Below, piece by piece: positions 1 to 64,000 of a stretch of DNA of 64,000 nt. The DNA comes from Acidobacteriota bacterium (GTDB lineage Bacteria; Acidobacteriota; Terriglobia; Bryobacterales; Bryobacteraceae): positions 1 through 64,000 of the forward strand of contig JANXRE010000017.1 of assembly GCA_025353165.1 (NCBI GenBank), written 5' to 3'. The notes beneath the pieces were generated by a model that saw nothing but the letters and a program-made list of their open reading frames with translations, did not search any database and had not been told where the DNA came from. The translations under genes and the position numbers were made by a program. Numbering within the stretch: position 1 is the stretch's first letter; the number at the start of each line of letters is the position of its first letter.

Positions 1-79
1 ATCGCCGCGGTGCTGCGCCCGCCGGCTTTGGCCGTCGCTGTCAATGAATGATTGCGGATCGGAAGAGCGGCCGTCATGG

Positions 80-736
80 TCAGTACGGCGTGCGTTCCAA
101 TGGGCGGACACCGACCCGGCGGTTATGGAACGCCACAGCAACATACAGTAGCGATGAGACCAGAGAAATCAGAAGGGCGGCCATCATCATCAAGGGCCGG
201 TTCGGATAGCTGCGACGCTCCGGCACGATCCCCGGATCGATGATTTTGAGCCGCTCTCTTCGCTGGCCGTCTTCATTTTCGCGATCCAGGGAGTGGCTTA
301 ACGCGACGGTCTTCTCCGCGAGGTACTGCGCCAGCGCCTGGGCCTTGGCGGGATCGCGCAAGGTGACGCTGATCTCGAGAATCTTGGTGTCGCGTGGCTT
401 TTCAATTTTCAGCACCTGCGTCTTCAGGGCTTCGGTCGGCACACCTGGGTATAGCTCCCGGATGTGCAGGCGGCCGATGGCCTCTTTGAAGAGACTGTCG
501 CTAGAGGCGAAATGTTCGTAAGTTCGCAGCGATTCGAGGTAGACGGGGCTTACCGCCGTAGCTGCCGGCGGATCGATGAAGATAATTGCGGTCGCCGTAT
601 ATCGGGAGGGAAGGATCCACCCGGCGATCGCCGCCGCCGCCACGGCTACGGCGACCGCAAGCCCTACAAAGCGCCAGCGGCGTCGCGCGTAGTCGGCGAA
701 CTCGAGGAGATCGAACTGGTCGTCACGGCTGGTCAC
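80..736 (-). CDS. Wzz/GumC-type polysaccharide chain-length determinant protein
   Basis: Inner-membrane co-polymerase expected to set chain length of an exported polysaccharide. The 218-residue protein has a short cytoplasmic N-terminus, a first membrane helix at about residues 23-44, a periplasmic domain rich in alpha/beta segments, and a second helix at about 183-203. Just before the second helix is the proline-rich stretch typical of Wzz proteins (VPERRSYPNRP). No C-terminal BY-kinase domain follows, so it is the short form. It lies 42 bp downstream of the sugar transferase on the same strand and probably shares its transcript. The family call is firm; the polysaccharide is unknown. Confidence 0.85.
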   Translation of the reverse strand: MTSRDDQFDLLEFADYARRRWRFVGLAVAVAVAAAAIAGWILPSRYTATAIIFIDPPAATAVSPVYLESLRTYEHFASSDSLFKEAIGRLHIRELYPGVPTEALKTQVLKIEKPRDTKILEISVTLRDPAKAQALAQYLAEKTVALSHSLDRENEDGQRRERLKIIDPGIVPERRSYPNRPLMMMAALLISLVSSLLYVAVAFHNRRVGVRPLERTPY

Positions 737-778
737 GACACTAGTTTGACCCTAAACGGCACAACGGCGGAACACGAT

Positions 779-1579
779 TTAACAGGCGTCCTTGCCCGTG
801 AGAGCTTTCGGAACCGTGCGCATCAGGATGTGGAAATACAGCCGGAACGAGGCATGGCGGACGTAGAAGACATCGAGACGCCGCCGCTGGGCGTACGTCA
901 GCCGGCTTCTGCCCATCGCCTGCCAGAGCCCCGCCATGCCTGGCCGGACCGACAATACCTCGGCTCCCTCCCGCTCGTAGTAGCGATGTAACTCCCGGGC
1001 AGTGAGCGGGCGCGGGCCGACAAGCGACATCTCTCCCGTCACAACGTGGAGCAATTGCGGAAGTTCATCGATGGAAAACCGGCGGCAGAATGCGGCGAAA
1101 CGGCTGGTCACGCGCGGATCCCGGCAGGTCTTCCGGGCAGGGAACTCATCGCTCGCGCTTCGATCGTCCGCCGGCCACATCGTTCGAAACTTGAGCATCC
1201 GGATCGCCACGCCGCCGCGGCCAACCCGCTCATGCCGAATCAGTGGCCACCGCCGGGCCTTGAGGAGAATAATCAAGCAGACCAGAAACAAGGCCGGCGA
1301 GAGGGCCAGAAACAGAACAGCGGCAAGCAGGCGCTCAACGCCGTGGACTACAGCGAACGCGACACCCGCGCTGCCAATCCACGAATCCACTGCGTCAAGG
1401 CGCTCGACGATCCAGGCCAGATCTTCTGGGTCGGCCAGACCGTCGGCCTCTTCGTAGCTCCTGTACAAGGCCAACTCCGACCGGCAGTGACTGCAACGCT
1501 CGACGTGAGCGGCGACTGCGGCGCCCTGGCGGCTCATGCCTTCCAGCATGGCCGCGAGTCGCGGGTGCGGATCTGCCAT
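779..1579 (-). CDS. Initiating sugar transferase with N-terminal zinc-finger-like motif
   Basis: Predicted to move a sugar phosphate from a nucleotide sugar to undecaprenyl phosphate, the first step of exopolysaccharide assembly. Residues 80-266 form a monotopic bacterial sugar transferase: a hydrophobic segment at about 84-108, then LKFRTM, DELPQL and MSLVGPRPL motifs. The first ~70 residues are not part of the family. They carry HVERCSHC, an H-x3-C-x2-C pattern like anti-sigma-factor zinc fingers. The start at 1579 includes this extension. It is divergent from the O-antigen ligase at 1635 with a 55-bp gap, and the Wzz gene follows it. Confidence 0.85.
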   Translation of the reverse strand: MADPHPRLAAMLEGMSRQGAAVAAHVERCSHCRSELALYRSYEEADGLADPEDLAWIVERLDAVDSWIGSAGVAFAVVHGVERLLAAVLFLALSPALFLVCLIILLKARRWPLIRHERVGRGGVAIRMLKFRTMWPADDRSASDEFPARKTCRDPRVTSRFAAFCRRFSIDELPQLLHVVTGEMSLVGPRPLTARELHRYYEREGAEVLSVRPGMAGLWQAMGRSRLTYAQRRRLDVFYVRHASFRLYFHILMRTVPKALTGKDAC

Positions 1580-1634
1580 TTGATATTGAGACTTTGCGGG
1601 AAATGCCGGGGAACATTTAGGTTAGGCTTACCCT

Positions 1635-3455
1635 ATGCGAGTGGTGATCACCATGGTGCTGGCCCTGGTTCCACTGGCGATCGCTCCGGGCCTTCTTTTC
1701 TACTTCGACACAACACCCAAACTGGCGCTGATTCTTCTCGGTTCCAGCGCGCTGCTGTTGTTCCACCGGCAGAACGTCGAGAACCTGCGGATGCTCCTGG
1801 CGAACGCGGCCGGGCGATGGTTCGCCATTTTGGTGCTGGCGGAATGGCTCTCGCTTGCAGGCTCGACTCTCCTATCGACAAACGCCGCTCTCTCGACATT
1901 CGGCTCGGCGTGGCGCAGGCTGGGCTTACTCTCGTACACCGCGATCCTGGTATTCGTCCTACTCGGCGCGGCATGGATCGCGGCGGACCGAAAAAACGTC
2001 GTCTTCTTCCTCCGCTCAATCGCGCTCGGCGGAGCGATCGGAAGTGCGTACGGAATCGCCCAGTATTTTGGTTGGGACCCGCTGATACCGGCCAAGCACT
2101 ATCTCGCGGGCGAGGGACCGTACACTATTGTTCGTCCTCCCGGAACGCTCGGCCACGCCGACTATTTCGCCGCCTGGCTGGTAATCGTGGTGTTTTGCAG
2201 TCTAACATTGGTTCGAATCGAAGAACGCGCGCTGGCGCGTCGTCTCGCCGCGGGGGTTGTCGCCGCCGGCATGACGGCCATTCTGCTGAGCGGTACCCGG
2301 GGTGCAATGCTGGCAACCGCTGCCGGGTTCATCTACTGCATCGCGCGGCTGCGTCCGAGAGTGTCGTCCCGTTCCGCGATCGGAGCGGCGGCCGTGGTCT
2401 TGATCACGGCGGCCTTTATCGCATCGCCGCCGGGAACTCGCGTGCGCGCCCGCATCCACTGGTCGCTGGACGATGTGAGCGGAGGAGCGCGGTTGCTACT
2501 GTGGCGCGATTCCCTGATCCTCGCCGGACAAAGGCCCGGGATCGGCTTTGGTCCGGAGGCGTTCGCTTCCAAGTTCCCGCGTGCCGAGTCGCTCGCACTG
2601 GCGCGCGAGTACCCGGATTTCTATCACGAATCGCCGCACAATGTGTTTCTCGATGCGCTGGTGCAGCAAGGAATTCCGGGCGCGGCGATCCTCCTTTGTT
2701 TTTGCCTTCTGGGCCTATATGGGGCGCAAGCAAGCCGGTCGAGAGCCGCCATTCCACTGGGCGCCGGTGTTGTCGCCGCCCTCGTTTGCCACCAGTTCAC
2801 CGTTTTCCTCCCCGCCACCGCCCTGTTCTTTTTTTCGCTGCTCGCCGCGCTTGCCGGATTGCCCTCGGAACAATTAAAGCGGACACATAGATTTCACCCC
2901 TATCTGCTGATTCCGCTGGGGGTTGTTCTGGCAGTTGGCTTAGCGGGTGCAGCCGTGCGAATGCTGGTGTCGGATTGCGCGCTGTCTGCCGCGAACGCGA
3001 ACATCGAGGCCGGAAATGCGGAAGGCGCGGCCCGTCAATACCGCCTGGCCCGAGGGTGGCAACTCCCCGGCCACGGGGCGGATCTGGCTTATTCGCGAAG
3101 CATGGCGTCGCTCGCGGCCCGATCGGCCCCCGGCCAGGCCCGGGCCACTGCGTGGCATGAGGCAATGGAGTCCGCCCATCGCGCCGTGGAAACCTCCGAC
3201 GACGCACAGAATGCGTGGTACAACCTCGCGATCCTCCTGTCGGCGGAAAATGACTGGGCCGGCGTGGAGAAGTCGCTGCGAGCGGCGATCGCCGTCGCCC
3301 CCGCGTGGTTCAAGCCGCATTGGGCGCTGGCCCGCCTCCTGGAACTGTCGAACCGGCATCGAGAGGCGCTGGCCGAAGCTGCGGATGCTTTGAAAAAAGA
3401 CGGGGGAAAGGATCAGGAAGTCGTCGATACCTGGCGCGCTTTGAGTAAGCCGTAG
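1635..3455 (+). CDS. O-antigen ligase/polymerase family protein with C-terminal TPRs
   Basis: Polytopic membrane protein of 606 residues, likely a lipid-linked polysaccharide ligase or polymerase. About ten hydrophobic segments occupy residues 1-430. The large periplasmic loop between late helices carries the Wzy_C-type features GIGFGPEAF and ESPHNVFLD. Residues ~450-606 are soluble, alanine-rich helices that look like tetratricopeptide repeats (NAWYNLAILL, WFKPHWALARLLELS). It is divergent from the sugar transferase and Wzz genes, so the three form one small polysaccharide locus. Ligase and polymerase cannot be told apart from the sequence. Confidence 0.85.
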   Translation: MRVVITMVLALVPLAIAPGLLFYFDTTPKLALILLGSSALLLFHRQNVENLRMLLANAAGRWFAILVLAEWLSLAGSTLLSTNAALSTFGSAWRRLGLLSYTAILVFVLLGAAWIAADRKNVVFFLRSIALGGAIGSAYGIAQYFGWDPLIPAKHYLAGEGPYTIVRPPGTLGHADYFAAWLVIVVFCSLTLVRIEERALARRLAAGVVAAGMTAILLSGTRGAMLATAAGFIYCIARLRPRVSSRSAIGAAAVVLITAAFIASPPGTRVRARIHWSLDDVSGGARLLLWRDSLILAGQRPGIGFGPEAFASKFPRAESLALAREYPDFYHESPHNVFLDALVQQGIPGAAILLCFCLLGLYGAQASRSRAAIPLGAGVVAALVCHQFTVFLPATALFFFSLLAALAGLPSEQLKRTHRFHPYLLIPLGVVLAVGLAGAAVRMLVSDCALSAANANIEAGNAEGAARQYRLARGWQLPGHGADLAYSRSMASLAARSAPGQARATAWHEAMESAHRAVETSDDAQNAWYNLAILLSAENDWAGVEKSLRAAIAVAPAWFKPHWALARLLELSNRHREALAEAADALKKDGGKDQEVVDTWRALSKP

Positions 3456-3527
3456 TCTCCGGATTTCACATTTTGTTTACATTTCAGCGATGATTCCGGG
3501 AGCCCCACACCTTACAGTGGATCCATT

Positions 3528-5198
3528 ATGCGACGGGCTCACACTGGGTTGACGTTTTTCTTGGCAGTGATTTCGTTGCACGCTCAGGCGCGCCAGGGCG
3601 GTCTCGGATCGATCTTTTCCACGCGGCTTAGCTCGACGATGGCAGCCGCGGATACCAGCACGATCTCGGCCGCCATTTACAACAACTACAGCTTTGTTCC
3701 TACCGGCGCTCCGAATCACGTTGTGCCCCAAGGAGCGATTTTCGCCATCAAGGGAAGCTTGGGGCCGGCGAATTTCTCGGCTCTCCAGCAGACGCCGGTC
3801 GCCGGATTTGGCGGCGTGACAATCAACGTGACGGTGAACAACACCACAGTGCCGGCGCTGAACTACTACGTCGGTCCGCAGCTAGCCGGAGTCCTCCCGT
3901 CCAGTACGCCCGTGGGAGACGGCTTTTTCACCGTTACCTACAACGGGCAGACGAGTGCGTCCGTTCCGATTCGAGTGGTGCAGAGTGGGTTCGGGATTCT
4001 GACGCTGGACTCATCGGGACAGGGCACAGCCAAAGTGTGCGACTACGCGCTGGACGCCACCTGCCTGACTTATCCCTCGTTGAGCAAGTCGGCCAGCCCG
4101 GGCCAGGTAATCACGCTGTGGGGCACCGGCCTGGGGCCGACGACGAACGACGCGGTGAGTGTCGACATGACCAAGAACATTTTCCCTGCGCAGGTGTGGA
4201 TCGGTGGCGAGCCGGCTGTTGTGTTGTTCGCTGGCCGCTCGCAATTCGTGGGCCTCGACCTGATCAACGTGACGATCCCGTCCGGTGTCCAGGGATGCTA
4301 CGCGTCGGTGGTGGTGCAGATCGGCGGAAACGTTTCGAACTCGACATCGCTGCCCATCGAACCGAATGGCGGGCCGTGCTCCGACCCGGTAACGAAATTG
4401 GACGGGACGGCGTTGAGCGCTCTGCTTGCGCAGCCGAGTTTCTCCGTCGGAGACGTGGGTCTCTCACACGCGACCTCCTCCGTGCTGGGTCAGGATACGA
4501 CCATCGAAACGGCCAGTGCGGGTTTCTACAAGATCAATCCAGGCCAGCTTGCGAATGCGCAACAACTTCTCCCGCAGGCGTCCTACGGGTCGTGCACCGT
4601 CTGGACGTTTAACACCGATCAGAGCGGGATTCCGACGGGCGTCAGCCTGCCGACTCCGCTGGATGCCGGGACGGTCACGGTAACATCAAACGGAAACACA
4701 AAGACCCTGATCAAGAGCGCCGCGGGATCGTACAGCGTGAACCTCGGCTCCGGCGGCTTCCTGACGGGCACTGTGGGGACGGCGGGAACCGGCGGCGCCG
4801 ACGTCGGCCAGTTCTCCGCCAGCATGACCGTTCCATCCGGCTTTAATTGGACAAACCGATCCTCCGTCAGCGCGATTGACCGCACAAAGGGTCAATTGAT
4901 TCAGTGGTCGAACGCCGCCCCCGGCTCATACGTGTCCGTCGTGGGGAGCTCCGTCGGTGTCGACGCGTCCTCCAAGCCGGTCGCGCTCACGACTTTCACT
5001 TGCATCGCGTCCGGACAGGACGGCCAGTTCACCCTACCGTCCTGGGTTCTGGAAGCGATTCCGCCGTCCCCCGCCGGCATTCCAGGTGTTCTTTCTGTCG
5101 GTAACTACGCCACGCCCGTATCGTTCCAGGCAACCGGGCTCGACCGGGGCTTTCTGAATTTCTCCACGAGCGGCAGCGCGACGGTCACCTATCAATAG
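3528..5198 (+). CDS. Secreted protein with TIGR03437-type (Solibacter) Ig-like domain
   Basis: A 556-residue secreted protein. It starts with a signal peptide (RRAHTGLTFFLAVISLHAQA). Residues ~45-285 show the repeated pattern of the TIGR03437 family that is abundant in Solibacter: an N-terminal AIYNNYSF/VPQGAIFAIKG block, then LWGTGLGPT and VWIGGEPAVVLFAGRS, and NVTIPSGV near the end. The remaining ~270 residues are beta-rich and not recognised. The 3' end overlaps the convergent dehydrogenase subunit gene by 7 bases. Function is unknown; cell-surface binding is only a guess. Confidence 0.8.
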   Translation: MRRAHTGLTFFLAVISLHAQARQGGLGSIFSTRLSSTMAAADTSTISAAIYNNYSFVPTGAPNHVVPQGAIFAIKGSLGPANFSALQQTPVAGFGGVTINVTVNNTTVPALNYYVGPQLAGVLPSSTPVGDGFFTVTYNGQTSASVPIRVVQSGFGILTLDSSGQGTAKVCDYALDATCLTYPSLSKSASPGQVITLWGTGLGPTTNDAVSVDMTKNIFPAQVWIGGEPAVVLFAGRSQFVGLDLINVTIPSGVQGCYASVVVQIGGNVSNSTSLPIEPNGGPCSDPVTKLDGTALSALLAQPSFSVGDVGLSHATSSVLGQDTTIETASAGFYKINPGQLANAQQLLPQASYGSCTVWTFNTDQSGIPTGVSLPTPLDAGTVTVTSNGNTKTLIKSAAGSYSVNLGSGGFLTGTVGTAGTGGADVGQFSASMTVPSGFNWTNRSSVSAIDRTKGQLIQWSNAAPGSYVSVVGSSVGVDASSKPVALTTFTCIASGQDGQFTLPSWVLEAIPPSPAGIPGVLSVGNYATPVSFQATGLDRGFLNFSTSGSATVTYQ

Positions 5199-5818
5199 TG
5201 GGTGCAGCCGGGCGGCTCGGCGTAGAACGAATTACCGCGATAGTCCAATTCTCGAAGGCCTTCTTTCGAAGTGTAATAGCCGTCGATCGCCGCGGACTTC
5301 AGGTACTCCACGAAGCGGGCTGCTGCGCCCTCCGCCGGCCGGTCCAAAATCGGGGACGGCATTTCAGCCAGCCCTTCGCGGCAGATCTTCTGAGGATCGA
5401 ACGTCTCCAGCCGGTTCACTGACTCCTCGCCGTAGTGCGCCACTGCGAGCGCGCGGTGCGCTGCCGAAAGCGAATTCGCCGCGGCGCGGACATCGGCGGA
5501 GTCGTTTACCGTCAGGTCGATCCAATTCGCGATATCACGCGTCACCTGGGAGGCATTCGGGATGTCGCCGAGCAGCACCGCCACGGTTGTGCGGACCTTT
5601 TCAAGCTCGCCTGGCGTAAAGAACTCGGGCTCGTAGTTCGTCAGCGGCCGCGAACGGGCGGCAGCTTGGATTACGTGGGCGAGGTGATCCGACGCGGGGA
5701 GAAACAGTCCCGGCGGCAGCGTTTCGGCGCACTCGGCCGGTTCGCCTCGAAACCCAGTGAGGACGGCCCCCGCGCCCAACCGCAGAATCCACCGGCGGCT
5801 TGTCTCGGATTCGCTCAC
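5192..5818 (-). CDS. Gluconate 2-dehydrogenase subunit 3 family protein
   Basis: Small partner subunit for the GMC dehydrogenase encoded just upstream. I take the GTG at 5816-5818 as the start because it overlaps the GMC stop codon in a GTGA arrangement; the open frame extends further only by running inside the GMC gene. The 208-residue product begins SESETSRRWILRLGAGAV, a twin-arginine-like leader that suggests export in folded form with the partner. The family has no active site of its own and helps maturation or electron transfer of membrane-bound sugar dehydrogenases. Confidence 0.8.
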   Translation of the reverse strand: MSESETSRRWILRLGAGAVLTGFRGEPAECAETLPPGLFLPASDHLAHVIQAAARSRPLTNYEPEFFTPGELEKVRTTVAVLLGDIPNASQVTRDIANWIDLTVNDSADVRAAANSLSAAHRALAVAHYGEESVNRLETFDPQKICREGLAEMPSPILDRPAEGAAARFVEYLKSAAIDGYYTSKEGLRELDYRGNSFYAEPPGCTHY

Positions 5819-7503
5819 AGGTTCCCTCGTTTGTACTCGTGCGCGATGTAGTCTCCCGCGCGCGCGGAGATTGCCATGATCGTTAGCGTCGGTTCGTAGC
5901 AGCCCTGCGTGACGAAGCACGAGCCGTCGGTGACGAACAGATTCTTCACATCGTGCACCTGGTTAAAGCGGTTCACGACGCTCTTCTTCGGATCGTTCCC
6001 CATCCGCGCGGTGCCGCACTCGTGTATGTTTTTGCCGAACGGGCTGAGTCCGGCGGGCGGCTCCTTGCGATTCTCAAGCTTCAGGGCGTCAACAATCTCG
6101 CCCATTCGCTGGCGGATTCTCTCAGCCATGATCCGCTCATTCTCGCCGTAGCTGGCGTGAATGTGGAGCACGGGAATTCCCCATGCGTCTCTCTTCTCGT
6201 CGAGCTGTACGTAATTGTCGTGGCGCGGCAGGCACTCACCCTGCCCGGTGATGCTGAATCGCCACGGTATTTCGCCGCGGACCTTCGCGCGAAACGCGTT
6301 GCCAAAGCCTGGCGTGCGAAACGCATGCCCGTAGAGATCCTGACGGCTATCCGCAAAGAAATAGAAGCCCCGCAGAAAGCGCTTGTCCGCCTCTCCTCCC
6401 GCGATGTTCACGTATTTCGGAATGATTACCCCGCACGGCCGTCCCTCCGGCTGCCGCTGGCTCGACGTCATACCCGGCAGAGTACCGCCGCCGTGCTCGA
6501 TGGTGAAATGATCCATCAGGTAGTGGCCGAGCGCATCATTGGAAGCGCCCACGCCCTCCGGGAATCGTCGCGAGCGCGAGTTCAAAAGGATACGCGTGGA
6601 CTCGAGCGCCGCGGCGGCGAGTACCACTACCTTGGCCCGAACCTCCCGCGCCTCTCGTGTGATGCGGTCGATATATCCGGCTCCCGCCGCCTTGCCCTTG
6701 TCATTCATGACCACGTGACTCACCACGGCATCGGTGACCAGCGTGAATCGTCCCGTGCGCGCGGCCGCCGGCAATGTTACAGACGGGCTGTTGAAGTAGG
6801 ATGCCGTATGACATCCGCGCTGGCACTGGTCGCAGTAGTGGCAAGCCGGCCGGCCGTTATGCGGAACGGTCAGATTCGCGGTGCGGTCGATAATCAGCCG
6901 CCATCCAAACTGCTTCTGAATCACTCCGCGGGCATGTTCCTCGCCGCAGGTCATCCGCATCGGCGGCAGGAAGTTTCCGTCCGGTAATTGCGGCAGACCC
7001 TCCCGCGATCCGCTTACGCCGATATAACTCTCGACGTAGTCGTACCAGGGCTCCAGGTCTTTGTACGCGATGGGCCAGTTCTCGCCGTACCCGTCGCGCG
7101 ACGCGGCTTGCAGTTCGTTGTCGCTGTACCGGTAGCTGATGCGAGCCCAGCAGAAAGTCTTGCCGCCCACCTGGCGCCCGCGAATCCACATGAACGGCTT
7201 GTCTTCGGGAAACGTATACGGATGTTCGTCGTCTTTGATGAAGAACTGGCGGCTATATTCGTCGCACGCATAACAGAGCCGCTGGACGGGCTGCTCGCGC
7301 AGCAGCGACTTCTGATCTCCGAATCCGCGAAAGCGCAAACCGTACGGCCACACATGCTCGCTGAAATCCTCGTCCGGTATGCGCGGCGGACCGGCTTCGA
7401 GCATAAGAACTTGCATGCCCTTTTCGGCGAGCTCCTTCGCCACCCAACCTCCGCTCGCGCCGGAGCCTACAATAATTGCGTCGTAGATCTTGGGACTGGC
7501 CAC
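5815..7503 (-). CDS. GMC-family FAD-dependent sugar dehydrogenase with cysteine cluster
   Basis: A 562-residue flavoprotein of the glucose-methanol-choline family. The FAD-binding motif GSGASGG lies near the N-terminus, and the C-terminus has HECGTARMG and PTLTIMA around the catalytic pair. A ferredoxin-like run C-x2-C-x2-C-x3-C (C221, C224, C227, C231) resembles the Fe-S site of bacterial FAD-glucose dehydrogenases, which points to a dehydrogenase passing electrons to a cytochrome rather than an oxidase. It is coupled to the subunit-3 gene by a GTGA overlap. The substrate is probably a sugar or glycoside hydroxyl, but this is unproven. Confidence 0.85.
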   Translation of the reverse strand: MASPKIYDAIIVGSGASGGWVAKELAEKGMQVLMLEAGPPRIPDEDFSEHVWPYGLRFRGFGDQKSLLREQPVQRLCYACDEYSRQFFIKDDEHPYTFPEDKPFMWIRGRQVGGKTFCWARISYRYSDNELQAASRDGYGENWPIAYKDLEPWYDYVESYIGVSGSREGLPQLPDGNFLPPMRMTCGEEHARGVIQKQFGWRLIIDRTANLTVPHNGRPACHYCDQCQRGCHTASYFNSPSVTLPAAARTGRFTLVTDAVVSHVVMNDKGKAAGAGYIDRITREAREVRAKVVVLAAAALESTRILLNSRSRRFPEGVGASNDALGHYLMDHFTIEHGGGTLPGMTSSQRQPEGRPCGVIIPKYVNIAGGEADKRFLRGFYFFADSRQDLYGHAFRTPGFGNAFRAKVRGEIPWRFSITGQGECLPRHDNYVQLDEKRDAWGIPVLHIHASYGENERIMAERIRQRMGEIVDALKLENRKEPPAGLSPFGKNIHECGTARMGNDPKKSVVNRFNQVHDVKNLFVTDGSCFVTQGCYEPTLTIMAISARAGDYIAHEYKRGNL

Positions 7504-7522
7504 CGGTTCAGCTTACCGCAAG

Positions 7523-8723
7523 TCACTCCTGTCGCAGCAGCCCCGCGGGATCCAGACGCGCGGCCCTACGCGCGGGGGCCCATCCCGCCAGAATCGAAAC
7601 CGCCGGCAATATCGCGAGCGCGCTGCCGAAACTGATTAACGCAGTACAGCCGCGAGCCGGGAAACCGCGCGCGCCGCCACGCGACCGCGATCCCGGCCAG
7701 CGCCCCGGTGAGCGTCCACGCCGTCGCCTGGCCTACCACCAGCGCGACTACATTTCGAGCCGTCGCGCCCAGCGCCATCTGACGCCTCCGCAAGCCTTGG
7801 AATCCCCTTCGGCGCGAGCGTCCGAAACACTCGCAGCAGCGCCGCCCCGAGCGCCAGCCCGGCGATCCCGCCGGCCGCGCTCAACATCAGGCTCTCGATG
7901 ATGGCCTGCCGGGCTAGCCTCAGGCGCCCGGCGCCGATCGCCGACTTCACGGCCAGTTCCCGCTGCCGTCCCGCGGCCCGAGCAAGCAACAAGCTTGCGA
8001 CATTTGCGCACGCAATCAACAGGAGTCCGACAACTGCCCAGAAGAGCACCGCGGCGTTGGTCCGGTGATCCAGTGATCCCATACCTGCCGGTCCCGCAGC
8101 GGCGAGATGCTGAGACTGATCTCCTTCAGGAAAGGCGGTGGCACGTCCTTCAGCGTCTAAGGGTAGATAGGCATGAGCGCCGCCCACGCTTGCTCGATGC
8201 CGATGCCGGGTTTCAATCTCCCGAACGCGTACAGGAAATTGCCGGCTCATCTCGAAACCGCGCGGCAAGCCACCGACGATCTGCGCCGCCGCCAGAGGCC
8301 GTACATGAGCAGTGCCGCATACGGCCCGTTCGGCTGTTCCTGTTCGCCGGTGAAATCCCGCCCGATCAGCGGGCGGATCCCGAACGTGAGGAGGAAACTA
8401 GCCGCGACTCCGCCGCAGGACATGCGCGCCGCGTTCCTCTCGTTCAGGTCGCAATCTCCTGCGCGGCTCATCGAACGTGACTTCCTTGAAGACGGTCTGA
8501 TGCTCGCGGAACGCCCAATCGGTGCCCGCACTCCGAACCACACCAGGCGCTCGGCGTGCACATCGGGCAGCTCGCGAAACAGGATGTGGTCCACGGCGCT
8601 GAAGACGGCAGTGACCGCCCCAGTGCCGAGAGCGATGGTGAGAACCGCAATCGCGAACGTCCCACGCGACCCGCGCAAACTGCGCCACGCCTATCGCGCG
8701 TCTTGATAGACGGATTCCAGCAT
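7523..8723 (-). pseudogene. Degraded ADOP/MacB-like ABC transporter permease
   Basis: Pieces of one FtsX-like permease are spread over several frames. An ATG at 8721-8723 opens MLESVYQDAR, followed at once by an in-frame TAG and then by WRSLRGSRGTFAIAVL, the usual ADOP N-terminus. A second frame (about 7800-8150) carries the FtsX core ([20 protein letters not shown]). The classical end APARRAARLDPAGLLRQE, stop at 7523-7525, is in a third frame. The family is normally about 800 residues; only about half that length of DNA remains, so there are also internal deletions. It cannot make a functional permease. Confidence 0.85.
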
Positions 8724-8766
8724 TGTCCCGGTTGGACACCGCTCCGGGACGGGAAGTTCCCAGTCC

Positions 8767-8899
8767 GACGTGGCGCACGCACTCGTGCGGCGCACTCGTG
8801 CGTGCCGTGTCGCGACTCCTCGCGACACCATTTTTCGGTGGGCACGCCAAGCGTCGGCAAGAGTGCCGACGCGGCACGCAAGAGTGCGTGCGCCACGTC
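8767..8899. repeat. Nested inverted-repeat (REP-like) intergenic element, copy 1
   Basis: An 18-bp perfect outer inverted repeat (GACGTGGCGCACGCACTC at 8767-8784, complement at 8882-8899) encloses two further hairpins: GTGTCGCGA/TCGCGACAC (8807-8815 and 8820-8828) and GCGTCGGCA/TGCCGACGC (8851-8859 and 8864-8872), each with a 4-base loop. The outer-arm core recurs at 32236 and 39150. It sits between the dead permease and the ABC exporter, just beyond the exporter stop codon, so it could also end transcription or protect mRNA 3' ends. Confidence 0.8.
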
Positions 8900-8904
8900 A
8901 GCCC

Positions 8905-10722
8905 TTAGCCGGCCGCCGCGAACTCCTGCTCTTTGTACTGCAACTGGTACAGCTTCCAGTAAATGCCGCGCGCCGCCAGCAACTCCTGATGCGTGCCGCT
9001 CTCGCGCAACCTACCCTTATGCATTACGAAAATGCGGTCCGCGCGCTGAATGGTGGAGAGCCGGTGCGCGATAACTATCGAAGTGCGTCCGGTTACAAGA
9101 CGTCCGAGCGCCTCACGGACGCGTAACTCGGTCTCCGTATCGACGCTGGAAGTCGCCTCGTCCAGTATGAGGTACTTCGGATCGTGCGCGAGAGCCCGCG
9201 CGAAGCTGATCAACTGTTTCTGGCCCGTCGAATAGCCCTGCCCGCGCTCCCGGACGGGCTGATCGAATCCTTCGGGCAGCGTGCGAACGTAGTCAATCAG
9301 ATTCACCTGTTCCGCGGAGCGCTCGATCGTATCGTCCGAAATCCTGTCCGTGCCCAGTCGAATATTGCTCGCAAGCGTGCCGGTGAACAGGTACGAATCC
9401 TGAAGCACCACGGCGAAGTTGCGCCTCAGTTCCTGCAAATTCATACGGCGGATATCGACTCCGCCGATTCGGATACTGCCTTGCTGGATGTCATAAAAGC
9501 GCAGCAGCAGATTCGATAGTGTCGTCTTCCCGGCCCCGGTGTGGCCCACCACCGCGATCGTTTCGCCCGGCTCAATCCGGAAGCTCAAGTCGCGGAGCAC
9601 CCAGTCCTCATCCTTATAAGCGAACCAGACCCCGTCGAATTCGATCGCTCCGTCCGGGGGCGTCGGCACAGTGGTCTCCGGCGAAACGACGCCCGGCTGG
9701 GTGTCCAGTAATTTGAATATGCGTTCGGATGCCGCCATCGCCCCTTGCAGGACGTTGTACTTATCGCTGAGATCTTGAATCGGCCGGAAAAAGCGCAGCC
9801 CGTATTGGAAGAATGCCACCACCACCCCGATGGTCATCGCTCCGCTCAACACGCGCCATCCGCCGTAGGAGAGCAGCATCGCCAGAGCCAGCATGCTGAG
9901 GAACTCCACCGCCGGATAGAACCAGCCGTAAGCGTTGATCGAATCCTTGAACGCGATCATGTGCTCGCGGTTCACCTTCTCGAACTCGTCCTTGCTGCCG
10001 CGTTCGCGATTGAACAACTGCACCACTACGATCCCGGTAATGTGTTCCTGAATATAACTGTTGATCTTCGCGACGGCGACCCGGATGCGTCGGTAACTGT
10101 TCGCCACTGCGCGCCGGAACGCTATCGTCACCAGCACCACCACCGGCATCACGGTCAGCAGAACCAGCGACAGCCCCGGGCTCAGCCGGAACATCGCGAT
10201 CAGTACAAAGAAGAGCATCATGACATCGCCGATGATGGTCACCAGGCCCGACGCGAACAGGTCGTTGAGCACATCCACGTCCGTCGTCACGCGAGTGATC
10301 AGGCGGCCAACCGGGTTGCGGTCGTAGTAGGCAATATCCAGCCGCTGCAGATGCTCCATCAACTGCCGCCGCAGGTCGAACATCGCCCGCTGCCCCGTCC
10401 ACTGCATCAGGTAGGTCTGGAAGAAATCCGAAACGAAGCCAAACAAGATCGCGCCCAGGTAGATTGCCGAAATCTGTCCGATGCCGGTCCACGGATTGGC
10501 GGACAGCCAGGAGTCGAACGGCAGGCGGCCGGCGTGAGCGTTCGGCACCAGGTACTTGTCGATCGTGAGTTTGGTGAGCAGCGGGCCGAGAATCTGGACC
10601 GCCGACGACCCCAACATGAACAGTAGCGAAATCGCCACCGGGGCCTTGTAGGGCCGCATGTAGGTAAGCAGCCGGCGCATCAACCGGCCGTCGTACGCTT
10701 TGCCGATTACCTCTTCTTCCAC
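8905..10722 (-). CDS. ABC exporter, fused permease and ATPase (MsbA/MDR-like)
   Basis: A 605-residue half-transporter. Six membrane helices occupy residues ~25-330; the ATPase domain follows with Walker A GHTGAGKTT, the signature YSTGQKQ (a variant of LSGGQ), Walker B YLILDEATSSVD and an H-loop IVIAHRLS. It should work as a homodimer or as a heterodimer with an unseen partner. The MATE exporter gene ends 10 bp upstream on the same strand, so the two are probably co-transcribed. Substrate unknown: lipid, drug or peptide export are all possible. Confidence 0.9.
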   Translation of the reverse strand: MEEEVIGKAYDGRLMRRLLTYMRPYKAPVAISLLFMLGSSAVQILGPLLTKLTIDKYLVPNAHAGRLPFDSWLSANPWTGIGQISAIYLGAILFGFVSDFFQTYLMQWTGQRAMFDLRRQLMEHLQRLDIAYYDRNPVGRLITRVTTDVDVLNDLFASGLVTIIGDVMMLFFVLIAMFRLSPGLSLVLLTVMPVVVLVTIAFRRAVANSYRRIRVAVAKINSYIQEHITGIVVVQLFNRERGSKDEFEKVNREHMIAFKDSINAYGWFYPAVEFLSMLALAMLLSYGGWRVLSGAMTIGVVVAFFQYGLRFFRPIQDLSDKYNVLQGAMAASERIFKLLDTQPGVVSPETTVPTPPDGAIEFDGVWFAYKDEDWVLRDLSFRIEPGETIAVVGHTGAGKTTLSNLLLRFYDIQQGSIRIGGVDIRRMNLQELRRNFAVVLQDSYLFTGTLASNIRLGTDRISDDTIERSAEQVNLIDYVRTLPEGFDQPVRERGQGYSTGQKQLISFARALAHDPKYLILDEATSSVDTETELRVREALGRLVTGRTSIVIAHRLSTIQRADRIFVMHKGRLRESGTHQELLAARGIYWKLYQLQYKEQEFAAAG

Positions 10723-10732
10723 TTGTTCCAGC

Positions 10733-12061
10733 TTAGCCGGAAAGCTTCGTCTTTCGCCGCCAAACCACCAACAGCGTCGATCCGATCAGAATCAGCGCCA
10801 GGCACAACCCGGCCCAAATCCCGCGCACGCCCAGCTTCATCCGGATCCCCAGCAGCCAGCCGAGCGGCAGTCCCAGGAACCAGTAGAAGACCAGGTTGGC
10901 GACCATTGGGCTTTTGGTCTCCCCCGCGCCGCGCAGCGCGCCAGAGCATACGATCTGAACGCCGTCAAACAACTGAAACGCCGCGGCGATGGCCAGCAAA
11001 CCAACAGTGGCGGCGACGACGGCGGGGTCCGGCGTGTAGGCCCGCGCAATCCAGCCCGGCGCCGCCAGGAACGTCAACGCCGCGCAGGCCATGAAGCCCG
11101 CAGCGAGAGCGATCGCCGTCCAACCCGCCCGGGCGGCGAGGTCCATTCGCCCCTTTCCTATTTCGTGGCCGACCCGAACCGCCGCGGCCGAACTGATTCC
11201 CATCGGCACCATGAAGGTGATACTCGCCACGTTAAGCGCGATCTGGTGCGCGGCCAGCGACCTCGCGTCCAAGGTGGCGATCAGTGCGGTGGCGGCGGCG
11301 AAAACTCCGATCTCGAGACCGATGTGCGTCGCGGCGGGGAGGCCCAATTCGAGAAGTCGTTTCACCAGCGCGAAATCGGGCAGCGAAGCGGAGCGGAACA
11401 GATGCAGACGATCGCGCCGGTTGTTCCACAGCACTGCCCCGACCAGCACCGCGGCCAGGTAGATCCGGGCGCCGAACGTAGCCCACGCCGAGCCCGTTAC
11501 GCCCATCCGCGGCATTCCGAGATGCCCCCAAATGAGGGCCCAGTTTCCCGCGGCGTTTACCAGATTCGCGCTGATCATTGCGAAAGTAATGACCCGAACC
11601 GAGCCGATCGCCTGAAGATAACGGCGGATCGCGAAGTAGAGCAACAGGGGCGGAGCGCTCCACTTCAACGCCTGAATGTACGGAATCGCAGCCGCCCGGA
11701 CGTCCGCCTGGATGTCGAGCCGGTGAAGATTCGCGCCGACAATCCAAGACACTCCCACCAGCAGCGGCGCGACCGGCGCGCAAATCCACAGGCCGTTCCA
11801 GAGCGCCCGGTTGCATTGATCCATATCGCCCGCACCATGCGCCTGAGAGACAACCGTATCGAGCCCCAGCAGGAGAGCGCTGCCGTATATCGCGACCGTG
11901 TAGAAAAGCACGGAGCCGAGGCTCACGGCTCCGATCGCGGCCGCGCTGTCCGGCAGCCGGCCGACCAGCATGGTGTCGACCATGCCCATCGCAACCCAGC
12001 CGATCTCGGCCAGGACGAGAGGCACCGCCAGCCGCAGCATGGGCCTGATCTCACGGCGCAT
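10733..12061 (-). CDS. MATE-family multidrug/organic cation exporter
   Basis: A 442-residue integral membrane protein with twelve predicted helices in two halves, as in NorM-type MATE transporters. Recognisable stretches are GMVDTMLVGRLPDSAAAIG near the N-terminus and SAWATFGARIYLAAVLV midway. It would extrude organic cations in exchange for Na+ or H+. It follows the PHP gene by 57 bp and precedes the ABC exporter by 10 bp, suggesting an export-linked operon. Family assignment is firm; substrate is unknown. Confidence 0.9.
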   Translation of the reverse strand: MRREIRPMLRLAVPLVLAEIGWVAMGMVDTMLVGRLPDSAAAIGAVSLGSVLFYTVAIYGSALLLGLDTVVSQAHGAGDMDQCNRALWNGLWICAPVAPLLVGVSWIVGANLHRLDIQADVRAAAIPYIQALKWSAPPLLLYFAIRRYLQAIGSVRVITFAMISANLVNAAGNWALIWGHLGMPRMGVTGSAWATFGARIYLAAVLVGAVLWNNRRDRLHLFRSASLPDFALVKRLLELGLPAATHIGLEIGVFAAATALIATLDARSLAAHQIALNVASITFMVPMGISSAAAVRVGHEIGKGRMDLAARAGWTAIALAAGFMACAALTFLAAPGWIARAYTPDPAVVAATVGLLAIAAAFQLFDGVQIVCSGALRGAGETKSPMVANLVFYWFLGLPLGWLLGIRMKLGVRGIWAGLCLALILIGSTLLVVWRRKTKLSG

Positions 12062-12118
12062 CTTTTGAGGATGTCACAGCCGAATGACCCGGCGCGGGTC
12101 TGCTTGACGGAGTGGGGG

Positions 12119-12979
12119 CTACGATTCGGTGACCATTGTGGTCGTTTGCGCCGCATGCGAGTGAGCGACTCGCCGCATCCACAAGTTGGCGAATACCGCT
12201 TCGTAGGCGTAATTGGCCGCCGTCACCAGCGGAGCGATGGCGCCCAGGGGCAGCAGCGGCAGCGTCAGAGGATTCTTGGCGGTCATCGCCGCGCCAATGT
12301 GCAGCACGTCGCGCGTCAGCTTCCACCACGAGCCTGAATCGCCGCGAGGTCTTGCGAACCCGGCGCGGATGCCGGCCAGGAATTCGTCCTTGCCGCGTAC
12401 TCCGTTGATCTCCGTGTAGGTCTTGCCCGCGCCGCGCAGCGTGTGGGCGTCGCTGCCGCCGATCCGCCACAGTCCCAGCTCGCGGGCCCACAATGCCGCA
12501 TTGCGGTTGGATCGATGGGGGAGTGTCCCGTTGCGCACTTCTGCCGCGCGGAACAGGCACGCGAACATTTCGAAGTCGTCGAGTTTCCGCGGACCGGTGA
12601 GCCCCGAGAATGCGTGATTCACGCACGCCAGCAGGTCCTGTTCGTCGGTGTAAGCGACCAGCGCTTCCAGATCGCCGCGCCGGCTCTGCAGTTCTAGGTG
12701 CTGCCGTTCGGTGACGTTATAAACTCCGACGTGCAACTCGGTACCGCTGGGAGCGGTACAGGTCACCTCTACGGAAACAAAGTAATCCGGATAGCGGCGC
12801 AAGGTTTCCGCGGAACCGATGGAGTCGTGATCGGTGACGGTTACCAGGTCCATTCCCCGTCGCTTCAGTGTTTCGTACAAGGCTTGGGGATCCGTGTAGC
12901 TTTCGCGGCAGATGCGGCGAAACCCCGGCACGGTGCACATGCCGGAGTATGCCGTATGGACGTGCAAGTCGCATCGCAT
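12119..12979 (-). CDS. PHP-domain phosphoesterase
   Basis: A 286-residue protein of the polymerase-and-histidinol-phosphatase fold. Metal-binding motifs are visible: MRCDLHVHTAYSG at the N-terminus, VTDHDSIG near residue 50, CVNHAFSG near 120 and GGSDAHTLR near 180. The family hydrolyses phosphate esters with a trinuclear metal centre. The C-terminal ~70 residues include a hydrophobic stretch (PLTLPLLPLGAIAPLVTAA), so it may touch the membrane. It is the first gene of the minus-strand group with MATE and ABC and is divergent from the histidine kinase at 13071. Confidence 0.85.
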   Translation of the reverse strand: MRCDLHVHTAYSGMCTVPGFRRICRESYTDPQALYETLKRRGMDLVTVTDHDSIGSAETLRRYPDYFVSVEVTCTAPSGTELHVGVYNVTERQHLELQSRRGDLEALVAYTDEQDLLACVNHAFSGLTGPRKLDDFEMFACLFRAAEVRNGTLPHRSNRNAALWARELGLWRIGGSDAHTLRGAGKTYTEINGVRGKDEFLAGIRAGFARPRGDSGSWWKLTRDVLHIGAAMTAKNPLTLPLLPLGAIAPLVTAANYAYEAVFANLWMRRVAHSHAAQTTTMVTES

Positions 12980-13020
12980 ACCTCTTTGTAATCGTCATTC
13001 GGTTACGGTTCGATGCATAA

Positions 13021-13048
13021 TGGAACATTTCTAGGTTAAATTGTTCCA
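13021..13048. promoter_or_regulatory. Inverted repeat in a divergent promoter region (possible operator)
   Basis: TGGAACA (13021-13027) and its complement TGTTCCA (13042-13048) flank a 14-base A/T-rich spacer. The pair lies in the 91-bp gap between the divergent PHP and histidine kinase genes, where a dimeric regulator could act on both. No known consensus is matched. Confidence 0.4.
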
Positions 13049-13070
13049 ATCCGCGCCGTAGAATGGTAAT

Positions 13071-14540
13071 TTGACAGGGCGAATTTTCTTTCGGCTCATG
13101 CTCGCCGTGGTCTCGGTACTCGCGATCGCGTTGACCGCCGTCGGTATTCTCACCTCGGGAATCGCCGAGAGAATCTACAAGAACACGCTGCGGCAGGAGC
13201 TGGCCGAGAAGGGCCGCATGATGGCGGCGCTTCCGCCCCCGGTCATTGAGCAGAAGTTCCAGGAAGTATCCCGTTCGGCGGGAGCGCGCCTGACCCTGAT
13301 CGACCGCGACGGCAAAGTGCTACTCGATTCCGAGGCCCGGCCCGAGACGATGGAGAATCACCGTACTCGTCCAGAGTTCTCGGCGGCTCTCGTCGGACGG
13401 GAAGGATCGGACGTCCGCTCCAGCGCCACGCTGGGAGTCGAGTTCCTGTATGTCGCCGTTCCCCTGAACTCCGGGGCGCTGCGGCTGGCGATGCCGCTGT
13501 CGCAGATCGGGGCGCACGTGCGCGCCATTCGCAACCAGGTGCTCGCGTCCACGGCGATTGCCTTTCTGCCCTCCGCGCTGATCGCCTTGCTGTTCGCGCG
13601 CTACGTATCGTTGCGGCTCGGCACGATCATCGCCTATGCCGGAAAACTAGCGGAGGGGAGGTTCGACGCTCGCCTCGAAACGGCCGGCCGCGACGAGCTT
13701 GGGGTCCTCAGCACGAAGCTGAACGAAACCGGAACGAAACTCGAGCGCATCGTGAAGCAACTGGAATCGGAGCACTCCGAACTGGAACGGCTCGAGCGGG
13801 TCCGGAGGGACTTCGTCATCAACGTCTCGCACGAACTGCGCACGCCGCTGGCGTCCATCCAGGGTTATGCCGAGACGCTGCTGGACGGTGCGATCCACGA
13901 TCCCGACAACAACCTGCGGTTTCTTCGCATCATCCGCCAAAATGCGGAGCGCCTGACCGGATTGACCGCCGACCTGCTGACCATTTCCCGCGTCGAACTG
14001 GGAACTAAGCAGTTCCAGTTCGCCTCCTATTATGTGAATCCGCTGCTGACCGACCACGTCGACACCATGCGGCCCATCGCCGGGAAAAAGCGAATCGACC
14101 TGGAACTGCGCCCGGCTGCGCCTGTGACGGAAGTGTTCTGCGACGCTGACGCGATGCATCAGATCCTGACCAATCTCCTCGACAACGCGATCAAGTACAC
14201 TCCCGAAGGCGGGAAGGTCCTGGTCGGCGCGCTCCCGTTGGGCGAGAAATGGGTCGAAATCTACGTCCAGGACACCGGCATCGGCATCCCCAAGGACGAG
14301 CTGCCGCGGCTGTTCGAGCGCTTTTACCGGGTGGACAAGGCTAGATCCCGCGAGCTGGGCGGCACCGGGCTGGGCCTTGCCATCGTAAAGCATCTGGTGC
14401 GCGCGCAAGGCGGGGAAATACGTGTCGAAAGCGAGATACACGGCGGTTCCCGTTTCTCGTTCACCCTCCCAGTGCATGACAAAGGCCGGCCCGAAACCGA
14501 GCCAGTGGAAGAAACAACTTCACAATCCACGAATTCGTAA
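13071..14540 (+). CDS. PhoR-like sensor histidine kinase
   Basis: A 489-residue membrane sensor kinase. Helices at about residues 6-28 and 155-180 bracket a periplasmic domain; a HAMP-like linker, a coiled coil and HisKA follow, with the phospho-accepting His in FVINVSHELRTPLASI. HATPase motifs are N-box LTNLLDNAIKYTPEGG, G1 DTGIGIP, F-box LFERFYR and G2 GGTGLGLAIVKHL. The start is taken as TTG at 13071, since an in-frame stop lies at 13059 and no ATG lies between; ATG at 13098 is the alternative. It probably phosphorylates the regulator encoded 47 bp downstream. Phosphate sensing is suggested only by overall resemblance. Confidence 0.85.
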   Translation: MTGRIFFRLMLAVVSVLAIALTAVGILTSGIAERIYKNTLRQELAEKGRMMAALPPPVIEQKFQEVSRSAGARLTLIDRDGKVLLDSEARPETMENHRTRPEFSAALVGREGSDVRSSATLGVEFLYVAVPLNSGALRLAMPLSQIGAHVRAIRNQVLASTAIAFLPSALIALLFARYVSLRLGTIIAYAGKLAEGRFDARLETAGRDELGVLSTKLNETGTKLERIVKQLESEHSELERLERVRRDFVINVSHELRTPLASIQGYAETLLDGAIHDPDNNLRFLRIIRQNAERLTGLTADLLTISRVELGTKQFQFASYYVNPLLTDHVDTMRPIAGKKRIDLELRPAAPVTEVFCDADAMHQILTNLLDNAIKYTPEGGKVLVGALPLGEKWVEIYVQDTGIGIPKDELPRLFERFYRVDKARSRELGGTGLGLAIVKHLVRAQGGEIRVESEIHGGSRFSFTLPVHDKGRPETEPVEETTSQSTNS

Positions 14541-14572
14541 CCAGGTTGTAATCGAAAAGCAACACTGACTCT

Positions 14573-14589
14573 ATTACACTCAGTGTAAT
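14573..14589. promoter_or_regulatory. Perfect 17-bp palindrome over the response-regulator start codon
   Basis: ATTACACT, central C, AGTGTAAT. The right arm contains the first two bases of the ATG at 14588. No Shine-Dalgarno sequence precedes this ATG, so the palindrome takes the place of the normal translation signal. It could be an operator for autoregulation or an RNA hairpin hiding the start. Confidence 0.55.
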
Positions 14590-15307
14590 GAAGAAGATCC
14601 TGCTGATCGAAGACGACTCCGATCTGTTCGCCCTTCTGAAGTACAACCTTGAAAAAGAAGGATTCGCGCTGGTCGGATCTCAAACCGGAAAAGGCGCGCT
14701 GGACCTTTGCCGCCGCGAGCGCCCGGACCTCATTCTGCTCGATATCATGTTGCCGGATTCCGACGGTCTGGACATCTGCAAAGGCATTCGGGGTCATGCG
14801 GAGCTGTCGCACATACCGATTATCTTTCTCACCGCGCGAGCCAGCGAGACCGACCGCATCGTGGGCCTGGAACTCGGCGCAAACGACTACATCGTCAAGC
14901 CATTCTTCGTGCGGGAGCTGATCGCCCGCATCAAGATTCAATTTCGAGGAACTCAAACCGGCGCGGCTAAGTCGCTCAAATCGGGACCGCTGGAATTGGA
15001 CCGTTCCGGGTGCCGGGTCCGGCTGAACAACGATGAAATTTCGCTGACCGCTACCGAGTTCCGGCTGCTGGAATTCCTGATGACCAGGCCCAGGGTGGTC
15101 TTCTCCCGCGAGCAACTGCTGGACGGCGTTTGGGGACACGACCGGGCGGTGACCGACCGCACGGTGGATGTCTACATCCTGCGCCTGAGGCAGAAGATCG
15201 AGCTCGATCCCAACGGCCCCGCGTTCATCCGCTCGGTGAGGGGTTTCGGTTACAGCTTCGACTTGGCGGCGGCGGGCGCCGAAGCGGGCGAGCAGGCGAT
15301 TGCTTAA
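14588..15307 (+). CDS. OmpR/PhoB-family response regulator
   Basis: A 239-residue two-domain regulator. The receiver domain has the acidic pocket IEDDSD, the phospho-accepting Asp in LILLDIMLPDSDG and the conserved Lys in IVKPF. The C-terminal winged helix ends with the recognition and wing segments RTVDVYILRLRQKIE and VRGFGYSF. It follows its cognate kinase by 47 bp. A perfect palindrome covers its start codon. Its stop codon directly abuts that of the convergent DUF1080 gene. Confidence 0.9.
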   Translation: MKKILLIEDDSDLFALLKYNLEKEGFALVGSQTGKGALDLCRRERPDLILLDIMLPDSDGLDICKGIRGHAELSHIPIIFLTARASETDRIVGLELGANDYIVKPFFVRELIARIKIQFRGTQTGAAKSLKSGPLELDRSGCRVRLNNDEISLTATEFRLLEFLMTRPRVVFSREQLLDGVWGHDRAVTDRTVDVYILRLRQKIELDPNGPAFIRSVRGFGYSFDLAAAGAEAGEQAIA

Positions 15308-15937
15308 TCAGCGCGTGCTCAGATCCCGGATCCAGATATCGCGGAATCGCATATTCCCGTGCCCGCCCGAGTGGAGCTGCAGCGCTATCGCGCCGTCGCT
15401 CCCGAACGGTTTCGGATCGGTGTAATCCACCATCAAGATCCCGTTCAGCCGGGCCACGTACCGGTTTCCTTCCACCTTCAGCAGATACTCGTTCCACTCG
15501 TTCTGGCGGACCACGGTTTCGTTTTCGGGCGCGGGCCAAACCAGCCACTGCCGCCCCACGTCGTAGATTCCGGCGGTGTGCAATCCGATGGTGCAGTCGA
15601 TCTCGAACTGCGGACCTTGTGTCACGTCCGCCGTGCCCGGCTTGAATTCGGCGTGAAAGAACACTCCGCTATTTCCGTCGGCGTCGCACTTGAACTTCAA
15701 CGACAGGTGAAAATCCTTGTAGTTTTTCACCGTCCGAAGGTAGCCGTATTCCCTGGTGATCGCCAGGCCATGAATGGTGGCGTCTTCGACCAGCCACTTT
15801 TCGTGGCCGATCTCCACCCATCCGGATAAATCCTTCCCATTGAACAGGGACATCCAATCTTCACCGGGCGGCTTGGGTCGTCCGGACTGCGCCGCGAGCG
15901 TCATGGCGCAACAAAGCGATAAAAGAGCTGATTTCAT
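15308..15937 (-). CDS. Secreted DUF1080 (3-keto-disaccharide hydrolase family) protein
   Basis: A 209-residue exported protein: signal peptide KSALLSLCCAMTLAAQ, then a concanavalin-like beta-sandwich typical of DUF1080, with WMSLFNGKDLSGWVEIG at the start of the domain and GAIALQLHSGG followed by MRFRDIWIRDL at the end. Characterised members hydrolyse 3-keto-glycosides. It begins 2 bp after the stop of the peptidyl-prolyl isomerase gene and is probably co-transcribed with it. The specific substrate is unknown. Confidence 0.85.
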   Translation of the reverse strand: MKSALLSLCCAMTLAAQSGRPKPPGEDWMSLFNGKDLSGWVEIGHEKWLVEDATIHGLAITREYGYLRTVKNYKDFHLSLKFKCDADGNSGVFFHAEFKPGTADVTQGPQFEIDCTIGLHTAGIYDVGRQWLVWPAPENETVVRQNEWNEYLLKVEGNRYVARLNGILMVDYTDPKPFGSDGAIALQLHSGGHGNMRFRDIWIRDLSTR

Positions 15938-15939
15938 GG

Positions 15940-16971
15940 CTATTTCTTTTTCTCCTGCGCCGGCACGATGCTCATCGCCAGATAATTGGCGATCTTCGCT
16001 TCGTTCCGCGCGATCTCGTAGTAGGCCGCTTTCAGGAGCTGATCCTTCCGGTTCAGCATCGTTTCGCGAATCGTCTGCTGGACCCGCGGATCGTTCAACT
16101 CGCGCTGCCCGGCCGGTTCCTTGGCGAGGACCTTGAGGATTCTGTAGCCCTCGGCGGTCTTGATGATTCCGGACACCTGGCCGGCCGGAATCGAGAGCAC
16201 CATTTTCCGAAGCTCCGGGCTGGTTTTGTCCAGCGCCGACTCTCCGATGAATCCCAGATCGCCCCCGCTGCCGGTCGACGCCGGATCTTCGGAGTAACCC
16301 GCGGCGAGTTGCGCGAAATCCTCGCCCTGCCGGATGCGCGCCAGGAGGATCTCGATCTTCTTCTGGGCTTCCGCATCGTTTTGCGCCTTGCTGCTCTTCA
16401 GATTGTGAACGTTCGGGTCGGGGTGCGACGACACCAGCATCTGGGCGAGATGGATCTGGGGCTCGGCAAGGTTAAAGCCGCCGCGATTCGCCTTATAGAA
16501 CTCCTCAACATCCTTCTCAGTGATGTTGATGTTGGACGTAATCTCTTTGTTGAAGAGCTTGTCGACGCTCAACTGGCGCCTGAGCTGCGCGCGCAGATCG
16601 TCGAGCGACATCTTACGCACGCCGAGCTGTTTCTGAAACTCCTCCTGCGTAAAAGGCGCTTTCAACTCGTTCAGCTTGCCGTCCACATCCGCGTCGGTGG
16701 CGAGCAGGTTGGCCTTTTCCGCGCGCTGCAGCATGATTTCACTGTCGATCATGCTGCGCAGCAGCTCCAGCCGCTGAATCTGCCTCTGATCGTCGCTCGG
16801 ACGTTCGCCGGAGGCGGGAAACTGAATCTGAAATTGCTTATCGAGATCCGCGTAGGTGATCGGGCGGCCGTTGACAGTCGCGGCGACATTGGCGGGCGCC
16901 GATTTCTTGCAGCCCGTGAGCGCAGCCACCGCCGCGAAGGCACACGACACCATCAGAGTCTTGCGGGACAT
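15940..16971 (-). CDS. SurA/PpiC-like peptidyl-prolyl isomerase lipoprotein
   Basis: A periplasmic folding factor of 343 residues. The lipobox ALTGC ends the signal peptide, so it should be lipid-anchored. A SurA-type helical domain (residues ~30-170) is followed by one parvulin domain at ~175-290, with GGDLGFIGESALD and PAGQVSGIIKTAEGYRILKV. It would help outer-membrane or secreted proteins fold. It is preceded 45 bp upstream by the broken adhesin gene and followed by DUF1080 on the same strand. Confidence 0.9.
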   Translation of the reverse strand: MSRKTLMVSCAFAAVAALTGCKKSAPANVAATVNGRPITYADLDKQFQIQFPASGERPSDDQRQIQRLELLRSMIDSEIMLQRAEKANLLATDADVDGKLNELKAPFTQEEFQKQLGVRKMSLDDLRAQLRRQLSVDKLFNKEITSNINITEKDVEEFYKANRGGFNLAEPQIHLAQMLVSSHPDPNVHNLKSSKAQNDAEAQKKIEILLARIRQGEDFAQLAAGYSEDPASTGSGGDLGFIGESALDKTSPELRKMVLSIPAGQVSGIIKTAEGYRILKVLAKEPAGQRELNDPRVQQTIRETMLNRKDQLLKAAYYEIARNEAKIANYLAMSIVPAQEKKK

Positions 16972-17016
16972 TTAGCAATCTCAGTGTAGCGCAGGGACGT
17001 CCCGACCCACGTCGAC

Positions 17017-20000
17017 TTAGTGCGACGGCGTGTACGACACGTAGCCGATCGACACCGAATCCGGCGAATCGGAATCGGCGAAGAGAGCCTTCAGCAAGCG
17101 CTTCGGGCTGGTCTTCCGCATGGCATCCCAATCGAGTACGATTTCGAGGCGGCGGTGGTTCTGCATGCCCACGCTGTTAAACGAGCTGGCGGAAAGCGGC
17201 GCGAGCCCCCGGAAGTTCGACTCCGGGCCGGCCGTCACTGCCGGCTGTGAAACCGGCGCGCCCGGGAAATCCATCCGCCGGTGGGGCGTGGTTTTCGGCG
17301 GGCGAACCAGCGCCATGTTGTGGCTGTGCGACGGAACGAGGCCCGGACTCCACCGTCCGCGTGCGCCGCTACGAGTGACTTGCGGCTGGGTCGGGGCCAG
17401 CCCCGCCACTACCGTCAGGATGACGTCGTTGGCGTTGTACGTCACCGTGAAGTGCTCGGTGCCGTTGATGCTCAATCCGTTGACCGTGCCGAACGTCCCG
17501 GTGACGGTCGACCCGTTGAGGATGTCGAAGGTCGATCCGATGGTCGGCACGAACCCACTGACCAGGCTGATGTTGAGAGTGCCGGCCAGCGTCGCCGCCT
17601 GAGTGACGTTGAGTTGGTCGTACTTAGTGCCAACCGTGGTTCCGGCCAGGGAGATATCCAGCGCGCCTCCGGTGTTCTGGGTGTAAGGTTTGCTGACCGT
17701 CAGGATTCCGGTCTTGGTGGCGGAGTCGCCCGGCGTAATCGTCGCCGAATCCACGACTGTGTCACCGATCGTGCCAGCGCCAAACAGCGCTCCCCCGTTC
17801 AGGTTGAGCGTGCCGGGGCTGGCCGCGGTGAGGGTGCCATCCACGGTGGTGGTTCCGCCGGTCTGGGTGAAGTTGAAACCCGTTCCGCCCACGGTGAAGG
17901 TGCTGCCGGTGGAGACTTTGATAATCCCAGCATTGGTGAAACTGCCGCCCGCCGTGGTTAGGCTCCGGTTTCCGGCCAGCGTGAAACTGGCTGCGACCGT
18001 ATTACTCGCGAAACTCGCCAGCGCGTCGGTTGCGGGCTGGTTCACGATTTTCGAGCCCGCGCCGGTTAGCGTGATCTTGGCGGCATTGGTGACGATATTT
18101 GCGTTGTTGAATTGCAGCGTGCCGGAAATAGCGTAAGTGCCGCCCGTCAGCGTTGTGCCCGCGAAGTTGGTGAGATTGCCGTTGACGTTGAAGTTGTCGC
18201 CGCCCCCCACCGTTAGGGTTCCGTGGTTCGTGAAATTGCCCCCGGTCGTGAAGCTCCGGCCGCCGCCGAGCGTGAAGGTTGCGCCGCCCGCATTGGTGGC
18301 AAAGTTCGCGAGGGCGTTCGCCGAGGTGTCGCTGATGATGGTTGACCCCGCGCCCGTCAGCGTAATTTTGGCGGCGTTCGTAACGATGTTCGCGCCGTTG
18401 AACTGTAGAGCTCCTGTGACGTTGTAAGTGCCGCCCGTCAGCGTCGTGCCGGCGAAGTTCGTCAGGTTTCCGTTGACCTTGAAGGTATCGCCCGCTCCGA
18501 TCGCCAGCGCGCCGCTGTTCGTGAAGTTGCCCGCGGTAGTGAAACTGCGCCCCGCGCCCAGCGTGAACGTTCCGGCAGCCGCGTTGGTTGCGAAGTTGGC
18601 GAGGACGTTGTTGTTTGCGGCATCGATGATTTGCGAGCCGGCGCCGGTCAATGTAATATTGGCCGCGTTCGTCACGAGGTTCGTTCCGCTCGCGCCAAAT
18701 TGCAGCGTGCCGCTGACGTTGTACGTGCCTCCAGTCAGAGTTGTGCCCGAGAAGTTCTGGAAAGGAGTGTTGCTGGTGATCTGCAGAGTGTCGCCAGTGC
18801 TGACCGAGAGAGTACCGCCGGTGTTGTTGAAGCCGGCGCTGCTGGTATTGATGATTAGCGGGACGCTCTGATTGGCCAGGATGGTACCGGTGTTGACCAG
18901 CCCCATCCCGCCATTCCCGATGTGACCCGCCCCTTGGATCGTTTCCTGGTTGGTTAGGATGTCCGCCGCCGCCGCGCCGAGGATGTAGTTGTTCGCGTTG
19001 TTGGTTAGCGTCACGGAGCCGCCGCTCAGTGTGACGCTGGCCCCGTTCACGAGCAGCTCGGTAAGGGATCCCGACGAGTTCAGCGCGACGCTGCCCAGGG
19101 TGGGATAGGTCCCATTCTCCAGGTTCAGAATTGCGCCGTCGTCGATCTTCAGCTGCCCGCCGGCGGGGTTGACGATCGTGCCGCCCAGCGTGTTGGTCCC
19201 AGCCAGGGCCTCGATCGTGCCGGTCGCGCTGTTGGTCAACGTGCTGCCGCCGTGGATTACTCCGTTGGTCAACTGGAGGGTGGAGGCTCCCGTCAGCGTA
19301 ACCGCCCCGCCATTGACGGTCGAATTGGTCAGTTGCAGAATGCCGGGATTGGCCAGGATCGTCCCGCCGGCATTGGTGACCGTGTTTCCGAACAGCAACA
19401 GCGTTGCGCCCGCAGTGGCCTCGATGGTTCCGGTGTTGGTTACGCCCCCGCTGACCTGGAACGTCATTCCCGCCGATTGATTGGCGTTCATGGTACCGGT
19501 GTTCACCAGGGTCAGCGGGCCATTTCCGATGTGACCCGCTCCCTGGATCGTCTCCTGGTTGGTCAAGGTGTCCGCCGTCGCCGCGCCGAGGATGTAATTA
19601 TTGAAGTTGTTGGACATCGCCACGGTTCCGCCGCTCAGTGTGACGTTGGCGCCGTTCACGACCAGTTCGCTGAGGCCCACCGCGTTCAGCGTCACGGTGC
19701 CGAGGGTGGGATAGCTCCCATTCTCCAGATTCAGGATCGCACCTTCGTCGATCTTGAGCACGCCGCCGGCCGGGTTGGTGATCGTTCCGCCTAGCGTGTT
19801 GGTCCCAAGCAGGGCCTCGATCGTGCCGGTCGCGCTGTTGGTCAACGTGCTGCCGCCGTGGATGACTCCGTTGGTCAACTGCAGGGTGGAGGCTCCCGTC
19901 AGCGTCACCACCCCGCCATTGATGGTCGAATTGGTCAGTTGCAGAATGCCGGGATTGGCCGAGATCGTGCCGCCTGCATTGGCGATCGTGGTTCCGAACA

Positions 20001-21197
20001 GCAACAGCGTCGCTCCCGCCGTGGCCTCGATCGTTCCCGTGTTGGTAGCGCCCCCGTTGGCGTTGATGGTTCCGGTGTTCACCAGGGTCATCAGGCCGTT
20101 TCCGATGTTACCCGACCCTTGGATGGTCTCCTAGTTGGTGAGGGTGTCCGCCGTCGCCGCGCCGAGGATGTAATTGGTCGCGTTGTTGGTCATCGTCACG
20201 GTGCCGCCGCTCAGGGTGACGTTGGCGCCGGCCACAATCAACTCGACGGTGGATCCGGTCGAGTTCAGCGCGACGCTGCCGTGCCGGTCGCGCTGTTGGT
20301 CAACGTGCTGCCGCCGTGGATGACTCCGTTGGTCAACTGCAGGGTGGAGGCTCCCGTCAGTGTTACCGCCCCGCCATTGACGGTGGTATTGATCATCTCC
20401 ACGGTGCCGGTATTGGCCGAGATCGTCCCTCCGGTGTTGGTGACCGTGGTTCCGTTCAGCGTCAGCAGCGCTCCCGACGTGGCCTCGATGGTCCCCGTGT
20501 TGGTTGCGCCCCCGTTGGCGTTGATCGTCATGCCAGCGGATTGGTTGGCATTAATGGTGCCGGAGTTGATCAGCGTCAATCGGCCATTCCCGATGAGTCC
20601 CGCTCCCTGGATGGTTTCCTGGTTGGTCAAGGTATCGGCCGTTGCCGCGCCCCAGATGAGGTTGTTGGCATTGTTGGACATCGTCAACGTTCCGCCGCTC
20701 AGGGTGACGTTGGCCGAGCCGATCAAAAGCTCCGTAAAGCTGCCCGTGGAATTCAGGGAAAGGCTGCCGGCGTTTGCGATGCTGGCGCCGGCCACCGTCA
20801 GGATAGTGCCGTTGCCGATCTTCAGGCTGTCGTCGGCATTGATGGTCAGGTTGTTGATGGTTGGGCTGATGTCCAGCGTGACCACGGACACCGCCGCATT
20901 GCCGGCATCGATAAAGACATTGAAGGTGTTTCCTCCGCCGTTGTTGGGAACTCCAGCGGACCAGTTGCCCGGGACATTCCATGTGCCGGTGCCGCCGTTC
21001 CAGTTGTCGGTCAACAGAGCCATCGGCCGGAACCGGCTCGGCGGGCGGAAGCCAGCGCTACCGCGCCGGGTGGAGACTTGCCGCAGGACGTTCTGAAATC
21101 CGATGTGGCCAGCCCCCGTGGAAATCGTTTGCGCCCATCCCGCGAGTGCCAGCGTCAATCCCAGCAATAGGCGAACGGAATTCGTCTCTTTGCACAT
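17017..21197 (-). pseudogene. Broken large beta-helix (filamentous adhesin-like) surface protein
   Basis: One gene for a ~1,380-residue secreted repeat protein, now in two pieces. The start is taken at 21197 (MCKETNS), preceded by GGAAGGA, with a signal peptide ending GWAQ. Units of about 200 residues repeat motifs such as VTLSGG, NYILGAA, TNQETIQGAGHIGNG and NTGTIEA, as in passenger beta-helices. Two lesions are visible. A repeat-to-repeat deletion near 20280 removes about 120 bases, not a multiple of three, and gives an early stop. Then TNQET reads TN-stop-ET because CAG became TAG at 20132-20134. Downstream the frame stays open to 17017. The C-terminus has no beta-barrel. Confidence 0.8.
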
Positions 21198-21409
21198 GTG
21201 TCTTCCTTCCCAGCGAGCGCCCGTCTGCACTGAACATTACACGAATCAGGCGCGAGGACCGTCATCGGTTCTAGTAGGAATTTCAAATTTGGACCCCAGA
21301 GTCGGCATATCAGACACCCAAGGGCTGGTTTGCGACAGCACTGAATTGTTAAGATTTGTCAATATCCCATGATGCGATAATCCCAAAGAAATTGGAGGAC
21401 ACTGAGAAT

Positions 21410-21610
21410 ATGGCAAAACTGGCGCTCTTATACGGCATGCGACTGCTTCCCGCCGATGAAATCGGCGCGGTTGGCGACGCGGAGATCACGCTGAACAGCG
21501 GGAAAAAGGCGCACGTCACCATGCACCTGATCGAAGGCGGCGAGCAGGAGATTCGAAATCAGCTCATGCAATCGCTGGACGCGTTCTTCGAGTTCTACCC
21601 GGAGATTTGA
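21410..21610 (+). CDS. Small conserved-looking hypothetical protein (66 aa)
   Basis: The start at ATG 21410 is chosen because GGAGGA lies at 21394-21399 with good spacing; an in-frame TTG upstream has none. The product, MAKLALLYGMRLLPADEIG and onward, is a soluble acidic protein with alternating strands and a helix (NQLMQSLDAFF) and no Cys or signal peptide. I do not recognise the family. It lies in the same direction as the secreted protein and kinase that follow. Confidence 0.65.
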   Translation: MAKLALLYGMRLLPADEIGAVGDAEITLNSGKKAHVTMHLIEGGEQEIRNQLMQSLDAFFEFYPEI

Positions 21611-21649
21611 GCGTCCCGCGCCGCGCCCGCATCTGGTATCCTCGCTCCC

Positions 21650-22042
21650 ATGAGATCGATTCTTGCGCTGGCGTTCCTGTTCTCGACGTTGTGCCTGGCG
21701 GGCGATGACATCGCCGCCGGAACGTATTCCGGAAAGTGGGAAGGGAACTCCGGGGCGAGCGGCGATTTTCGCATCACGGTGACTGGCGCCGCTGGGGCGT
21801 TCAAAGCCGAAGTGATGTTCACCGCCGGTGGCGAAGAGGTCAAGCCAAAAGTAACCTCGTTGGACATTACCGGGTCGAAGATCAAGCTCGTCTACGCCTA
21901 CGAAATACAGGGCAATCAGCTCGAGTCCTCCGTCGAGGGCGAGCGCAAGGGCAACGCGCTCGAAGGAAAATATAAGGCGCGGCTGCTGCCCGATGCTGGC
22001 GTGATCGACGAAGGCGCCTGGCACGCCACCGTGGCGCAATAA
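21650..22042 (+). CDS. Small secreted hypothetical protein (130 aa)
   Basis: Signal peptide RSILALAFLFSTLCLAG followed by a ~110-residue beta-rich domain with alternating strands (GTYSGKWEG, GDFRITVTG, NALEGKYKARL), resembling small lipocalin-like periplasmic proteins seen in Acidobacteria. No catalytic motif is visible. It ends 12 bp before the histidine kinase gene, so it could be the first gene of that signalling operon and may be its sensory accessory, which is inference. Confidence 0.7.
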   Translation: MRSILALAFLFSTLCLAGDDIAAGTYSGKWEGNSGASGDFRITVTGAAGAFKAEVMFTAGGEEVKPKVTSLDITGSKIKLVYAYEIQGNQLESSVEGERKGNALEGKYKARLLPDAGVIDEGAWHATVAQ

Positions 22043-22054
22043 GCCCGCCCGACC

Positions 22055-23386
22055 ATGCGCAAGCTGCTCGCCTCGCCGACCGCCCGCTTGATGGCCGGCC
22101 TGATGGTTACCCTTGCCGCGGTTGGCGTTTCCTCGTATTACACGATCGCCCAAATTGCTGGGCTCCGCGACCTGCAGACCCGCCTGGTGGATCGCAATCG
22201 CCGCGACTCGCTCCAGTTGCTGCGCATTCAAAACAATCTGAACGCTCTCGGTCTGGCCACGCGCGACATGATTGAGGGTAACGAGCCTTATCCGCTGGGC
22301 GCCTGGAAGGGGCAGTTCGACCGCGTGCGCGCCGACCTGGAAGACGCGCTCCGCCGGGAAGCAGAACTCGCGCCGGATCTGCGCAACGGCGATCAGCAGC
22401 AGTACTTCTCGACGGAGTTCGCGCAGATGTGGATCACCGTTGATCGCATGTTCGAACTGGCGCGCACGGGCGGCGAGCGGGCCGCGCGAGACCTGATTGT
22501 AAACTCGCTGCAAGCCCAGCAGGCCGCGGTCTCCAACACCACCGCCCGCCTCCTGGTGCAAAACAACGAGGCGCAGGAGGCCGCCACCGCGCGCATTCAG
22601 GCGATCTACGACCAGGTGGAACGCAACATCTACCTGTTTCTGATCGCGGTGCTGGTATTAATCGCGGCCACCGGAACGTACCTGGCGTACTCCAACCGGC
22701 AGGTCTTCGCCCGGCTGGAACATCTGAGCGATCAGCGCTCGGCGCTATCGCGAAAACTGATCCGGGTCCAGGAAGAGGTGCTCTGGTCGATTTCACGCGA
22801 GTTGCACGACGAGTTCGGCCAGATCCTCACCGCGCTCGGCGCGATGCTGCGAAGAGTGGAGAAGGATATTCCGGAGAGGGCCAAGCAGGATCTGGACGAG
22901 ATCCGCGACATCGTACAAACGACGCTCGACAAGACCAGAAGTCTTTCCCAGGCCCTGCACCCCGCCATCCTGGACACCGGAGGCCTGGAGCAGGCGATAG
23001 ACTGGTATGTCCCGGTGTTCCAAAAGCAAACTGGGATCACCGTACACTTGGAACGCTCCGGGAGGAGCCCGGGCGTAGCCGACCAGGTCGCCATTCACGT
23101 CTATCGCGTAGTGCAGGAAGGTCTGAACAACATCGCCAAGCACGCCCAATCGCCCGAGGCCTGGGTCCGTTTGGAATTTCAGCCGGACCGGCTGATCCTG
23201 GAGATCCGCGACCGTGGAGTGGGGCTGCCGGCCGCCGGCGGTCCGGCGAAGCACGGCATCGGGCTGGTGGCCATGCGCGAGAGAGCCGAGTTGCTCGGCG
23301 GGAGTTTGCGAATCAGCCGGCCGGTCGAAGGCGGCACGATGGTGCGGCTCGAAGCGCCGCTGGGAGAGCGAGCTACAAATGAGTGA
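22055..23386 (+). CDS. NarL-system sensor histidine kinase (HisKA_3)
   Basis: A 443-residue membrane kinase. A helix at ~11-30 and another at ~192-213 enclose a four-helix periplasmic sensor domain. A cytoplasmic coiled coil follows, then HisKA_3 with SRELHDEFGQILTALG (phospho-His) and a HATPase domain (VVQEGLNNIAKHAQS, DRGVGLP, HGIGLVAMRERAELLGG). Its 3' end overlaps the response regulator by 8 bases, so the two are translationally coupled. Confidence 0.9.
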   Translation: MRKLLASPTARLMAGLMVTLAAVGVSSYYTIAQIAGLRDLQTRLVDRNRRDSLQLLRIQNNLNALGLATRDMIEGNEPYPLGAWKGQFDRVRADLEDALRREAELAPDLRNGDQQQYFSTEFAQMWITVDRMFELARTGGERAARDLIVNSLQAQQAAVSNTTARLLVQNNEAQEAATARIQAIYDQVERNIYLFLIAVLVLIAATGTYLAYSNRQVFARLEHLSDQRSALSRKLIRVQEEVLWSISRELHDEFGQILTALGAMLRRVEKDIPERAKQDLDEIRDIVQTTLDKTRSLSQALHPAILDTGGLEQAIDWYVPVFQKQTGITVHLERSGRSPGVADQVAIHVYRVVQEGLNNIAKHAQSPEAWVRLEFQPDRLILEIRDRGVGLPAAGGPAKHGIGLVAMRERAELLGGSLRISRPVEGGTMVRLEAPLGERATNE

Positions 23387-24008
23387 CATAACCGTATTGC
23401 TGGTGGACGATCACAACCTGGTGCGCAAGGGTTTCCGCCGCCTTCTGGAAGACGAACCGGGAATACAGGTGGTCGGCGAGGCCAACGACGGTTCCGACGC
23501 CGTGCGGATTGCGCAGGAACTGAAGCCGCAGGTGATTGTAATGGATATGTCGATGCCCGGACTGAATGGCATTCAGGCCTGCGTTGAGATCCTGAAGGTC
23601 CTGCCGAAGACCGCCATCCTGATGCTGAGCATGTATTCGGAGGAAGCGCAGGTGCGCAACGCGCTCAAGGCCGGCGCCCGGGGGTATGTGCTCAAGAACG
23701 CCGTGGACGTGGACTTGGCGGCGGCTATCCGCGACGTCGCGGCCGGCAAGAAGGTGGTTGGGCCAGGACTGATCAGCGAGTTCAACATTGAAGGGGAAGA
23801 GAAGGCGGAAAAATTGACGCCCCGCGAAAATCAGATTCTGCAATTGATCGCGGAAGGAAAATCCAACAAGGAGATTGCCGCTTTTCTCGATCTGAGCCCG
23901 AACACGGTGGCCGTTCACCGCGCGAACCTGATGGAAGCCCTCGGGATTCACCGCACCGCCGAGCTGGTGCTTTACGCAGTTCGCAAGGGGTTGGTTCATC
24001 TGCCGTGA
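23379..24008 (+). CDS. NarL/FixJ-family response regulator
   Basis: A 209-residue regulator starting at ATG 23379 inside the kinase gene; the open frame continues upstream only because it overlaps that gene. The receiver has VDDHN, phospho-Asp in VIVMDMSMPGLNG and Lys in VLKNAV. The C-terminal LuxR-type helix-turn-helix reads LTPRENQILQLIAEGKSNKE then SPNTVAVHRANLMEALG. The stop codon overlaps the next gene's GTG start as GTGA, tying it to the CRTAC1 protein. Confidence 0.9.
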   Translation: MSDITVLLVDDHNLVRKGFRRLLEDEPGIQVVGEANDGSDAVRIAQELKPQVIVMDMSMPGLNGIQACVEILKVLPKTAILMLSMYSEEAQVRNALKAGARGYVLKNAVDVDLAAAIRDVAAGKKVVGPGLISEFNIEGEEKAEKLTPRENQILQLIAEGKSNKEIAAFLDLSPNTVAVHRANLMEALGIHRTAELVLYAVRKGLVHLP

Positions 24009-25672
24009 CGCGCAGGGATTTCCTGGCTGGCATCCCGCCGAGCCTGTTCGATGCCGGCAAGCCCGCGCAGGATCCAGGGTTCCGGCTGGTCGACGTGACC
24101 GCGGCCGCGGGCATCCATTTCACGCACAACAGTGGAGCGTTCGGGGGGAAGTACCTGCCCGAGACGATGGGCTCGGGGTGCGCCTTCCTCGACTACGATA
24201 ACGACGGCTGGCAGGATATCTTGCTGGTCAACGGCACGAACTGGCCTGGCCATCCCGGCAAGGGCCTGTCCACCCTGAAGCTGTACCGGAACAACCGGAA
24301 CGGCACCTTCACGGACGTGACGAAGAAGGCCGGTCTCGACATTCCGATGTACGGCATGGGCGTGGCCGCGGCCGACTTCAACAACGATGGCTTCGTCGAT
24401 ATTTTTGTGAGCTGCGTCGGTCCGGGCCGCCTCTTCCAGAACACCGGGAAGGGAACCTTCGTGGACGTCACCGAGAAATCGGGCCTGGGTGGACACAGCG
24501 GGTTCAGCACCTCGGCGCTTTGGTTCGATTTCGATCGCGACGGTCACCTCGACCTGCTGGTGTGCAACTACGTAAGGTGGGCGCCGGGCCAGGACGTGTT
24601 CTGCAGCATGGACGGCAGGCGGAAATCGTACTGCACGCCGGAAGCGTACCGCGGGGCCACCTGCTGGCTCTTTCACAACCGAGGCGACGGTACGTTTGAA
24701 GATGTGACCGCGAAGAGCGGCATCTTCGACGCCAGTTCGAAATCGCTCGGCGTCACGCTGATCGACTACGACCACGACGGATGGCCGGACGTCTTCATCG
24801 CCAACGACACGCAGCCCAACAAGTTGTACCGCAACAACCGCGACGGCACTTTTCAGGACGTCGCGATCAAGGCTGGCGTCGCGTTCAGCGAGGATGGCAA
24901 GGCCCGTGCGGGGATGGGCGTCGATTCCGGCGACTTCGAGAACTCAGGCAACCTGGGCCTCGTCGTCACCAACTTCGACAACGAGATGATCGCACTTTAC
25001 CGGGCCGTGCAGGGCGGGCAGTTCATCGACATCGCGCCGCGCACCGAGATCGGACGGGCGTCGCGGAAGACCCTCGGCTTCGGCTGCTTCTTCTTCGACG
25101 TCAATCTCGATACCCGCCTGGACCTGCTGGTTGTGAACGGCCACATCGACGATACGGTCCGCAACGTCCGGCATGAAACCGGCTACGATCAGTCGCCGCA
25201 GTTGTTTCTGAACGAGGGCCCCGGCAAGTTTCGCGACGTTGCCCGCCAAATCGGCGCGGAGTTCGCTTCCCCGAAAGTTGGCCGCGGCGCAGCCTACGGC
25301 GACTTCGATAACGACGGCGACCTGGATATTCTCCTGACCACCAACCACGGCCCCGCCCGTCTCTATCGCAACGATCTGACGAACGGCCATCGCAGCGTTC
25401 GGATTCGCCTGGTGGGCACGAAATCCAATCGCGACGGCATCGGCACGGTGATAAAGGCGTCCATTGGATCGCAAATCAGCACCGCGATGGTTCGGAGCGG
25501 CTCCAGCTATCTCTCCCAATCGGAGCTGCCCGTTACGTTCGGCCTGGGGCCTCACGAACACGCGGAACAGGTAATTCTGTACTGGCCCAGCGGCCGCGTG
25601 GATAACTTCAAGAACGTCCGCCCCGGCCGGTGGGTGTGCACCGAGGGGCAGGGAATCAAGCGTGATCATTAA
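24005..25672 (+). CDS. CRTAC1-family secreted protein (FG-GAP/VCBS plus ASPIC/UnbV)
   Basis: A 555-residue exported protein from a GTG start overlapping the regulator stop. It opens with TRRDFLAGIPPSLF, a twin-arginine-like leader. Many calcium-binding FG-GAP repeats follow, with D-x-D-x-DG loops (DYDNDGWQD, DFNNDGFVDIF, DFDRDGHLDLL, DFDNDGDLDIL), forming a beta-propeller. The last ~75 residues are an ASPIC/UnbV domain (VRSGSSYLSQSE, PVTFGLG, WPSGRVD). Such proteins are common in Acidobacteria; their job is unknown. Coupling to a two-component system is unusual. Confidence 0.88.
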   Translation: MTRRDFLAGIPPSLFDAGKPAQDPGFRLVDVTAAAGIHFTHNSGAFGGKYLPETMGSGCAFLDYDNDGWQDILLVNGTNWPGHPGKGLSTLKLYRNNRNGTFTDVTKKAGLDIPMYGMGVAAADFNNDGFVDIFVSCVGPGRLFQNTGKGTFVDVTEKSGLGGHSGFSTSALWFDFDRDGHLDLLVCNYVRWAPGQDVFCSMDGRRKSYCTPEAYRGATCWLFHNRGDGTFEDVTAKSGIFDASSKSLGVTLIDYDHDGWPDVFIANDTQPNKLYRNNRDGTFQDVAIKAGVAFSEDGKARAGMGVDSGDFENSGNLGLVVTNFDNEMIALYRAVQGGQFIDIAPRTEIGRASRKTLGFGCFFFDVNLDTRLDLLVVNGHIDDTVRNVRHETGYDQSPQLFLNEGPGKFRDVARQIGAEFASPKVGRGAAYGDFDNDGDLDILLTTNHGPARLYRNDLTNGHRSVRIRLVGTKSNRDGIGTVIKASIGSQISTAMVRSGSSYLSQSELPVTFGLGPHEHAEQVILYWPSGRVDNFKNVRPGRWVCTEGQGIKRDH

Positions 25673-25708
25673 CATTATCTGCGTGCATCTGTGTACTAAG
25701 GCCGGTTG

Positions 25709-27397
25709 ATGGAGTCTCCCACCTGGACATTCGCGCTGCTCGAGAAGGCGACGGCTGGCGACGGCCAGGCGCTTTCGTAGGCGTTCGAGAAGTATCGCCG
25801 CCGCTTGGCCGCGCTCATATATTTCAAACTCAGCCCGCGCGCGAGAGAGTTCTCCGAAGTGGAGGACCTCGTTCAGGAAACGCTTCTCCGGGCGTTTTGA
25901 GATATCGCCGGATTCGCGTACCAATCCCCAGGCAGCTTCCTGAGATGGCTCTCCTCCATCGCCGACCACGTGATCGTCGACCGGTTGCGATATCAAAACC
26001 GCGACTGCCGCGCGGGCGAGGGAATCCGGTTTTATTCGGAGAGCAACCCGCTCGGCCCGGAACCGGCCGACAGCAAAACGCCGAGCCGCATCTTCGTGCA
26101 ACAAGAGGCCATGGACCGCCTGCTCGCCCGACTGAACCGATCTCGGGGAGCGCGAACGCCTCTCCTTGATTGGCGAAGTCGCCGGCACCCCCCGAGTATC
26201 TGTCGCCGGAACCGGCGGCCGGCGTTCAGAAGCTCGACGCCCGCAGCGACATCTTTTCTCTCGGAGCCGTGCTCTACGAGTTGTTGATCGGAGAGCCGCC
26301 ATTTCGCGGCGACACGCTTTCCGATCTGCTGCGCCGCATAAAAGAGGACGACCCTTTACTCCCGCGCCGCCGCGCTCCCGGAATTCCCGGTGGCCTGGAA
26401 AATATCTGCCTGAAGGCCCTGGAGAAAGATCCCGCGCGGCGTTACTCATCTGCCGCGGACATGGCCGACGACCTGCGCCGCTTCCTCGCGAATGAGGCGG
26501 TGCTGGCCGAACCCGCGGCATATGCGCGGTTGATCGCCGATCAGGTCGCGAGACATTTGCGCGAGGTGGAAGCCTGGCGGTGCGACCACATAGTTTCCGA
26601 CGCCGAGTACGACGGCATCCGCAAGCGTTATGAACGGCTGCTGGAGCGCTAAGATGCCTGGATCATGGAGGCGCGCCGCCTCACCATGCCGCAGGTGACC
26701 CTCTATCTGGGCGCATGGATTCTGGCTGTGGGCGCCGCCTTTCTCGCGTTCTTTCGCTATCCCGCGATCGGTGGAGCGCCCCGCCGTCCTGATTGCGTGG
26801 GCCGCGGCCGCGCCGATGGGATGGATCGGCATCCGAGGTTGGCGGCGTCAATATTGTCGGGTCGCCATCGCCTACATGCTGGCTCTCTGCCTGGTGGCGC
26901 CGGTCGCCGTGCTGGTGACCGTCGAAGAGGCAGGCCTGTTTACTGCAATCACGTGGAGCCAGCCGAGCTTGGAACTCTCCCATCGCCTGCAACTCGCGAA
27001 AGAAGCGACCAACGCGCAACTGTGGTGGTCGATCCTGACCGGACTGCCGGTCTGCTGGTGGCTGCGACGGTTCACCCGTGCACCCGTCTTCTCGCTAATG
27101 CTGGCCGTGATGGCGGCCATGCTGCTGGGTATGAGTGCGGAGACACCCCGGGAGGCGCGTGTGTTCGAGAGACTCCTGCCTGCGGTTGCCTGCGTTTTTG
27201 TTTTCTTGAGCATCCCGCGCCAGATGAAGAACTTCTTTGCCATCGGAGTCTTCCGTTTGCAGCGCGGTGTTTTTCACGAACGCGCCTTCTGGCCGGCTTT
27301 CCTGCTGGTATCCGGCCTCACCCTGATGGTGGCGGCCGCCAACTATGCCCCGCTAAAGGTAAAACTCGCAGACACTTTTAGAATCTGTCGCTTCTAG
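25709..27397 (+). pseudogene. Chimeric remnant: ECF sigma factor fused to Ser/Thr kinase C-terminal half
   Basis: Starting at ATG 25709, the sequence reads a sigma-70 region 2 (EDLVQETLLRAF, SFLRWLSSIADHVIVDRL) interrupted by TAG after 23 codons and by TGA after LLRAF. Near 26150 it changes into a protein kinase from the activation segment on (EYLSPEPAAG, DIFSLGAVLYELL, PARRYSSAADMADDL). The ATP-binding lobe and catalytic loop are missing. A TAA at 26650 and a frameshift near 26770 break the C-terminal membrane part (QVTLYLGAWILAVGAAFLAF), which continues in another frame to 27397. Probably two neighbouring genes joined by deletion, then decayed. Confidence 0.8.
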
Positions 27398-27621
27398 TGA
27401 AGGTAACGTGCCGCCTTGCCCATGCGGAATCCCAGATCGGCCTTGTAGGACTGCGCCGAGCATGAGTCCAATACATGGACTATAACTCTAAGGATCTTGC
27501 CAGACAAGTCTGAATGGAAAAAAATAGAAGTAACTTAGACAAGTTGACGTATACTTGAAACCGGCGAAGCGGGGCTGCTTACCGCGGGCCGAAATCCCAA
27601 CTTGTTTAGGAGCTCTCGACG

Positions 27622-28830
27622 ATGAAGACGCATGTGAATAAGATAGGTGTTGCTTGCCTTGCAATCGACTTCTTTGCGCTTGGTCTATTTGGCGCGAATG
27701 TGGTTGTAAATAACGTACCTTTCGTTCCAGCTTGTGCAGCGCAATACTCGACAATTCAAGCGGGAGTAAATGCAGCGAACAGCGGCGACTCGGTTACCGT
27801 GTGTGCCAGCGGCACACCGTATAACGAACAGGTAGTTATTGCCAATAAATCGATCTCGTTGAAGGGACAGACGGGCGCTACTATCCGGCCTTCACCCATG
27901 ATTCCCAATGCAACTAAATTGAGCACCGGTGCTCCAGTTGCCGCGGCCGTGCTGATTCAAAATGCTACCGTCAACGTTTCTAATTTGATTATCGATGGGT
28001 TAAACAATACATTGACTGGTGGCTGTGCTGACAATCCCGTCGGTATCTATTATCAAAATGCTTCCGGCACCGCGTCCTTCAACGCCATACGGAATTTCAA
28101 GCTTGGCGCCGGGCTGGAAGGCTGCCAGAGTGGCCTTGGGATCTATGTGGAGGCTGCTCCTTCGGGGATCGCAAACGTAACTGCCCAATCCAATAGCGTC
28201 CACGACTTTCAGAAGAATGGGATTACGGCAAACGGAATTGGGGCGAACCTCATTGCCTCGCAGAATGTGGTAACGGGTATTGGTCCGACTCCGAATATCG
28301 CGCAGAACGGGATACAGGTCGGCTTCGGCGGGACGGGAACAATCACCGGAAACATCGTGACAAATGTGGTTTATTCTCCGTGCGTCGACATAGTAACCTG
28401 CGCCAACGGCAGCTCAACGGGAATTCTGATTTATCAAGCGAATGGCGTGAACATCGCTCAGAATACCGTTAACACGACGCAAGGTGGCATTTACTATTAT
28501 TCGGCGAATGGCGGAAACGCCACTAACAATAGCATTTCAAACACGCTTGTATTTGACGGGATTGCAGTCGCAGACGACGGCGTGACGCTCGGAAATACGC
28601 ACACGTTCGATAAGAATACCATTACCAATAGCGGCGAATCCGGAGTGTTTATTGCGACCAGCAATAACACCATAAGCAACAATTCAATCGCTGAAACACC
28701 AATTGGAATCTGGTTCTATTCCGGGAGCGGCAACTCCCAGAGCGGGAGCAAGTTCCACACCACGCCGATGACGGTTAAGACCGGGCTGATTGCCGTACAG
28801 AAGCGCGGTGCGCCGCAGCCGGTGAACTAG
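27622..28830 (+). CDS. Secreted right-handed beta-helix repeat protein
   Basis: A 402-residue exported protein with AGGAG ahead of the ATG and a hydrophobic leader (VACLAIDFFALGLFGA). The body begins YSTIQAGVNAANSGDSVTV, the usual start of pectate-lyase-like helices, and continues with short Asn/Gly-rich coils (NNTISNNSIAETPIGIWFY). No polysaccharide-lyase catalytic triad could be recognised. Codon use and base content are clearly more A/T-rich than in the genes around it, and it is surrounded by pseudogenes, so recent acquisition is plausible. TATACT at 27550 is a possible -10 element. Confidence 0.75.
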   Translation: MKTHVNKIGVACLAIDFFALGLFGANVVVNNVPFVPACAAQYSTIQAGVNAANSGDSVTVCASGTPYNEQVVIANKSISLKGQTGATIRPSPMIPNATKLSTGAPVAAAVLIQNATVNVSNLIIDGLNNTLTGGCADNPVGIYYQNASGTASFNAIRNFKLGAGLEGCQSGLGIYVEAAPSGIANVTAQSNSVHDFQKNGITANGIGANLIASQNVVTGIGPTPNIAQNGIQVGFGGTGTITGNIVTNVVYSPCVDIVTCANGSSTGILIYQANGVNIAQNTVNTTQGGIYYYSANGGNATNNSISNTLVFDGIAVADDGVTLGNTHTFDKNTITNSGESGVFIATSNNTISNNSIAETPIGIWFYSGSGNSQSGSKFHTTPMTVKTGLIAVQKRGAPQPVN

Positions 28831-29002
28831 TCAAGCGGAAGGGACTTGTCATGGGCCGTCAAACAGGCCGAGTCGTCCCAACAACGCCGGCGACCGCCTT
28901 GCGCGGTCAAGGTTAGCGATTGAGTCTCGTGTTTCGAAATTCATAGCCCCTAGTGCAACCCGGGGCTTCCGATATCGCTGTCCTTTAGTGGAGGCGAAAG
29001 AA

Positions 29003-29405
29003 ATGCGACTTACGACGTTGGTTTTGGCACTCGCGGGCACCCTGTTCATGACGGCCTGTTCCAAGCTGGTCTCGTTAAACCCCTTCGTAACCGGCAAGGA
29101 GGCCACTTTGGAGCCAGCCTTGCTCGGGGTCTGGCACGACAATTAGGGCGAGGCGACCCATATTATTAAGCAGGCTGGAAGCGCCTATGCGATCACCTAT
29201 CTGGACAAATCGTCGTCGGTAACCAGGCTCGAAGCCCAGCTATTAGAAACCGGCGATGCGAAGGTACTGGATCTCGTGTCCAAGAATGCCGACCCGTTCC
29301 AGATGGCGGTTCACACGCCGATGGGCGTCTGGCTCGAGGGGTCCACGCCGGCCGCCCGCGGGGGCGTTGGAAAAACTACTGACTTCCTGCTGAAATACGG
29401 GGCTG
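29003..29405 (+). pseudogene. Lipoprotein gene with in-frame stop codon
   Basis: ATG at 29003 (GAGGCGAAAGAA just upstream) opens a lipoprotein signal ending in MTAC with Cys+1 Ser. After LLGVWHDN an in-frame TAG (29144-29146) occurs, and the same frame then continues with plausible sequence (EATHIIKQAGSAYAITYLD, DPFQMAVHTPMGVWLEG). Near 29405 the reading changes abruptly to sequence matching another gene on the opposite strand. So the gene has lost its 3' end as well as carrying a nonsense codon. Family unknown. Confidence 0.65.
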
Positions 29406-29650
29406 ATGACCGTTATTTGGGCTCAGCCGGATCGCCTCCCAGATCTCCTTCTCGGCGTCGCCTCAGTTCCATTCGTAGAACAGCTTTTCAATCCTGGGCT
29501 ACCTGAGCGTGAAGGGCCAAAACCTCCGGAACCGCGGCGAAGGCGGCCCCGACGGGTGCGATAAAGCGGTAGCCGCGCCGGGGCAGCGTCTCGATGAAAC
29601 CGGGGCGAATTCGCCGAGTCCCCCAGAACGTCTCGGATCCATGGCTCGTT
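29406..29650 (-). pseudogene. Remnant of a winged-helix (CadC/OmpR-type) regulator with TPRs
   Basis: Read on the minus strand, the DNA encodes IRDVLGDSANSPRF, then after a one-base shift near 29596 IETLPRRGYRFIAPV, which together are the signature end of the OmpR-type winged helix in acidobacterial CadC-like regulators. Further on, in the same direction, LFYEWN-stop-GDAEKEI plus EAIRLSPNN is a tetratricopeptide repeat as found in the C-terminal half of these proteins. Both flanks are missing. A frameshift, stop codons and the deletions mark it as dead. Confidence 0.6.
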
Positions 29651-29712
29651 TGGCCGATTGCGGTTACGTTTGCCGCAGGAAGCAGTAACGATAGGAAGAT
29701 TTAGGAGTTGCG

Positions 29713-29988
29713 GTGACGCATTTCGACGGAAACGGCAACCTGGCCCAGACCGACAACATTCATGGGTCCATTTCGGGCTTTTCCTCGCCGGACCGCGCCG
29801 GCACCGGAGCTTACACGATCAACGCCGATTGTACAGGCACGATGAAGCTGGTAAACGAGCACGCGCCTACACTCACGCTGCGCGTCGTAGTTGTGGACGC
29901 CGGGTTACGAAAACTCGGAGGTCGCAATCCTCTACATAGAATCAATACGGAGTTGATACAATACCCGGTCCAGCGCACTAACGACTGA
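29713..29988 (+). pseudogene. Fragment of a small acidobacterial hypothetical protein
   Basis: GTG at 29713 follows AGGAG, but the encoded protein seems to start in the middle of a domain: THFDGNGNLAQTDN, HGSISGFSS, GTGAYTINADCTGTMKLVN, LRVVVVDAG. This pattern (D-G-x-G-N followed by G-T-Y-x-V-N-x-D-C-T-G-T) occurs in secreted hypothetical proteins of this phylum that normally carry a signal peptide and more N-terminal sequence. It could be an intact short gene of 91 residues, but its place among four other broken genes argues for a remnant. Confidence 0.45.
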
Positions 29989-30254
29989 CCGCCAGCCGGC
30001 GGCGATGACCCCGGGGCCGGCCGCGTCCCCGGCCGGCGTTCGTAGCTAACTTCGGACCTTCTGGCTGAGATCGCCCGGGAGTTCATCGCCGGGTGACGGC
30101 ACCGGAAAGCAATCCGGTGGCGGGATCGCCGCGCAGACCCTACCAGTGGAACCAAAACCACCCAAAAACAGCCGCCCACACCCGCGCCGGGGGAAAAGGA
30201 ATAATGGGATCGCACATGCCCTTCCATCGGCAGTATGATCCCGCCGCTTTAGCC
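29989..30254. other. Intergenic stretch with GC-rich palindromes, no gene seen
   Basis: No convincing coding sequence on either strand. It contains GC-rich dyads, for example GCCGGCC (30016-30022) with GGCCGGC (30031-30037), without a following T run. It lies at the 3' end of the TolC-family gene and might help end transcription from that side. Confidence 0.4.
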
Positions 30255-32189
30255 CTATTTCCGTACGTCCACCGGGATCAAGTCCGGCTCCCGCTTCACC
30301 ACTCCGCTGACCGCGTCCGGAAGATCCACCTCGTACTCCTTCAAAATGTGCCCTAGCACCTGCTGATACGCCGTCCGCGCCCGTACATACTGATTCAACG
30401 CCTGCACCTCGGCAATCTCGCGAGTGGTCGTATCGCGCTGGACAATCAATACGCTCAGAATCGTGGACGCGCCCAGTTCGTACTTTCGCCGCTCCCCGGC
30501 TAGCGTCTGCTCCTGCAGCTTCCTGGCCTGCACGCTCGTGTCATACGCCGCGCGCGCCTGACGCAGCCCGACCGCCGCGTTGATCACGTTCAGCTTGATT
30601 CCATTGCGGAGTTGCTTATCCTGTATCTGCGACTGCCGGTAGTTCAGCTCGTCGGTCATCAAGTCGGCTTGCGCGGCCCGGTTCCGCAGCGGGATCGACA
30701 ATTGCAAACCCGCCGTGTAGTTCGGGAAGTTGCGGCCGAAGATCTGCCCGAGAGCGGTGCCGTAACCGCCGAGAAAGTACGGGTTCACGCTACCTGGTGT
30801 TCGGGTAATGTAGGTGGTCTGGCCATTCACCGTAACCGCGATCGGGATATCGTTCACCTGTCCCGACTGGCCGTTGTTTTGGAGATTGACAAAGGCTTGC
30901 AGCGTCGGCAGCAGCGCATTCTTGGTACCCAGCATGCTGATCTTCGAGTTCTCCAGATTGATCTGGTTCTGCTCGATTTCAAGCCGGCTTCCGAAGGCCT
31001 CCGCCACCAGATCCTGCAGCGGGAGCACTGGCTCCACGGCCGGCGTATTTACGTTGTCCGTTGGCACGATCCGCGCCGTCGCGACAGCCAGGTTGTCCAG
31101 CCCGCTCCGGGTGATCACGCTCTTCAGAATCATCTCCTGCTGCTCCACCTGGGCTTCGGCTGTGATCACGTCCTGCTGAGCAGATTTCATCTCCGCCTCG
31201 GTTTGGATAATGTCGATTTCCGCCAGGGCGCCCAACTCGGCCCGCCGCCTGTTGTCCTCATAGAGGCTGCGGTCCAGCTCGAAAGTCTGCTGCTTCACCT
31301 TCAATGTGTCGTTAAACGAAACCAGGTCCCAGTACAGATCGACGACGCTCTTCACTGTCGTGATCACCTGCTGCTGGAACGCCAGGTCCGAAACATGGCG
31401 TTGATTCTTCGCCACCCGGATCGCGCGGCCGTTCACGGCCAGGCCAAATCCCTGGAGAAGGTTCTGGGTGATCTGCAGGGAAAGGTTGGCCGACGTGGAT
31501 GGGTTGAAATCGTTCTGCGGTGCGTTCTGCCTCAGGCCGAGGGTGTTGACCATCCCCAGGGTGGCGGTGGTTCCGGTCAGAAACCCCTGCTGAATTCCGA
31601 AGTTGCCGCTTTGAAACTGCGTGACCAGAAAGTTGGTTCCGGTGACAAACGACGACGTTTGAGGCGAGGTGATGTGCGAGAACTGCCAGAACCCGAACGC
31701 CACCGGGTCCAGGTTCGGAATCGCGGACCCGGCCAACTGGACATTCAGCCCGCTCAGCACTCCGCCCGTGCCGCTAACGCTCGAGGAACCGCCCGTCGAC
31801 CCCAGCGAACTGGCACCCGACAGTACACCCAGGGACGCCGACGAGGGGCCCTGATTGATGTTGTTGCTCACGTTGCGGAGCAACTGGCCGGCCTGTGCCC
31901 GGTAGAGGTTGGTGTCTGAGAGGCGCGGATTGACCCGCGCGCTCTCGATATCCAGGTTGTTCTCCAGAGCCAGCGCGATGGCATCGTGGAGCGAGAGATA
32001 GATCCTGCCGGCGCGCATCAGCTTGTCGACGCGAGGCGAGTCCCCCATGCTGACGGGCGGCATCGTACGGGTGCGGTAGTTACGTGTCAAGAGATTCCCG
32101 TTCCGCTCCCCGAGATCAACACTCTGGCCGAACAAGGAAAATAGGGAAGCGAAAGCGAGAATACACAAACTTCGGAACATAAGAGCCAT
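30255..32189 (-). CDS. TolC-family outer-membrane efflux protein
   Basis: A 644-residue outer-membrane channel component. A signal peptide (CILAFASLFSLFGQS) precedes two OEP repeats with long coiled helices (DEL/RDF motifs such as DLVSFNDTLKVKQQ, YDTSVQARKLQEQTL). It is longer than classical TolC (~470), with a Gly/Ser-rich insertion at residues ~105-150. ATG at 32177 is an alternative start. No inner-membrane pump or adaptor gene is adjacent, so the partners must lie elsewhere. The neighbouring genes do not indicate the substrate. Confidence 0.85.
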   Translation of the reverse strand: MALMFRSLCILAFASLFSLFGQSVDLGERNGNLLTRNYRTRTMPPVSMGDSPRVDKLMRAGRIYLSLHDAIALALENNLDIESARVNPRLSDTNLYRAQAGQLLRNVSNNINQGPSSASLGVLSGASSLGSTGGSSSVSGTGGVLSGLNVQLAGSAIPNLDPVAFGFWQFSHITSPQTSSFVTGTNFLVTQFQSGNFGIQQGFLTGTTATLGMVNTLGLRQNAPQNDFNPSTSANLSLQITQNLLQGFGLAVNGRAIRVAKNQRHVSDLAFQQQVITTVKSVVDLYWDLVSFNDTLKVKQQTFELDRSLYEDNRRRAELGALAEIDIIQTEAEMKSAQQDVITAEAQVEQQEMILKSVITRSGLDNLAVATARIVPTDNVNTPAVEPVLPLQDLVAEAFGSRLEIEQNQINLENSKISMLGTKNALLPTLQAFVNLQNNGQSGQVNDIPIAVTVNGQTTYITRTPGSVNPYFLGGYGTALGQIFGRNFPNYTAGLQLSIPLRNRAAQADLMTDELNYRQSQIQDKQLRNGIKLNVINAAVGLRQARAAYDTSVQARKLQEQTLAGERRKYELGASTILSVLIVQRDTTTREIAEVQALNQYVRARTAYQQVLGHILKEYEVDLPDAVSGVVKREPDLIPVDVRK

Positions 32190-32235
32190 TGTATTAAAGC
32201 TACGCGCACAATGGACAAAAGGTTCCCAGACAGTC

Positions 32236-32278
32236 GTGGCGCATGCACTCGTGCGTGCCGCGTCGCCACTCTTGGCGA
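32236..32278. repeat. REP-like intergenic element, copy 2 (partial)
   Basis: GTGGCGCATGCACTCGTGCG at 32236 matches the outer-arm core of the element at 8767, and is followed by a hairpin TCGCCA/TGGCGA (32263-32268 and 32273-32278). It lies between the DUF1080 stop codon and the TolC-family gene. The right outer arm is absent. Confidence 0.65.
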
Positions 32279-32282
32279 GGCC

Positions 32283-33068
32283 CTACAAACGCCGGATCCT
32301 GAGATTGCGGAACCACGTGACGTTGCCGTGGTTTTGCAGCGAGATCGGCGTTTCCGGCGCAGGCTGATCACCCAACAAACTGAACACCGCGGGCGATTTG
32401 CCCCATCGTTTTTGCAGCTTGGGTTTGATGTCGTCCGGGGCGATGCTGGCATCCACCACCTTCACGCCGTTGAGCCAGTGCTCGACATGCGTCCCCCGCA
32501 CTTTCAACAAGGAATGATTCCATTCCCCCACCGGTTTCGTGGCGTCGGCGGACGGCGCGACCATGTCATACAGCGCGCCGGTCGAGTGGCTCTTTCCGGA
32601 CAACGCGTCCTCGTTCGCCTTATCGTCGATCATCTGATACTCAAAGCCGATCACGTAGTCTTGTCCCTTGGACGGGCGCTTCGCTACCGGGTGGCCGAGG
32701 AACCACTCGACCTCGTCCTCGAACTGCGGCAGCTTGGGATGATCGCCGGTAAGCCAGACGGTTTTCTGGATGCGGTACTTGACGCCGGAATTCCCGGCGG
32801 GCGACATGCGCCAGTCCCACTCGAATTCGAAATCGCGGTAGTTCTCAGCCGAGAAAAGATCTTCGGTGATGCGCGCCCGGGCCTTAGTCTGGATACACCC
32901 GTCCTCAACGGTCCAGGCGTCGCCCGGAGGATTGAAAGCCCGCGGATCGCGCCAGTGGTCCAGGCTCTTGCCGTCGAACAACGACACCCATCCGCCGGGC
33001 GTCTGCGCCGGGGCCAGCGATGGCGACAGTAGAAAGACCGCGACTGCGACTGAGCGATAACTCGTCAT
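32283..33068 (-). CDS. Secreted DUF1080 (3-keto-disaccharide hydrolase family) protein
   Basis: ATG at 33068 is chosen because it opens a normal signal peptide (SYRSVAVAVFLLSPSLAPAQ) straight before the domain; upstream in-frame starts add a poorly matching extension and none has a good Shine-Dalgarno. The domain shows WVSLFDGKSLDHWRD, FEFEWDWRMSPAGNSGVKYR and ISLQNHGNVTWFRNLRIRRL, as in the longer DUF1080 group, 261 residues in total. Members hydrolyse 3-keto-glucosides. It is divergent from the M-box/Nramp unit and not linked to the first DUF1080 gene at 15308. Confidence 0.85.
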   Translation of the reverse strand: MTSYRSVAVAVFLLSPSLAPAQTPGGWVSLFDGKSLDHWRDPRAFNPPGDAWTVEDGCIQTKARARITEDLFSAENYRDFEFEWDWRMSPAGNSGVKYRIQKTVWLTGDHPKLPQFEDEVEWFLGHPVAKRPSKGQDYVIGFEYQMIDDKANEDALSGKSHSTGALYDMVAPSADATKPVGEWNHSLLKVRGTHVEHWLNGVKVVDASIAPDDIKPKLQKRWGKSPAVFSLLGDQPAPETPISLQNHGNVTWFRNLRIRRL

Positions 33069-33165
33069 GAAAGAAGGATACTGCATCTGAGCCAGGAGGA
33101 AACATCCCATGCAAAACAGATATACATATCTTAATGTCACCCTGTCGATTTTTTGCAATTTCTTA

Positions 33166-33195
33166 TTGACACTTCCACCGGGTGGGGCTTACTCT
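33166..33195 (+). promoter_or_regulatory. Predicted sigma-70 promoter for the M-box/Nramp transcript
   Basis: A perfect -35 box TTGACA (33166-33171) is followed after 17-18 bases by TTACTC/TACTCT (33189-33195) as a weak -10. Transcription would start close to 33202, a few bases before the riboswitch begins. Confidence 0.5.
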
Positions 33196-33207
33196 GAAAG
33201 TGGGTCG

Positions 33208-33398
33208 GGCGTCTAACGAACGTTCGGCCAAGGCTCCTCGGCAGGCGAGGCGTCCGCACGGCAAACAGGCTACTACCCTCCGGTGTCGAAAGATGCAAAA
33301 GAGGGTGACCAGGGATTCTCGGGTTAAGGGTTTCTCTAACGTGGCTGAGGTCAGTATGATCTCTACGGCGTGTGGTGCTGAAGCTTAGGCCAGTGGGG
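33208..33398 (+). promoter_or_regulatory. M-box (ykoK-type) magnesium riboswitch
   Basis: The leader contains the M-box hallmarks in order: GGCTCCT (33232-33238); GCTACTACCCTC, TGTCGAAAGATGC and GAGGGT forming the conserved stem-loop (33279-33306), followed by CAGG; GGTTAAGGGTTTCTCTAAC in the middle; and GGTGCTGAAGC near 33373-33383 at the 3' side. M-box RNAs bind Mg2+ and switch off Mg2+ uptake genes when the ion is plentiful. An intrinsic terminator follows at 33426 and the Nramp gene at 33707. Ends are approximate. Judged by eye against the known consensus, not by a covariance model. Confidence 0.85.
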
Positions 33399-33425
33399 AA
33401 ACCGCCAGCCATCTTTTGATAGTCG

Positions 33426-33459
33426 GCCATTTCTCACTTCCAAGGGGAAATGGCTTTTT
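33426..33459 (+). terminator. Intrinsic terminator, expression platform of the M-box
   Basis: GCCATTTC (33426-33433) pairs with GAAATGGC (33447-33454) and is followed directly by five T. It lies 28 bases after the aptamer, so ligand-bound RNA should stop transcription here. Confidence 0.8.
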
Positions 33460-33706
33460 CATTTCCCTCCGAAGCTTCCGTCCGCCTCCGGGATTTCTGT
33501 ATGCAGACAAACGACGACCAACCTCCGAGTACGGAGGCAAGCATCGTGAATCGCCGGTGGTGACCCGGTAGGCCATCCTACTTTCCTCACTCTCCGCCGA
33601 TTCACTTCAGATTCGCGGAGGGTGAAGCAGTCCGCTCTTCCCCTTCGAGTTATAAACCCGGAGCCGTACGTGTGTTCGTGCGCCAACCGGGAAAGGAGGT
33701 GAAGAG
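33460..33706 (+). other. 247-base leader between M-box terminator and Nramp start
   Basis: No gene. Several local hairpins are visible: CCTCCG/CGGAGG with an AGTA tetraloop (33522-33537), GGTAGG/CCTAC nearby, and CTCCGC paired with GCGGAG in the 33590-33620 region. The stretch ends with a near-perfect Shine-Dalgarno AAAGGAGGTGA (33692-33702), 7 bases before the ATG when measured from AGGAGG. I compared it with the Mn2+ yybP-ykoY riboswitch and saw no match. Confidence 0.5.
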
Positions 33707-35041
33707 ATGACCAACAAGATTCTAACGCTGCCCGTGGACACGCTGGAAGTGCGGGACCGGCCTGTCCGCGGAATCGTGGTGAAATCCAAATGGGCACACA
33801 ACCTGCTGACCTTCCTCGGCGTGTTTGGTCCGGGTTTGATCGTAATGGTGGCCGACAATGACGCCGGGGCGGTGTCCACATACAGCCAGGCGGGTGCGCA
33901 GTACGGAACCAGCCTACTGTGGTTGGTCCTCCTGCTCCTCCCGATCACGTATTTCATCCAGGAGATGGTAGTTCGGCTCGGCATAGCCACCGGAAAAGGT
34001 CATGCCGCGATGATCTATCAGAGGTTTGGCAAGTGGTGGGGCCTCTTCTCTCTTGTGGATCTGGAAATTGTCAACTTCCTCACGCTGGTGACGGAGTTCG
34101 CCTGTATCGACCTGGCCCTGACCAAGCTCGGCGTCGACCCGTGGATCGGTATCCCGGTCGTGGCCGTTGGACTCATTCTGATTGCCATCAGCGGGAGTTA
34201 CCGGCGATGGGAGCGGACCGTAGTCTTCCTCTGCCTTCTCGACCTGGCATGGTTTGTCATTATCTGGAAGTTGCACCCCGCGGCGGGAGAAGTGGTCCGC
34301 GCCGCGCTGATTCCGGGTATGCCGGCCGGCGGCCTCACCACGAACCTTGTTTTCCTGGTCATCGCGACCGTGGGAACGACCATCGCGCCGTGGCAGTTGT
34401 TCTTCCAGCAGAGCTGCATCGCCGATAAGCGGCTGCGGTTCTCAGACGTGCCGTGGGCGCGGCTGGACACCTTCGTCGGAGCCTGCATCACCATCACCGT
34501 GGCCGGCTGCATGATGCTGGTCGGCAACGCATCGCGCGTTCACGGGTTCCATTTCACCGACCCGGCTCAAATGGCGGCCGATCTCGGCACCGTCGTGGGG
34601 CCGCTGGTGCGGAACGCCATCCTGCTGTTGATGATCAATGCCGCGGTGCTGGGGACGACGGCCATCTCGCTCTCCAGTTCGTGGGCCTACGGCGAAGTGC
34701 GGGGATGGCCGCACAGTCTTCAGTTGCCGTTCCGCAAGGCCAAAGGGTTCTATGTAGTCTACCTGCTGTGCGTGGCGGCCGCGGCCGGCATTGTCCTGAT
34801 TCCCAGGGCGCCGTTGCAGCTCATCATCATCGGCGTGCAGGTTCTCGCCGGAGTGATGCTGCCATCCGCCATCATCTTTTTGCAACTGTTGTTGAACGAT
34901 AAAGAACTGCTGGGCGAGTACGCGAACAAGCGGTGGAACAACATCATTAACTGGACCATCATTGTCTTCTTGTTCGGGCTCTCGCTGATTCTGGCGGCGC
35001 AGGTCGCCGCGCCAAGTTTATTTCCAGGAGAAAGACCATGA
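33707..35041 (+). CDS. Nramp-family divalent metal transporter, probably Mg2+ (NRMT-like)
   Basis: A 444-residue, ~11-helix membrane protein. GPGLIVMVA and QAGAQYG identify the Nramp fold. The metal site is altered: the helix-1 DPGN becomes D52-A-G-A, and helix-6 MPH becomes A227-P-W. In Mn/Fe Nramps the helix-6 methionine excludes Ca2+ and Mg2+, and its change to alanine is known to relax this. With an M-box riboswitch in the leader, Mg2+ import is the best prediction. The last codon overlaps the start of the next gene as ATGA. Confidence 0.85.
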   Translation: MTNKILTLPVDTLEVRDRPVRGIVVKSKWAHNLLTFLGVFGPGLIVMVADNDAGAVSTYSQAGAQYGTSLLWLVLLLLPITYFIQEMVVRLGIATGKGHAAMIYQRFGKWWGLFSLVDLEIVNFLTLVTEFACIDLALTKLGVDPWIGIPVVAVGLILIAISGSYRRWERTVVFLCLLDLAWFVIIWKLHPAAGEVVRAALIPGMPAGGLTTNLVFLVIATVGTTIAPWQLFFQQSCIADKRLRFSDVPWARLDTFVGACITITVAGCMMLVGNASRVHGFHFTDPAQMAADLGTVVGPLVRNAILLLMINAAVLGTTAISLSSSWAYGEVRGWPHSLQLPFRKAKGFYVVYLLCVAAAAGIVLIPRAPLQLIIIGVQVLAGVMLPSAIIFLQLLLNDKELLGEYANKRWNNIINWTIIVFLFGLSLILAAQVAAPSLFPGERP

Positions 35042-35289
35042 CGAACACCATTCGAACCGAAGATTTCCTTCGCCACGGATACGACGAAGCGACGAACCGG
35101 TATTTCGTCGTCCACCCGCTCGATGACCGGCCCGAGGAGAAGGTGAACACCGACACCTTGGGCGCGATGCCCATGACGGCCAGCGTCAAGTGGTCGCTCG
35201 TGAGCCTACGGGCCTATTTGATTCTGATGTTTGTGCTCGTTGTCTTTCACGTCCTGCAAATGGGCGGACTGTTCGGCGGGACTCGATAA
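35038..35289 (+). CDS. Small single-pass membrane protein coupled to the Nramp gene (83 aa)
   Basis: Its ATG overlaps the transporter stop codon (ATGA), so it is translated with it. Residues 1-50 are soluble and charged (EDFLRHGYDEATNRYFVV, HPLDDRPEEKV); residues ~55-77 form one membrane helix (AYLILMFVLVVFHVLQMGG). I do not recognise the family. The position suggests a subunit or regulator of the transporter. A strong hairpin follows at 35319. Confidence 0.7.
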   Translation: MTNTIRTEDFLRHGYDEATNRYFVVHPLDDRPEEKVNTDTLGAMPMTASVKWSLVSLRAYLILMFVLVVFHVLQMGGLFGGTR

Positions 35290-35318
35290 GATGCCTCACT
35301 ACAAAGGACCGTTAAGAT

Positions 35319-35346
35319 AGGCGCCCACCCCGAGCGGAGGGCGCCT
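35319..35346. terminator. Strong intergenic hairpin (terminator or mRNA-stabilising)
   Basis: AGGCGCCC (35319-35326) and GGGCGCCT (35339-35346) form an 8-bp perfect stem with a 12-base loop. No long T run follows on the plus strand, so it may attenuate rather than stop transcription into the porin gene. Confidence 0.5.
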
Positions 35347-35366
35347 TACCCGGAAAGGATAGTCCG

Positions 35367-36647
35367 ATGCTCATTCTTCGCTTTTTAATCGTCAGCTCCT
35401 TCCTGGCAGCTCTCTGCTTCGCGCAGGAGGACTCCGGGAACACCGCAACCGGCCGGACCTGGGACATTCACTTTCAAGCCACTTCCATCGGCCAGCAGCA
35501 TGGGTCGTTTTCGTCGTTGTACGAGGGGACCAACAGCCTTCCGCCGGTAGCGGAACATCGGGTCTCGCTCACCGCCACAATCTTCCTCACGTTCCACGTG
35601 GGGTCGCGGTGGGAATTCGTCGTTAACCCCGAAGTCGCCGGAGGCCGCGGATTCGGCCTAGTCACCGGGATCGCCGGCTTCACGAACGGCGAGATCCCGC
35701 GCGTGTCTTCGGCGACTCCGACGCTGTATCCCGCGCGGGCTTACCTCCGCTACACCGTCCCGTTCGGGGGCAAGGGCGGGGAAGCCGCCGAGGGCCTGAG
35801 CGTCACTGCCGGCAAGTTCGCCATGACCGACTTTTTCGATAACAACACCTACAGCCACGATCCGCGCAGCCAGTTCATGAACTGGGCGCTGATGTCCAAC
35901 GGCGCTTGGGATTATCCGGCGGACACGCGCGGCTACACCGTAGGCAGTGTGCAGGAGATCACGATGCACAACTGGTCTGTGCGGTCGGCCGTCGTGATGG
36001 AGCCGACCGAGGCGAACGGCCCGACATTCGACACCCGCATTGGCCGCAATCGCGGGACCGTGTTGGAGTACGAGCGCTGGCACACCGTTCGACATCATCG
36101 TGGCGCGGTGCGCGGGCTGGCGTTCGACAACCTCGAGCATGCCGGCAGCTATCGCGGGGCGATGCGCGGAGCCGGCCAGCTTCCGGATCTCGCCTCCACG
36201 CGGCGAAACGGCGCCAGCAAGTACGGCTTCGGCGTGAACGTCGAACAGTCCTTGTCCGAGGACGCCGGTCTGTTCGGCCGCTACGGGTGGAGCGACGGCA
36301 AGACGGAAACGTGGGCGTTCACCGAGATCGACCGGTCGCTGAGCGGCGGCTTTTCCATTCACGGCCGCCGCTGGGGCCGCTCGCATGACACCATTGGCGT
36401 CGCGGCCGCGCGCAATTATCTTTCCGGCGATCACCGCGCCTTCCTGGCGGCCGGCGGTCTGGGATTCATCATCGGCGACGGCCGCCTGAACTACCGGCCC
36501 GAGCAAATCGTCGAAGCGTACTATGCTTTCCGCGTGACCTCGGCGTGGACCGTGACCGGTGATTTCCAGCGCATCGCCGATCCGGCTTACAACCACGATC
36601 GCGGCCCGGTGTCGGTGGGCACGATACGGCTCCACTGGGAGCGCTAG
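35367..36647 (+). CDS. OprB-like carbohydrate-selective porin family protein
   Basis: A 426-residue outer-membrane beta-barrel: signal peptide ILRFLIVSSFLAALCFAQ, then amphipathic strands with the ending VGTIRLHWER. TWDIHFQATSIGQQHGSF at the mature N-terminus and ARAYLRYTVPFGG, SVTAGKFAMTDFFDNNTYSH are typical of OprB-related proteins. It lies 77 bp after the Nramp-coupled gene with a hairpin between, so it may partly share the Mg2+-controlled transcript. It could supply outer-membrane permeability for the same ion, but sugar uptake is the family norm. Confidence 0.75.
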   Translation: MLILRFLIVSSFLAALCFAQEDSGNTATGRTWDIHFQATSIGQQHGSFSSLYEGTNSLPPVAEHRVSLTATIFLTFHVGSRWEFVVNPEVAGGRGFGLVTGIAGFTNGEIPRVSSATPTLYPARAYLRYTVPFGGKGGEAAEGLSVTAGKFAMTDFFDNNTYSHDPRSQFMNWALMSNGAWDYPADTRGYTVGSVQEITMHNWSVRSAVVMEPTEANGPTFDTRIGRNRGTVLEYERWHTVRHHRGAVRGLAFDNLEHAGSYRGAMRGAGQLPDLASTRRNGASKYGFGVNVEQSLSEDAGLFGRYGWSDGKTETWAFTEIDRSLSGGFSIHGRRWGRSHDTIGVAAARNYLSGDHRAFLAAGGLGFIIGDGRLNYRPEQIVEAYYAFRVTSAWTVTGDFQRIADPAYNHDRGPVSVGTIRLHWER

Positions 36648-36650
36648 CCA

Positions 36651-36900
36651 GCGCGCCGCCGGATCGTTTTGCATCCTGCCGAAGATGTGTCCCTTGATGT
36701 CCTTGCAGTACGCCAGCCATCCGACACCCGGGACCGCCATCTTCGGCAGGGCGATCTGTCCGCCGTTCTTGGGACCGTCTAGACACTGGCATCCGGGTCC
36801 GCCACGCTTCCACCCGAAGACGTTTTCGTAAAACGCAATAGCGCGCGCGGGATCCTCCGCGGGTATCTCAAAAGGAATTGGTCTAGGCAGGTCTAGGCAT
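36651..36900 (-). pseudogene. VOC/glyoxalase-family gene with duplication frameshift and deletion
   Basis: The intended start MPRPIPFEIPAEDPARAIAF and YENVFGW is recognisable as a VOC-family N-terminus, and PKMAVPGVGWLAYCKDI plus GHIFGRMQNDPAA as its C-terminus, but the ~60 residues between are missing. A 10-bp tandem duplication (36880-36889 and 36890-36899 on the plus strand, GGTCTAGGCA twice) directly after the start codon shifts the frame. The original stop codon is also gone where the sequence meets the porin gene's 3' end. Confidence 0.75.
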
Positions 36901-37027
36901 TGGCATCCTTTCGTAGATCACCCATGCGCTGCGTGAGAAAACCGATGATCGCGCCCATCACAAACCCGGGCAGCATCACTGGAGAGAGAAGCAGCAAGAG
37001 CAGGCTGAAAAACATCATGCATTTCAT
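36893..37027 (-). CDS. Tiny membrane protein (44 aa) upstream of the VOC remnant
   Basis: ATG at 37025-37027 with CAGGAG upstream opens a 44-residue frame: MKCMMFFSLLLLLLSPVM, then a second hydrophobic part VMGAIIGFLTQRMGDLRK and a short polar tail. It is either a two-helix or a signal-like plus one-helix membrane peptide. Its stop codon overlaps the start of the VOC pseudogene, so the two once formed a coupled pair. Too short for most gene callers; coding status rests on the ribosome site and hydrophobic pattern. Confidence 0.45.
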   Translation of the reverse strand: MKCMMFFSLLLLLLSPVMLPGFVMGAIIGFLTQRMGDLRKDANA

Positions 37028-37124
37028 CTTCAGATTGTTTTCTCCTGATAGAGCCTCTTACAGTGTCGGGTGTTCGCCTGTTTCTGGGTAGTGTCAATGC
37101 AGGGTTTCGCTACATTCGATGTTG

Positions 37125-37658
37125 TTAGAGCCGCAACCAAAAAAGAATGAGCCGCACCACGAAATACGCGAGCAGCAGCAACAGCAGGACCTAGTTGCGC
37201 CCCGCGACATCCGGCGTGCTCGCGCGCGCCGCTATTGCAACTAAAGGCGCGAGCCGCTGGTCCAGCAAAACGTCCTCGAGAACCCGGCCGAGCGCGAATA
37301 CATCCGACGGCACACCGCCCCCGTCCGCCGGCGCCGGCCCTCCACGCTTCAATCGCCGCGCCGATTCATTCTGCTTGAGAGCGAAGTGATCGACGCACCC
37401 GCGCAGGTAGCTCCGCAAACTGCCTTTCATTGGATCCAATTTCGCCAGCACATCCCGCTCCAGCAGAGCGGCGAAAGTTGGATCGCTTCCAGCGGATGCG
37501 GGCATACTTGTAGACCGGCTTCCATTACCGTTCGATTACTGGCGACAGAGCCTCGCGCGCGATCTCGCTGTCGCCGCCGTCGGCCCGCAGAATCGACCAG
37601 CGCGTCTCCGGAAACGCGGCGGAACGTCCCCAATGCTGGTATCGCGGTCATAGGGCAT
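37125..37658 (-). pseudogene. Degraded ECF-type sigma-70 factor gene
   Basis: Starting at ATG 37658, MPYDRDTSIGDVPPRF is followed in a second frame by ETRWSILRADGGDSE and PVIERYWKPVYKYARIRWK, the usual N-terminus of a planctomycete/acidobacterial sigma subgroup. A third segment in another frame reads FAALLERDVLAKLDPMKGS and YLRGCVDHFALKQNESARRL. So at least two frame changes and a small deletion are present. An in-frame TAG precedes a terminal hydrophobic stretch (VLLLLLLAYFVVRLILF) that ends at 37125. The gene lies 8 bp after the VWA gene on the same strand. Confidence 0.7.
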
Positions 37659-37666
37659 CCACGCAA

Positions 37667-38581
37667 TCATCGCCAGAAATACCCGTGCCGCGCGTGCACA
37701 CGCGTCTCCGGGATCCCTAGCTTCACTTGAATCGCATGCCACTTCCCCACCAGGTGGTTCCCCGACGGATGGTAACCGATGATGTACTGGCTCCTCATCA
37801 TCCGTCCGATGTTCACCGCCGCCTGATTCATTTCGGATTCGTTCCGGACCACCAGATGCATGCCGCCGTTCCGCTGCGACGTGTCATTCAGAAAGGCCCG
37901 CCCGCGGGACTCTTCCTGTAGCTCGATGGCCTTCTTGGCGGCAGGATCTTCTAGTATGGCGATCGAGTGGATCTCGACGTCGGCTTCCGACGCGGCGCTC
38001 ATCAGCTCTCCCTTCGAGTACCGGCTGTGATTGTCCACGCCGTCGGATATCACCAGGAGCGCCTTCCTCGGGTTCCGGGCGGTCTGCATTTTCGCCAGCG
38101 CCAGGTAGATGGTGTCCACCAGGGCTGTGTTTCCTCCCGCCTCCGCGAACATCACGCTGCCGGTGACCGAGCCGAAATCGCTGGTGAAACCGGTCAGAAT
38201 CGACGGCCGGTCCGACACGCTCATCAGCATCGCTTCGTCTTTCGGCTCGAAATAGCGGAACAGCGCGTGCAGAGCGGCTTTGGCCTGCGACAGCTTGTAT
38301 TTCATGCTGCCGCTGATGTCGAAGATGACTCCCACCGAGCAGGGAACATTCTCCTGACTGAACGAGACGATATTCTGTTCCAGGTTCCCGTCCAGCACGG
38401 TGAAGGATTCCGCGGTCAGTCCCATTATGGGAGAACCGCGCCGGTCCGTTACGGTTACCGGCACCAGTATCAGCCGCGTATCGGTCCGGAACGTCGGTGG
38501 GCCCAATCCCTCCCGGGCGCCGGCCGAACTCCCCAGCATCAGCAGCGATAAGGCTGCTAGGACTCTCAGTCGTGGAGTCAC
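37667..38581 (-). CDS. Secreted VWA-domain protein, acidobacterial VWFA-related type
   Basis: A 304-residue exported protein. Signal peptide LRVLAALSLLMLGSSAGA; a short beta domain (RLILVPVTVTDRRGSPIMGL) typical of the TIGR03436-type acidobacterial VWFA family; then a von Willebrand A domain with the MIDAS motif DISGSM and later SDGVDNHS. The C-terminal ~60 residues (SQYIIGYHPSG, VHARHGYFWR) match the usual end of the family. Role unknown; probably metal-dependent protein binding outside the cell. Confidence 0.88.
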   Translation of the reverse strand: MTPRLRVLAALSLLMLGSSAGAREGLGPPTFRTDTRLILVPVTVTDRRGSPIMGLTAESFTVLDGNLEQNIVSFSQENVPCSVGVIFDISGSMKYKLSQAKAALHALFRYFEPKDEAMLMSVSDRPSILTGFTSDFGSVTGSVMFAEAGGNTALVDTIYLALAKMQTARNPRKALLVISDGVDNHSRYSKGELMSAASEADVEIHSIAILEDPAAKKAIELQEESRGRAFLNDTSQRNGGMHLVVRNESEMNQAAVNIGRMMRSQYIIGYHPSGNHLVGKWHAIQVKLGIPETRVHARHGYFWR

Positions 38582-38714
38582 ATTAGCCTCCGTCGGCGTG
38601 GACGGTACACTTTAAGACAATCACATCATACGCTAATGTGTGTTACATAGGTAATGATACTCAGGGTATGATCGTAATAGGTCAGCGTAATCACTCCCCT
38701 GTTAAGGAAAACCA

Positions 38715-39137
38715 TTGAACGAAACAAGAAACATCATCCAGCAACTCGAGCATCAACGGAATGCGATTGATCGCGCCATCTCCGCGTTGCGCGAAGTCGA
38801 TGGGTCGTCCTCCCCGGCGCAGCCCGCATCGGCTCTGGTCTCCCATGAAAGTAAAGGGCGGCAGAAAGGCGGCATCAGCGCCGAAGGCCGCGCTCGCATA
38901 TCCGCGGCTACCAAAGCACGCTGGGCCGCGAAGAAGGCCGCCGAGGCGACTGCGCAGGCGCCCGCCGGGAAACCCGCGAAGCGCAAGAAGCGCCGCTTGA
39001 GTCCGGAAGGACGCGCGCGGATCGCCGAAGCTACCAGAAAGCGTTGGGCCGACAAGAGGGCTGCGGATGCCGCCGCTCAGGCGCCGAAAGCCCGGAAGAA
39101 GGCGGCCAAGAAGGCCGCGGCTCAGAGCGAGGCCTAA
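38715..39137 (+). CDS. Lys/Ala-rich histone-H1-like basic protein
   Basis: A 140-residue very basic protein starting with TTG at 38715 behind AAGGAAA; no ATG is available near the N-terminus. Residues 1-30 form an acidic/polar helix (NIIQQLEHQRNAIDRAIS). Two copies of a S-x-E-GRARI-x-x-A-T-x-x-RWA unit (about residues 54-74 and 95-115) are joined and followed by Lys/Ala/Pro-rich tails like eukaryotic H1. DNA or RNA binding is likely; the helix may dimerise. TATGAT at 38667 is a possible -10. A hairpin element follows the stop. Confidence 0.7.
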   Translation: MNETRNIIQQLEHQRNAIDRAISALREVDGSSSPAQPASALVSHESKGRQKGGISAEGRARISAATKARWAAKKAAEATAQAPAGKPAKRKKRRLSPEGRARIAEATRKRWADKRAADAAAQAPKARKKAAKKAAAQSEA

Positions 39138-39150
39138 GACCACAGCTCGA

Positions 39151-39197
39151 CGTAGCGCACGCACTCGCGCGTGCGCTACGCCATTCCTCAGGAATGG
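39151..39197. terminator. Two tandem hairpins between convergent genes (REP-like copy 3)
   Basis: CGTAGCGCACGC (39151-39162) pairs with GCGTGCGCTACG (39169-39180); then CCATTCC (39181-39187) pairs with GGAATGG (39191-39197), overlapping the reductase stop codon. The first arm shares the repeat core seen at 8767 and 32236. It probably stops transcription from both sides. Confidence 0.65.
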
Positions 39198-40168
39198 CCG
39201 AGGACCGCGTGGGGCCGGTAGGGTTCGGCCAGAGCCGCAATTTCGGCGTCATCCAACTTCAATTCCTGGGCCGCCACGGCGTCTTCGAGATGCTTCGCCT
39301 TACTGGCGCCCACGATGGGAGACGTAACTCCAGGCTGGTGAAGAACCCAGGCCAGCGCGATCTGCGCGTTTGACACGCCCCTCTTTTGGGCGATTTCCGT
39401 GACCCGGTCCACCACCGCGAAATCCGAGTCCTGATAGTACAGCTTCTGAGCGTATTCGTCGGTCTTCGCGCGGAGCGTATCGCCGAAATCCGTCCGGCTT
39501 CGGTTCCCGGCCAGGAAGCCGCGCGCCAGGGGGCTCCACGGGATCAGTCCGACCCCCTGGGCCCGGCAGAGCGGCATCATCTCGCGCTCCTCTTCCCGGT
39601 ATATCAGGTTGTAATGATTCTGCATCGTCACGAAGCGCGCCCAGCCGTTTTCCTTGGCGACCTGCTGCATCGCGGCAAATTGCCACGCGAACATCGACGA
39701 GGCGCCGATGTACAACGCTTTCCCGGCCCGCACGATGTCGTTCAGCGCCGACATCGTCTCCTCGATCGGTGTCTCGTAGTCGAAGCGATGAATCTGATAC
39801 ACGTCGACGTAGTCCGTTCCCAGGCGGCGCAGGCTGTCGTCGATGGCGTGATGGATGTGCTTGCGGGCCAGTCCGCGATGGTTCGGATCGTCGCTCATCG
39901 CATGGAAGACCTTCGTCGCGATCACCACGCGGTCGCGCGCGGCAAAATCCTTCAGCGCGCGCCCCAGTATTTCTTCGCTGCAGCCCAGCGAGTACATATC
40001 CGCCGTGTCGAAAAAGTTGATCCCCAACTCGAGTGCGCGGCTAATAAAAGGACGGCCCTCCGCCTCCTCCAGTACCCACTCGCGCCACTTCTTGCTGCCG
40101 TAAGTCATAACGCCGAGGCAGATCCTCGACACCTTCACGCCCGCCGAACCCAGATTGACGTACTCCAT
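39188..40168 (-). CDS. Aldo/keto reductase
   Basis: A 326-residue NADPH-dependent oxidoreductase with the AKR barrel. Catalytic tetrad residues are visible: Asp and Tyr in FDTADMYSLG, Lys in VVIATKVF, His in VYQIHRFDY. GLIPWSPLARGFLAG is typical of the YhdN/Tas-like group. Its start overlaps the preceding FHA gene stop as TGATG, making it the last gene of the cell-wall kinase operon, although no functional link is evident. Substrate unknown. Confidence 0.9.
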   Translation of the reverse strand: MEYVNLGSAGVKVSRICLGVMTYGSKKWREWVLEEAEGRPFISRALELGINFFDTADMYSLGCSEEILGRALKDFAARDRVVIATKVFHAMSDDPNHRGLARKHIHHAIDDSLRRLGTDYVDVYQIHRFDYETPIEETMSALNDIVRAGKALYIGASSMFAWQFAAMQQVAKENGWARFVTMQNHYNLIYREEEREMMPLCRAQGVGLIPWSPLARGFLAGNRSRTDFGDTLRAKTDEYAQKLYYQDSDFAVVDRVTEIAQKRGVSNAQIALAWVLHQPGVTSPIVGASKAKHLEDAVAAQELKLDDAEIAALAEPYRPHAVLGHS

Positions 40169-40956
40169 CAGCTCTCCTTGATTTCGAACACTACTCGTGC
40201 ACTCCCGAGATGAATCTCATCGCCGGAACTCAGTTGCGCGCCGCCCGCCGCGCCTCTCGGAACATCGATCCTGCGCCCTCCGCGGAAGATCACCGTGCCG
40301 CGCTGGCTGTGCGTGTCGTACAGCCGGTACGCGCCGCTGTCGTAGCGGATGTAGGCGTGCTCGCGGGACACGGTGGTTTCGGTTTCGGCGAAAGCAAGAT
40401 CGTTGCGGCGGCGCAGCCCTTCCTTCCCGACAACCTCCGCGAGCCGCCCGAGATAGAACCGGTCCGCCGCGATTTCGCATTCGCCCGGAGCCGCATCGCC
40501 CACGGTCACGCGGAGCTTGGCGCATGGGCGCACCGCGGGATCGGGCGAGGGTGTGACCGATCCCTTGCGCGTCGAACATTTGACCTGAAACGGCCGTCCG
40601 GACCAAGCCAGCGCCGGGTCGTCGACGACCTCAAAGGTCGCCTGAAATCCGCGGGGCAAGGCACACGCGGCCTCGGCCAGAAGTTCCCGGATATCGGCGG
40701 CGATCCCTTCTTCTCCGGCGAACGCGGCCCGGCAGACTTCGCGTTCGCGCTCGTCCTGCGCCGCGATCCGAATATCGACGTTGTTAAACGGGAACACACT
40801 CTTGCCCCCGCCAAGCGGCTGAATCCCGCTCCGGATCTCCTCGAGAATTTCGCGGCGAACCTCCAGCAGTTCCTTCGCGTGCTGGCCCGAAAACTTCGTC
40901 GTCCAACTCTTGACCTTCGCCGCCATCCAACGATCGAGCTGCTCCAGTGGTCTCAT
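40168..40956 (-). CDS. FHA-domain protein (second FHA gene of the cell-wall operon)
   Basis: A 262-residue cytoplasmic protein. Residues ~1-130 are an uncharacterised alpha/beta domain (VFPFNNVDIRIAAQDERE) that resembles the N-terminal domain of FhaA (DUF3662). The C-terminal ~95 residues are a forkhead-associated domain with RRNDLAF, VSREHAYI and HSQRGTVIF, which would bind phosphothreonine. Its ATG overlaps the SEDS-PBP stop codon (ATGA). It probably recruits a substrate of the kinase encoded two genes upstream. Confidence 0.82.
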   Translation of the reverse strand: MRPLEQLDRWMAAKVKSWTTKFSGQHAKELLEVRREILEEIRSGIQPLGGGKSVFPFNNVDIRIAAQDEREREVCRAAFAGEEGIAADIRELLAEAACALPRGFQATFEVVDDPALAWSGRPFQVKCSTRKGSVTPSPDPAVRPCAKLRVTVGDAAPGECEIAADRFYLGRLAEVVGKEGLRRRNDLAFAETETTVSREHAYIRYDSGAYRLYDTHSQRGTVIFRGGRRIDVPRGAAGGAQLSSGDEIHLGSARVVFEIKES

Positions 40957-43900
40957 AGGATCCCCAACTTGTGCGCGGCGGCTACGATCTCGCCGGCGAT
41001 GGGCGCGGCCGCCGTTCCGCCGTATTGCCCATTCTCCACCAATACGGCGAAGGCGATCTGCTTACCCGGCTTCGCGCCGTAGGGAGCGAAGCCGATGAAC
41101 CACGCGTGCGACGCGCCCTTTCCCAATTCCGCGGTGCCCGTCTTCCCCGCGATCGGAATCGGCGAGCCGCTGAGCACGCGCCCCGTACCGGACGTCACCA
41201 CGCCGCGCATATCCGCGGCAAGCTGTTTCGCCAGGGATTCCGGCAGCACTTCCAGCGGCGCGCGAACGCGCGGGTTCGTTTCGTCGATCACCCACCGGCC
41301 CTGCGGCGCGTTGCCATTGTTGGCGACGGTCGCCGCAACGCGCGCCATCTGGAACGGAGTGACCACCACTTGTCCCTGCCCGTAGGATGCCTGCGGCAAA
41401 AACTGGCGCAGCTTCTCGGGAGTGTTGGGCGACGCCACCGAAATCCCCAGCTTCGAGGCCGTGTCGAACAGCATCGGCGCTCCCACGCTGTCCGTGCCCA
41501 ACTGCGCGAAGAACGCGTTGCAGGAAACCACGATGCCCTTCTGTAAATCCACCGACCCGTGCGGAGAAGTGTCCTTCACGTCGTCCCGGATCGCGCGCTT
41601 CCCGACGACATTGCCGATCCGCCCGTCGGGCAGCCGGATGCATTCGTAGCGCTTCTGGGCGAGCGCGGGGTCCTTTCGCAATGCCGCCATGGCCGTCACG
41701 ATTTTGAACGACGAGCCCGGCGGATACATGCCGAAGCGCGCGCGATCGAGCAGGTCGTCGCTGGGCAGCGGAACCGAAGCGTTGGTCTTGAGCGTCGCGA
41801 ACTGGCCTTCGGACGGCCACGGATAGCTGACCGAGGCCAGCAGGTCTCCGGTCGCCGGATCCATCACCACCAGCGCCCCTTTCGTTTTGCCCAGCTTCAA
41901 AAGATGCTGTTGCAGAATCTCGGAGGCGCGCAATTGCAACCCGGCGTCGATGGACATGCGCACGTCCTTGGGCCGCTCCAGCAGTTCCTTGACGGCCGGG
42001 TTGTCCGGTTCATAGCGGTGCCGCAGCAGAGGAATCAGCGCGCGGTAATCGCGCTTGATGCGGCCTTCTTCCACTTCGACCACGTCGTCGTATCCTTGCA
42101 GCCGCACGCGCGACGCCTTCTCCTGAAATGCCGTATTCGTCGCCCCTTGTTTGAGGCGCGAGCGGGCGTCGCCGAGCAGATAAAACAGCGGCGCGCCCAG
42201 CGGGTACAGCCGCTTGTCGAGCTTTGACGCCGTCTGATCCAGGTTGACCCCCAGCGCCGCGTACTCCGCGCGGTGACGCTCGATGGTCGGCCAGTCGTTC
42301 GCCGCCAGCGGCAATCCGTTGCGGTCGTAAATTGCGCCTTTCGGCAGGTCGCGCGCAATGGCGAGCAGTCGCGGGTTGTACTGGTAGCGGCGCGTACCGT
42401 CGGCCTGCGTGGTCAGAGCGCCGCGCACCAGGATCTGATCGGCGCGCGCAATCTGCACCCAAGCGAAGCGGCCGATCACCACCAGCAACAGCGCCGCGAG
42501 CCCAGCCGTCAGCCGTCTGCCGCCGGCACCGAAGTTCTCGTATTGATCGCGTTTCTTACCCGCCGCCGATACCGCCAGAATAATGCCGACCAGAGCGAAA
42601 TTCGCGACCATCGAAGTCCGGCCGTAACTGAGGAACGGCGATACAACGCCGGACAGCGGGATCAGCCCCACCAAGCCGCCGGTGATCAACAGGATCTGAT
42701 ACGCGTTGATCAGACTCAGCCCGATGACCAGGAAGAAGGAATAAATGCCGGGCGCATTCCTGGCGATCCTGAGTCCACGGTACATGAGGATCGCGTACAA
42801 AACATACACGGCGAGGATGCCCAGGAACCCCAACTGCTCGCCCAGTGCCGAGACCACAAGATCCGTGTGCGCCGCGGGAACCAGTTGCGAGTCGCCCAGC
42901 CCGAGTCCGGTGCCCGTCACGGCGCCGGTGGACAGCGACCATAAGGAAGCGGCCACCTGGTCACCGCCGCGAACCTTGTTGTCCCACGGAGACAGCCACA
43001 TCGAAACGCGATCGCCCACCGTGTGCGGATAGCCCATGGCGTACCCGCCGGCGAATCCCAGAAAGATCACGAACAGGCCCGCCGCGGCCAGCAGCACCTT
43101 GTTTCGCGCGATGCTGTACATGGTCAGAAACAGGCATCCGATAATCAGCGCGGGCCCCAGGTCGCTCAGCCAGAAGAAAAGCGCGAGCGACAGCAGCACG
43201 CCCAGCATCACCGGCAGCACGTAGTCCAGACGCGGCAAATTGATGCGCCGCGCCCACTCAGGCAACAGGCTCCGGTCCTGTTTCAACTGCCTCAGCGCGT
43301 CCCAGTTCTGCGCGAAATAGCCCGCCAGGAACAGCACGATCAGAATCCGGATCAGTTCCACCGGCTGGAAGAAAAACAGGTTTACTTTGGCGTCGCTGGT
43401 TCCCGGACCGCTGCCGAACAGGCCGAGCCCAACCGCCAGCAGCAGGCTCAGCGCCAGCGGGACATAGCTCAGGCGGCTGAATTGCCGCTCGTAGTCTGGC
43501 AGGCTGAAGAGCGCGATGGCGAAGCATCCCGCGACCACCCCCTGCGCGAAGTCACGGAACAGCAGCGTGTCGCGCAGCGGATCCCGCAGGCTGATCATGA
43601 GCATCAGCCCGATGCCGGACAGCGTCAGAACAAGCGGGAGCAGCCAGTTGTCGCCGGTAAACGCACGCCATCGCCAGAACACGTGCACCGCGAGGAACGC
43701 GCCGAAGAATAACGCGGACCAGAGAATCGCCTGATTCCGAAATGCGCCGGCATCACGGACCCGCAGGTGCGGCTTCAGCGTGGCGAATTCTGCCGGCGTC
43801 AGCAGACGGATGGAGACCTCTTTCGGGCGGTCGTGGCCAAACAGGCGAGCCCACCGGCTCGCCAGCCGTCCGCGATTCTCTTCTTCGTCCTCGTCCCGCT

Positions 43901-44318
43901 GGTCGCGCCGCGCGCGCGCTTCCTCCATTCGCCGGCCGAGGTCGGTCAGGCTCTGCATTCTCGCGATCTCCGGTTCCGCGACGCGCATGCGCGCGATCGC
44001 GCCGGTATTGCTGAATCGTTCGCCGTGGCGCACGCGATCGTAGATGCGGTTGGCGGCGAAGCTCTGGTCCGCGCCGGACGGAAGCGCACCGAGGTACGGA
44101 ATCAATTGCTGGGGGCCCGTCAGACGATTCAGATCGACGGTTTCTTCGGCGGCCGCCCCGGTCTTCGCCGAGTACACCAGGTACAACCCCGTGCCCACCA
44201 GAATGGCGCTGGCGAGCAACAGCGCGAGTTCCGCATTGCGCGATGCGGACCGCGCCGCTTGCCGCGCCGTCTGCCGCTTCTCCCCTCTCGCCGCGAGCTC
44301 CTCGCGAGTGATCTTCAT
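40953..44318 (-). CDS. SEDS glycosyltransferase-class B PBP fusion (RodA/FtsW plus transpeptidase)
   Basis: One 1,121-residue chain joins both peptidoglycan synthase activities. ATG at 44318 overlaps the kinase stop (ATGA). Residues 31-50 are a membrane helix and 51-190 a soluble region. Residues ~195-585 form the SEDS polymerase, with FWLSDLGPALI (D386 matches the essential Asp) and GLIPLSGVVSPFLSYG. After another helix (~604-622), residues 640-1121 are a penicillin-binding transpeptidase with S869-S-F-K872, S932-C-N934 and K1059-T-G. In most bacteria these are two proteins. The fused order and the neighbours suggest kinase-controlled elongation or division. Confidence 0.88.
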   Translation of the reverse strand: MKITREELAARGEKRQTARQAARSASRNAELALLLASAILVGTGLYLVYSAKTGAAAEETVDLNRLTGPQQLIPYLGALPSGADQSFAANRIYDRVRHGERFSNTGAIARMRVAEPEIARMQSLTDLGRRMEEARARRDQRDEDEEENRGRLASRWARLFGHDRPKEVSIRLLTPAEFATLKPHLRVRDAGAFRNQAILWSALFFGAFLAVHVFWRWRAFTGDNWLLPLVLTLSGIGLMLMISLRDPLRDTLLFRDFAQGVVAGCFAIALFSLPDYERQFSRLSYVPLALSLLLAVGLGLFGSGPGTSDAKVNLFFFQPVELIRILIVLFLAGYFAQNWDALRQLKQDRSLLPEWARRINLPRLDYVLPVMLGVLLSLALFFWLSDLGPALIIGCLFLTMYSIARNKVLLAAAGLFVIFLGFAGGYAMGYPHTVGDRVSMWLSPWDNKVRGGDQVAASLWSLSTGAVTGTGLGLGDSQLVPAAHTDLVVSALGEQLGFLGILAVYVLYAILMYRGLRIARNAPGIYSFFLVIGLSLINAYQILLITGGLVGLIPLSGVVSPFLSYGRTSMVANFALVGIILAVSAAGKKRDQYENFGAGGRRLTAGLAALLLVVIGRFAWVQIARADQILVRGALTTQADGTRRYQYNPRLLAIARDLPKGAIYDRNGLPLAANDWPTIERHRAEYAALGVNLDQTASKLDKRLYPLGAPLFYLLGDARSRLKQGATNTAFQEKASRVRLQGYDDVVEVEEGRIKRDYRALIPLLRHRYEPDNPAVKELLERPKDVRMSIDAGLQLRASEILQQHLLKLGKTKGALVVMDPATGDLLASVSYPWPSEGQFATLKTNASVPLPSDDLLDRARFGMYPPGSSFKIVTAMAALRKDPALAQKRYECIRLPDGRIGNVVGKRAIRDDVKDTSPHGSVDLQKGIVVSCNAFFAQLGTDSVGAPMLFDTASKLGISVASPNTPEKLRQFLPQASYGQGQVVVTPFQMARVAATVANNGNAPQGRWVIDETNPRVRAPLEVLPESLAKQLAADMRGVVTSGTGRVLSGSPIPIAGKTGTAELGKGASHAWFIGFAPYGAKPGKQIAFAVLVENGQYGGTAAAPIAGEIVAAAHKLGIL

Positions 44319-46177
44319 TGCGCGCCCACCCCCGCCTGGAGCTCCAAGAGACGCAGCTCCACGCGCTTCTGACCCTGGATGACGATCATCTGATTGCGAA
44401 GCGAATCTCCGAACATCCCGGTCTTCGTATAGAGCTCCCCGGCGTGAACGTAATCCTGCTGCGCCTTGTCGAGGTAATCGCGCTCCTGCGCCGGAAGCTG
44501 GGTGAAACTCCGGGACTCGCGCCAGATACGCTCCGCCCTGCGCCGGTAGCCGTCCGCCAGTTGACTCGTCTCGCGCTTTCCCATGGGATGCCCGTACTCG
44601 TCCGCTCTCTTCAAAGCTTCTTCCGCCTTCTCGACATCGTTGAGGTCGTAAACGTAAAGACGAGCCAGGCCGAGATAAGGATCCGGCGAGCGTTTCAGCA
44701 ATTGCGCGGCTTCGTCGAACTTCATGACAGCCGCATTCAGCCACTTCTGCCGCGTCGCGTTATGGAAGCGGCCGGCGTTGATACGGTCCAGGTGCCCCTC
44801 GCAGATCCGTAATTTTCCTCGAATGTGTTTGTCTTCCGGATCGAGTTCCAGCGCCTTCGAAAGCTGATCCCGCGCTTTGGCCCATTGTGCCTCGTGCACC
44901 GACGGAGCGTCGTTGTCGCGGTACTCGGTGATCGCCTGATCCGCCGCGGACACCAGGCCGTTCTTGAGAGCGCCCTTCGCGCCCCATAGCAGAAACGGCA
45001 TGTGAACGCTGTTGGCAAGCTTCTGGTAGCGGTTCCAGCCCTCCTCCGGATTCGCAATCCTTTCCGCCTGCAGGTCGGTCTTGAGCTTGCTGGCTTCTCC
45101 GGAAAAATGAACCTGCAGATACAGGAAGATAAATCCGGCGAGAGCCGCAATAGCAGCGGCGGCCAAGCATCCCATCGTGACCCGGCTTCGCGATTCCGGC
45201 GTCAGTCGAACTGGCTTGGATTCCGGCAGCGGCGTCGTCGTGCGGATGGTGCGGTCGGCGTCCGCGGGCTGCTCGGCCCAGGGAACCGTCGTTCGCGCCG
45301 TCGCCTCGGGGTCGGGAATCTCGGCCTCCACTGGCTCGCCATTCCGGAACCGGATCAGGTCGGCCTTGGCCTCCATCGCGCTTTGATACCGGCACTGCGG
45401 ATTGCGGTGCAGCATCTTGCCGAGAACCCGGCTCAAAGGCTCAGGACACGATTCCGGGAGCGGGTCGGGAGGATCGCCGGATCGAATGCGCCGCTCCATC
45501 TTCTCTCTGGAAGTAGCGTCGAACGGCAGCCGGCCCGAGATCATCTGGTACAGAAGCACGCCGACCGACCATAAATCGGAGTGGCTGTCGATGTGTTGCG
45601 TATCCAGCCGCTCGGGCGAACAGTACGCAGTGCTGGCGAACAGGTTCGTTGTGAACCCCCGCGTCTCGGCCAGCGCTTTTGCGATCCCGAAATCGAGGAC
45701 CATCACGAAATTCTGCGAATTGATCCGGATGTTCTTCGGTTTGAGGTCGCCGTGCACCACGCCCGAGAACTGGCGTCCTCCGATCTCCGCGCTGAACGCG
45801 CGCAGGTTCTCGAGCAGGTCGCAAAGCTCCGTCGCGATATGCACGCCGAAGCCCGGCTGGAGCGGGCCGCGGTCGATCAACGCCGAGAGATCCTCGCCCT
45901 CGACGTACTCCATCTCGATATAAAGATCGGTACCGAGGTTGCCGTATCGATTCACCGGAACCACGCGCTTGTCCACCGCCGCCAGGCGCTTCTCCAACTC
46001 CGCGCCGACGCGCTCGGCATCCAGGATGTCCTGGTCGCTCGCATCCACCATCTGCACAATCTTGAGGGCGACCTGCCGGCCGGTGTCCGTATCGCGCGCG
46101 AGATACACGAAGCCCATCGCGCCGCGCCCGATCAGACGGACGATTTCGTACTGTCCGTACCGGTCGCCCGCGTTCAT
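44315..46177 (-). CDS. Transmembrane Ser/Thr protein kinase (PknB-like)
   Basis: A 620-residue kinase, start ATG 46177 overlapping the phosphatase stop as ATGA. The kinase domain (residues 9-~275) has GRGAMGFVY, VALK with K39, HGDLKPKN in the catalytic loop (HGD in place of HRD) and DFGIAKA. One membrane helix lies at about 370-395. The outer part has no PASTA repeats; it consists of helical TPR-like sequence (LSKALELDPEDKHIRG, DPYLGLARLYVYDLND). It probably phosphorylates cell-wall proteins in the operon and is opposed by the upstream PP2C. Confidence 0.9.
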   Translation of the reverse strand: MNAGDRYGQYEIVRLIGRGAMGFVYLARDTDTGRQVALKIVQMVDASDQDILDAERVGAELEKRLAAVDKRVVPVNRYGNLGTDLYIEMEYVEGEDLSALIDRGPLQPGFGVHIATELCDLLENLRAFSAEIGGRQFSGVVHGDLKPKNIRINSQNFVMVLDFGIAKALAETRGFTTNLFASTAYCSPERLDTQHIDSHSDLWSVGVLLYQMISGRLPFDATSREKMERRIRSGDPPDPLPESCPEPLSRVLGKMLHRNPQCRYQSAMEAKADLIRFRNGEPVEAEIPDPEATARTTVPWAEQPADADRTIRTTTPLPESKPVRLTPESRSRVTMGCLAAAAIAALAGFIFLYLQVHFSGEASKLKTDLQAERIANPEEGWNRYQKLANSVHMPFLLWGAKGALKNGLVSAADQAITEYRDNDAPSVHEAQWAKARDQLSKALELDPEDKHIRGKLRICEGHLDRINAGRFHNATRQKWLNAAVMKFDEAAQLLKRSPDPYLGLARLYVYDLNDVEKAEEALKRADEYGHPMGKRETSQLADGYRRRAERIWRESRSFTQLPAQERDYLDKAQQDYVHAGELYTKTGMFGDSLRNQMIVIQGQKRVELRLLELQAGVGAQ

Positions 46178-47706
46178 CGGCTGGCTCCCGCCGGAGCGAG
46201 TTTCCGGAGCTTGGGCGCCGTCACCAGCTTGCCACCGGAGAGGAATGTGTTCTGCTTCGCCACTTCCTCCATGCCTTGGACCAGCCACACGGCCTCCGCG
46301 CCGTTTTCGTAAAAGGTATTCTCTGCAACGCGCGGCGGGACGCGCGAACGGAGGATCAGCCCGGGATTGCCGGACACCTGATTCCGCTCGATGGCCGGCG
46401 TCGCCGATTCGCCCACCACGATCCCCGGCCCGGCGTTGTTGTGAATGGAACAGCCGATGACAGCCCCGCGCGCGTTGCCGGAAAACTCAATCCCCGCGCC
46501 GCGGCTGTCCGAGATCTCGTTGCGGTCCAGGAGAATGTCGCTCGAGTGAAGGTGAACGCCGCCTTCGCGGATGCGGAAGCCCTCGACGCGGCCGCTGTGG
46601 ATGCCGTCGGCCGTCACGGAGCCCAAAATCACGGCTTCGTACGGAGGCCGGGCAATCAACTGCACTCCCTCCTTGAGCTGCACCGGTCCGGTGTAGGCGC
46701 CGGCCGTGACTTCAATGGTCGAACCCGGTTTCGCTTTTGCGATTGCTTCCGAAAGCGATGTGGGCGGCCCGATCACGATCGTCGTCGCGGCCGGCTCAAA
46801 GGGGAATCCGGCCATCCATGCGAAGTATCCCGACACAGCGAGCGCGCCGGCGACGATACCGGCCGCGAGCCAGGCGGCCGGCGCCATGTACCAGGGACGG
46901 GGCGGCGCCGCTGGGGTCAGTCGCCCGGTGTCTTCGTCCGTGGCGGGCTGCCCACGCGCAAAGCGTTCGCCCACGATCAGGATGGCTGAGATGTTGTCTT
47001 TTCCGTTCCCGTTGGCGGCCGAGATCAGTTCTTCCACGGCGCGCCGGCGGTCCGCCGCGTTTCGTTCCACGATGCGCAGAATCTCGGGCGAAGGAATCGC
47101 GTCGCTAAGCCCGTCGCTGCACAGCAGCAACGCGGTGTCGGGATCGAACGGCGTCTCCGCGATCTCGATGAATTCGGGATCCTCCGGAGTTCGCTCCATC
47201 GATCCGACGTCGCGGAAGACTTCGTTGCGGCGCGGGTGCCGCATGGCCTCTTCCTCGGTCAGTTCGCCGCTGTCCTCGCGCTCGCCCACCGGCGAATGAT
47301 CGTGGGTGATCTTCCGGATCGCGCCACGCCGGATTTTGTACAGCCGCGAATCGCCGACGTGGCCGATGACCACGCGATGCCCGTCGATCACCGCGACGGT
47401 AAGCACGCACGCCATCCCGTGCCACTCGGGTTTCCGCGCCGCGGCCTCCAGGATCCCGTTGTTTGCCAGGGCGATGGCTTCGCGGATGCGCTGCTCCACC
47501 GTGCCGGTCTGCCTCTCCAGCCGCAGCCGGATCCGCTCCACCGCGATCTCCGCGGCGTGCTCGCCCGCCTCGTGGCCTCCCATGCCATCGACCACCAGGT
47601 AGATGCCGCGCGAATCGTCGCAATGCACCCGATCCTCGTTGTTGGGGCGCACCGGACCCTGATCGCTCAAAGCCGCGGAGAGAAACCTCGGAGTGGCGGA
47701 CGTCAT
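46174..47706 (-). CDS. PP2C protein phosphatase with transmembrane helix and beta-helix domain
   Basis: A 510-residue PstP-like phosphatase. Residues 1-~250 are the PP2C domain with NNEDR, VVDGMGGHEAG, GHVGDSRLY, LLCSDGLSD and GKDNIS. A membrane helix follows at ~275-297. Residues ~310-490 are a right-handed parallel beta-helix (PPTSLSEAIAKAKPGSTIEV, GVHLHSSDILLDRNEI, GCSIHNNAGPGIVV), placed outside the cytoplasm. PP2C phosphatases usually lack such a domain. It precedes the kinase with an ATGA overlap. Confidence 0.9.
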   Translation of the reverse strand: MTSATPRFLSAALSDQGPVRPNNEDRVHCDDSRGIYLVVDGMGGHEAGEHAAEIAVERIRLRLERQTGTVEQRIREAIALANNGILEAAARKPEWHGMACVLTVAVIDGHRVVIGHVGDSRLYKIRRGAIRKITHDHSPVGEREDSGELTEEEAMRHPRRNEVFRDVGSMERTPEDPEFIEIAETPFDPDTALLLCSDGLSDAIPSPEILRIVERNAADRRRAVEELISAANGNGKDNISAILIVGERFARGQPATDEDTGRLTPAAPPRPWYMAPAAWLAAGIVAGALAVSGYFAWMAGFPFEPAATTIVIGPPTSLSEAIAKAKPGSTIEVTAGAYTGPVQLKEGVQLIARPPYEAVILGSVTADGIHSGRVEGFRIREGGVHLHSSDILLDRNEISDSRGAGIEFSGNARGAVIGCSIHNNAGPGIVVGESATPAIERNQVSGNPGLILRSRVPPRVAENTFYENGAEAVWLVQGMEEVAKQNTFLSGGKLVTAPKLRKLAPAGASR

Positions 47707-47710
47707 CCGT

Positions 47711-47803
47711 TCAGCTCTTCTTCCAAGCAGACCAGACCGCGCAGAGCGTGAACGCCAGCAATAACGCCAGTAAGACGAGCCGTGCCGTATGCAGCCAGGC
47801 CAT
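47711..47803 (-). CDS. 30-residue membrane micropeptide in the cell-wall operon
   Basis: ATG 47803 lies 2 bases after the FHA stop codon; the stop at 47711 lies 4 bases before the phosphatase ATG. The encoded peptide is one hydrophobic helix (residues 4-24, LHTARLVLLALLLAFTLCAV) with a short basic tail WSAWKKS. The exact fit between two coupled genes, on the coding strand, supports translation. Annotation pipelines usually miss genes this short. Function unknown; a regulator of the kinase or synthase is possible. Confidence 0.6.
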   Translation of the reverse strand: MAWLHTARLVLLALLLAFTLCAVWSAWKKS

Positions 47804-47805
47804 GT

Positions 47806-48666
47806 CTATTTGACCGCCCTGAATTCCAGAAAGACAACTCCCGCCAGGCCGATGCGTGCCTTCGGCGGAAGCGCCGCCTCGATGTTTTTATCGACGTCCT
47901 GGCCGTCCGCCTGCTCGATGCTGGCCGGCACGCGCTTTCCATTCACCGTGGTTCCGAGCGTGCTCAAATCCTGGATGTAGAATTGGCCGTTCTTCGGATC
48001 GCGTCGGATTTGCATGTGCTCGCGGGACACGTCCTTTTTCGTTTTCAGCTTGAGGTCCACCCAGCGATCGGCCGCGCCGCGCCCGATCTTGATCAGGTCC
48101 TTGGTCATCTGGAAGGTGTGCGGTCCAGCGTCGTCCTCGTACTCGATGCTCGCATGAACGATGCCTGAGGCGTGGCCGGTGTCAACATTGCCGCTGCGCA
48201 TCGTGGCGGTGGTTGTGCTTTCGCCGTCGCTCCGGCGCTTAGTCACCCGCTCCGTCAAGGTGCCGGCGCGGTCGTCGGATCCGCTCTGAACGGGAAACGT
48301 GGAGTGAATCACCAGCGGCGCCTCGCGGGCGTCGTCCTCGGTGTTCTCGTGGAACTGGACGGACCAATCGCCCAGGGTTTCATACCGTTTCCCGCGCCGC
48401 TTGGCGGCCATCAGCGGGATCTTGAGCCGCGGTTCACCGGCTTTGTTTAATTCCGTCAGCCGCTCGTTCAGCGCGCGCACCGCCTCGTCCCGCGTACGCG
48501 GCTCCAGCGGGCGGAGTCGCTCCAGGTCGTCGATATACAAATAGATATCGAACGCGCTCGGCACGAGGTTGCTGTAGAAACTGGGACAGGTCCCCTCCTC
48601 CATCTCTTCGAGGATGAGGTGGATGATCTCTTCTGGGGTGACTTGCACCCCCTGCTGGTCGGGCAT
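47806..48666 (-). CDS. FhaA-like FHA-domain protein (first gene of the operon)
   Basis: A 286-residue cytoplasmic protein. The N-terminus (CPSFYSNLVPSAFDIYLYID) resembles the FhaA N-terminal domain, which begins with a similar VP-x-x-F/Y motif. A variable linker rich in Ser, Thr and charged residues offers kinase targets. The C-terminal ~100 residues are an FHA domain with KIGRGAADRW, VSREHMQI and STLGTTVNGKRV. It is the first gene of the run of coupled genes down to the aldo/keto reductase. In Actinobacteria, FhaA links PknB signalling to lipid II transport and synthesis. Confidence 0.85.
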   Translation of the reverse strand: MPDQQGVQVTPEEIIHLILEEMEEGTCPSFYSNLVPSAFDIYLYIDDLERLRPLEPRTRDEAVRALNERLTELNKAGEPRLKIPLMAAKRRGKRYETLGDWSVQFHENTEDDAREAPLVIHSTFPVQSGSDDRAGTLTERVTKRRSDGESTTTATMRSGNVDTGHASGIVHASIEYEDDAGPHTFQMTKDLIKIGRGAADRWVDLKLKTKKDVSREHMQIRRDPKNGQFYIQDLSTLGTTVNGKRVPASIEQADGQDVDKNIEAALPPKARIGLAGVVFLEFRAVK

Positions 48667-48745
48667 AAGGTTCTACCCTAATCTTCTCACTGGTTCCGGG
48701 TCAGGCACAGTCGAGAATATGTAACTGGAGACTAAGGCTCGAGTG

Positions 48746-48883
48746 ATGTGGAAGCTCCACGCCGGCGATCCCGGCGATTATGCCTATTCGGCCGATATTG
48801 CACCGGAGTTCTCCCGTGCGGTGAATCAGTTGGTCGCGGGCGATCATGGGATGGATATCGTGCAGGTGTTTGTTCCTAGGTGA
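48746..48883 (+). pseudogene. Short uncharacterised ORF coupled to the TPR fragment
   Basis: A 45-residue frame (MWKLHAGDPGDYAYSADI, then VNQLVAGDHGMDIVQVF). The open frame reaches back to a CTG at 48725 in the context CTGGAGACTAAGGCT, which looks like a lost ATG start. Its stop overlaps a GTG that opens the TPR frame. No family recognised; it may be a decayed gene. Confidence 0.3.
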
Positions 48884-49263
48884 GGGTAGCGACTTACCAG
48901 CGGAAATACGTTGCAGCCACGGCGAAGGTATCGCGAAGCGCGCATTATGGGGAAGCCGCCGCGATTTACCCGGCGGAGGGCGATGAGTTGAGGCTGGCGC
49001 ACACGGTCCGGCATGTGGGCGACATCCTGCGGGAGGCGGGACGCCCGGAACCGGCCGAGCCCTGCTATCGCGAAGCCCTGGCCATCTACCGCCGCAACGA
49101 ACGAACCCCGCCGCTTGATTTGGCGAACGCCATCTGGGGATTCACCCGCCTCAAGGGCCGGTCAGCGGAAGCGAAGGCGCTCTGGCAGGAGGCGCGGGAT
49201 CTATACGCGGCTGTCGGGGTGGAGGCGGGTGTCGCGGAAAGCTCGGGACGGCTGGTGGAGTAG
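48880..49263 (+). CDS. TPR-like hypothetical protein, possibly truncated
   Basis: GTG at 48880 overlaps the preceding stop (GTGA). The 127-residue product contains LRLAHTVRHVGDILREAG, CYREALAIYRRNE, PLDLANAIWGF and EARDLYAAVGVEAGVAES, which match a TPR-type protein common in Solibacter. Its N-terminus is shorter than I would expect, and the 3' end overlaps the GMC gene on the other strand by 63 bases. It may be a live short gene or a fragment. Confidence 0.45.
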   Translation: MRVATYQRKYVAATAKVSRSAHYGEAAAIYPAEGDELRLAHTVRHVGDILREAGRPEPAEPCYREALAIYRRNERTPPLDLANAIWGFTRLKGRSAEAKALWQEARDLYAAVGVEAGVAESSGRLVE

Positions 49264-50907
49264 TTCGCCGTTCTTCGCGGCCTGGATCATATGATCGGCG
49301 GCGCGGTAGGCCAACGCCTGGATGGTAGCGGTGGGCTGCTGCCGGGCCGAGGTCACGAAGTTGCTGCCGTCCACGATGAAGAGATTCGAAACGTCGTGCG
49401 CGCGGCTATGCGCGTTCACCACCGATCGCGCCGGGTCGTTGCCCATCCTGCAGGTGCCCATCAGGTGCCGGCTGGAGCTGAAGGCGTCCACTGGCTGTGT
49501 CCAGATCTTCTTCGCGCCGGCGGCCTCGAAAATCTCGATCTGTTTTTTCCGCAGCCACTCCATATTGGCGATGTCGTCAGCATGGTTGGAGAACGTGATG
49601 CGCGTCGCGGGAAGTCCCCACGCGTCCTTCCAATCGGGGTCGAGCGTGACGGAGTTTCGCTCCATCGGTAGAGAGGTCGCGTGCGAGAGCAGCGACATGG
49701 TGTGGGTGAAGTACTCACCGATCATCCTCTTATACTCAGCACCCCACCTCGGCGCATCCGAGGGCATGCCGTTGAGCGCGAACCCCGCGGGGTAGTAGTC
49801 GAAGCGCGCGTCGATTCCGCCTCCGCCATAGAAGCCACGCTTCGGATCGGAGCGGTAATAGTCGTGTATGAGGCGCGTGACCTGGATGCCTTTGTACTCG
49901 TTCAGCGGGTGCTCGAAAAGGGCGCTCGACAACGAACCGTTGTCCCACATCAGGTTCCGGCCGACGAGTCCGCTCGAGTTTGCGAGGCCGTCTGGGAATC
50001 GCGAGGAGGCGGACATCAGGAGCAGGCGCGCGCTTTCCACGCCGTTCGCGCACAGTACGACGACCTTGGCGCGTTGGAAGACCTCTTTGCGTTTCGCGTC
50101 GAAGTAAATCGCGCCGGTGGCCCGGCCGCCTGCGTCCGTCTCGATTCTCCGGACGTAGGAGTCCGGGCGGATTTCGCAGCGCCCCGTCTTCTCCGCCACC
50201 GGTATCACGCTGACCAGCGTGCTCGATTTCGATTTCATCTCGCAGCCGAAAGATTCGCAGAAGCCGCAGTGGACGCACGCGCCGCGACCGCGGTAAGGCT
50301 GCGAGAGGATCGCGACCGGGGCGGGGAAGGGGTGCAGTCCCAGTTTCTTGCAGGCCTTGTCGAAGATCACACCCGACGATTTCACCGGCATCGGCGGAAG
50401 CGGATAGGGTTTCGAACGCGGCGCTTCGAACGGGTTCGCCCCGGCAAGTCCGGAAATGCCGAGGTCGTATTCGGCCTTGGTGTAGTACGGCTCGAGGTCC
50501 GCATAGGAAATCGGCCAATCGGCGAAACTCGTACCCGGGACATCTCCGAACAGGCTGCGCTCGTGAAAGTCGGACTCATGAAAACGCCAGTAGTTTCCGG
50601 TGAAATGGACGCTGCCTCCGCCGACCTGCCTTCCATATTCGATCGCCTTGAGCATCTTCGCGGGTTCGGCGTCCGTTTTGCGATAGGTCAGGGGCTGCGT
50701 TTGGATGTCGTTGGTCAGGCCGGGCTGGAAGGTGTACTTGATCTCGTCGTGCGAGTAGTCGGTCTCGCGCAGGTACGGACCCTGCTCGAGCACGACCACC
50801 TGGAAGCCGGCCGTCGAGAGCTCCTTGGCCATGACCCCGCCCGCCGCTCCCGCGCCAATGACGAGGAAATCGACCGGGTCGGAAAATCGGAAAGTCGGAC
50901 CGGTCAC
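49201..50907 (-). CDS. GMC-family FAD-dependent sugar dehydrogenase with cysteine cluster
   Basis: A 568-residue flavoprotein. FAD motif GAGAAGG; C-terminal HLMGTCRMG and QQPTATIQAL around the active site. Cysteines C211, C214, C217 and C222 form a C-x2-C-x2-C-x4-C Fe-S-like cluster. It is the last gene of a minus-strand operon: acyltransferase-like protein, Gfo/Idh/MocA oxidoreductase, small subunit, then this gene, with an ATGA overlap to the small subunit. Probably oxidises a sugar or glycoside in the periplasm. Confidence 0.88.
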   Translation of the reverse strand: MTGPTFRFSDPVDFLVIGAGAAGGVMAKELSTAGFQVVVLEQGPYLRETDYSHDEIKYTFQPGLTNDIQTQPLTYRKTDAEPAKMLKAIEYGRQVGGGSVHFTGNYWRFHESDFHERSLFGDVPGTSFADWPISYADLEPYYTKAEYDLGISGLAGANPFEAPRSKPYPLPPMPVKSSGVIFDKACKKLGLHPFPAPVAILSQPYRGRGACVHCGFCESFGCEMKSKSSTLVSVIPVAEKTGRCEIRPDSYVRRIETDAGGRATGAIYFDAKRKEVFQRAKVVVLCANGVESARLLLMSASSRFPDGLANSSGLVGRNLMWDNGSLSSALFEHPLNEYKGIQVTRLIHDYYRSDPKRGFYGGGGIDARFDYYPAGFALNGMPSDAPRWGAEYKRMIGEYFTHTMSLLSHATSLPMERNSVTLDPDWKDAWGLPATRITFSNHADDIANMEWLRKKQIEIFEAAGAKKIWTQPVDAFSSSRHLMGTCRMGNDPARSVVNAHSRAHDVSNLFIVDGSNFVTSARQQPTATIQALAYRAADHMIQAAKNGELLHQPSRAFRDTRLHPDSRV

Positions 50908-51458
50908 TCCTCGCCGCCCGGGAGCGCGTCGTAGTATCCGAACGGTGGTTCGAACGCCATTCGGTCGTCGAACTGGATGTGCTTCCAGCCGACCTTGTTG
51001 CGATTGCCGCCGTAGCTCGGGTTGCCGAGAAAACCCATCAGCGTGTGAGTGCGGATCAGTTCGAAGAACTCGGTCTTCTCGATGGAGTGGAGCAACTCGA
51101 TTTGTCTCTCGTGGGACAGCGAGGCGAAACTTTCCGACTGAGGGAACATTTCCAGACGCTGCCGGTTTATCTCCGCCATTCCCTTCCTGTACGCTTCCCG
51201 CTTGACGGACTCGAAGGTCGCGAGGGCGCGGTCGATGAAGAAGATTACCCCGGCCTCGGTCGCGCCCGGACCGTCGCCCGACGGGATGATCTGCGCGGCG
51301 ATCGCAGCCACGTCTCGCGCCGTTAAGGGGTCCAGCGTTTCCAAGCGGGTCTCGCCGTTGGCCGTCACCGCGTCATGCGCGTGCTGCTGCGCAGCGGCGA
51401 TCTCCTGCCACGCCACCAACCCGAGCGAGCCCAGTACCCAGTCGCGGCGCGAGTGCAT
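50904..51458 (-). CDS. Gluconate 2-dehydrogenase subunit 3 family protein
   Basis: A 184-residue small subunit for the GMC dehydrogenase that follows with an ATGA overlap. It has a short exported-type leader (SRRDWVLGSLGLVAW with an N-terminal HSRRD) and the family stretch TARDVAAIAAQIIPSGDGPG plus GVIFFIDRALATF. It lacks catalytic residues. Start at 51458 is 4 bases after the Gfo/Idh stop, consistent with one operon. Confidence 0.85.
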   Translation of the reverse strand: MHSRRDWVLGSLGLVAWQEIAAAQQHAHDAVTANGETRLETLDPLTARDVAAIAAQIIPSGDGPGATEAGVIFFIDRALATFESVKREAYRKGMAEINRQRLEMFPQSESFASLSHERQIELLHSIEKTEFFELIRTHTLMGFLGNPSYGGNRNKVGWKHIQFDDRMAFEPPFGYYDALPGGEE

Positions 51459-51462
51459 TCGT

Positions 51463-52767
51463 CTAGACTTCGAGCTTCCAGGGCGCGCGATAATGATATT
51501 TCAGATGAGGCCGGATCTCTTCCTGGGCCACGGTCCAGTTCGCCTCATCCCAATCGAGACGGGTCTTGAAGCGCATCGAGAGGTTGGCCAGGATGCAGGC
51601 CGTCGAGGAGCGGACGCAGGTCTCGATGTCGCTGGTCGGGCGCTGGCGGCTCTTGATGCAGGCGATAAAGTTTTTCCAGTGGGGCACGTTCATCGAGCCC
51701 ATCTCCAGGCTCTTCTCGTACGCGGCCGCGGCGACCTTGGACTTCTCGTTCGGGACGACCCAGCAGCCGCCGCGATTGAATACCATCGTCGCTTCCGTGC
51801 CATGCACCGATGTTCCGTAATCCTGCCCGAACATCGGCATGGTGTTCGCGGTGCGGCTCTCATAGCTGGCCAGGAATTTCGGGTAGACAAAGGTGGCCAA
51901 CATCGTGTCCGGTGTTTCAACGTTGTCGGTTACATAGAACTTTCCGCCGAGCGTAGAGATGGTGGTGGGCATCACTTCGTTGAAGCACTGGTGTAACGGG
52001 TCGATCAAGTGAACGCCCCAGTCCGTCATCGCGCCTCCGGCGTAGTCCCAGAAGTAGCGGAACGTGGAGAAGTGCGTGGGAGAGATGCCCCAGCGGTTTG
52101 CGTTGAACGCGACGCGCCGAGCGGGGCCCAGCCACATATCCCAATCGAGGCCTGCCGGCGGATCGGTGTCCGGAGGGTTGCCCCATTGCTCCTTGGGAGT
52201 GTTGCCGGCCTGCCAAGCGTGGCAGAAGGTGATCTCGCCGAGCACGCCACTCGCGACGATCTCCTTCGCCTTCTGGAAATATCCGCCGGAGCGCTGCATG
52301 GTGCCGGCCTGGACGACTCGATCGTACTTGCGCGCGGCCTCCACCATCTTCGGACCCTCGTCCACATAGACGCACACGGGCTTCTCGACGTAGACGTCCT
52401 TGCCTGCCTTGCAGGCTTCGACCGCCATGTAAGCGTGCCAGTGGTCGGGCGCCGAAATGCACACCGCGTCGATGGACTTGTCGGCGAGAATCTCGCGAAA
52501 ATCCTTTACGCCTTTCAATTCCAGCCCGCCCCTGCGCGCCTGCGCCTGAGCGCGTTCGACGTACGGCTGATAGACGTCGCAGACCGCAACCGGCTGCGCC
52601 TCGGGTATCTTCATCGCGTATCCGAGGTTGCCCGAGCCCATGGCTCCGAGTCCGATGAAGCCGACGGCGACGCGATCGTTCGCGCCCCTCAGGTTTCCCG
52701 TGAAAATGTTGGTGGTCAAGCCGGCCAAGCCGGCGGCCTTCAGAAAATTGCGGCGGTTATTTCCCAT
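51463..52767 (-). CDS. Gfo/Idh/MocA-family oxidoreductase, Tat-exported
   Basis: ATG 52767 is used because it begins GNNRRNFLKAAGLAGLTT, a classic twin-arginine signal; upstream codons in the frame run into the next gene's region. The 434-residue enzyme has a Rossmann motif GFIGLGAMGSGN and EKPVCVYV (catalytic Lys), followed by the C-terminal alpha/beta domain. Exported members of this family often act on sugars with tightly bound NAD(P). It follows the DUF5009-like gene by 20 bp. Confidence 0.88.
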   Translation of the reverse strand: MGNNRRNFLKAAGLAGLTTNIFTGNLRGANDRVAVGFIGLGAMGSGNLGYAMKIPEAQPVAVCDVYQPYVERAQAQARRGGLELKGVKDFREILADKSIDAVCISAPDHWHAYMAVEACKAGKDVYVEKPVCVYVDEGPKMVEAARKYDRVVQAGTMQRSGGYFQKAKEIVASGVLGEITFCHAWQAGNTPKEQWGNPPDTDPPAGLDWDMWLGPARRVAFNANRWGISPTHFSTFRYFWDYAGGAMTDWGVHLIDPLHQCFNEVMPTTISTLGGKFYVTDNVETPDTMLATFVYPKFLASYESRTANTMPMFGQDYGTSVHGTEATMVFNRGGCWVVPNEKSKVAAAAYEKSLEMGSMNVPHWKNFIACIKSRQRPTSDIETCVRSSTACILANLSMRFKTRLDWDEANWTVAQEEIRPHLKYHYRAPWKLEV

Positions 52768-52787
52768 TCGATTCCAGTTTATTCCGC

Positions 52788-53900
52788 TTAGACCTTGAGG
52801 AACCACTTCTTGCGGTACATCCCGTATGCGATCGCGTACATCAGCAGGACGTACGCGATTGCGTAGAGTAGCGACGCGTTGACGGGCGATGCAAACGGGG
52901 CGAACAGCGTCTGGTAGATCCACGTCCGGAGCGACATCTGTGTTGGCCCCGTTCCCCAGTGAATCGCGTTCAGGATCACATCGAGCAACTCCGACGCCAT
53001 GTAGACCGCGATCGCGTTCATGCCGAGAATCACGAATGGCCGCGTCGCGCGCTTATAGCCCATCTGGTCGACGATCCAAATCGACATGGCGAACATCACG
53101 AAATCCAGCCCCGCCATGAACAGCGTGAACGAGTCGGTCCAGAGTTTCTTGTTAATCGGGAGCCAGATGTCGCAGATGAGTCCGGCCGCGATCAGCAGAT
53201 TGCCCGCCAGGAATAGCCAGGTCGTGCGCTCCGCGAGATCGCGTTTCAAGCGGAGCAGGCTCCCGGCAAGAATGCCGAACAGAGCCGTCGCGATGGCCGG
53301 CAGTGTGCTGACGATGCCTTCCGGATCCCACGTCTTCGTGCCGGCGTAGTTGTGCGGCCCGAGGACGACCAGATCGATATAGTTCGACAGATTGTGGTCG
53401 GGGCGGAGGTCTCCCGGGCCGTAGCCGGGCACGGGCACCAGCGTCATCAGCATCCAGTAACTCGCCAGCAACCCGAGAATCCAAAGGACCTGGCCGCGCA
53501 ACTTCGTCGTCAGATAGACGGCCGAGGCTGCGGTGTAGCAGATAGCAATTCGCTGGAGCACGCCGAAGAAGCGAAGCGTGTGCAGGTCGAAGAACGGGAA
53601 GCCGTACAGGAACAGCCCCAGGCCATAGAGGATCCCGGCCCGCCGCAGCACTTGCAGGAACAACTCGCGGCGGGATGCTCCGGCGGCGATCCGCTTTCCC
53701 AGCGACAGTGTCATGCTCACGCCGACAATCCACAAGAACGACGGAAAGACCACGTCGGTGATCGTCCAACCATTCCACTCGGAGTGCTGGAGCGGAGCGT
53801 AGACGTAGCGGCCGTCGCCCGCCGTATTGACGAGGACCATGAGCGCGATGGTCGCCCCGCGGAACGCATCGAGCGAAATGAGGCGTTCAGATTGTGCCAT
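52788..53900 (-). CDS. DUF5009/heparan-alpha-glucosaminide acetyltransferase-like membrane protein
   Basis: ATG 53900 is preferred (MAQSERLISLDAFRGATIAL is the family's normal start); an earlier ATG adds only five residues. The 370-residue protein has about ten membrane helices and the motifs LDAFRG, DVVFPSFLWIVGVSM and FGVLQRIAICY seen in HGSNAT-like transferases. They may move an acyl group across the membrane to a sugar amine, but bacterial members are largely uncharacterised. First gene of the GMC operon. Confidence 0.82.
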   Translation of the reverse strand: MAQSERLISLDAFRGATIALMVLVNTAGDGRYVYAPLQHSEWNGWTITDVVFPSFLWIVGVSMTLSLGKRIAAGASRRELFLQVLRRAGILYGLGLFLYGFPFFDLHTLRFFGVLQRIAICYTAASAVYLTTKLRGQVLWILGLLASYWMLMTLVPVPGYGPGDLRPDHNLSNYIDLVVLGPHNYAGTKTWDPEGIVSTLPAIATALFGILAGSLLRLKRDLAERTTWLFLAGNLLIAAGLICDIWLPINKKLWTDSFTLFMAGLDFVMFAMSIWIVDQMGYKRATRPFVILGMNAIAVYMASELLDVILNAIHWGTGPTQMSLRTWIYQTLFAPFASPVNASLLYAIAYVLLMYAIAYGMYRKKWFLKV

Positions 53901-53927
53901 GAAGCACACCATCATAGCGCGAGGGTC

Positions 53928-55664
53928 TCAGAGATTGGGACTCTCATTGCCGGAGACGACGTAATGCAGCAGCGGGTTCACGCCGGCGGCGGCAACGTCC
54001 GGCCTCGCCTGGAGATATGCACCGGTATCAAACGTCGGGGCGGCAATGCGTCCTTCCCGGTATCCCCGAAGGACGTAGTGCAACGACGGAGAAACGCCTG
54101 AAGCCAGGATGTCGGGATGGTTCGCCAGGTAAGCGGGGGCGTCAAACATTCGATCCCACGCGGCGCGCCTGCGCGGCTCGCGGGCGAGTCTCAACCACAG
54201 GGAGAGATTCTTCCAATGCCGCGATCCGGCCGGCGCCGATAACAAGAGGAGCAGGTTTCGAATGGCGCGGCCGGGCAAGCCGGGTGCTTGCGACGCTAAG
54301 ACCTGCGTGAGTTTTGCGGACCACACGCCGAGTTCGTCGAGCCGGATCCCGTCCGCGACGGCCTGCGCCTCAAGACGTGCGATTTCAGACCGCAGTTGCA
54401 GGGCCTGCGCCTCAACACCTGCTATCTCTGACCGCAGTTGCAGAGCCTGCGTTTCAAGACGTGCGATTTCAGACCGCAGTTGCAGGGCCTGCGCCTCAAT
54501 ACCTGCTATCTCAGACCGGTGTTGCTCCGCCGCCTGCCACAACTGCAGTTGAAAACCGGCCGCCTCCCCGCGGCGCGCCTCCAGCAATTCCGCGAAGCGC
54601 CGGGTTCTCAGAAGGACCACGCTCGGCCAGTGCTCCTCGAATGCGCGGCGATGGCGGCTGAGCAACAGCGCCATATTCGCCATATAAGTCCCGGACTCGC
54701 GCACGGTCGAATACATCGATCCGATCCGGACTCTGTAGTAGAAGAGAACCTCGGGAATGACCGCTGCGCCGTATCCCGACGCCAGGATTCCGACCCAGAA
54801 ATCCCAATCCTCCATGCCGCGGAATTCCGAACAGTAGCCGTTTACTTTTTTCCACGCCTGGCGCCGGAATACACTCACCCCGACTGTCTGGTTCTCGACC
54901 AGCATTTCGGGCAGGCGGGGATGGTCGTAGCGGTAGACCGCCTGCTCGTTGTCAAACGTGCGGTAGTAGCAACTCACATAGCCGAGCGCGGGATCGGAAT
55001 CGAGAACCTTCGCGGCGCGGGCCAGCCAATCGGGATGCATGCGGTCGTCGGCGTCGAAGCAGCACAAGTACTCGCCCGCAACCGCGCGGATTCCCGCGTT
55101 GCGCGCCTCCGCCAGACCGGCGTTCCCCTGTTGCAGAACGGCGTATCCTCGCTCGATGAGGAATTCCAGGTAGGCGAGAGTGTAGGGGTCGGTGGAGCCG
55201 TCGTCGACGATCAGAAGGTCGAGTTCGGGCAAAGTCTGGCGAGCGATGCTGGCGAGCGCCTCGTACAGGTATTCGCCGAGATTGAAACACGTGACGACAA
55301 CGGAAACGCGCGCGCCATGAGTGAATCGGGAACTGCCGCCGGTGGGCTCACGCATCCACAGCCGGGCGGTATTGAGGAGTGGGACGGAGGCCGCCATTTC
55401 GCCTGGTACGGGCCGGTGAACGTCGCGGTAGAAGCCCGCGAGGGTTCCGGCTTCCGGTTGTTGCGCATCGTCGAGCCGGTCGAGAATCCGATGATACAGC
55501 GCGGCCGCTTCCGCATCGCCGCGTGACTCGGCACCGGCGCGCAGATCCGAAAGCAGACGGCCAATCCGTTGGGTGGCCTCTTGGGGACTCGCCCAGTCCA
55601 AACCGTCCAGCCATGTTTCCACGCCGCCTTGCGCGATGCGTGCAGTGCTTTCATCTTCAGACAT
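53928..55664 (-). CDS. Family-2 glycosyltransferase with repeat-built coiled coil
   Basis: A 578-residue enzyme. The GT-A domain spans residues ~110-350, with VSVVVTCFNLGEYL, LLIVDDGSTD, and CCFDADDRM (DxD motif). From ~375 to ~435 the chain is a coiled coil of four nearly identical 14-residue units (E-A-Q-A-L-Q-L-R-S-E-I-A-G/R-x). The last ~130 residues contain two short YLANHPDI/YLQARPDV ... HYV units found in other glycan-related glycosyltransferases. Cytoplasmic; probably part of surface polysaccharide synthesis. Confidence 0.85.
   Translation of the reverse strand: MSEDESTARIAQGGVETWLDGLDWASPQEATQRIGRLLSDLRAGAESRGDAEAAALYHRILDRLDDAQQPEAGTLAGFYRDVHRPVPGEMAASVPLLNTARLWMREPTGGSSRFTHGARVSVVVTCFNLGEYLYEALASIARQTLPELDLLIVDDGSTDPYTLAYLEFLIERGYAVLQQGNAGLAEARNAGIRAVAGEYLCCFDADDRMHPDWLARAAKVLDSDPALGYVSCYYRTFDNEQAVYRYDHPRLPEMLVENQTVGVSVFRRQAWKKVNGYCSEFRGMEDWDFWVGILASGYGAAVIPEVLFYYRVRIGSMYSTVRESGTYMANMALLLSRHRRAFEEHWPSVVLLRTRRFAELLEARRGEAAGFQLQLWQAAEQHRSEIAGIEAQALQLRSEIARLETQALQLRSEIAGVEAQALQLRSEIARLEAQAVADGIRLDELGVWSAKLTQVLASQAPGLPGRAIRNLLLLLSAPAGSRHWKNLSLWLRLAREPRRRAAWDRMFDAPAYLANHPDILASGVSPSLHYVLRGYREGRIAAPTFDTGAYLQARPDVAAAGVNPLLHYVVSGNESPNL
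54364..54531. repeat. Four 42-bp tandem repeats inside the glycosyltransferase gene
   Basis: Units start at 54364, 54406, 54448 and 54490. Units 1 and 3 are almost identical, and units 2 and 4 share CACCTGCTATCTC/TACCTGCTATCTC, so the array looks like an 84-bp block duplicated. Each unit encodes two heptads of the coiled coil and keeps the frame. Confidence 0.8.
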
Positions 55665-55728
55665 GGCGTGGGAACGGGATGGATCACTTCTGTTTTATCA
55701 TTTCTGCCGTGCGTTAACCTCGTGTTGC

Positions 55729-56247
55729 ATGCAAATCCTGATCGAGAGCCCGCCCCACTATTTCAATATGGGCGACGTCGCGATGCTGCAGGTCTGCATG
55801 CGCCGGCTACGCGCCCTGTGGCCCGCCGCGCGCTGGATGGTCATGACATCCGATCCCGTGCCCCGGCGCGGAACCGGTGTTCGCGGATTCGCGCGATCTG
55901 GTTTTCGCGGGGCGGGTCCGGCGACGCCCTGTCCGGCCGGCTGGCGCGCCGCCGCGGAATGCCGGCCATCCCTGCTTGCGGCAGCCGCGAGGCAAATCGA
56001 GTTGACCCGGGCGGCCTATGCGGCGATCGCTCACCTTGTGCAGCCCGGCGAGAGGGACGGCTGGCAGCCCCCGAATTACACGCCGGAACTTGTCAACGAG
56101 TGGTGGCGGCGCAGGCTGCATCGCGCCGCGATCGAATGCGGCGAAGTCACTCGATATCTCGCGAAGGTCGAGGAGGCGAGGGACTGGAATCACGAGCGAG
56201 CCGAGCGATTCGAGGCCGAGCTTCGGGTGGCTCGGCGCGGCGGCTGA
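55729..56247 (+). pseudogene. Broken polysaccharide pyruvyl-transferase-like gene
   Basis: ATG 55729 opens MQILIESPPHYFNMGDVAML, the typical beginning of polysaccharide pyruvyl transferases (NxGD motif). After MVMTSDP the homologous reading continues only in another frame (CPGAEPVFADSRDLVFAGR), so bases were lost near 55855. The rest of the catalytic domain is absent; the 3' part (YLAKVEEARDWNHERAERFE) looks like a coiled-coil end of a glycan-related protein. It is divergent from the glycosyltransferase, consistent with a once larger polysaccharide cluster. Confidence 0.65.
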
Positions 56248-56285
56248 AAATCGCGGCCGCGCCGCGGGATAATAGCCGCATCCTC

Positions 56286-58025
56286 ATGAACTCCCGAATT
56301 GCCGCTGTTCTGCTGTCGGCCGCGGCTTTCTCCGCCAACCTGCCCAAGGAGGCGCTCCGCCCCGAGTCGTTCACGTATCAGGTGCCGGCGGAGGCATTGC
56401 GCGACATGCGCGACGCCGTGTCGCTTTTCTCCAACGACCAGGGCACCCTGTTCCGGTTCTACAGCGGCGTCTCGCCATCGCGGCCGCGGGTCCTGCGGCA
56501 GTTTTATGCGGCGTGGGATACGGCTTTGGACGCGATTGACTTCGAGGCCTTGAACCACGACGGCAAGGTGGACTGGCTGCTGCTTCGGAACCTGATCGCC
56601 TCGGACAGGAAGCGTTTGGACGCGCGCGAGCGACGAATGGACGAGATCTCCGGGCTCGTGCCCTTCCGGCTCGAAGTGGGTTCGCTCTGGGAGGCGCGCC
56701 AACGTGTGGACCCGATCGACCCCGCGAAGACAGCGGCCTCCCTGAACCGGATTCGATTGGATATCGAGGCGCTCACATCCAAGCTGCCGTCCATGCAGGT
56801 CAAAAAGACGACGGCGAACCGAGCGGCGGCGTCGGTCGCGGAACTGCGCGGGGTTCTCGATCGCTGGTACAAGTTCTACGACGGGTACGATCCGAATTTC
56901 TCGTGGTGGAACGCCGATCCGTACAAGCGCCTGGATACCGCGCTGCAGGCGTATTCGACTCAGATCCGGGACAAGCTCGTGGGCGTCAAGGCGGGCGATA
57001 AAGACACGATTATCGGCGACCCGGTCGGACGGGCGCGATTGATCGAAGACCTGCAGGCCGAGTTCATCCCGTACACTCCCGAGGAACTGATCGCGATCGC
57101 CAATACCGAGTTCGCCTGGTGCGAGAAGGAAATGCTCCGAGCCTCGCACGACCTCGGTTTCGGCGACGACTGGAAGAAGGCCCTGGAGCACGTGAAGGGC
57201 TTGTACGTTCCGCCCGGCGAGCAGGCGAACCTGGTGCGCAACCTCGCGCTGGAAGCAGCGGATTACGTTTCGAAAAACGATCTGGTGACAGTGCCGGCGC
57301 TGGCGCGCGAGATGTGGCGCATGGACATGATGTCCGCCGAGGCGCAGAAGAAGAACCCCTTTTTTCTGGGCGGAGACACGATCATCGTGTCCTACCCGCT
57401 CGCTTCGATGTCGCACGACGAGAAGATGATGTCGATGCGCGGGAACAATCCGTACTTTTCCCGCGCCACGGTGCATCACGAACTGATCCCCGGACACTGG
57501 CTGCAGGAATACATGAACAGCCGGTATCGAAGCTATCGCGAGTTCAATACCCCGTTCTGGATAGAGGGCTGGTCATTGTACTGGGAGATGCTGCTCTACG
57601 AGCGCGGCTTTGCGTCTTCGCCGGAGGACCGCGTGGGTTTTCTGTTCTGGCGAATGCACCGCTGCGCGCGCATCATCTTCTCGCTAAATTTCCACCTGGA
57701 AAAGATGACCGCGCAGGAGTGCGTCCAATTTCTCGTAGACAAAGTGGGCCACGAGAAGGAGAACGCCGCCGGCGAGGTGCGCCGCTCCTTCGAGGGCGAT
57801 TATCCGCCGCTCTATCAGATCGCCTACATGATGGGCGCGCTACAGTTCCGCGCCTTGAACCACGAACTCGTTCGCTCGGGAAAAATGAATGTCCGCGAGT
57901 TTCACGATACGATTTTGAAGTTGAACCAGATGCCTGTGGAAATGGTCCGCGCGTCGCTGACCAACCAGAAACTGACGCGCGATTTTCACACGTCCTGGAA
58001 ATTTGCCGGTGAGGTGAAGCCATGA
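56286..58025 (+). CDS. Secreted DUF885-family metallopeptidase
   Basis: ATG 56286 is chosen since it starts a signal peptide (NSRIAAVLLSAAAFSA); upstream frame extends without support. The 579-residue protein has HHELIPGHWLQ near residue 397, a HExxH-like zinc site typical of DUF885, with a downstream Glu-rich helix (WIEGWSLYWEMLLYE) supplying the third ligand. Members are thought to be carboxypeptidase-like. It overlaps the DapA-family gene (ATGA), and so belongs to the hydroxyproline operon; release of hydroxyproline from peptides is a reasonable inference. Confidence 0.85.
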   Translation: MNSRIAAVLLSAAAFSANLPKEALRPESFTYQVPAEALRDMRDAVSLFSNDQGTLFRFYSGVSPSRPRVLRQFYAAWDTALDAIDFEALNHDGKVDWLLLRNLIASDRKRLDARERRMDEISGLVPFRLEVGSLWEARQRVDPIDPAKTAASLNRIRLDIEALTSKLPSMQVKKTTANRAAASVAELRGVLDRWYKFYDGYDPNFSWWNADPYKRLDTALQAYSTQIRDKLVGVKAGDKDTIIGDPVGRARLIEDLQAEFIPYTPEELIAIANTEFAWCEKEMLRASHDLGFGDDWKKALEHVKGLYVPPGEQANLVRNLALEAADYVSKNDLVTVPALAREMWRMDMMSAEAQKKNPFFLGGDTIIVSYPLASMSHDEKMMSMRGNNPYFSRATVHHELIPGHWLQEYMNSRYRSYREFNTPFWIEGWSLYWEMLLYERGFASSPEDRVGFLFWRMHRCARIIFSLNFHLEKMTAQECVQFLVDKVGHEKENAAGEVRRSFEGDYPPLYQIAYMMGALQFRALNHELVRSGKMNVREFHDTILKLNQMPVEMVRASLTNQKLTRDFHTSWKFAGEVKP

Positions 58026-58927
58026 AGAAGCCAGCTTGGGCGGGCGTGTTTCCCGCGGTGACGACGCAGTTTCGTTCCGACTATTCTCTCGACCTGGATG
58101 GGACCGCCCGTCACGTCGAAGCGCTGATCGGCAGCGGCGTGCACGGGTTGATTTTCCTGGGCAGCGTGGGGGAGAACACCGCTCTTGAGTATCACGAGAA
58201 ACTGACGGTCCTCCGCGCGATGAAGGACGTGGTGCGCGGACGTGTTCCCGTGCTGAGCGGCGTGGCGGAAACCACCACGGCGCTCGCCGGCCGCTATGCG
58301 CGGGACGCGGAGGAGATCGGACTGGATGGTCTGATGGTCCTGCCGGCGATGATCTACAAGGCCGACCGCCGCGAGGCACTGGCTCACTTCCGGTCCGTCG
58401 CGAAGTCCACGGCGCTGCCGATCCTGATCTACAACAACCCGGTGGGCTATGGGGTCGATCTCACACCGGACATGCTCCTCGAACTGGCCGATCTCGAGAA
58501 CATGGTCGCGGTCAAGGAATCCTCGGACGACGTGCGCCGGGTGACCGACATCATCAATGCGTGCGGCGACCGGTTTCTGTTGTTCTCCGGCGTGGACGAC
58601 CTGGTGCTGGAGAGCGTGCTGCTGGGATCGCAGGGCTGGGTGTCGGGGTTGGTCAACGCCTTTCCGAACGAGAACCGGGTGTTGTGGGAGCTGGCGACCT
58701 CCGGGCGGTGGGAGGAAGCACGCGCTATCTATCGGTGGTATATGCCTCTTCTTCATCTGGATACAAAGCCAAAGCTCGTGCAATACATTAAGCTGTGCAT
58801 GGCGGAAACCGGCCTCGGCAGCGAGATCACACGCCCGCCGCGCCTCCCGATTGAGGGCGCGGAGCGCGAAGAGATTCTGTCCGTCATCCGCCAGGCGATC
58901 GCGACGCGCCCGAAGCTGGCCCGATGA
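58022..58927 (+). CDS. DapA-family lyase, probable pyrroline-4-hydroxy-2-carboxylate deaminase
   Basis: A 301-residue TIM-barrel enzyme. It has [10 protein letters not shown] (substrate carboxylate motif), Tyr in [10 protein letters not shown] and the Schiff-base Lys in VAVKESSDD. DapA itself would belong with lysine synthesis genes; here the next gene is a hydroxyproline epimerase and three dehydrogenase subunits follow. In known trans-4-hydroxyproline pathways a DapA-family enzyme converts 1-pyrroline-4-hydroxy-2-carboxylate to alpha-ketoglutarate semialdehyde and ammonia. Starts and stops overlap those of both neighbours (ATGA). Confidence 0.82.
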
Positions 58928-59865
58928 TCCGCCGGGTCGGGGTCATCGATTCGCACACCGGCGGCGAGCCCACCCGGACGGTGATCGCCGGTGGGCCGGA
59001 TCTCGGCGGCGGATCGATGGCGGAGCGTCTCGCGCGGTTCCGCGACGAGCATGACCGGTTTCGTTCCGCCGTGGTCAATGAACCGCGCGGATCGGACGTG
59101 GCGGTCGGCGCGCTGCTCTGCGAGCCAGTGGATCTGTCGTGCGCAGCCGGCGTGATATTCTTCAACAACGTCGGCTATCTCGGGATGTGCGGCCACGGCA
59201 CCATCGGCCTGGCGGTCACGCTGGCCTACATGGGGCGCATCGGTCCGGGCGCTCACCGTTTCGAAACGCCTGTTGGCGTGGTGACGGCGACGCTACATGA
59301 TTCCGCCGATGTGACCATTGAAAATGTGCCGAGCTACCGGTCGCGAAAGGGCGTGACGGTCGAAGCGCCGGGCTTCGGGTCATTTACGGGCGATGTGGCT
59401 TGGGGCGGCAACTGGTTCTTCTTCGTGCACGAGCACAGTGAGCTCGTCGAACTCGCGAACGTCGATCGGCTGACCGAATGTACCTGGGCGATTCGCCAGG
59501 CGCTGTCGCGGAACGGCATCACCGGCGACAACGGGGCAGAGATCGACCACATCGAATTGTTTGGCCCGCCGTCGACGGCAAGCGCGCGGAGCAGGAATTT
59601 CGTACTGTGTCCCGGCAAGGCTTACGACCGCTCGCCCTGCGGCACTGGCACCAGCGCGAAGATCGCGTGCTTGGCGGCGGATGGAAAACTGGCCGAGGGC
59701 GAGACATGGCGCCAGGAGTCGATCGTAGGGTCGGTGTTCGAGGCGTCTTACGTGCGGCAAGGGGATGAGGTTCTGCCGCGCATTCGCGGCTCGGCATTCG
59801 TGAACTCGGAGGCCACGCTGCTGCTCGATTCGCGCGATCCGTTCGAGTGGGGCATCCGGCGATGA
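58924..59865 (+). CDS. 4-hydroxyproline 2-epimerase (proline racemase family)
   Basis: A 313-residue cofactor-free epimerase. Both catalytic cysteines are present: C89 in LGMCGHG and C239 in [12 protein letters not shown]; trans-3-hydroxyproline dehydratases have Thr at one of these sites. It should interconvert trans-4-hydroxy-L-proline and cis-4-hydroxy-D-proline. [10 protein letters not shown] near the N-terminus is typical of the hydroxyproline group. ATGA overlaps on both sides place it in the middle of a single operon. Confidence 0.88.
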
Positions 59866-60983
59866 ACGGCCGCACGCCCGATGTCGTCGTCGTCGGGGCG
59901 GGCATCGTGGGAGCGTGTTGCGCGTGGGCCTTTGCGCGGGAAGGGCTGAGTGTGACGGTGCTCGACCGCGCCGGTATCGGACAGGGCGCGACGGCGGCCG
60001 GCATGGGGCACATCGTCGTGATGGACGATTCAGAGGCGCAGTTCGCGCTCTGCCGTTATTCGCAACGGCTGTGGGCGGAACTTCGTCCTCAAATGCCGGC
60101 GGATGTCGAATGGCAGGCTTGCGGGACCTTGTGGGTCGCGGCCGATGAGGACGAGCTGGAGGAGGCGGCGCGAAAGAAGACCTTTCTCGAGGCCGCCGGT
60201 ATCGGCTGCGAGTTATTGGATGCGAAGTCGATCGCCGCGGCGGAGCCGAACCTTCGGCCCGGGCTCGCGGGCGGATTGCTGCAACCCGGCGACAGCGCGA
60301 TCTATTCACCGTGCGCCGCGCGGTGGCTGCTGGCTGTTTCGAAGGTGGACGTCCGGCTCGGCGTGGCGGTGACCCGCGTGCGATCCGGCGACGTGACGCT
60401 CGCTGACGGTTCGGAAATCGCGGCGGGCGTGATCGTGCTCGCCACCGGGGGGGCGGCGCGGTCGTTCGTTCCGCACTTGCCCATTCGACCGCGTAAGGGT
60501 CATCTGGCGATCACGGACCGTTATCCCGGCTGGCTGAATCACCAGGTAGTCGAACTGGGCTACGTCAAGAGCGCTAGCGGCGAATCGGCGGAATCGGTGG
60601 CCTTCAACATTCAGCCTCGGGCGACGGGGCAGTTGCTGATCGGATCGTCGCGCCAGTACGGCGTAGATACGCCGGACATCGATCAGCCCATCCTCGGAAG
60701 AATGCTGCGGCGGTGCATCGAGTACATGCCAGGGCTGGCCGGACTGTCGGTGATCCGGACGTGGACCGGTTTCCGGGCCTCCACGCCGGACAAATTGCCT
60801 GTCATTGGTCCGCATCCGGAAGCCCGAAACGTTTGGGTCGCCACCGGACATGAAGGGCTCGGGATTACGATGGCTACGGGTACGGCGCGTCTGCTGGCGG
60901 ACTCGGTGGTGGGCCGCGCGCCGGAGATTGCGATGCATCCATTCCTACCGTCTCGCTTCGTCGAGGTTTCGCGCCATGACTGA
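59862..60983 (+). CDS. D-hydroxyproline dehydrogenase, FAD oxidoreductase subunit (DAO-like)
   Basis: ATG 59862 overlaps the epimerase stop (ATGA); an upstream GTG adds only five residues. The 373-residue flavoprotein has [23 protein letters not shown] and the C-terminal [20 protein letters not shown] of the DAO family. Together with the small Fe-S protein and the second flavoprotein downstream it forms a heteromeric complex like HcnABC, the form of D-hydroxyproline dehydrogenase known from some pseudomonads. It oxidises cis-4-hydroxy-D-proline. Confidence 0.85.
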
Positions 60984-61218
60984 CAGGGTTGCGCTTCACA
61001 TCGACGGGAAGACCGTCAAAGTGAGTTGCCGCGCTTCGGTTGCAAGCGCAATCTGGATTGCCGGCGGGTTCCGCCGTTCGGTTTCCGGCCAGCCCAGGGG
61101 ACCGCTGTGCGGGATGGGAACGTGCTTCGAATGCCGGGCCACCGTGGACGGTGGGAAGCACGTGCGCACCTGCGTACTGACCTGCCGCGAGGGGATGGAC
61201 GTCCGCACCGATGCCTGA
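60976..61218 (+). CDS. (2Fe-2S) small subunit of D-hydroxyproline dehydrogenase (HcnA-like)
   Basis: An 80-residue ferredoxin-like protein from ATG 60976, overlapping the flavoprotein gene by 8 bases. Four cysteines in C-x4-C-x2-C-x11-C arrangement (LCGMGTCFEC then VRTC) bind a 2Fe-2S cluster. It carries electrons between the two flavoprotein subunits. The open frame upstream of this ATG is only the overlap with the previous gene. Confidence 0.85.
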   Translation: MTDRVALHIDGKTVKVSCRASVASAIWIAGGFRRSVSGQPRGPLCGMGTCFECRATVDGGKHVRTCVLTCREGMDVRTDA

Positions 61219-62410
61219 GATCGTGGTGATTGGCGCTGGCCCAGCCGGATTGTCCGCTGCCGCGGCCGTCCGTTCTCATGGCCAGCGCGTCGTGCTTCTC
61301 GATGAGAATCCCGCGGCCGGAGGGCAGATCTGGCGCGGCGAGAGAACTGCGGTGGCGCAGGGCGTCGAAACGATGTTTGGGACCCGGGCGCTTGGTATCG
61401 CGTCAGCGGGAATGCTGCTCTGCGAAACTTCCGAAAGCGCGGTCGTGCTGCCATTCCGGAAGCTGGTGGTCGCAACCGGCGCGCGCGAGCGGTTCCTTCC
61501 GTTCCCTGGCTGGACTCTGCCGGGTGTGTTCGGCGCGGGCGGATTGCAGGCGATGGTCAAGTCCGGATTTCCCGTGGATGGCAAACGCGTCGTCGTGGCA
61601 GGGACCGGACCGCTGCTTCTGGAAGTAGCCGAATATTTGCGGAGCCGCGGTGCGCGGATCGCGATTGTAGCGGAGCAGGCCCGCTGGACGTCACTGATCA
61701 GGTTCGGCCTGGCGCTTCGACATGCGCCGAGCAAGATGGCACAAGCGGCGCGGCTTGCCTTTTCGACGTTGCCGCGTGCGGGATGCTGGGTCACCGAAGT
61801 TCACGGGACCGAGCATGTCGAGGCTGCAACGCTCACCGACGGCCGGCGGACCTGGCGGGAAGCCTGCGATTACGTCGCGTGCGGTTTCCACCTGGTTCCG
61901 AATACCGAGATAGCGGCGGTTCTGGGCTGCCACTTGGAAGGCGGTGTCGTCTGGACGGATGATCTCCATGAGACGAGCATTTCCGGCATTTACTGCGCCG
62001 GGGAACCGTGCGGCATTGGCGGGGTGGACAAGTCGCTGATCGAAGGCGAAATCGCGGGGCATGCCGCCGCCGGCCGCCTGCCGGTCGCGCGGTTGTTTGC
62101 GAAGCGCGCTCGCGCCCGCCGATTCGCGGCCGCGCTGGACGCTGTCACACGGCTCCGGCCCGAGCTGGCCCGGTTGGCGCGTGAGGACACCATCGTCTGC
62201 CGGTGCGAGGACGTGCCGCTCTCCCGCATCCGCGAGTGTTCGGACTGGCGCTCGGCGAAGCTGCTGACTCGCTGCGGGATGGGGCCGTGCCAAGGCCGCG
62301 TGTGCGGCAGCGCGCTCGAGAGCTTGTTCGGATGGCGTCCGGAGTCGGTCCGTCCGCCCGTGCAACCTGCGCGAGCCGGTACGTTGGCCGGTCTTACTGG
62401 TTCAGCTTGA
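61211..62410 (+). CDS. D-hydroxyproline dehydrogenase, NAD(P)/FAD-type subunit with BFD-like Fe-S domain
   Basis: A 399-residue flavoprotein. GAGPAGLSAAAAVRSHG binds FAD, and VVVAGTGPLLLEVAEYL marks the second nucleotide-binding fold. The C-terminal ~70 residues contain VCRCEDVPLSRI, then RCGMGPCQGRVCG, a bacterioferredoxin-associated ferredoxin-like Fe-S domain. Same architecture as HcnB and the alpha subunits of opine dehydrogenases. Its 3' end overlaps the convergent lipoprotein gene by 17 bases. The later enzyme of the pathway, alpha-ketoglutarate semialdehyde dehydrogenase, is not in the window. Confidence 0.85.
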   Translation: MPEIVVIGAGPAGLSAAAAVRSHGQRVVLLDENPAAGGQIWRGERTAVAQGVETMFGTRALGIASAGMLLCETSESAVVLPFRKLVVATGARERFLPFPGWTLPGVFGAGGLQAMVKSGFPVDGKRVVVAGTGPLLLEVAEYLRSRGARIAIVAEQARWTSLIRFGLALRHAPSKMAQAARLAFSTLPRAGCWVTEVHGTEHVEAATLTDGRRTWREACDYVACGFHLVPNTEIAAVLGCHLEGGVVWTDDLHETSISGIYCAGEPCGIGGVDKSLIEGEIAGHAAAGRLPVARLFAKRARARRFAAALDAVTRLRPELARLAREDTIVCRCEDVPLSRIRECSDWRSAKLLTRCGMGPCQGRVCGSALESLFGWRPESVRPPVQPARAGTLAGLTGSA

Positions 62411-62816
62411 TTCGGTAAGTGGTCAGGATGACGCGTGAGCCTTCCACCCGATACTCGAAGTGCTCCCGGCCCTCGCCCCGCTGGAAGCGAGTCTGATACA
62501 CCAAACCCACGTGGGACGGTTGAGCGGAGGCGAGCGGCGTCTGCGTCCGCCTGGACTCCACCACCGGCCCCAACTTGCCGTTCAGATACGATACGAACTC
62601 AGGACAGGTAAGTTGCGTCACCGCGTCCAGCGCGTGCGGGTCTACGTTGGCGCAAATCTCCGAGGTCTGGTTCGACGATAGTCCGGCGTGGAATTCATTC
62701 ACGGCCGCGACGGACGCTCGAACGAGAGGCGCTTCGGGTTCCTCGTTGTGCAAGCGTTTACATCCGGCGGACGAGATGACCAGCGCCAGGATCGAAAGCG
62801 GGATGGATCGGCCCAT
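62394..62816 (-). CDS. Hypothetical lipoprotein (140 aa)
   Basis: Start ATG 62816 is used; a TTG five codons upstream is the alternative. The signal peptide ends in SSAGC, a lipobox, so the protein should be membrane-anchored. The mature part has a helix followed by a beta-sheet region (HVGLVYQTRFQRGEGREHFE, VILTTYRIKL), which resembles DUF4019/NTF2-like periplasmic proteins. It lies 18 bp after the ADOP permease gene and may be co-transcribed with it. Confidence 0.65.
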   Translation of the reverse strand: MGRSIPLSILALVISSAGCKRLHNEEPEAPLVRASVAAVNEFHAGLSSNQTSEICANVDPHALDAVTQLTCPEFVSYLNGKLGPVVESRRTQTPLASAQPSHVGLVYQTRFQRGEGREHFEYRVEGSRVILTTYRIKLNQ

Positions 62817-62834
62817 CTGGTTAGAGTACAACGT

Positions 62835-64000
62835 TCACTCGTACCTCAACGCCCGAATCGGATCGATCGCGCTGGCGCGGCGGGCTGGCAAAAAGCCCGC
62901 CCCGAGCGCAACTACCGCAAGCACGGTCACCGCGATCACGGTTGTCCGGAGGTCTGTCGGAGCCACGCCGAATAGCTGCGAGGACACCAACCGGCTCAGG
63001 GCAAACGCGCTTGGAACGCCGATCGCCAGACCGATTCCAAGAAGTATAAACACCTCCCGCATGACCATCCAAACGACTGCGTGCTGCGGCGCGCCGAGAG
63101 CCATTCGCAACCCGAGTTCTTTTGTTCTTCGTTCGACGACGAAGGCCATCACCCCGTACAGTCCGATCGCGGCCAGCAGCGTCGCGAGGACTCCGAATGC
63201 CGCCGAGAGGGTCGCAATCAGGCGTTCCGTCACCAGGGTCTCGTCTAATTGCCCTTCCAGCGTCTTGATGTCAAACACCGGCATCGCAGGATCGAGCCGG
63301 GCCACTTGCTGGCGTAAAGCGCCGAACATCGACGATGCCGCCATCGACGTTCGCACGTAAAATGCGACCCCACTTGGGAAGTTGGATTGCGCGTTGGACA
63401 CGAATGCCTGGCGGTGTGTGCCTTCGCGCGGGCCTTCGTAGAGCGAGTCGTCCGCCACGCCGACGATCTCGATGTCCAGCTTCGACTTCGGGCCATCGCC
63501 GAAGCCGATGCGCCGCCCGACCGCACTCGCGTTCCCGAAGAAATGCTGCGCGAACTTTCGGTTGACGATGGCCACCGTGCTTTTTTCGCCCACGTCGCGC
63601 GAATCGAAGTCGCGCCCTTCCAATAGATGCACGCCCATCGTTTTCCAGTAGCCCGAAGAGATGCTGTTCATGAAGACTTGCATATCCTCGCCGTCTTTCG
63701 ACTGGTGTCCCTGGACCGACATCGTCGAATCCCATTCGCCTCCATGCAGCAGCGGGACGGCGGCGTACGCCGCCGATTTCACGCCCGGCATCCCGTTCAG
63801 GCCGTCGAGCAGTTCCCTGTAGAAGGCTTGGATTCGCGCGTTACTGTACCCGTTCAGCGATGGATCCACCTGGAATGTCACAAGGTTGTCGAGGCTGCCA
63901 AAGCCCGTATGGGTGCTGCGGAGATTGGCCAGGCTCGTCACGAAGAGGCCGGCGCCGGCCAGAAGCAAAAAGGAGAGCGCGACTTGCGCTGTCACCAGAA
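62835..64000 (-). CDS. ADOP/MacB-like FtsX permease, 5' part beyond the window
   Basis: The C-terminal ~388 residues of an acidobacterial permease of about 800 residues; the frame is open to the window edge (LVTAQVALSFLLLAGAGL is the usual mid-protein start of the second half). A periplasmic MacB-like domain (YWKTMGVHLLEGRDF, VAIVNRKFAQHFFG) is followed by FtsX helices and the end GFLPARRASAIDPIRALRYE. Probably works with a separate ATPase to export substrates or act on the envelope. Intact as far as visible. Confidence 0.85.
   Translation of the reverse strand, partial: LVTAQVALSFLLLAGAGLFVTSLANLRSTHTGFGSLDNLVTFQVDPSLNGYSNARIQAFYRELLDGLNGMPGVKSAAYAAVPLLHGGEWDSTMSVQGHQSKDGEDMQVFMNSISSGYWKTMGVHLLEGRDFDSRDVGEKSTVAIVNRKFAQHFFGNASAVGRRIGFGDGPKSKLDIEIVGVADDSLYEGPREGTHRQAFVSNAQSNFPSGVAFYVRTSMAASSMFGALRQQVARLDPAMPVFDIKTLEGQLDETLVTERLIATLSAAFGVLATLLAAIGLYGVMAFVVERRTKELGLRMALGAPQHAVVWMVMREVFILLGIGLAIGVPSAFALSRLVSSQLFGVAPTDLRTTVIAVTVLAVVALGAGFLPARRASAIDPIRALRYE

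Follow-up and report, generated by a model that had tools for sequence, protein, structure and literature searches.

A conserved acidobacterial operon encodes a fused SEDS polymerase and class B PBP together with a Ser/Thr kinase, a phosphatase and FhaA-like proteins

Introduction

SEDS polymerases and class B PBPs are usually separate proteins, whose tuning by kinase systems is not yet settled. The mycobacterial cluster has the gene order fhaA-fhaB-pstP-rodA-pbpA-pknA-pknB, and FhaA has a proposed role in mycobacterial wall growth. Members of this cluster are named in PMC11898655. According to PMC10449877, Asp262 of E. coli RodA is required for activity, E. coli RodA and PBP2 can be engineered into an active fusion, and natural single-ORF SEDS-PBP fusions exist; reference 18 there is the Rhodococcus RHA1 genome.

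Here, we analysed a window of 64,000 nucleotides from a 200-contig draft genome of an Acidobacteriota bacterium. It contains a gene run in which a SEDS-PBP fusion lies among genes for phosphorylation proteins. Searches of a mainly open-access journal library listed no paper that reports this operon or acidobacterial SEDS-PBP fusions.

Results

Organization of the operon

All seven ORFs are encoded on the minus strand, and their intergenic gaps are at most 4 bases (Table 1). This bears out the initial annotation, which described a tight run of six genes and a micro-ORF. The PP2C/kinase, kinase/fusion and fusion/FHA2 junctions are 4-base overlaps, FHA2 and the aldo/keto reductase share 1 base, and the micro-ORF is spaced by 2 bases from FHA1 and by 4 bases from PP2C. 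The mechanical ORF list starts the kinase at a GTG at 46288, and we adopted the ATG at 46177. Neither a sigma-70-type promoter nor a terminator was found in the searched interval 48500-49300.

Table 1. Features of the operon in the window
Feature	Coordinates	Strand	Description
FHA1	47806..48666	-	286 aa; FhaA_N-like N-terminal domain and C-terminal FHA domain
Micro-ORF	47711..47803	-	30-aa single-TM peptide between FHA1 and PP2C
PP2C phosphatase	46174..47706	-	510 aa; single TM segment (273-292); right-handed beta-helix at the C terminus
Ser/Thr kinase	44315..46177	-	620 aa counted from the ATG; single TM segment; TPR-like region at the C terminus
SEDS-class B PBP fusion	40953..44318	-	1,121 aa; 13 membrane-length helices; no stop
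Periplasmic insert domain (fusion residues 53-194)	43737..44162	-	Between two extra N-terminal TM helices; modelled
SEDS core (fusion residues 223-586)	42561..43652	-	Asp486 invariant; counterpart of E. coli RodA Asp262
Cytoplasmic linker and PBP TM helix (fusion residues 587-626)	42441..42560	-	No stop; modelled
Transpeptidase domain of fusion	40983..41879	-	S869xxK872, S932xN934 and K1059TG1061, all invariant
FHA2	40168..40956	-	262 aa; second FhaA-like protein; C-terminal FHA domain (PF00498)
Aldo/keto reductase	39188..40168	-	PF00248; outside the conserved module

The aldo/keto reductase had also been counted as part of the operon, but a tblastn search (E 1e-4) of 39 other fusion loci gave no match to it. 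Thus, the module ends at FHA2, and the reductase was rejected as a component of the system. When seven proteins that flank the window module were searched in 39 loci, two oxidoreductase-type queries accounted for all three matches, which were scattered, and conserved flanks beyond FHA1 and FHA2 were rejected for these proteins.

The fusion is a genuine SEDS polymerase and class B PBP

A Pfam search placed PF01098 at residues 252-586 (E 1.3e-44; 153.1 bits, cut-off 26.4) and PF00905 at residues 814-1112 (E 5.8e-38) of the same protein. GT51 (PF00912) gave no match in the fusion up to E 0.1, as for a class B PBP. Asp486 was equated with its E. coli counterpart by the P-E-x-H-T-D spacing given in PMC10449877. 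This Asp and the SxxK, SxN and KTG motifs of the PBP are invariant in all 29 aligned fusions, while the His preceding the catalytic Asp is substituted in three of them. Where SEDS proteins have a Glu close to the catalytic site (Glu258 in E. coli RodA), the window fusion has Ala. According to PMC10449877, Glu258Ala left the in vitro activity of the E. coli protein unaffected, but its counterpart in B. subtilis led to a modest loss in vivo. The fusion of 1,121 residues is a genuine SEDS polymerase joined to a class B PBP with all its catalytic motifs, as the initial annotation had claimed. That annotation also pointed to residues ~585 to ~640 as the place where a stop or frameshift might lie; the frame is open there in all 29 fusions, which are drawn from many assemblies.

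The structure prediction that had been proposed gave a confident AlphaFold2 model (pLDDT 90.1, pTM 0.83), in which the linker and the PBP anchor form one continuous helix (residues 591-624). In a fold search of the fusion, PBP chains filled all the rows listed, and the PBP half matched M. tuberculosis PBPA among others; the SEDS fold assignment thus rests on sequence. The periplasmic insert domain alone (domain model pLDDT 74.9) had no significant fold match in the PDB. By eye it had suggested a helix-hairpin-helix domain, a candidate that was rejected with no Pfam and no significant PDB match. At its N terminus the synthase carries a conserved tail, M-A-V-T-R/K-S/T. Its Thr is missing in 4/29 fusions and is Ser in 2/29, and, not being universal, it cannot be the universal switch.

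The module recurs across Acidobacteriota

A survey of SEDS and transpeptidase domains in single proteins, with their neighbours, had been suggested for this locus and revealed that the fusion is recurrent and far from confined to one assembly. Fusions were found in 21/61 genomes of the family, in 6/80 genomes of a further sample and in at least 12/396 genomes of the phylum, a count that includes the window's own genome and two divergent ones. Eight of the 21 family carriers hold two paralogous modules. Of 41 acidobacterial loci from several families, 33 have the full order FHA-PP2C-kinase-SEDS·PBP-FHA, and module genes overlap in many loci. Six of the eight incomplete loci are interrupted by contig ends; L091 lacks PP2C and L065 lacks FHA1, and no contig edge explains either absence. 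The 1,427-codon frame of L079 would join SEDS, PBP and FHA in a triple fusion, but this reading was discarded, as an undetermined residue lies in frame between PBP and FHA2. In separate trees, the SEDS half and the PBP half each form an acidobacterial clade. These were quick, midpoint-rooted trees of thinned sets (91 of 136 SEDS rows and 92 of 137 PBP rows). They differ in details: the SEDS halves of L078 and L093 fall with the B paralogues, but their PBP halves fall with the A group.

Further SEDS-PBP ORFs were found in Clostridia (L100, L105, L141) and Actinomycetota (L101), and in both trees they fall among unfused genes of their own phyla. Natural fusions share with the acidobacterial one a single ORF with SEDS first and PBP second, but those found in Clostridia and Actinomycetota do not match the acidobacterial N-terminal extension profile. 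Profiles for kinase, PP2C and FHA found nothing in the three clostridial loci, whereas L101 has kinase and PP2C neighbours. According to the initial annotation, a fixed 1:1 pair under phospho-control would be a distinct solution. A true fusion in a conserved operon stands, but it is not unique, given these phyla and the fusions mentioned in PMC10449877. The more familiar RodA-PBP2 and FtsW-FtsI pairs comprise the same two families with the same catalytic residues, but as separate proteins. The window genome itself has two other, unfused SEDS genes, and each of them shares its contig with a PBP gene. Since these are kept, the fusion module is an additional synthase, not a replacement of the usual SEDS/PBP pairs.

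Kinase, phosphatase, FHA proteins and micropeptide

The kinase matches PF00069 (136 bits) and TPR_19 in Pfam, and no PASTA family was found in it up to E 0.1. Its catalytic Lys, Asp and DFG are kept in 36/36. PP2C matches PF13672, PF00481 and PF13229, its metal-binding Asp is conserved, and the C-terminal beta-helix occurs in many members. FHA1 matches PF00498 (43.3 bits) and PF12401 (26.3 bits, cut-off 25), and its FHA residues R196, S214 and H217 are kept in 30/30. PF12401, which is present in all 7 reference FhaA proteins, was detected at E <=0.01 in 26/30 FHA1 homologues but in only 2/29 FHA2 proteins. FHA2 nevertheless aligns with the actinobacterial FhaA profile over 232 columns (E 4e-21), and its N-terminal part alone matches FhaA at E 5e-8. 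When N-terminal parts alone were compared with that of FhaA, FHA1 and FHA2 reached probabilities of 95.8% and 94.8%, against 0.1-0.3% for three control segments. The two N-terminal parts did not match each other directly (0.3%), though each matches FhaA. By these profile comparisons, FHA1 and FHA2 are homologous to actinobacterial FhaA.

The micro-ORF was a bare item in the initial annotation and turned out to be conserved. A TM micro-ORF occurs in 23/25 loci with an FHA1-PP2C gap of at least 60 bp (0.03 expected by shuffling), and 10/35 loci have no room for it. Close pairs show a third-position excess. By these patterns, the 30-residue micro-ORF probably belongs to the module. Its position and topology fit a detached membrane anchor of FhaB, but its profile matches FhaB TM segments with an hhalign probability (3.4%) inside the 0.4-5.6% of six control TM segments.

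Comparison with the actinobacterial cluster

The actinobacterial cluster likewise has an FhaA-type FHA protein, PP2C, SEDS followed by class B PBP, and a Ser/Thr kinase in one run. Many actinobacterial SEDS proteins carry the same two extra N-terminal helices as the fusion, with a short loop in place of the periplasmic insert domain. Because the N termini of FHA1 and FHA2 match FhaA and these helices are common to both, the likeness is, on these comparisons, one of common ancestry. There are also clear differences. The acidobacterial module has one ORF instead of separate rodA and pbpA, and its single kinase lies ahead of the synthase instead of after it. This kinase shares the kinase domain, but it has a TPR-like part where PknB-type kinases carry PASTA repeats, so its signal differs from that of PknB. 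In the window, no FhaB gene (TM plus FHA) lies ahead of the phosphatase; only the TM micropeptide is there, and many modules have such a peptide at the FhaB site. Unlike the actinobacterial cluster, the module ends in a second FhaA-like protein, and its phosphatase often has a beta-helix. The initially drawn parallel with fhaA-fhaB-pstP-rodA-pbpA-pknA/B holds for FhaA, PP2C, kinase and SEDS/PBP, and fails for FhaB.

Discussion

We propose, with a probability of about 0.6, that the module encodes an additional peptidoglycan synthase whose polymerase and transpeptidase are permanently paired and which is controlled by reversible Thr phosphorylation. The SEDS half would polymerise lipid II at Asp486, and the PBP half, with Ser869 as nucleophile, would cross-link the SEDS product within the same chain. 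The kinase, through its periplasmic TPR-like part, and the phosphatase, through the periplasmic beta-helix of many members, may sense the envelope. Together they would determine how far cytoplasmic segments are phosphorylated, perhaps including the N-terminal tail of the synthase. The two FhaA-like proteins might then read the phospho-marks and recruit or restrain the synthase, a role modelled on that proposed for FhaA in mycobacteria. The micropeptide could be a membrane subunit of the kinase, the phosphatase or the synthase. We infer kinase-based regulation from the gene order and the intact kinase, phosphatase and FHA residues; any role of the micropeptide is likewise inferred. More speculatively, the micropeptide may be a dedicated membrane regulator of the phospho-controlled synthase and a previously unseen class of wall-synthesis microprotein. 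It would replace FhaB, possibly as FhaB reduced to its membrane anchor, and link kinase and phosphatase to a permanently joined polymerase-transpeptidase that has a periplasmic sensing domain of its own. We consider this proposal possible but less likely than not.

The fusion might instead be a structural convenience. The synthase would then be constitutive. Like FhaA and PknB in mycobacteria, the kinase, phosphatase and FHA proteins would mainly regulate other wall targets, for example a lipid II flippase. PMC11898655 describes mycobacterial FhaA as a reported binder of the phosphorylated flippase MviN that pulls down many other envelope proteins, and the incomplete conservation of the candidate Thr also fits a constitutive synthase. 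However, the synthase lies between the kinase and FHA2 in the 33 complete loci, often with overlapping genes, which favours a joint function, and we regard separate targets as rather unlikely. A draft of so many contigs might raise the suspicion of an assembly error, a frameshift artefact or gene decay. This reading is refuted by independent assemblies, including the single-contig genomes G125 and G325, which carry the fusion without a stop, and by active-site columns invariant in 29/29; we give it practically no weight.

A phospho-controlled additional synthase leaves the question of its task. The two unfused SEDS genes and the patchy distribution in the phylum, which favours a dispensable role, suggest that the module probably serves conditional or specialised wall-building and not core elongation or division. 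A stronger version holds that it drives one specialised process (a resting cell, stress repair or a morphological change), makes a chemically different wall product and is fused to avoid mixing with the canonical pairs. The same SEDS genes and patchiness speak for it, as do the paralogous modules, but none of the eight window neighbour genes examined is a sporulation or differentiation gene. This stronger version is possible, though clearly less probable than phospho-control of an additional synthase.

In a natural 1:1 fusion whose operon also supplies a kinase, a phosphatase and phospho-readers, polymerisation, cross-linking and phosphorylation become measurable together on one protein, and the conserved micropeptide is a concrete, small and testable new component. 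The carriers belong to a soil phylum in which the cell wall has received little study. In this phylum, the module recurs as an extra wall-building machine, and its control is now open to testing.

Organization and conservation of the module

The window contains the seven minus-strand reading frames as first described, joined by gaps or overlaps of 4 bases or less; the kinase most likely begins at an ATG in 4-base overlap with the PP2C stop (table). Pfam finds SEDS (PF01098, 1.3e-44) and transpeptidase (PF00905, 5.8e-38) domains together in the 1,121-residue protein, an FHA domain in both FHA proteins with FhaA_N in FHA1, a PP2C domain and a right-handed beta-helix in the phosphatase, a kinase domain and TPR in the kinase, and an aldo/keto reductase in the last frame. 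The reductase had been annotated as an operon member, but it is absent near 39 of 39 other fusion loci searched, and the genes that flank the module in the window are not common to other fusion loci either.

We fetched 45 acidobacterial fusion loci and left four uncounted: L011 (short contig), L041 (rearranged), and L042 and L043 (both divergent and next to a PP2C gene). FHA1-PP2C-kinase-SEDS·PBP-FHA2 is complete, ordered and on one strand in 33 of the 41 others, among which one locus is counted twice (L089 and L095 coincide). Of the eight incomplete loci, six are truncated close to a contig end, while FHA1 is missing from L065 and PP2C from L091. Key residues are retained: the kinase Lys, Asp and DFG (36/36, with HGD replacing HRD in 32/36), PP2C Asp119 and Asp237 (34/34) and Asp40 (32/34, two gaps), R/S/H of FHA1 (30/30), and R and H of FHA2 (35/35; Ser in 30/35). 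Ten of 34 PP2C proteins have only 285-320 residues and therefore lack the beta-helix. L041 has the order kinase, fusion, kinase, FHA2, FHA1, PP2C, kinase, and an insert separates the SEDS and PBP halves of its fusion. The fusions of L042 and L043 (about 1,095 codons, 27-30% identical) have a PP2C gene directly upstream.

Coordinates of features
Feature	Sequence	Position	Strand	Remark
Likely kinase start	window	46177	minus	ATG
N-terminal tail	window	44301-44318	minus	fusion residues 1-6, M-A-V-T-R/K-S/T
Insert domain	window	43737-44162	minus	predicted periplasmic, between two extra N-terminal helices
Micropeptide	window	47711-47803	minus	
Divergent fusion	L042	8113-11403		
Divergent fusion	L043	9593-12877		
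Rearranged module	L041	5986-18531	one strand	
GT51 match	own genome, C106	3019-3535		two overlapping pieces

Distribution of the fusion

The fusion extends beyond this assembly. A whole-protein search, in which both halves were checked to lie in one frame, found it in at least 12 of 396 phylum genomes, a lower bound among the matches listed: the window's own, nine at 45-54% identity (G258, split across two contigs, and G051, with an insert, are among them) and two divergent ones (G059, G341). In the window's family, 21 of 61 genomes carry it, eight with two paralogues, and G433 has a fragment in addition. In the class of G125, at least 6 of 80 genomes carry it at E 1e-60, which is a lower bound because the divergent G341, of the same class, misses this threshold. 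The genome of carrier G125 is assembled into one contig (7,480,314 bases). The SEDS-PBP fusion is not an assembly artefact.

Relation to the actinobacterial cluster

In a genome scan for named loci (best 80 matches listed, ranked by likeness to an acidobacterial query), the titles of the eight best (L092-L099) all name Acidobacteriota or a taxon inside it. Outside this phylum, SEDS and PBP are mostly two adjacent genes among these matches, with single-ORF fusions in three Clostridia (L100, L105, L141) and one Actinomycetota (L101). In quick trees of thinned rows, the acidobacterial fusions, including the divergent pair, form one clade for either half (SH-aLRT 99 for SEDS, 97 for PBP), and the other fusions are each placed amid unfused genes from the phylum to which they belong. 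L132, titled Bifidobacterium breve, groups with Mycobacterium in both trees and is likely a mis-binned contig; L112 (Rhodococcus) carries a cyanobacterial lineage in the tree labels.

FHA, PP2C, SEDS, PBP and kinase genes stand in a row at many actinobacterial loci. Actinobacterial SEDS proteins also have two extra N-terminal hydrophobic segments in 10 of 13 N-termini, although with a short loop between them, compared with 86-142 residues in seven fusions, and an R(N/G/T)xEL motif in 8 of 13 (RNAEL in the window). FHA1 (6e-21) and FHA2 (4e-21) match seven actinobacterial FhaA_N + FHA proteins across most of their length. Because any FHA domain would aid a full-length match, the comparison was repeated with just the N-terminal parts, which gave probabilities of 95.8% (FHA1) and 94.8% (FHA2) versus 0.1-0.3% for three control segments. 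This match lends good sequence support to the view that the resemblance noted initially reflects homology of the two clusters, a claim about kinship and not about direction or route.

The fused enzyme

The catalytic motifs are kept, as had been stated: SEDS Asp486 and PBP S869, K872, S932, N934, K1059, T1060 and G1061 (window numbering) are invariant in 29 of 29 aligned fusions. By the Pro257/Glu258/His260/Thr261/Asp262 spacing in PMC10449877, Asp486 is the counterpart of E. coli RodA Asp262, which, like Pro257, is required there. Pro481, the counterpart of Pro257, is conserved in at least 90% of the alignment. The Glu258 counterpart is Ala in the window; according to the same paper, this change had no effect in an E. 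coli assay, whereas an assay in B. subtilis showed a modest loss.

An AlphaFold2 model of the fusion (41 sequences, pLDDT 90.1, pTM 0.83) has 13 membrane-length helices, read by eye: two extra N-terminal, ten SEDS and one PBP anchor (591-624), into which the linker continues. With this layout the transpeptidase would lie on the periplasmic side and the N-terminus on the cytoplasmic side. Solved class B PBPs, including P. aeruginosa PBP3 and M. tuberculosis PBPA, match the PBP half, and a fold search with the insert domain gave no significant match. Most fusions keep the N-terminal tail M-A-V-T-R/K-S/T: over 29 fusions, it has Thr in 23 and Ser in two, R/K in 25 and S/T in 25; the tail Thr is absent in the G125/G348 group.

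The micropeptide

Among 35 loci with FHA1 and PP2C on one strand, the two genes adjoin without room for a peptide in 10 and are at least 60 bases apart in 25. Hydrophobic peptides of 26-45 residues are encoded in 23 of these 25 gaps versus 0.03 expected (300 dinucleotide shuffles each), with length limits of 24-50 residues chosen after the peptides were seen. The exceptions are L076 and L079, the latter having one further along. The start overlaps the FHA1 gene by 4 bases in 17 of 23, and that of the window lies 2 bases past FHA1. Codon positions 1, 2 and 3 show 22, 13 and 43 differences, summed over four well-aligned close pairs, two of which share a member (L037/L039, L039/L040, L038/L099, L082/L089); two misaligned L086 pairs and one redundant pair were left out. 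These conserved transmembrane peptides, in the window and 22 other loci, often have an N-terminal LY/LH and C-terminal basic residues. The micropeptide stands in the position of FhaB in the actinobacterial cluster. At several actinobacterial and clostridial loci FhaB has a hydrophobic segment at its N-terminus, but sequence comparison of FhaB and micropeptide was not above controls.

Novelty and proposed function

The initial annotation proposed a distinct solution to wall-synthesis control. The fusion as such has precedents: PMC10449877 already mentions natural single-ORF SEDS-PBP fusions. Atopobium parvulum "peptidoglycan glycosyltransferase" crystals of the transpeptidase (PDB 4jbf, 4qjg, 4n1x) are numbered 523-950, suggesting that their parent protein is also such a fusion. 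We found no published account of the five-gene module, insert domain or micropeptide in the literature searched. The acidobacterial module is real and recurrent, and the micropeptide is its most novel part.

The window's own genome also contains GT51 domains and two further SEDS genes, both of which share their contig with a PBP gene, so the module supplements the standard machinery and does not replace it. One GT51 match, on C106, is divided into two pieces that overlap; an internal TAG interrupts one of them, which may reflect a broken gene or an assembly error. We propose that the module would provide a further wall synthase with inseparable parts, under the control of a kinase, a phosphatase and phospho-readers of its own, and that the cytoplasmic tail of the fusion, a candidate phosphorylation and FHA-binding site, may be its switch.
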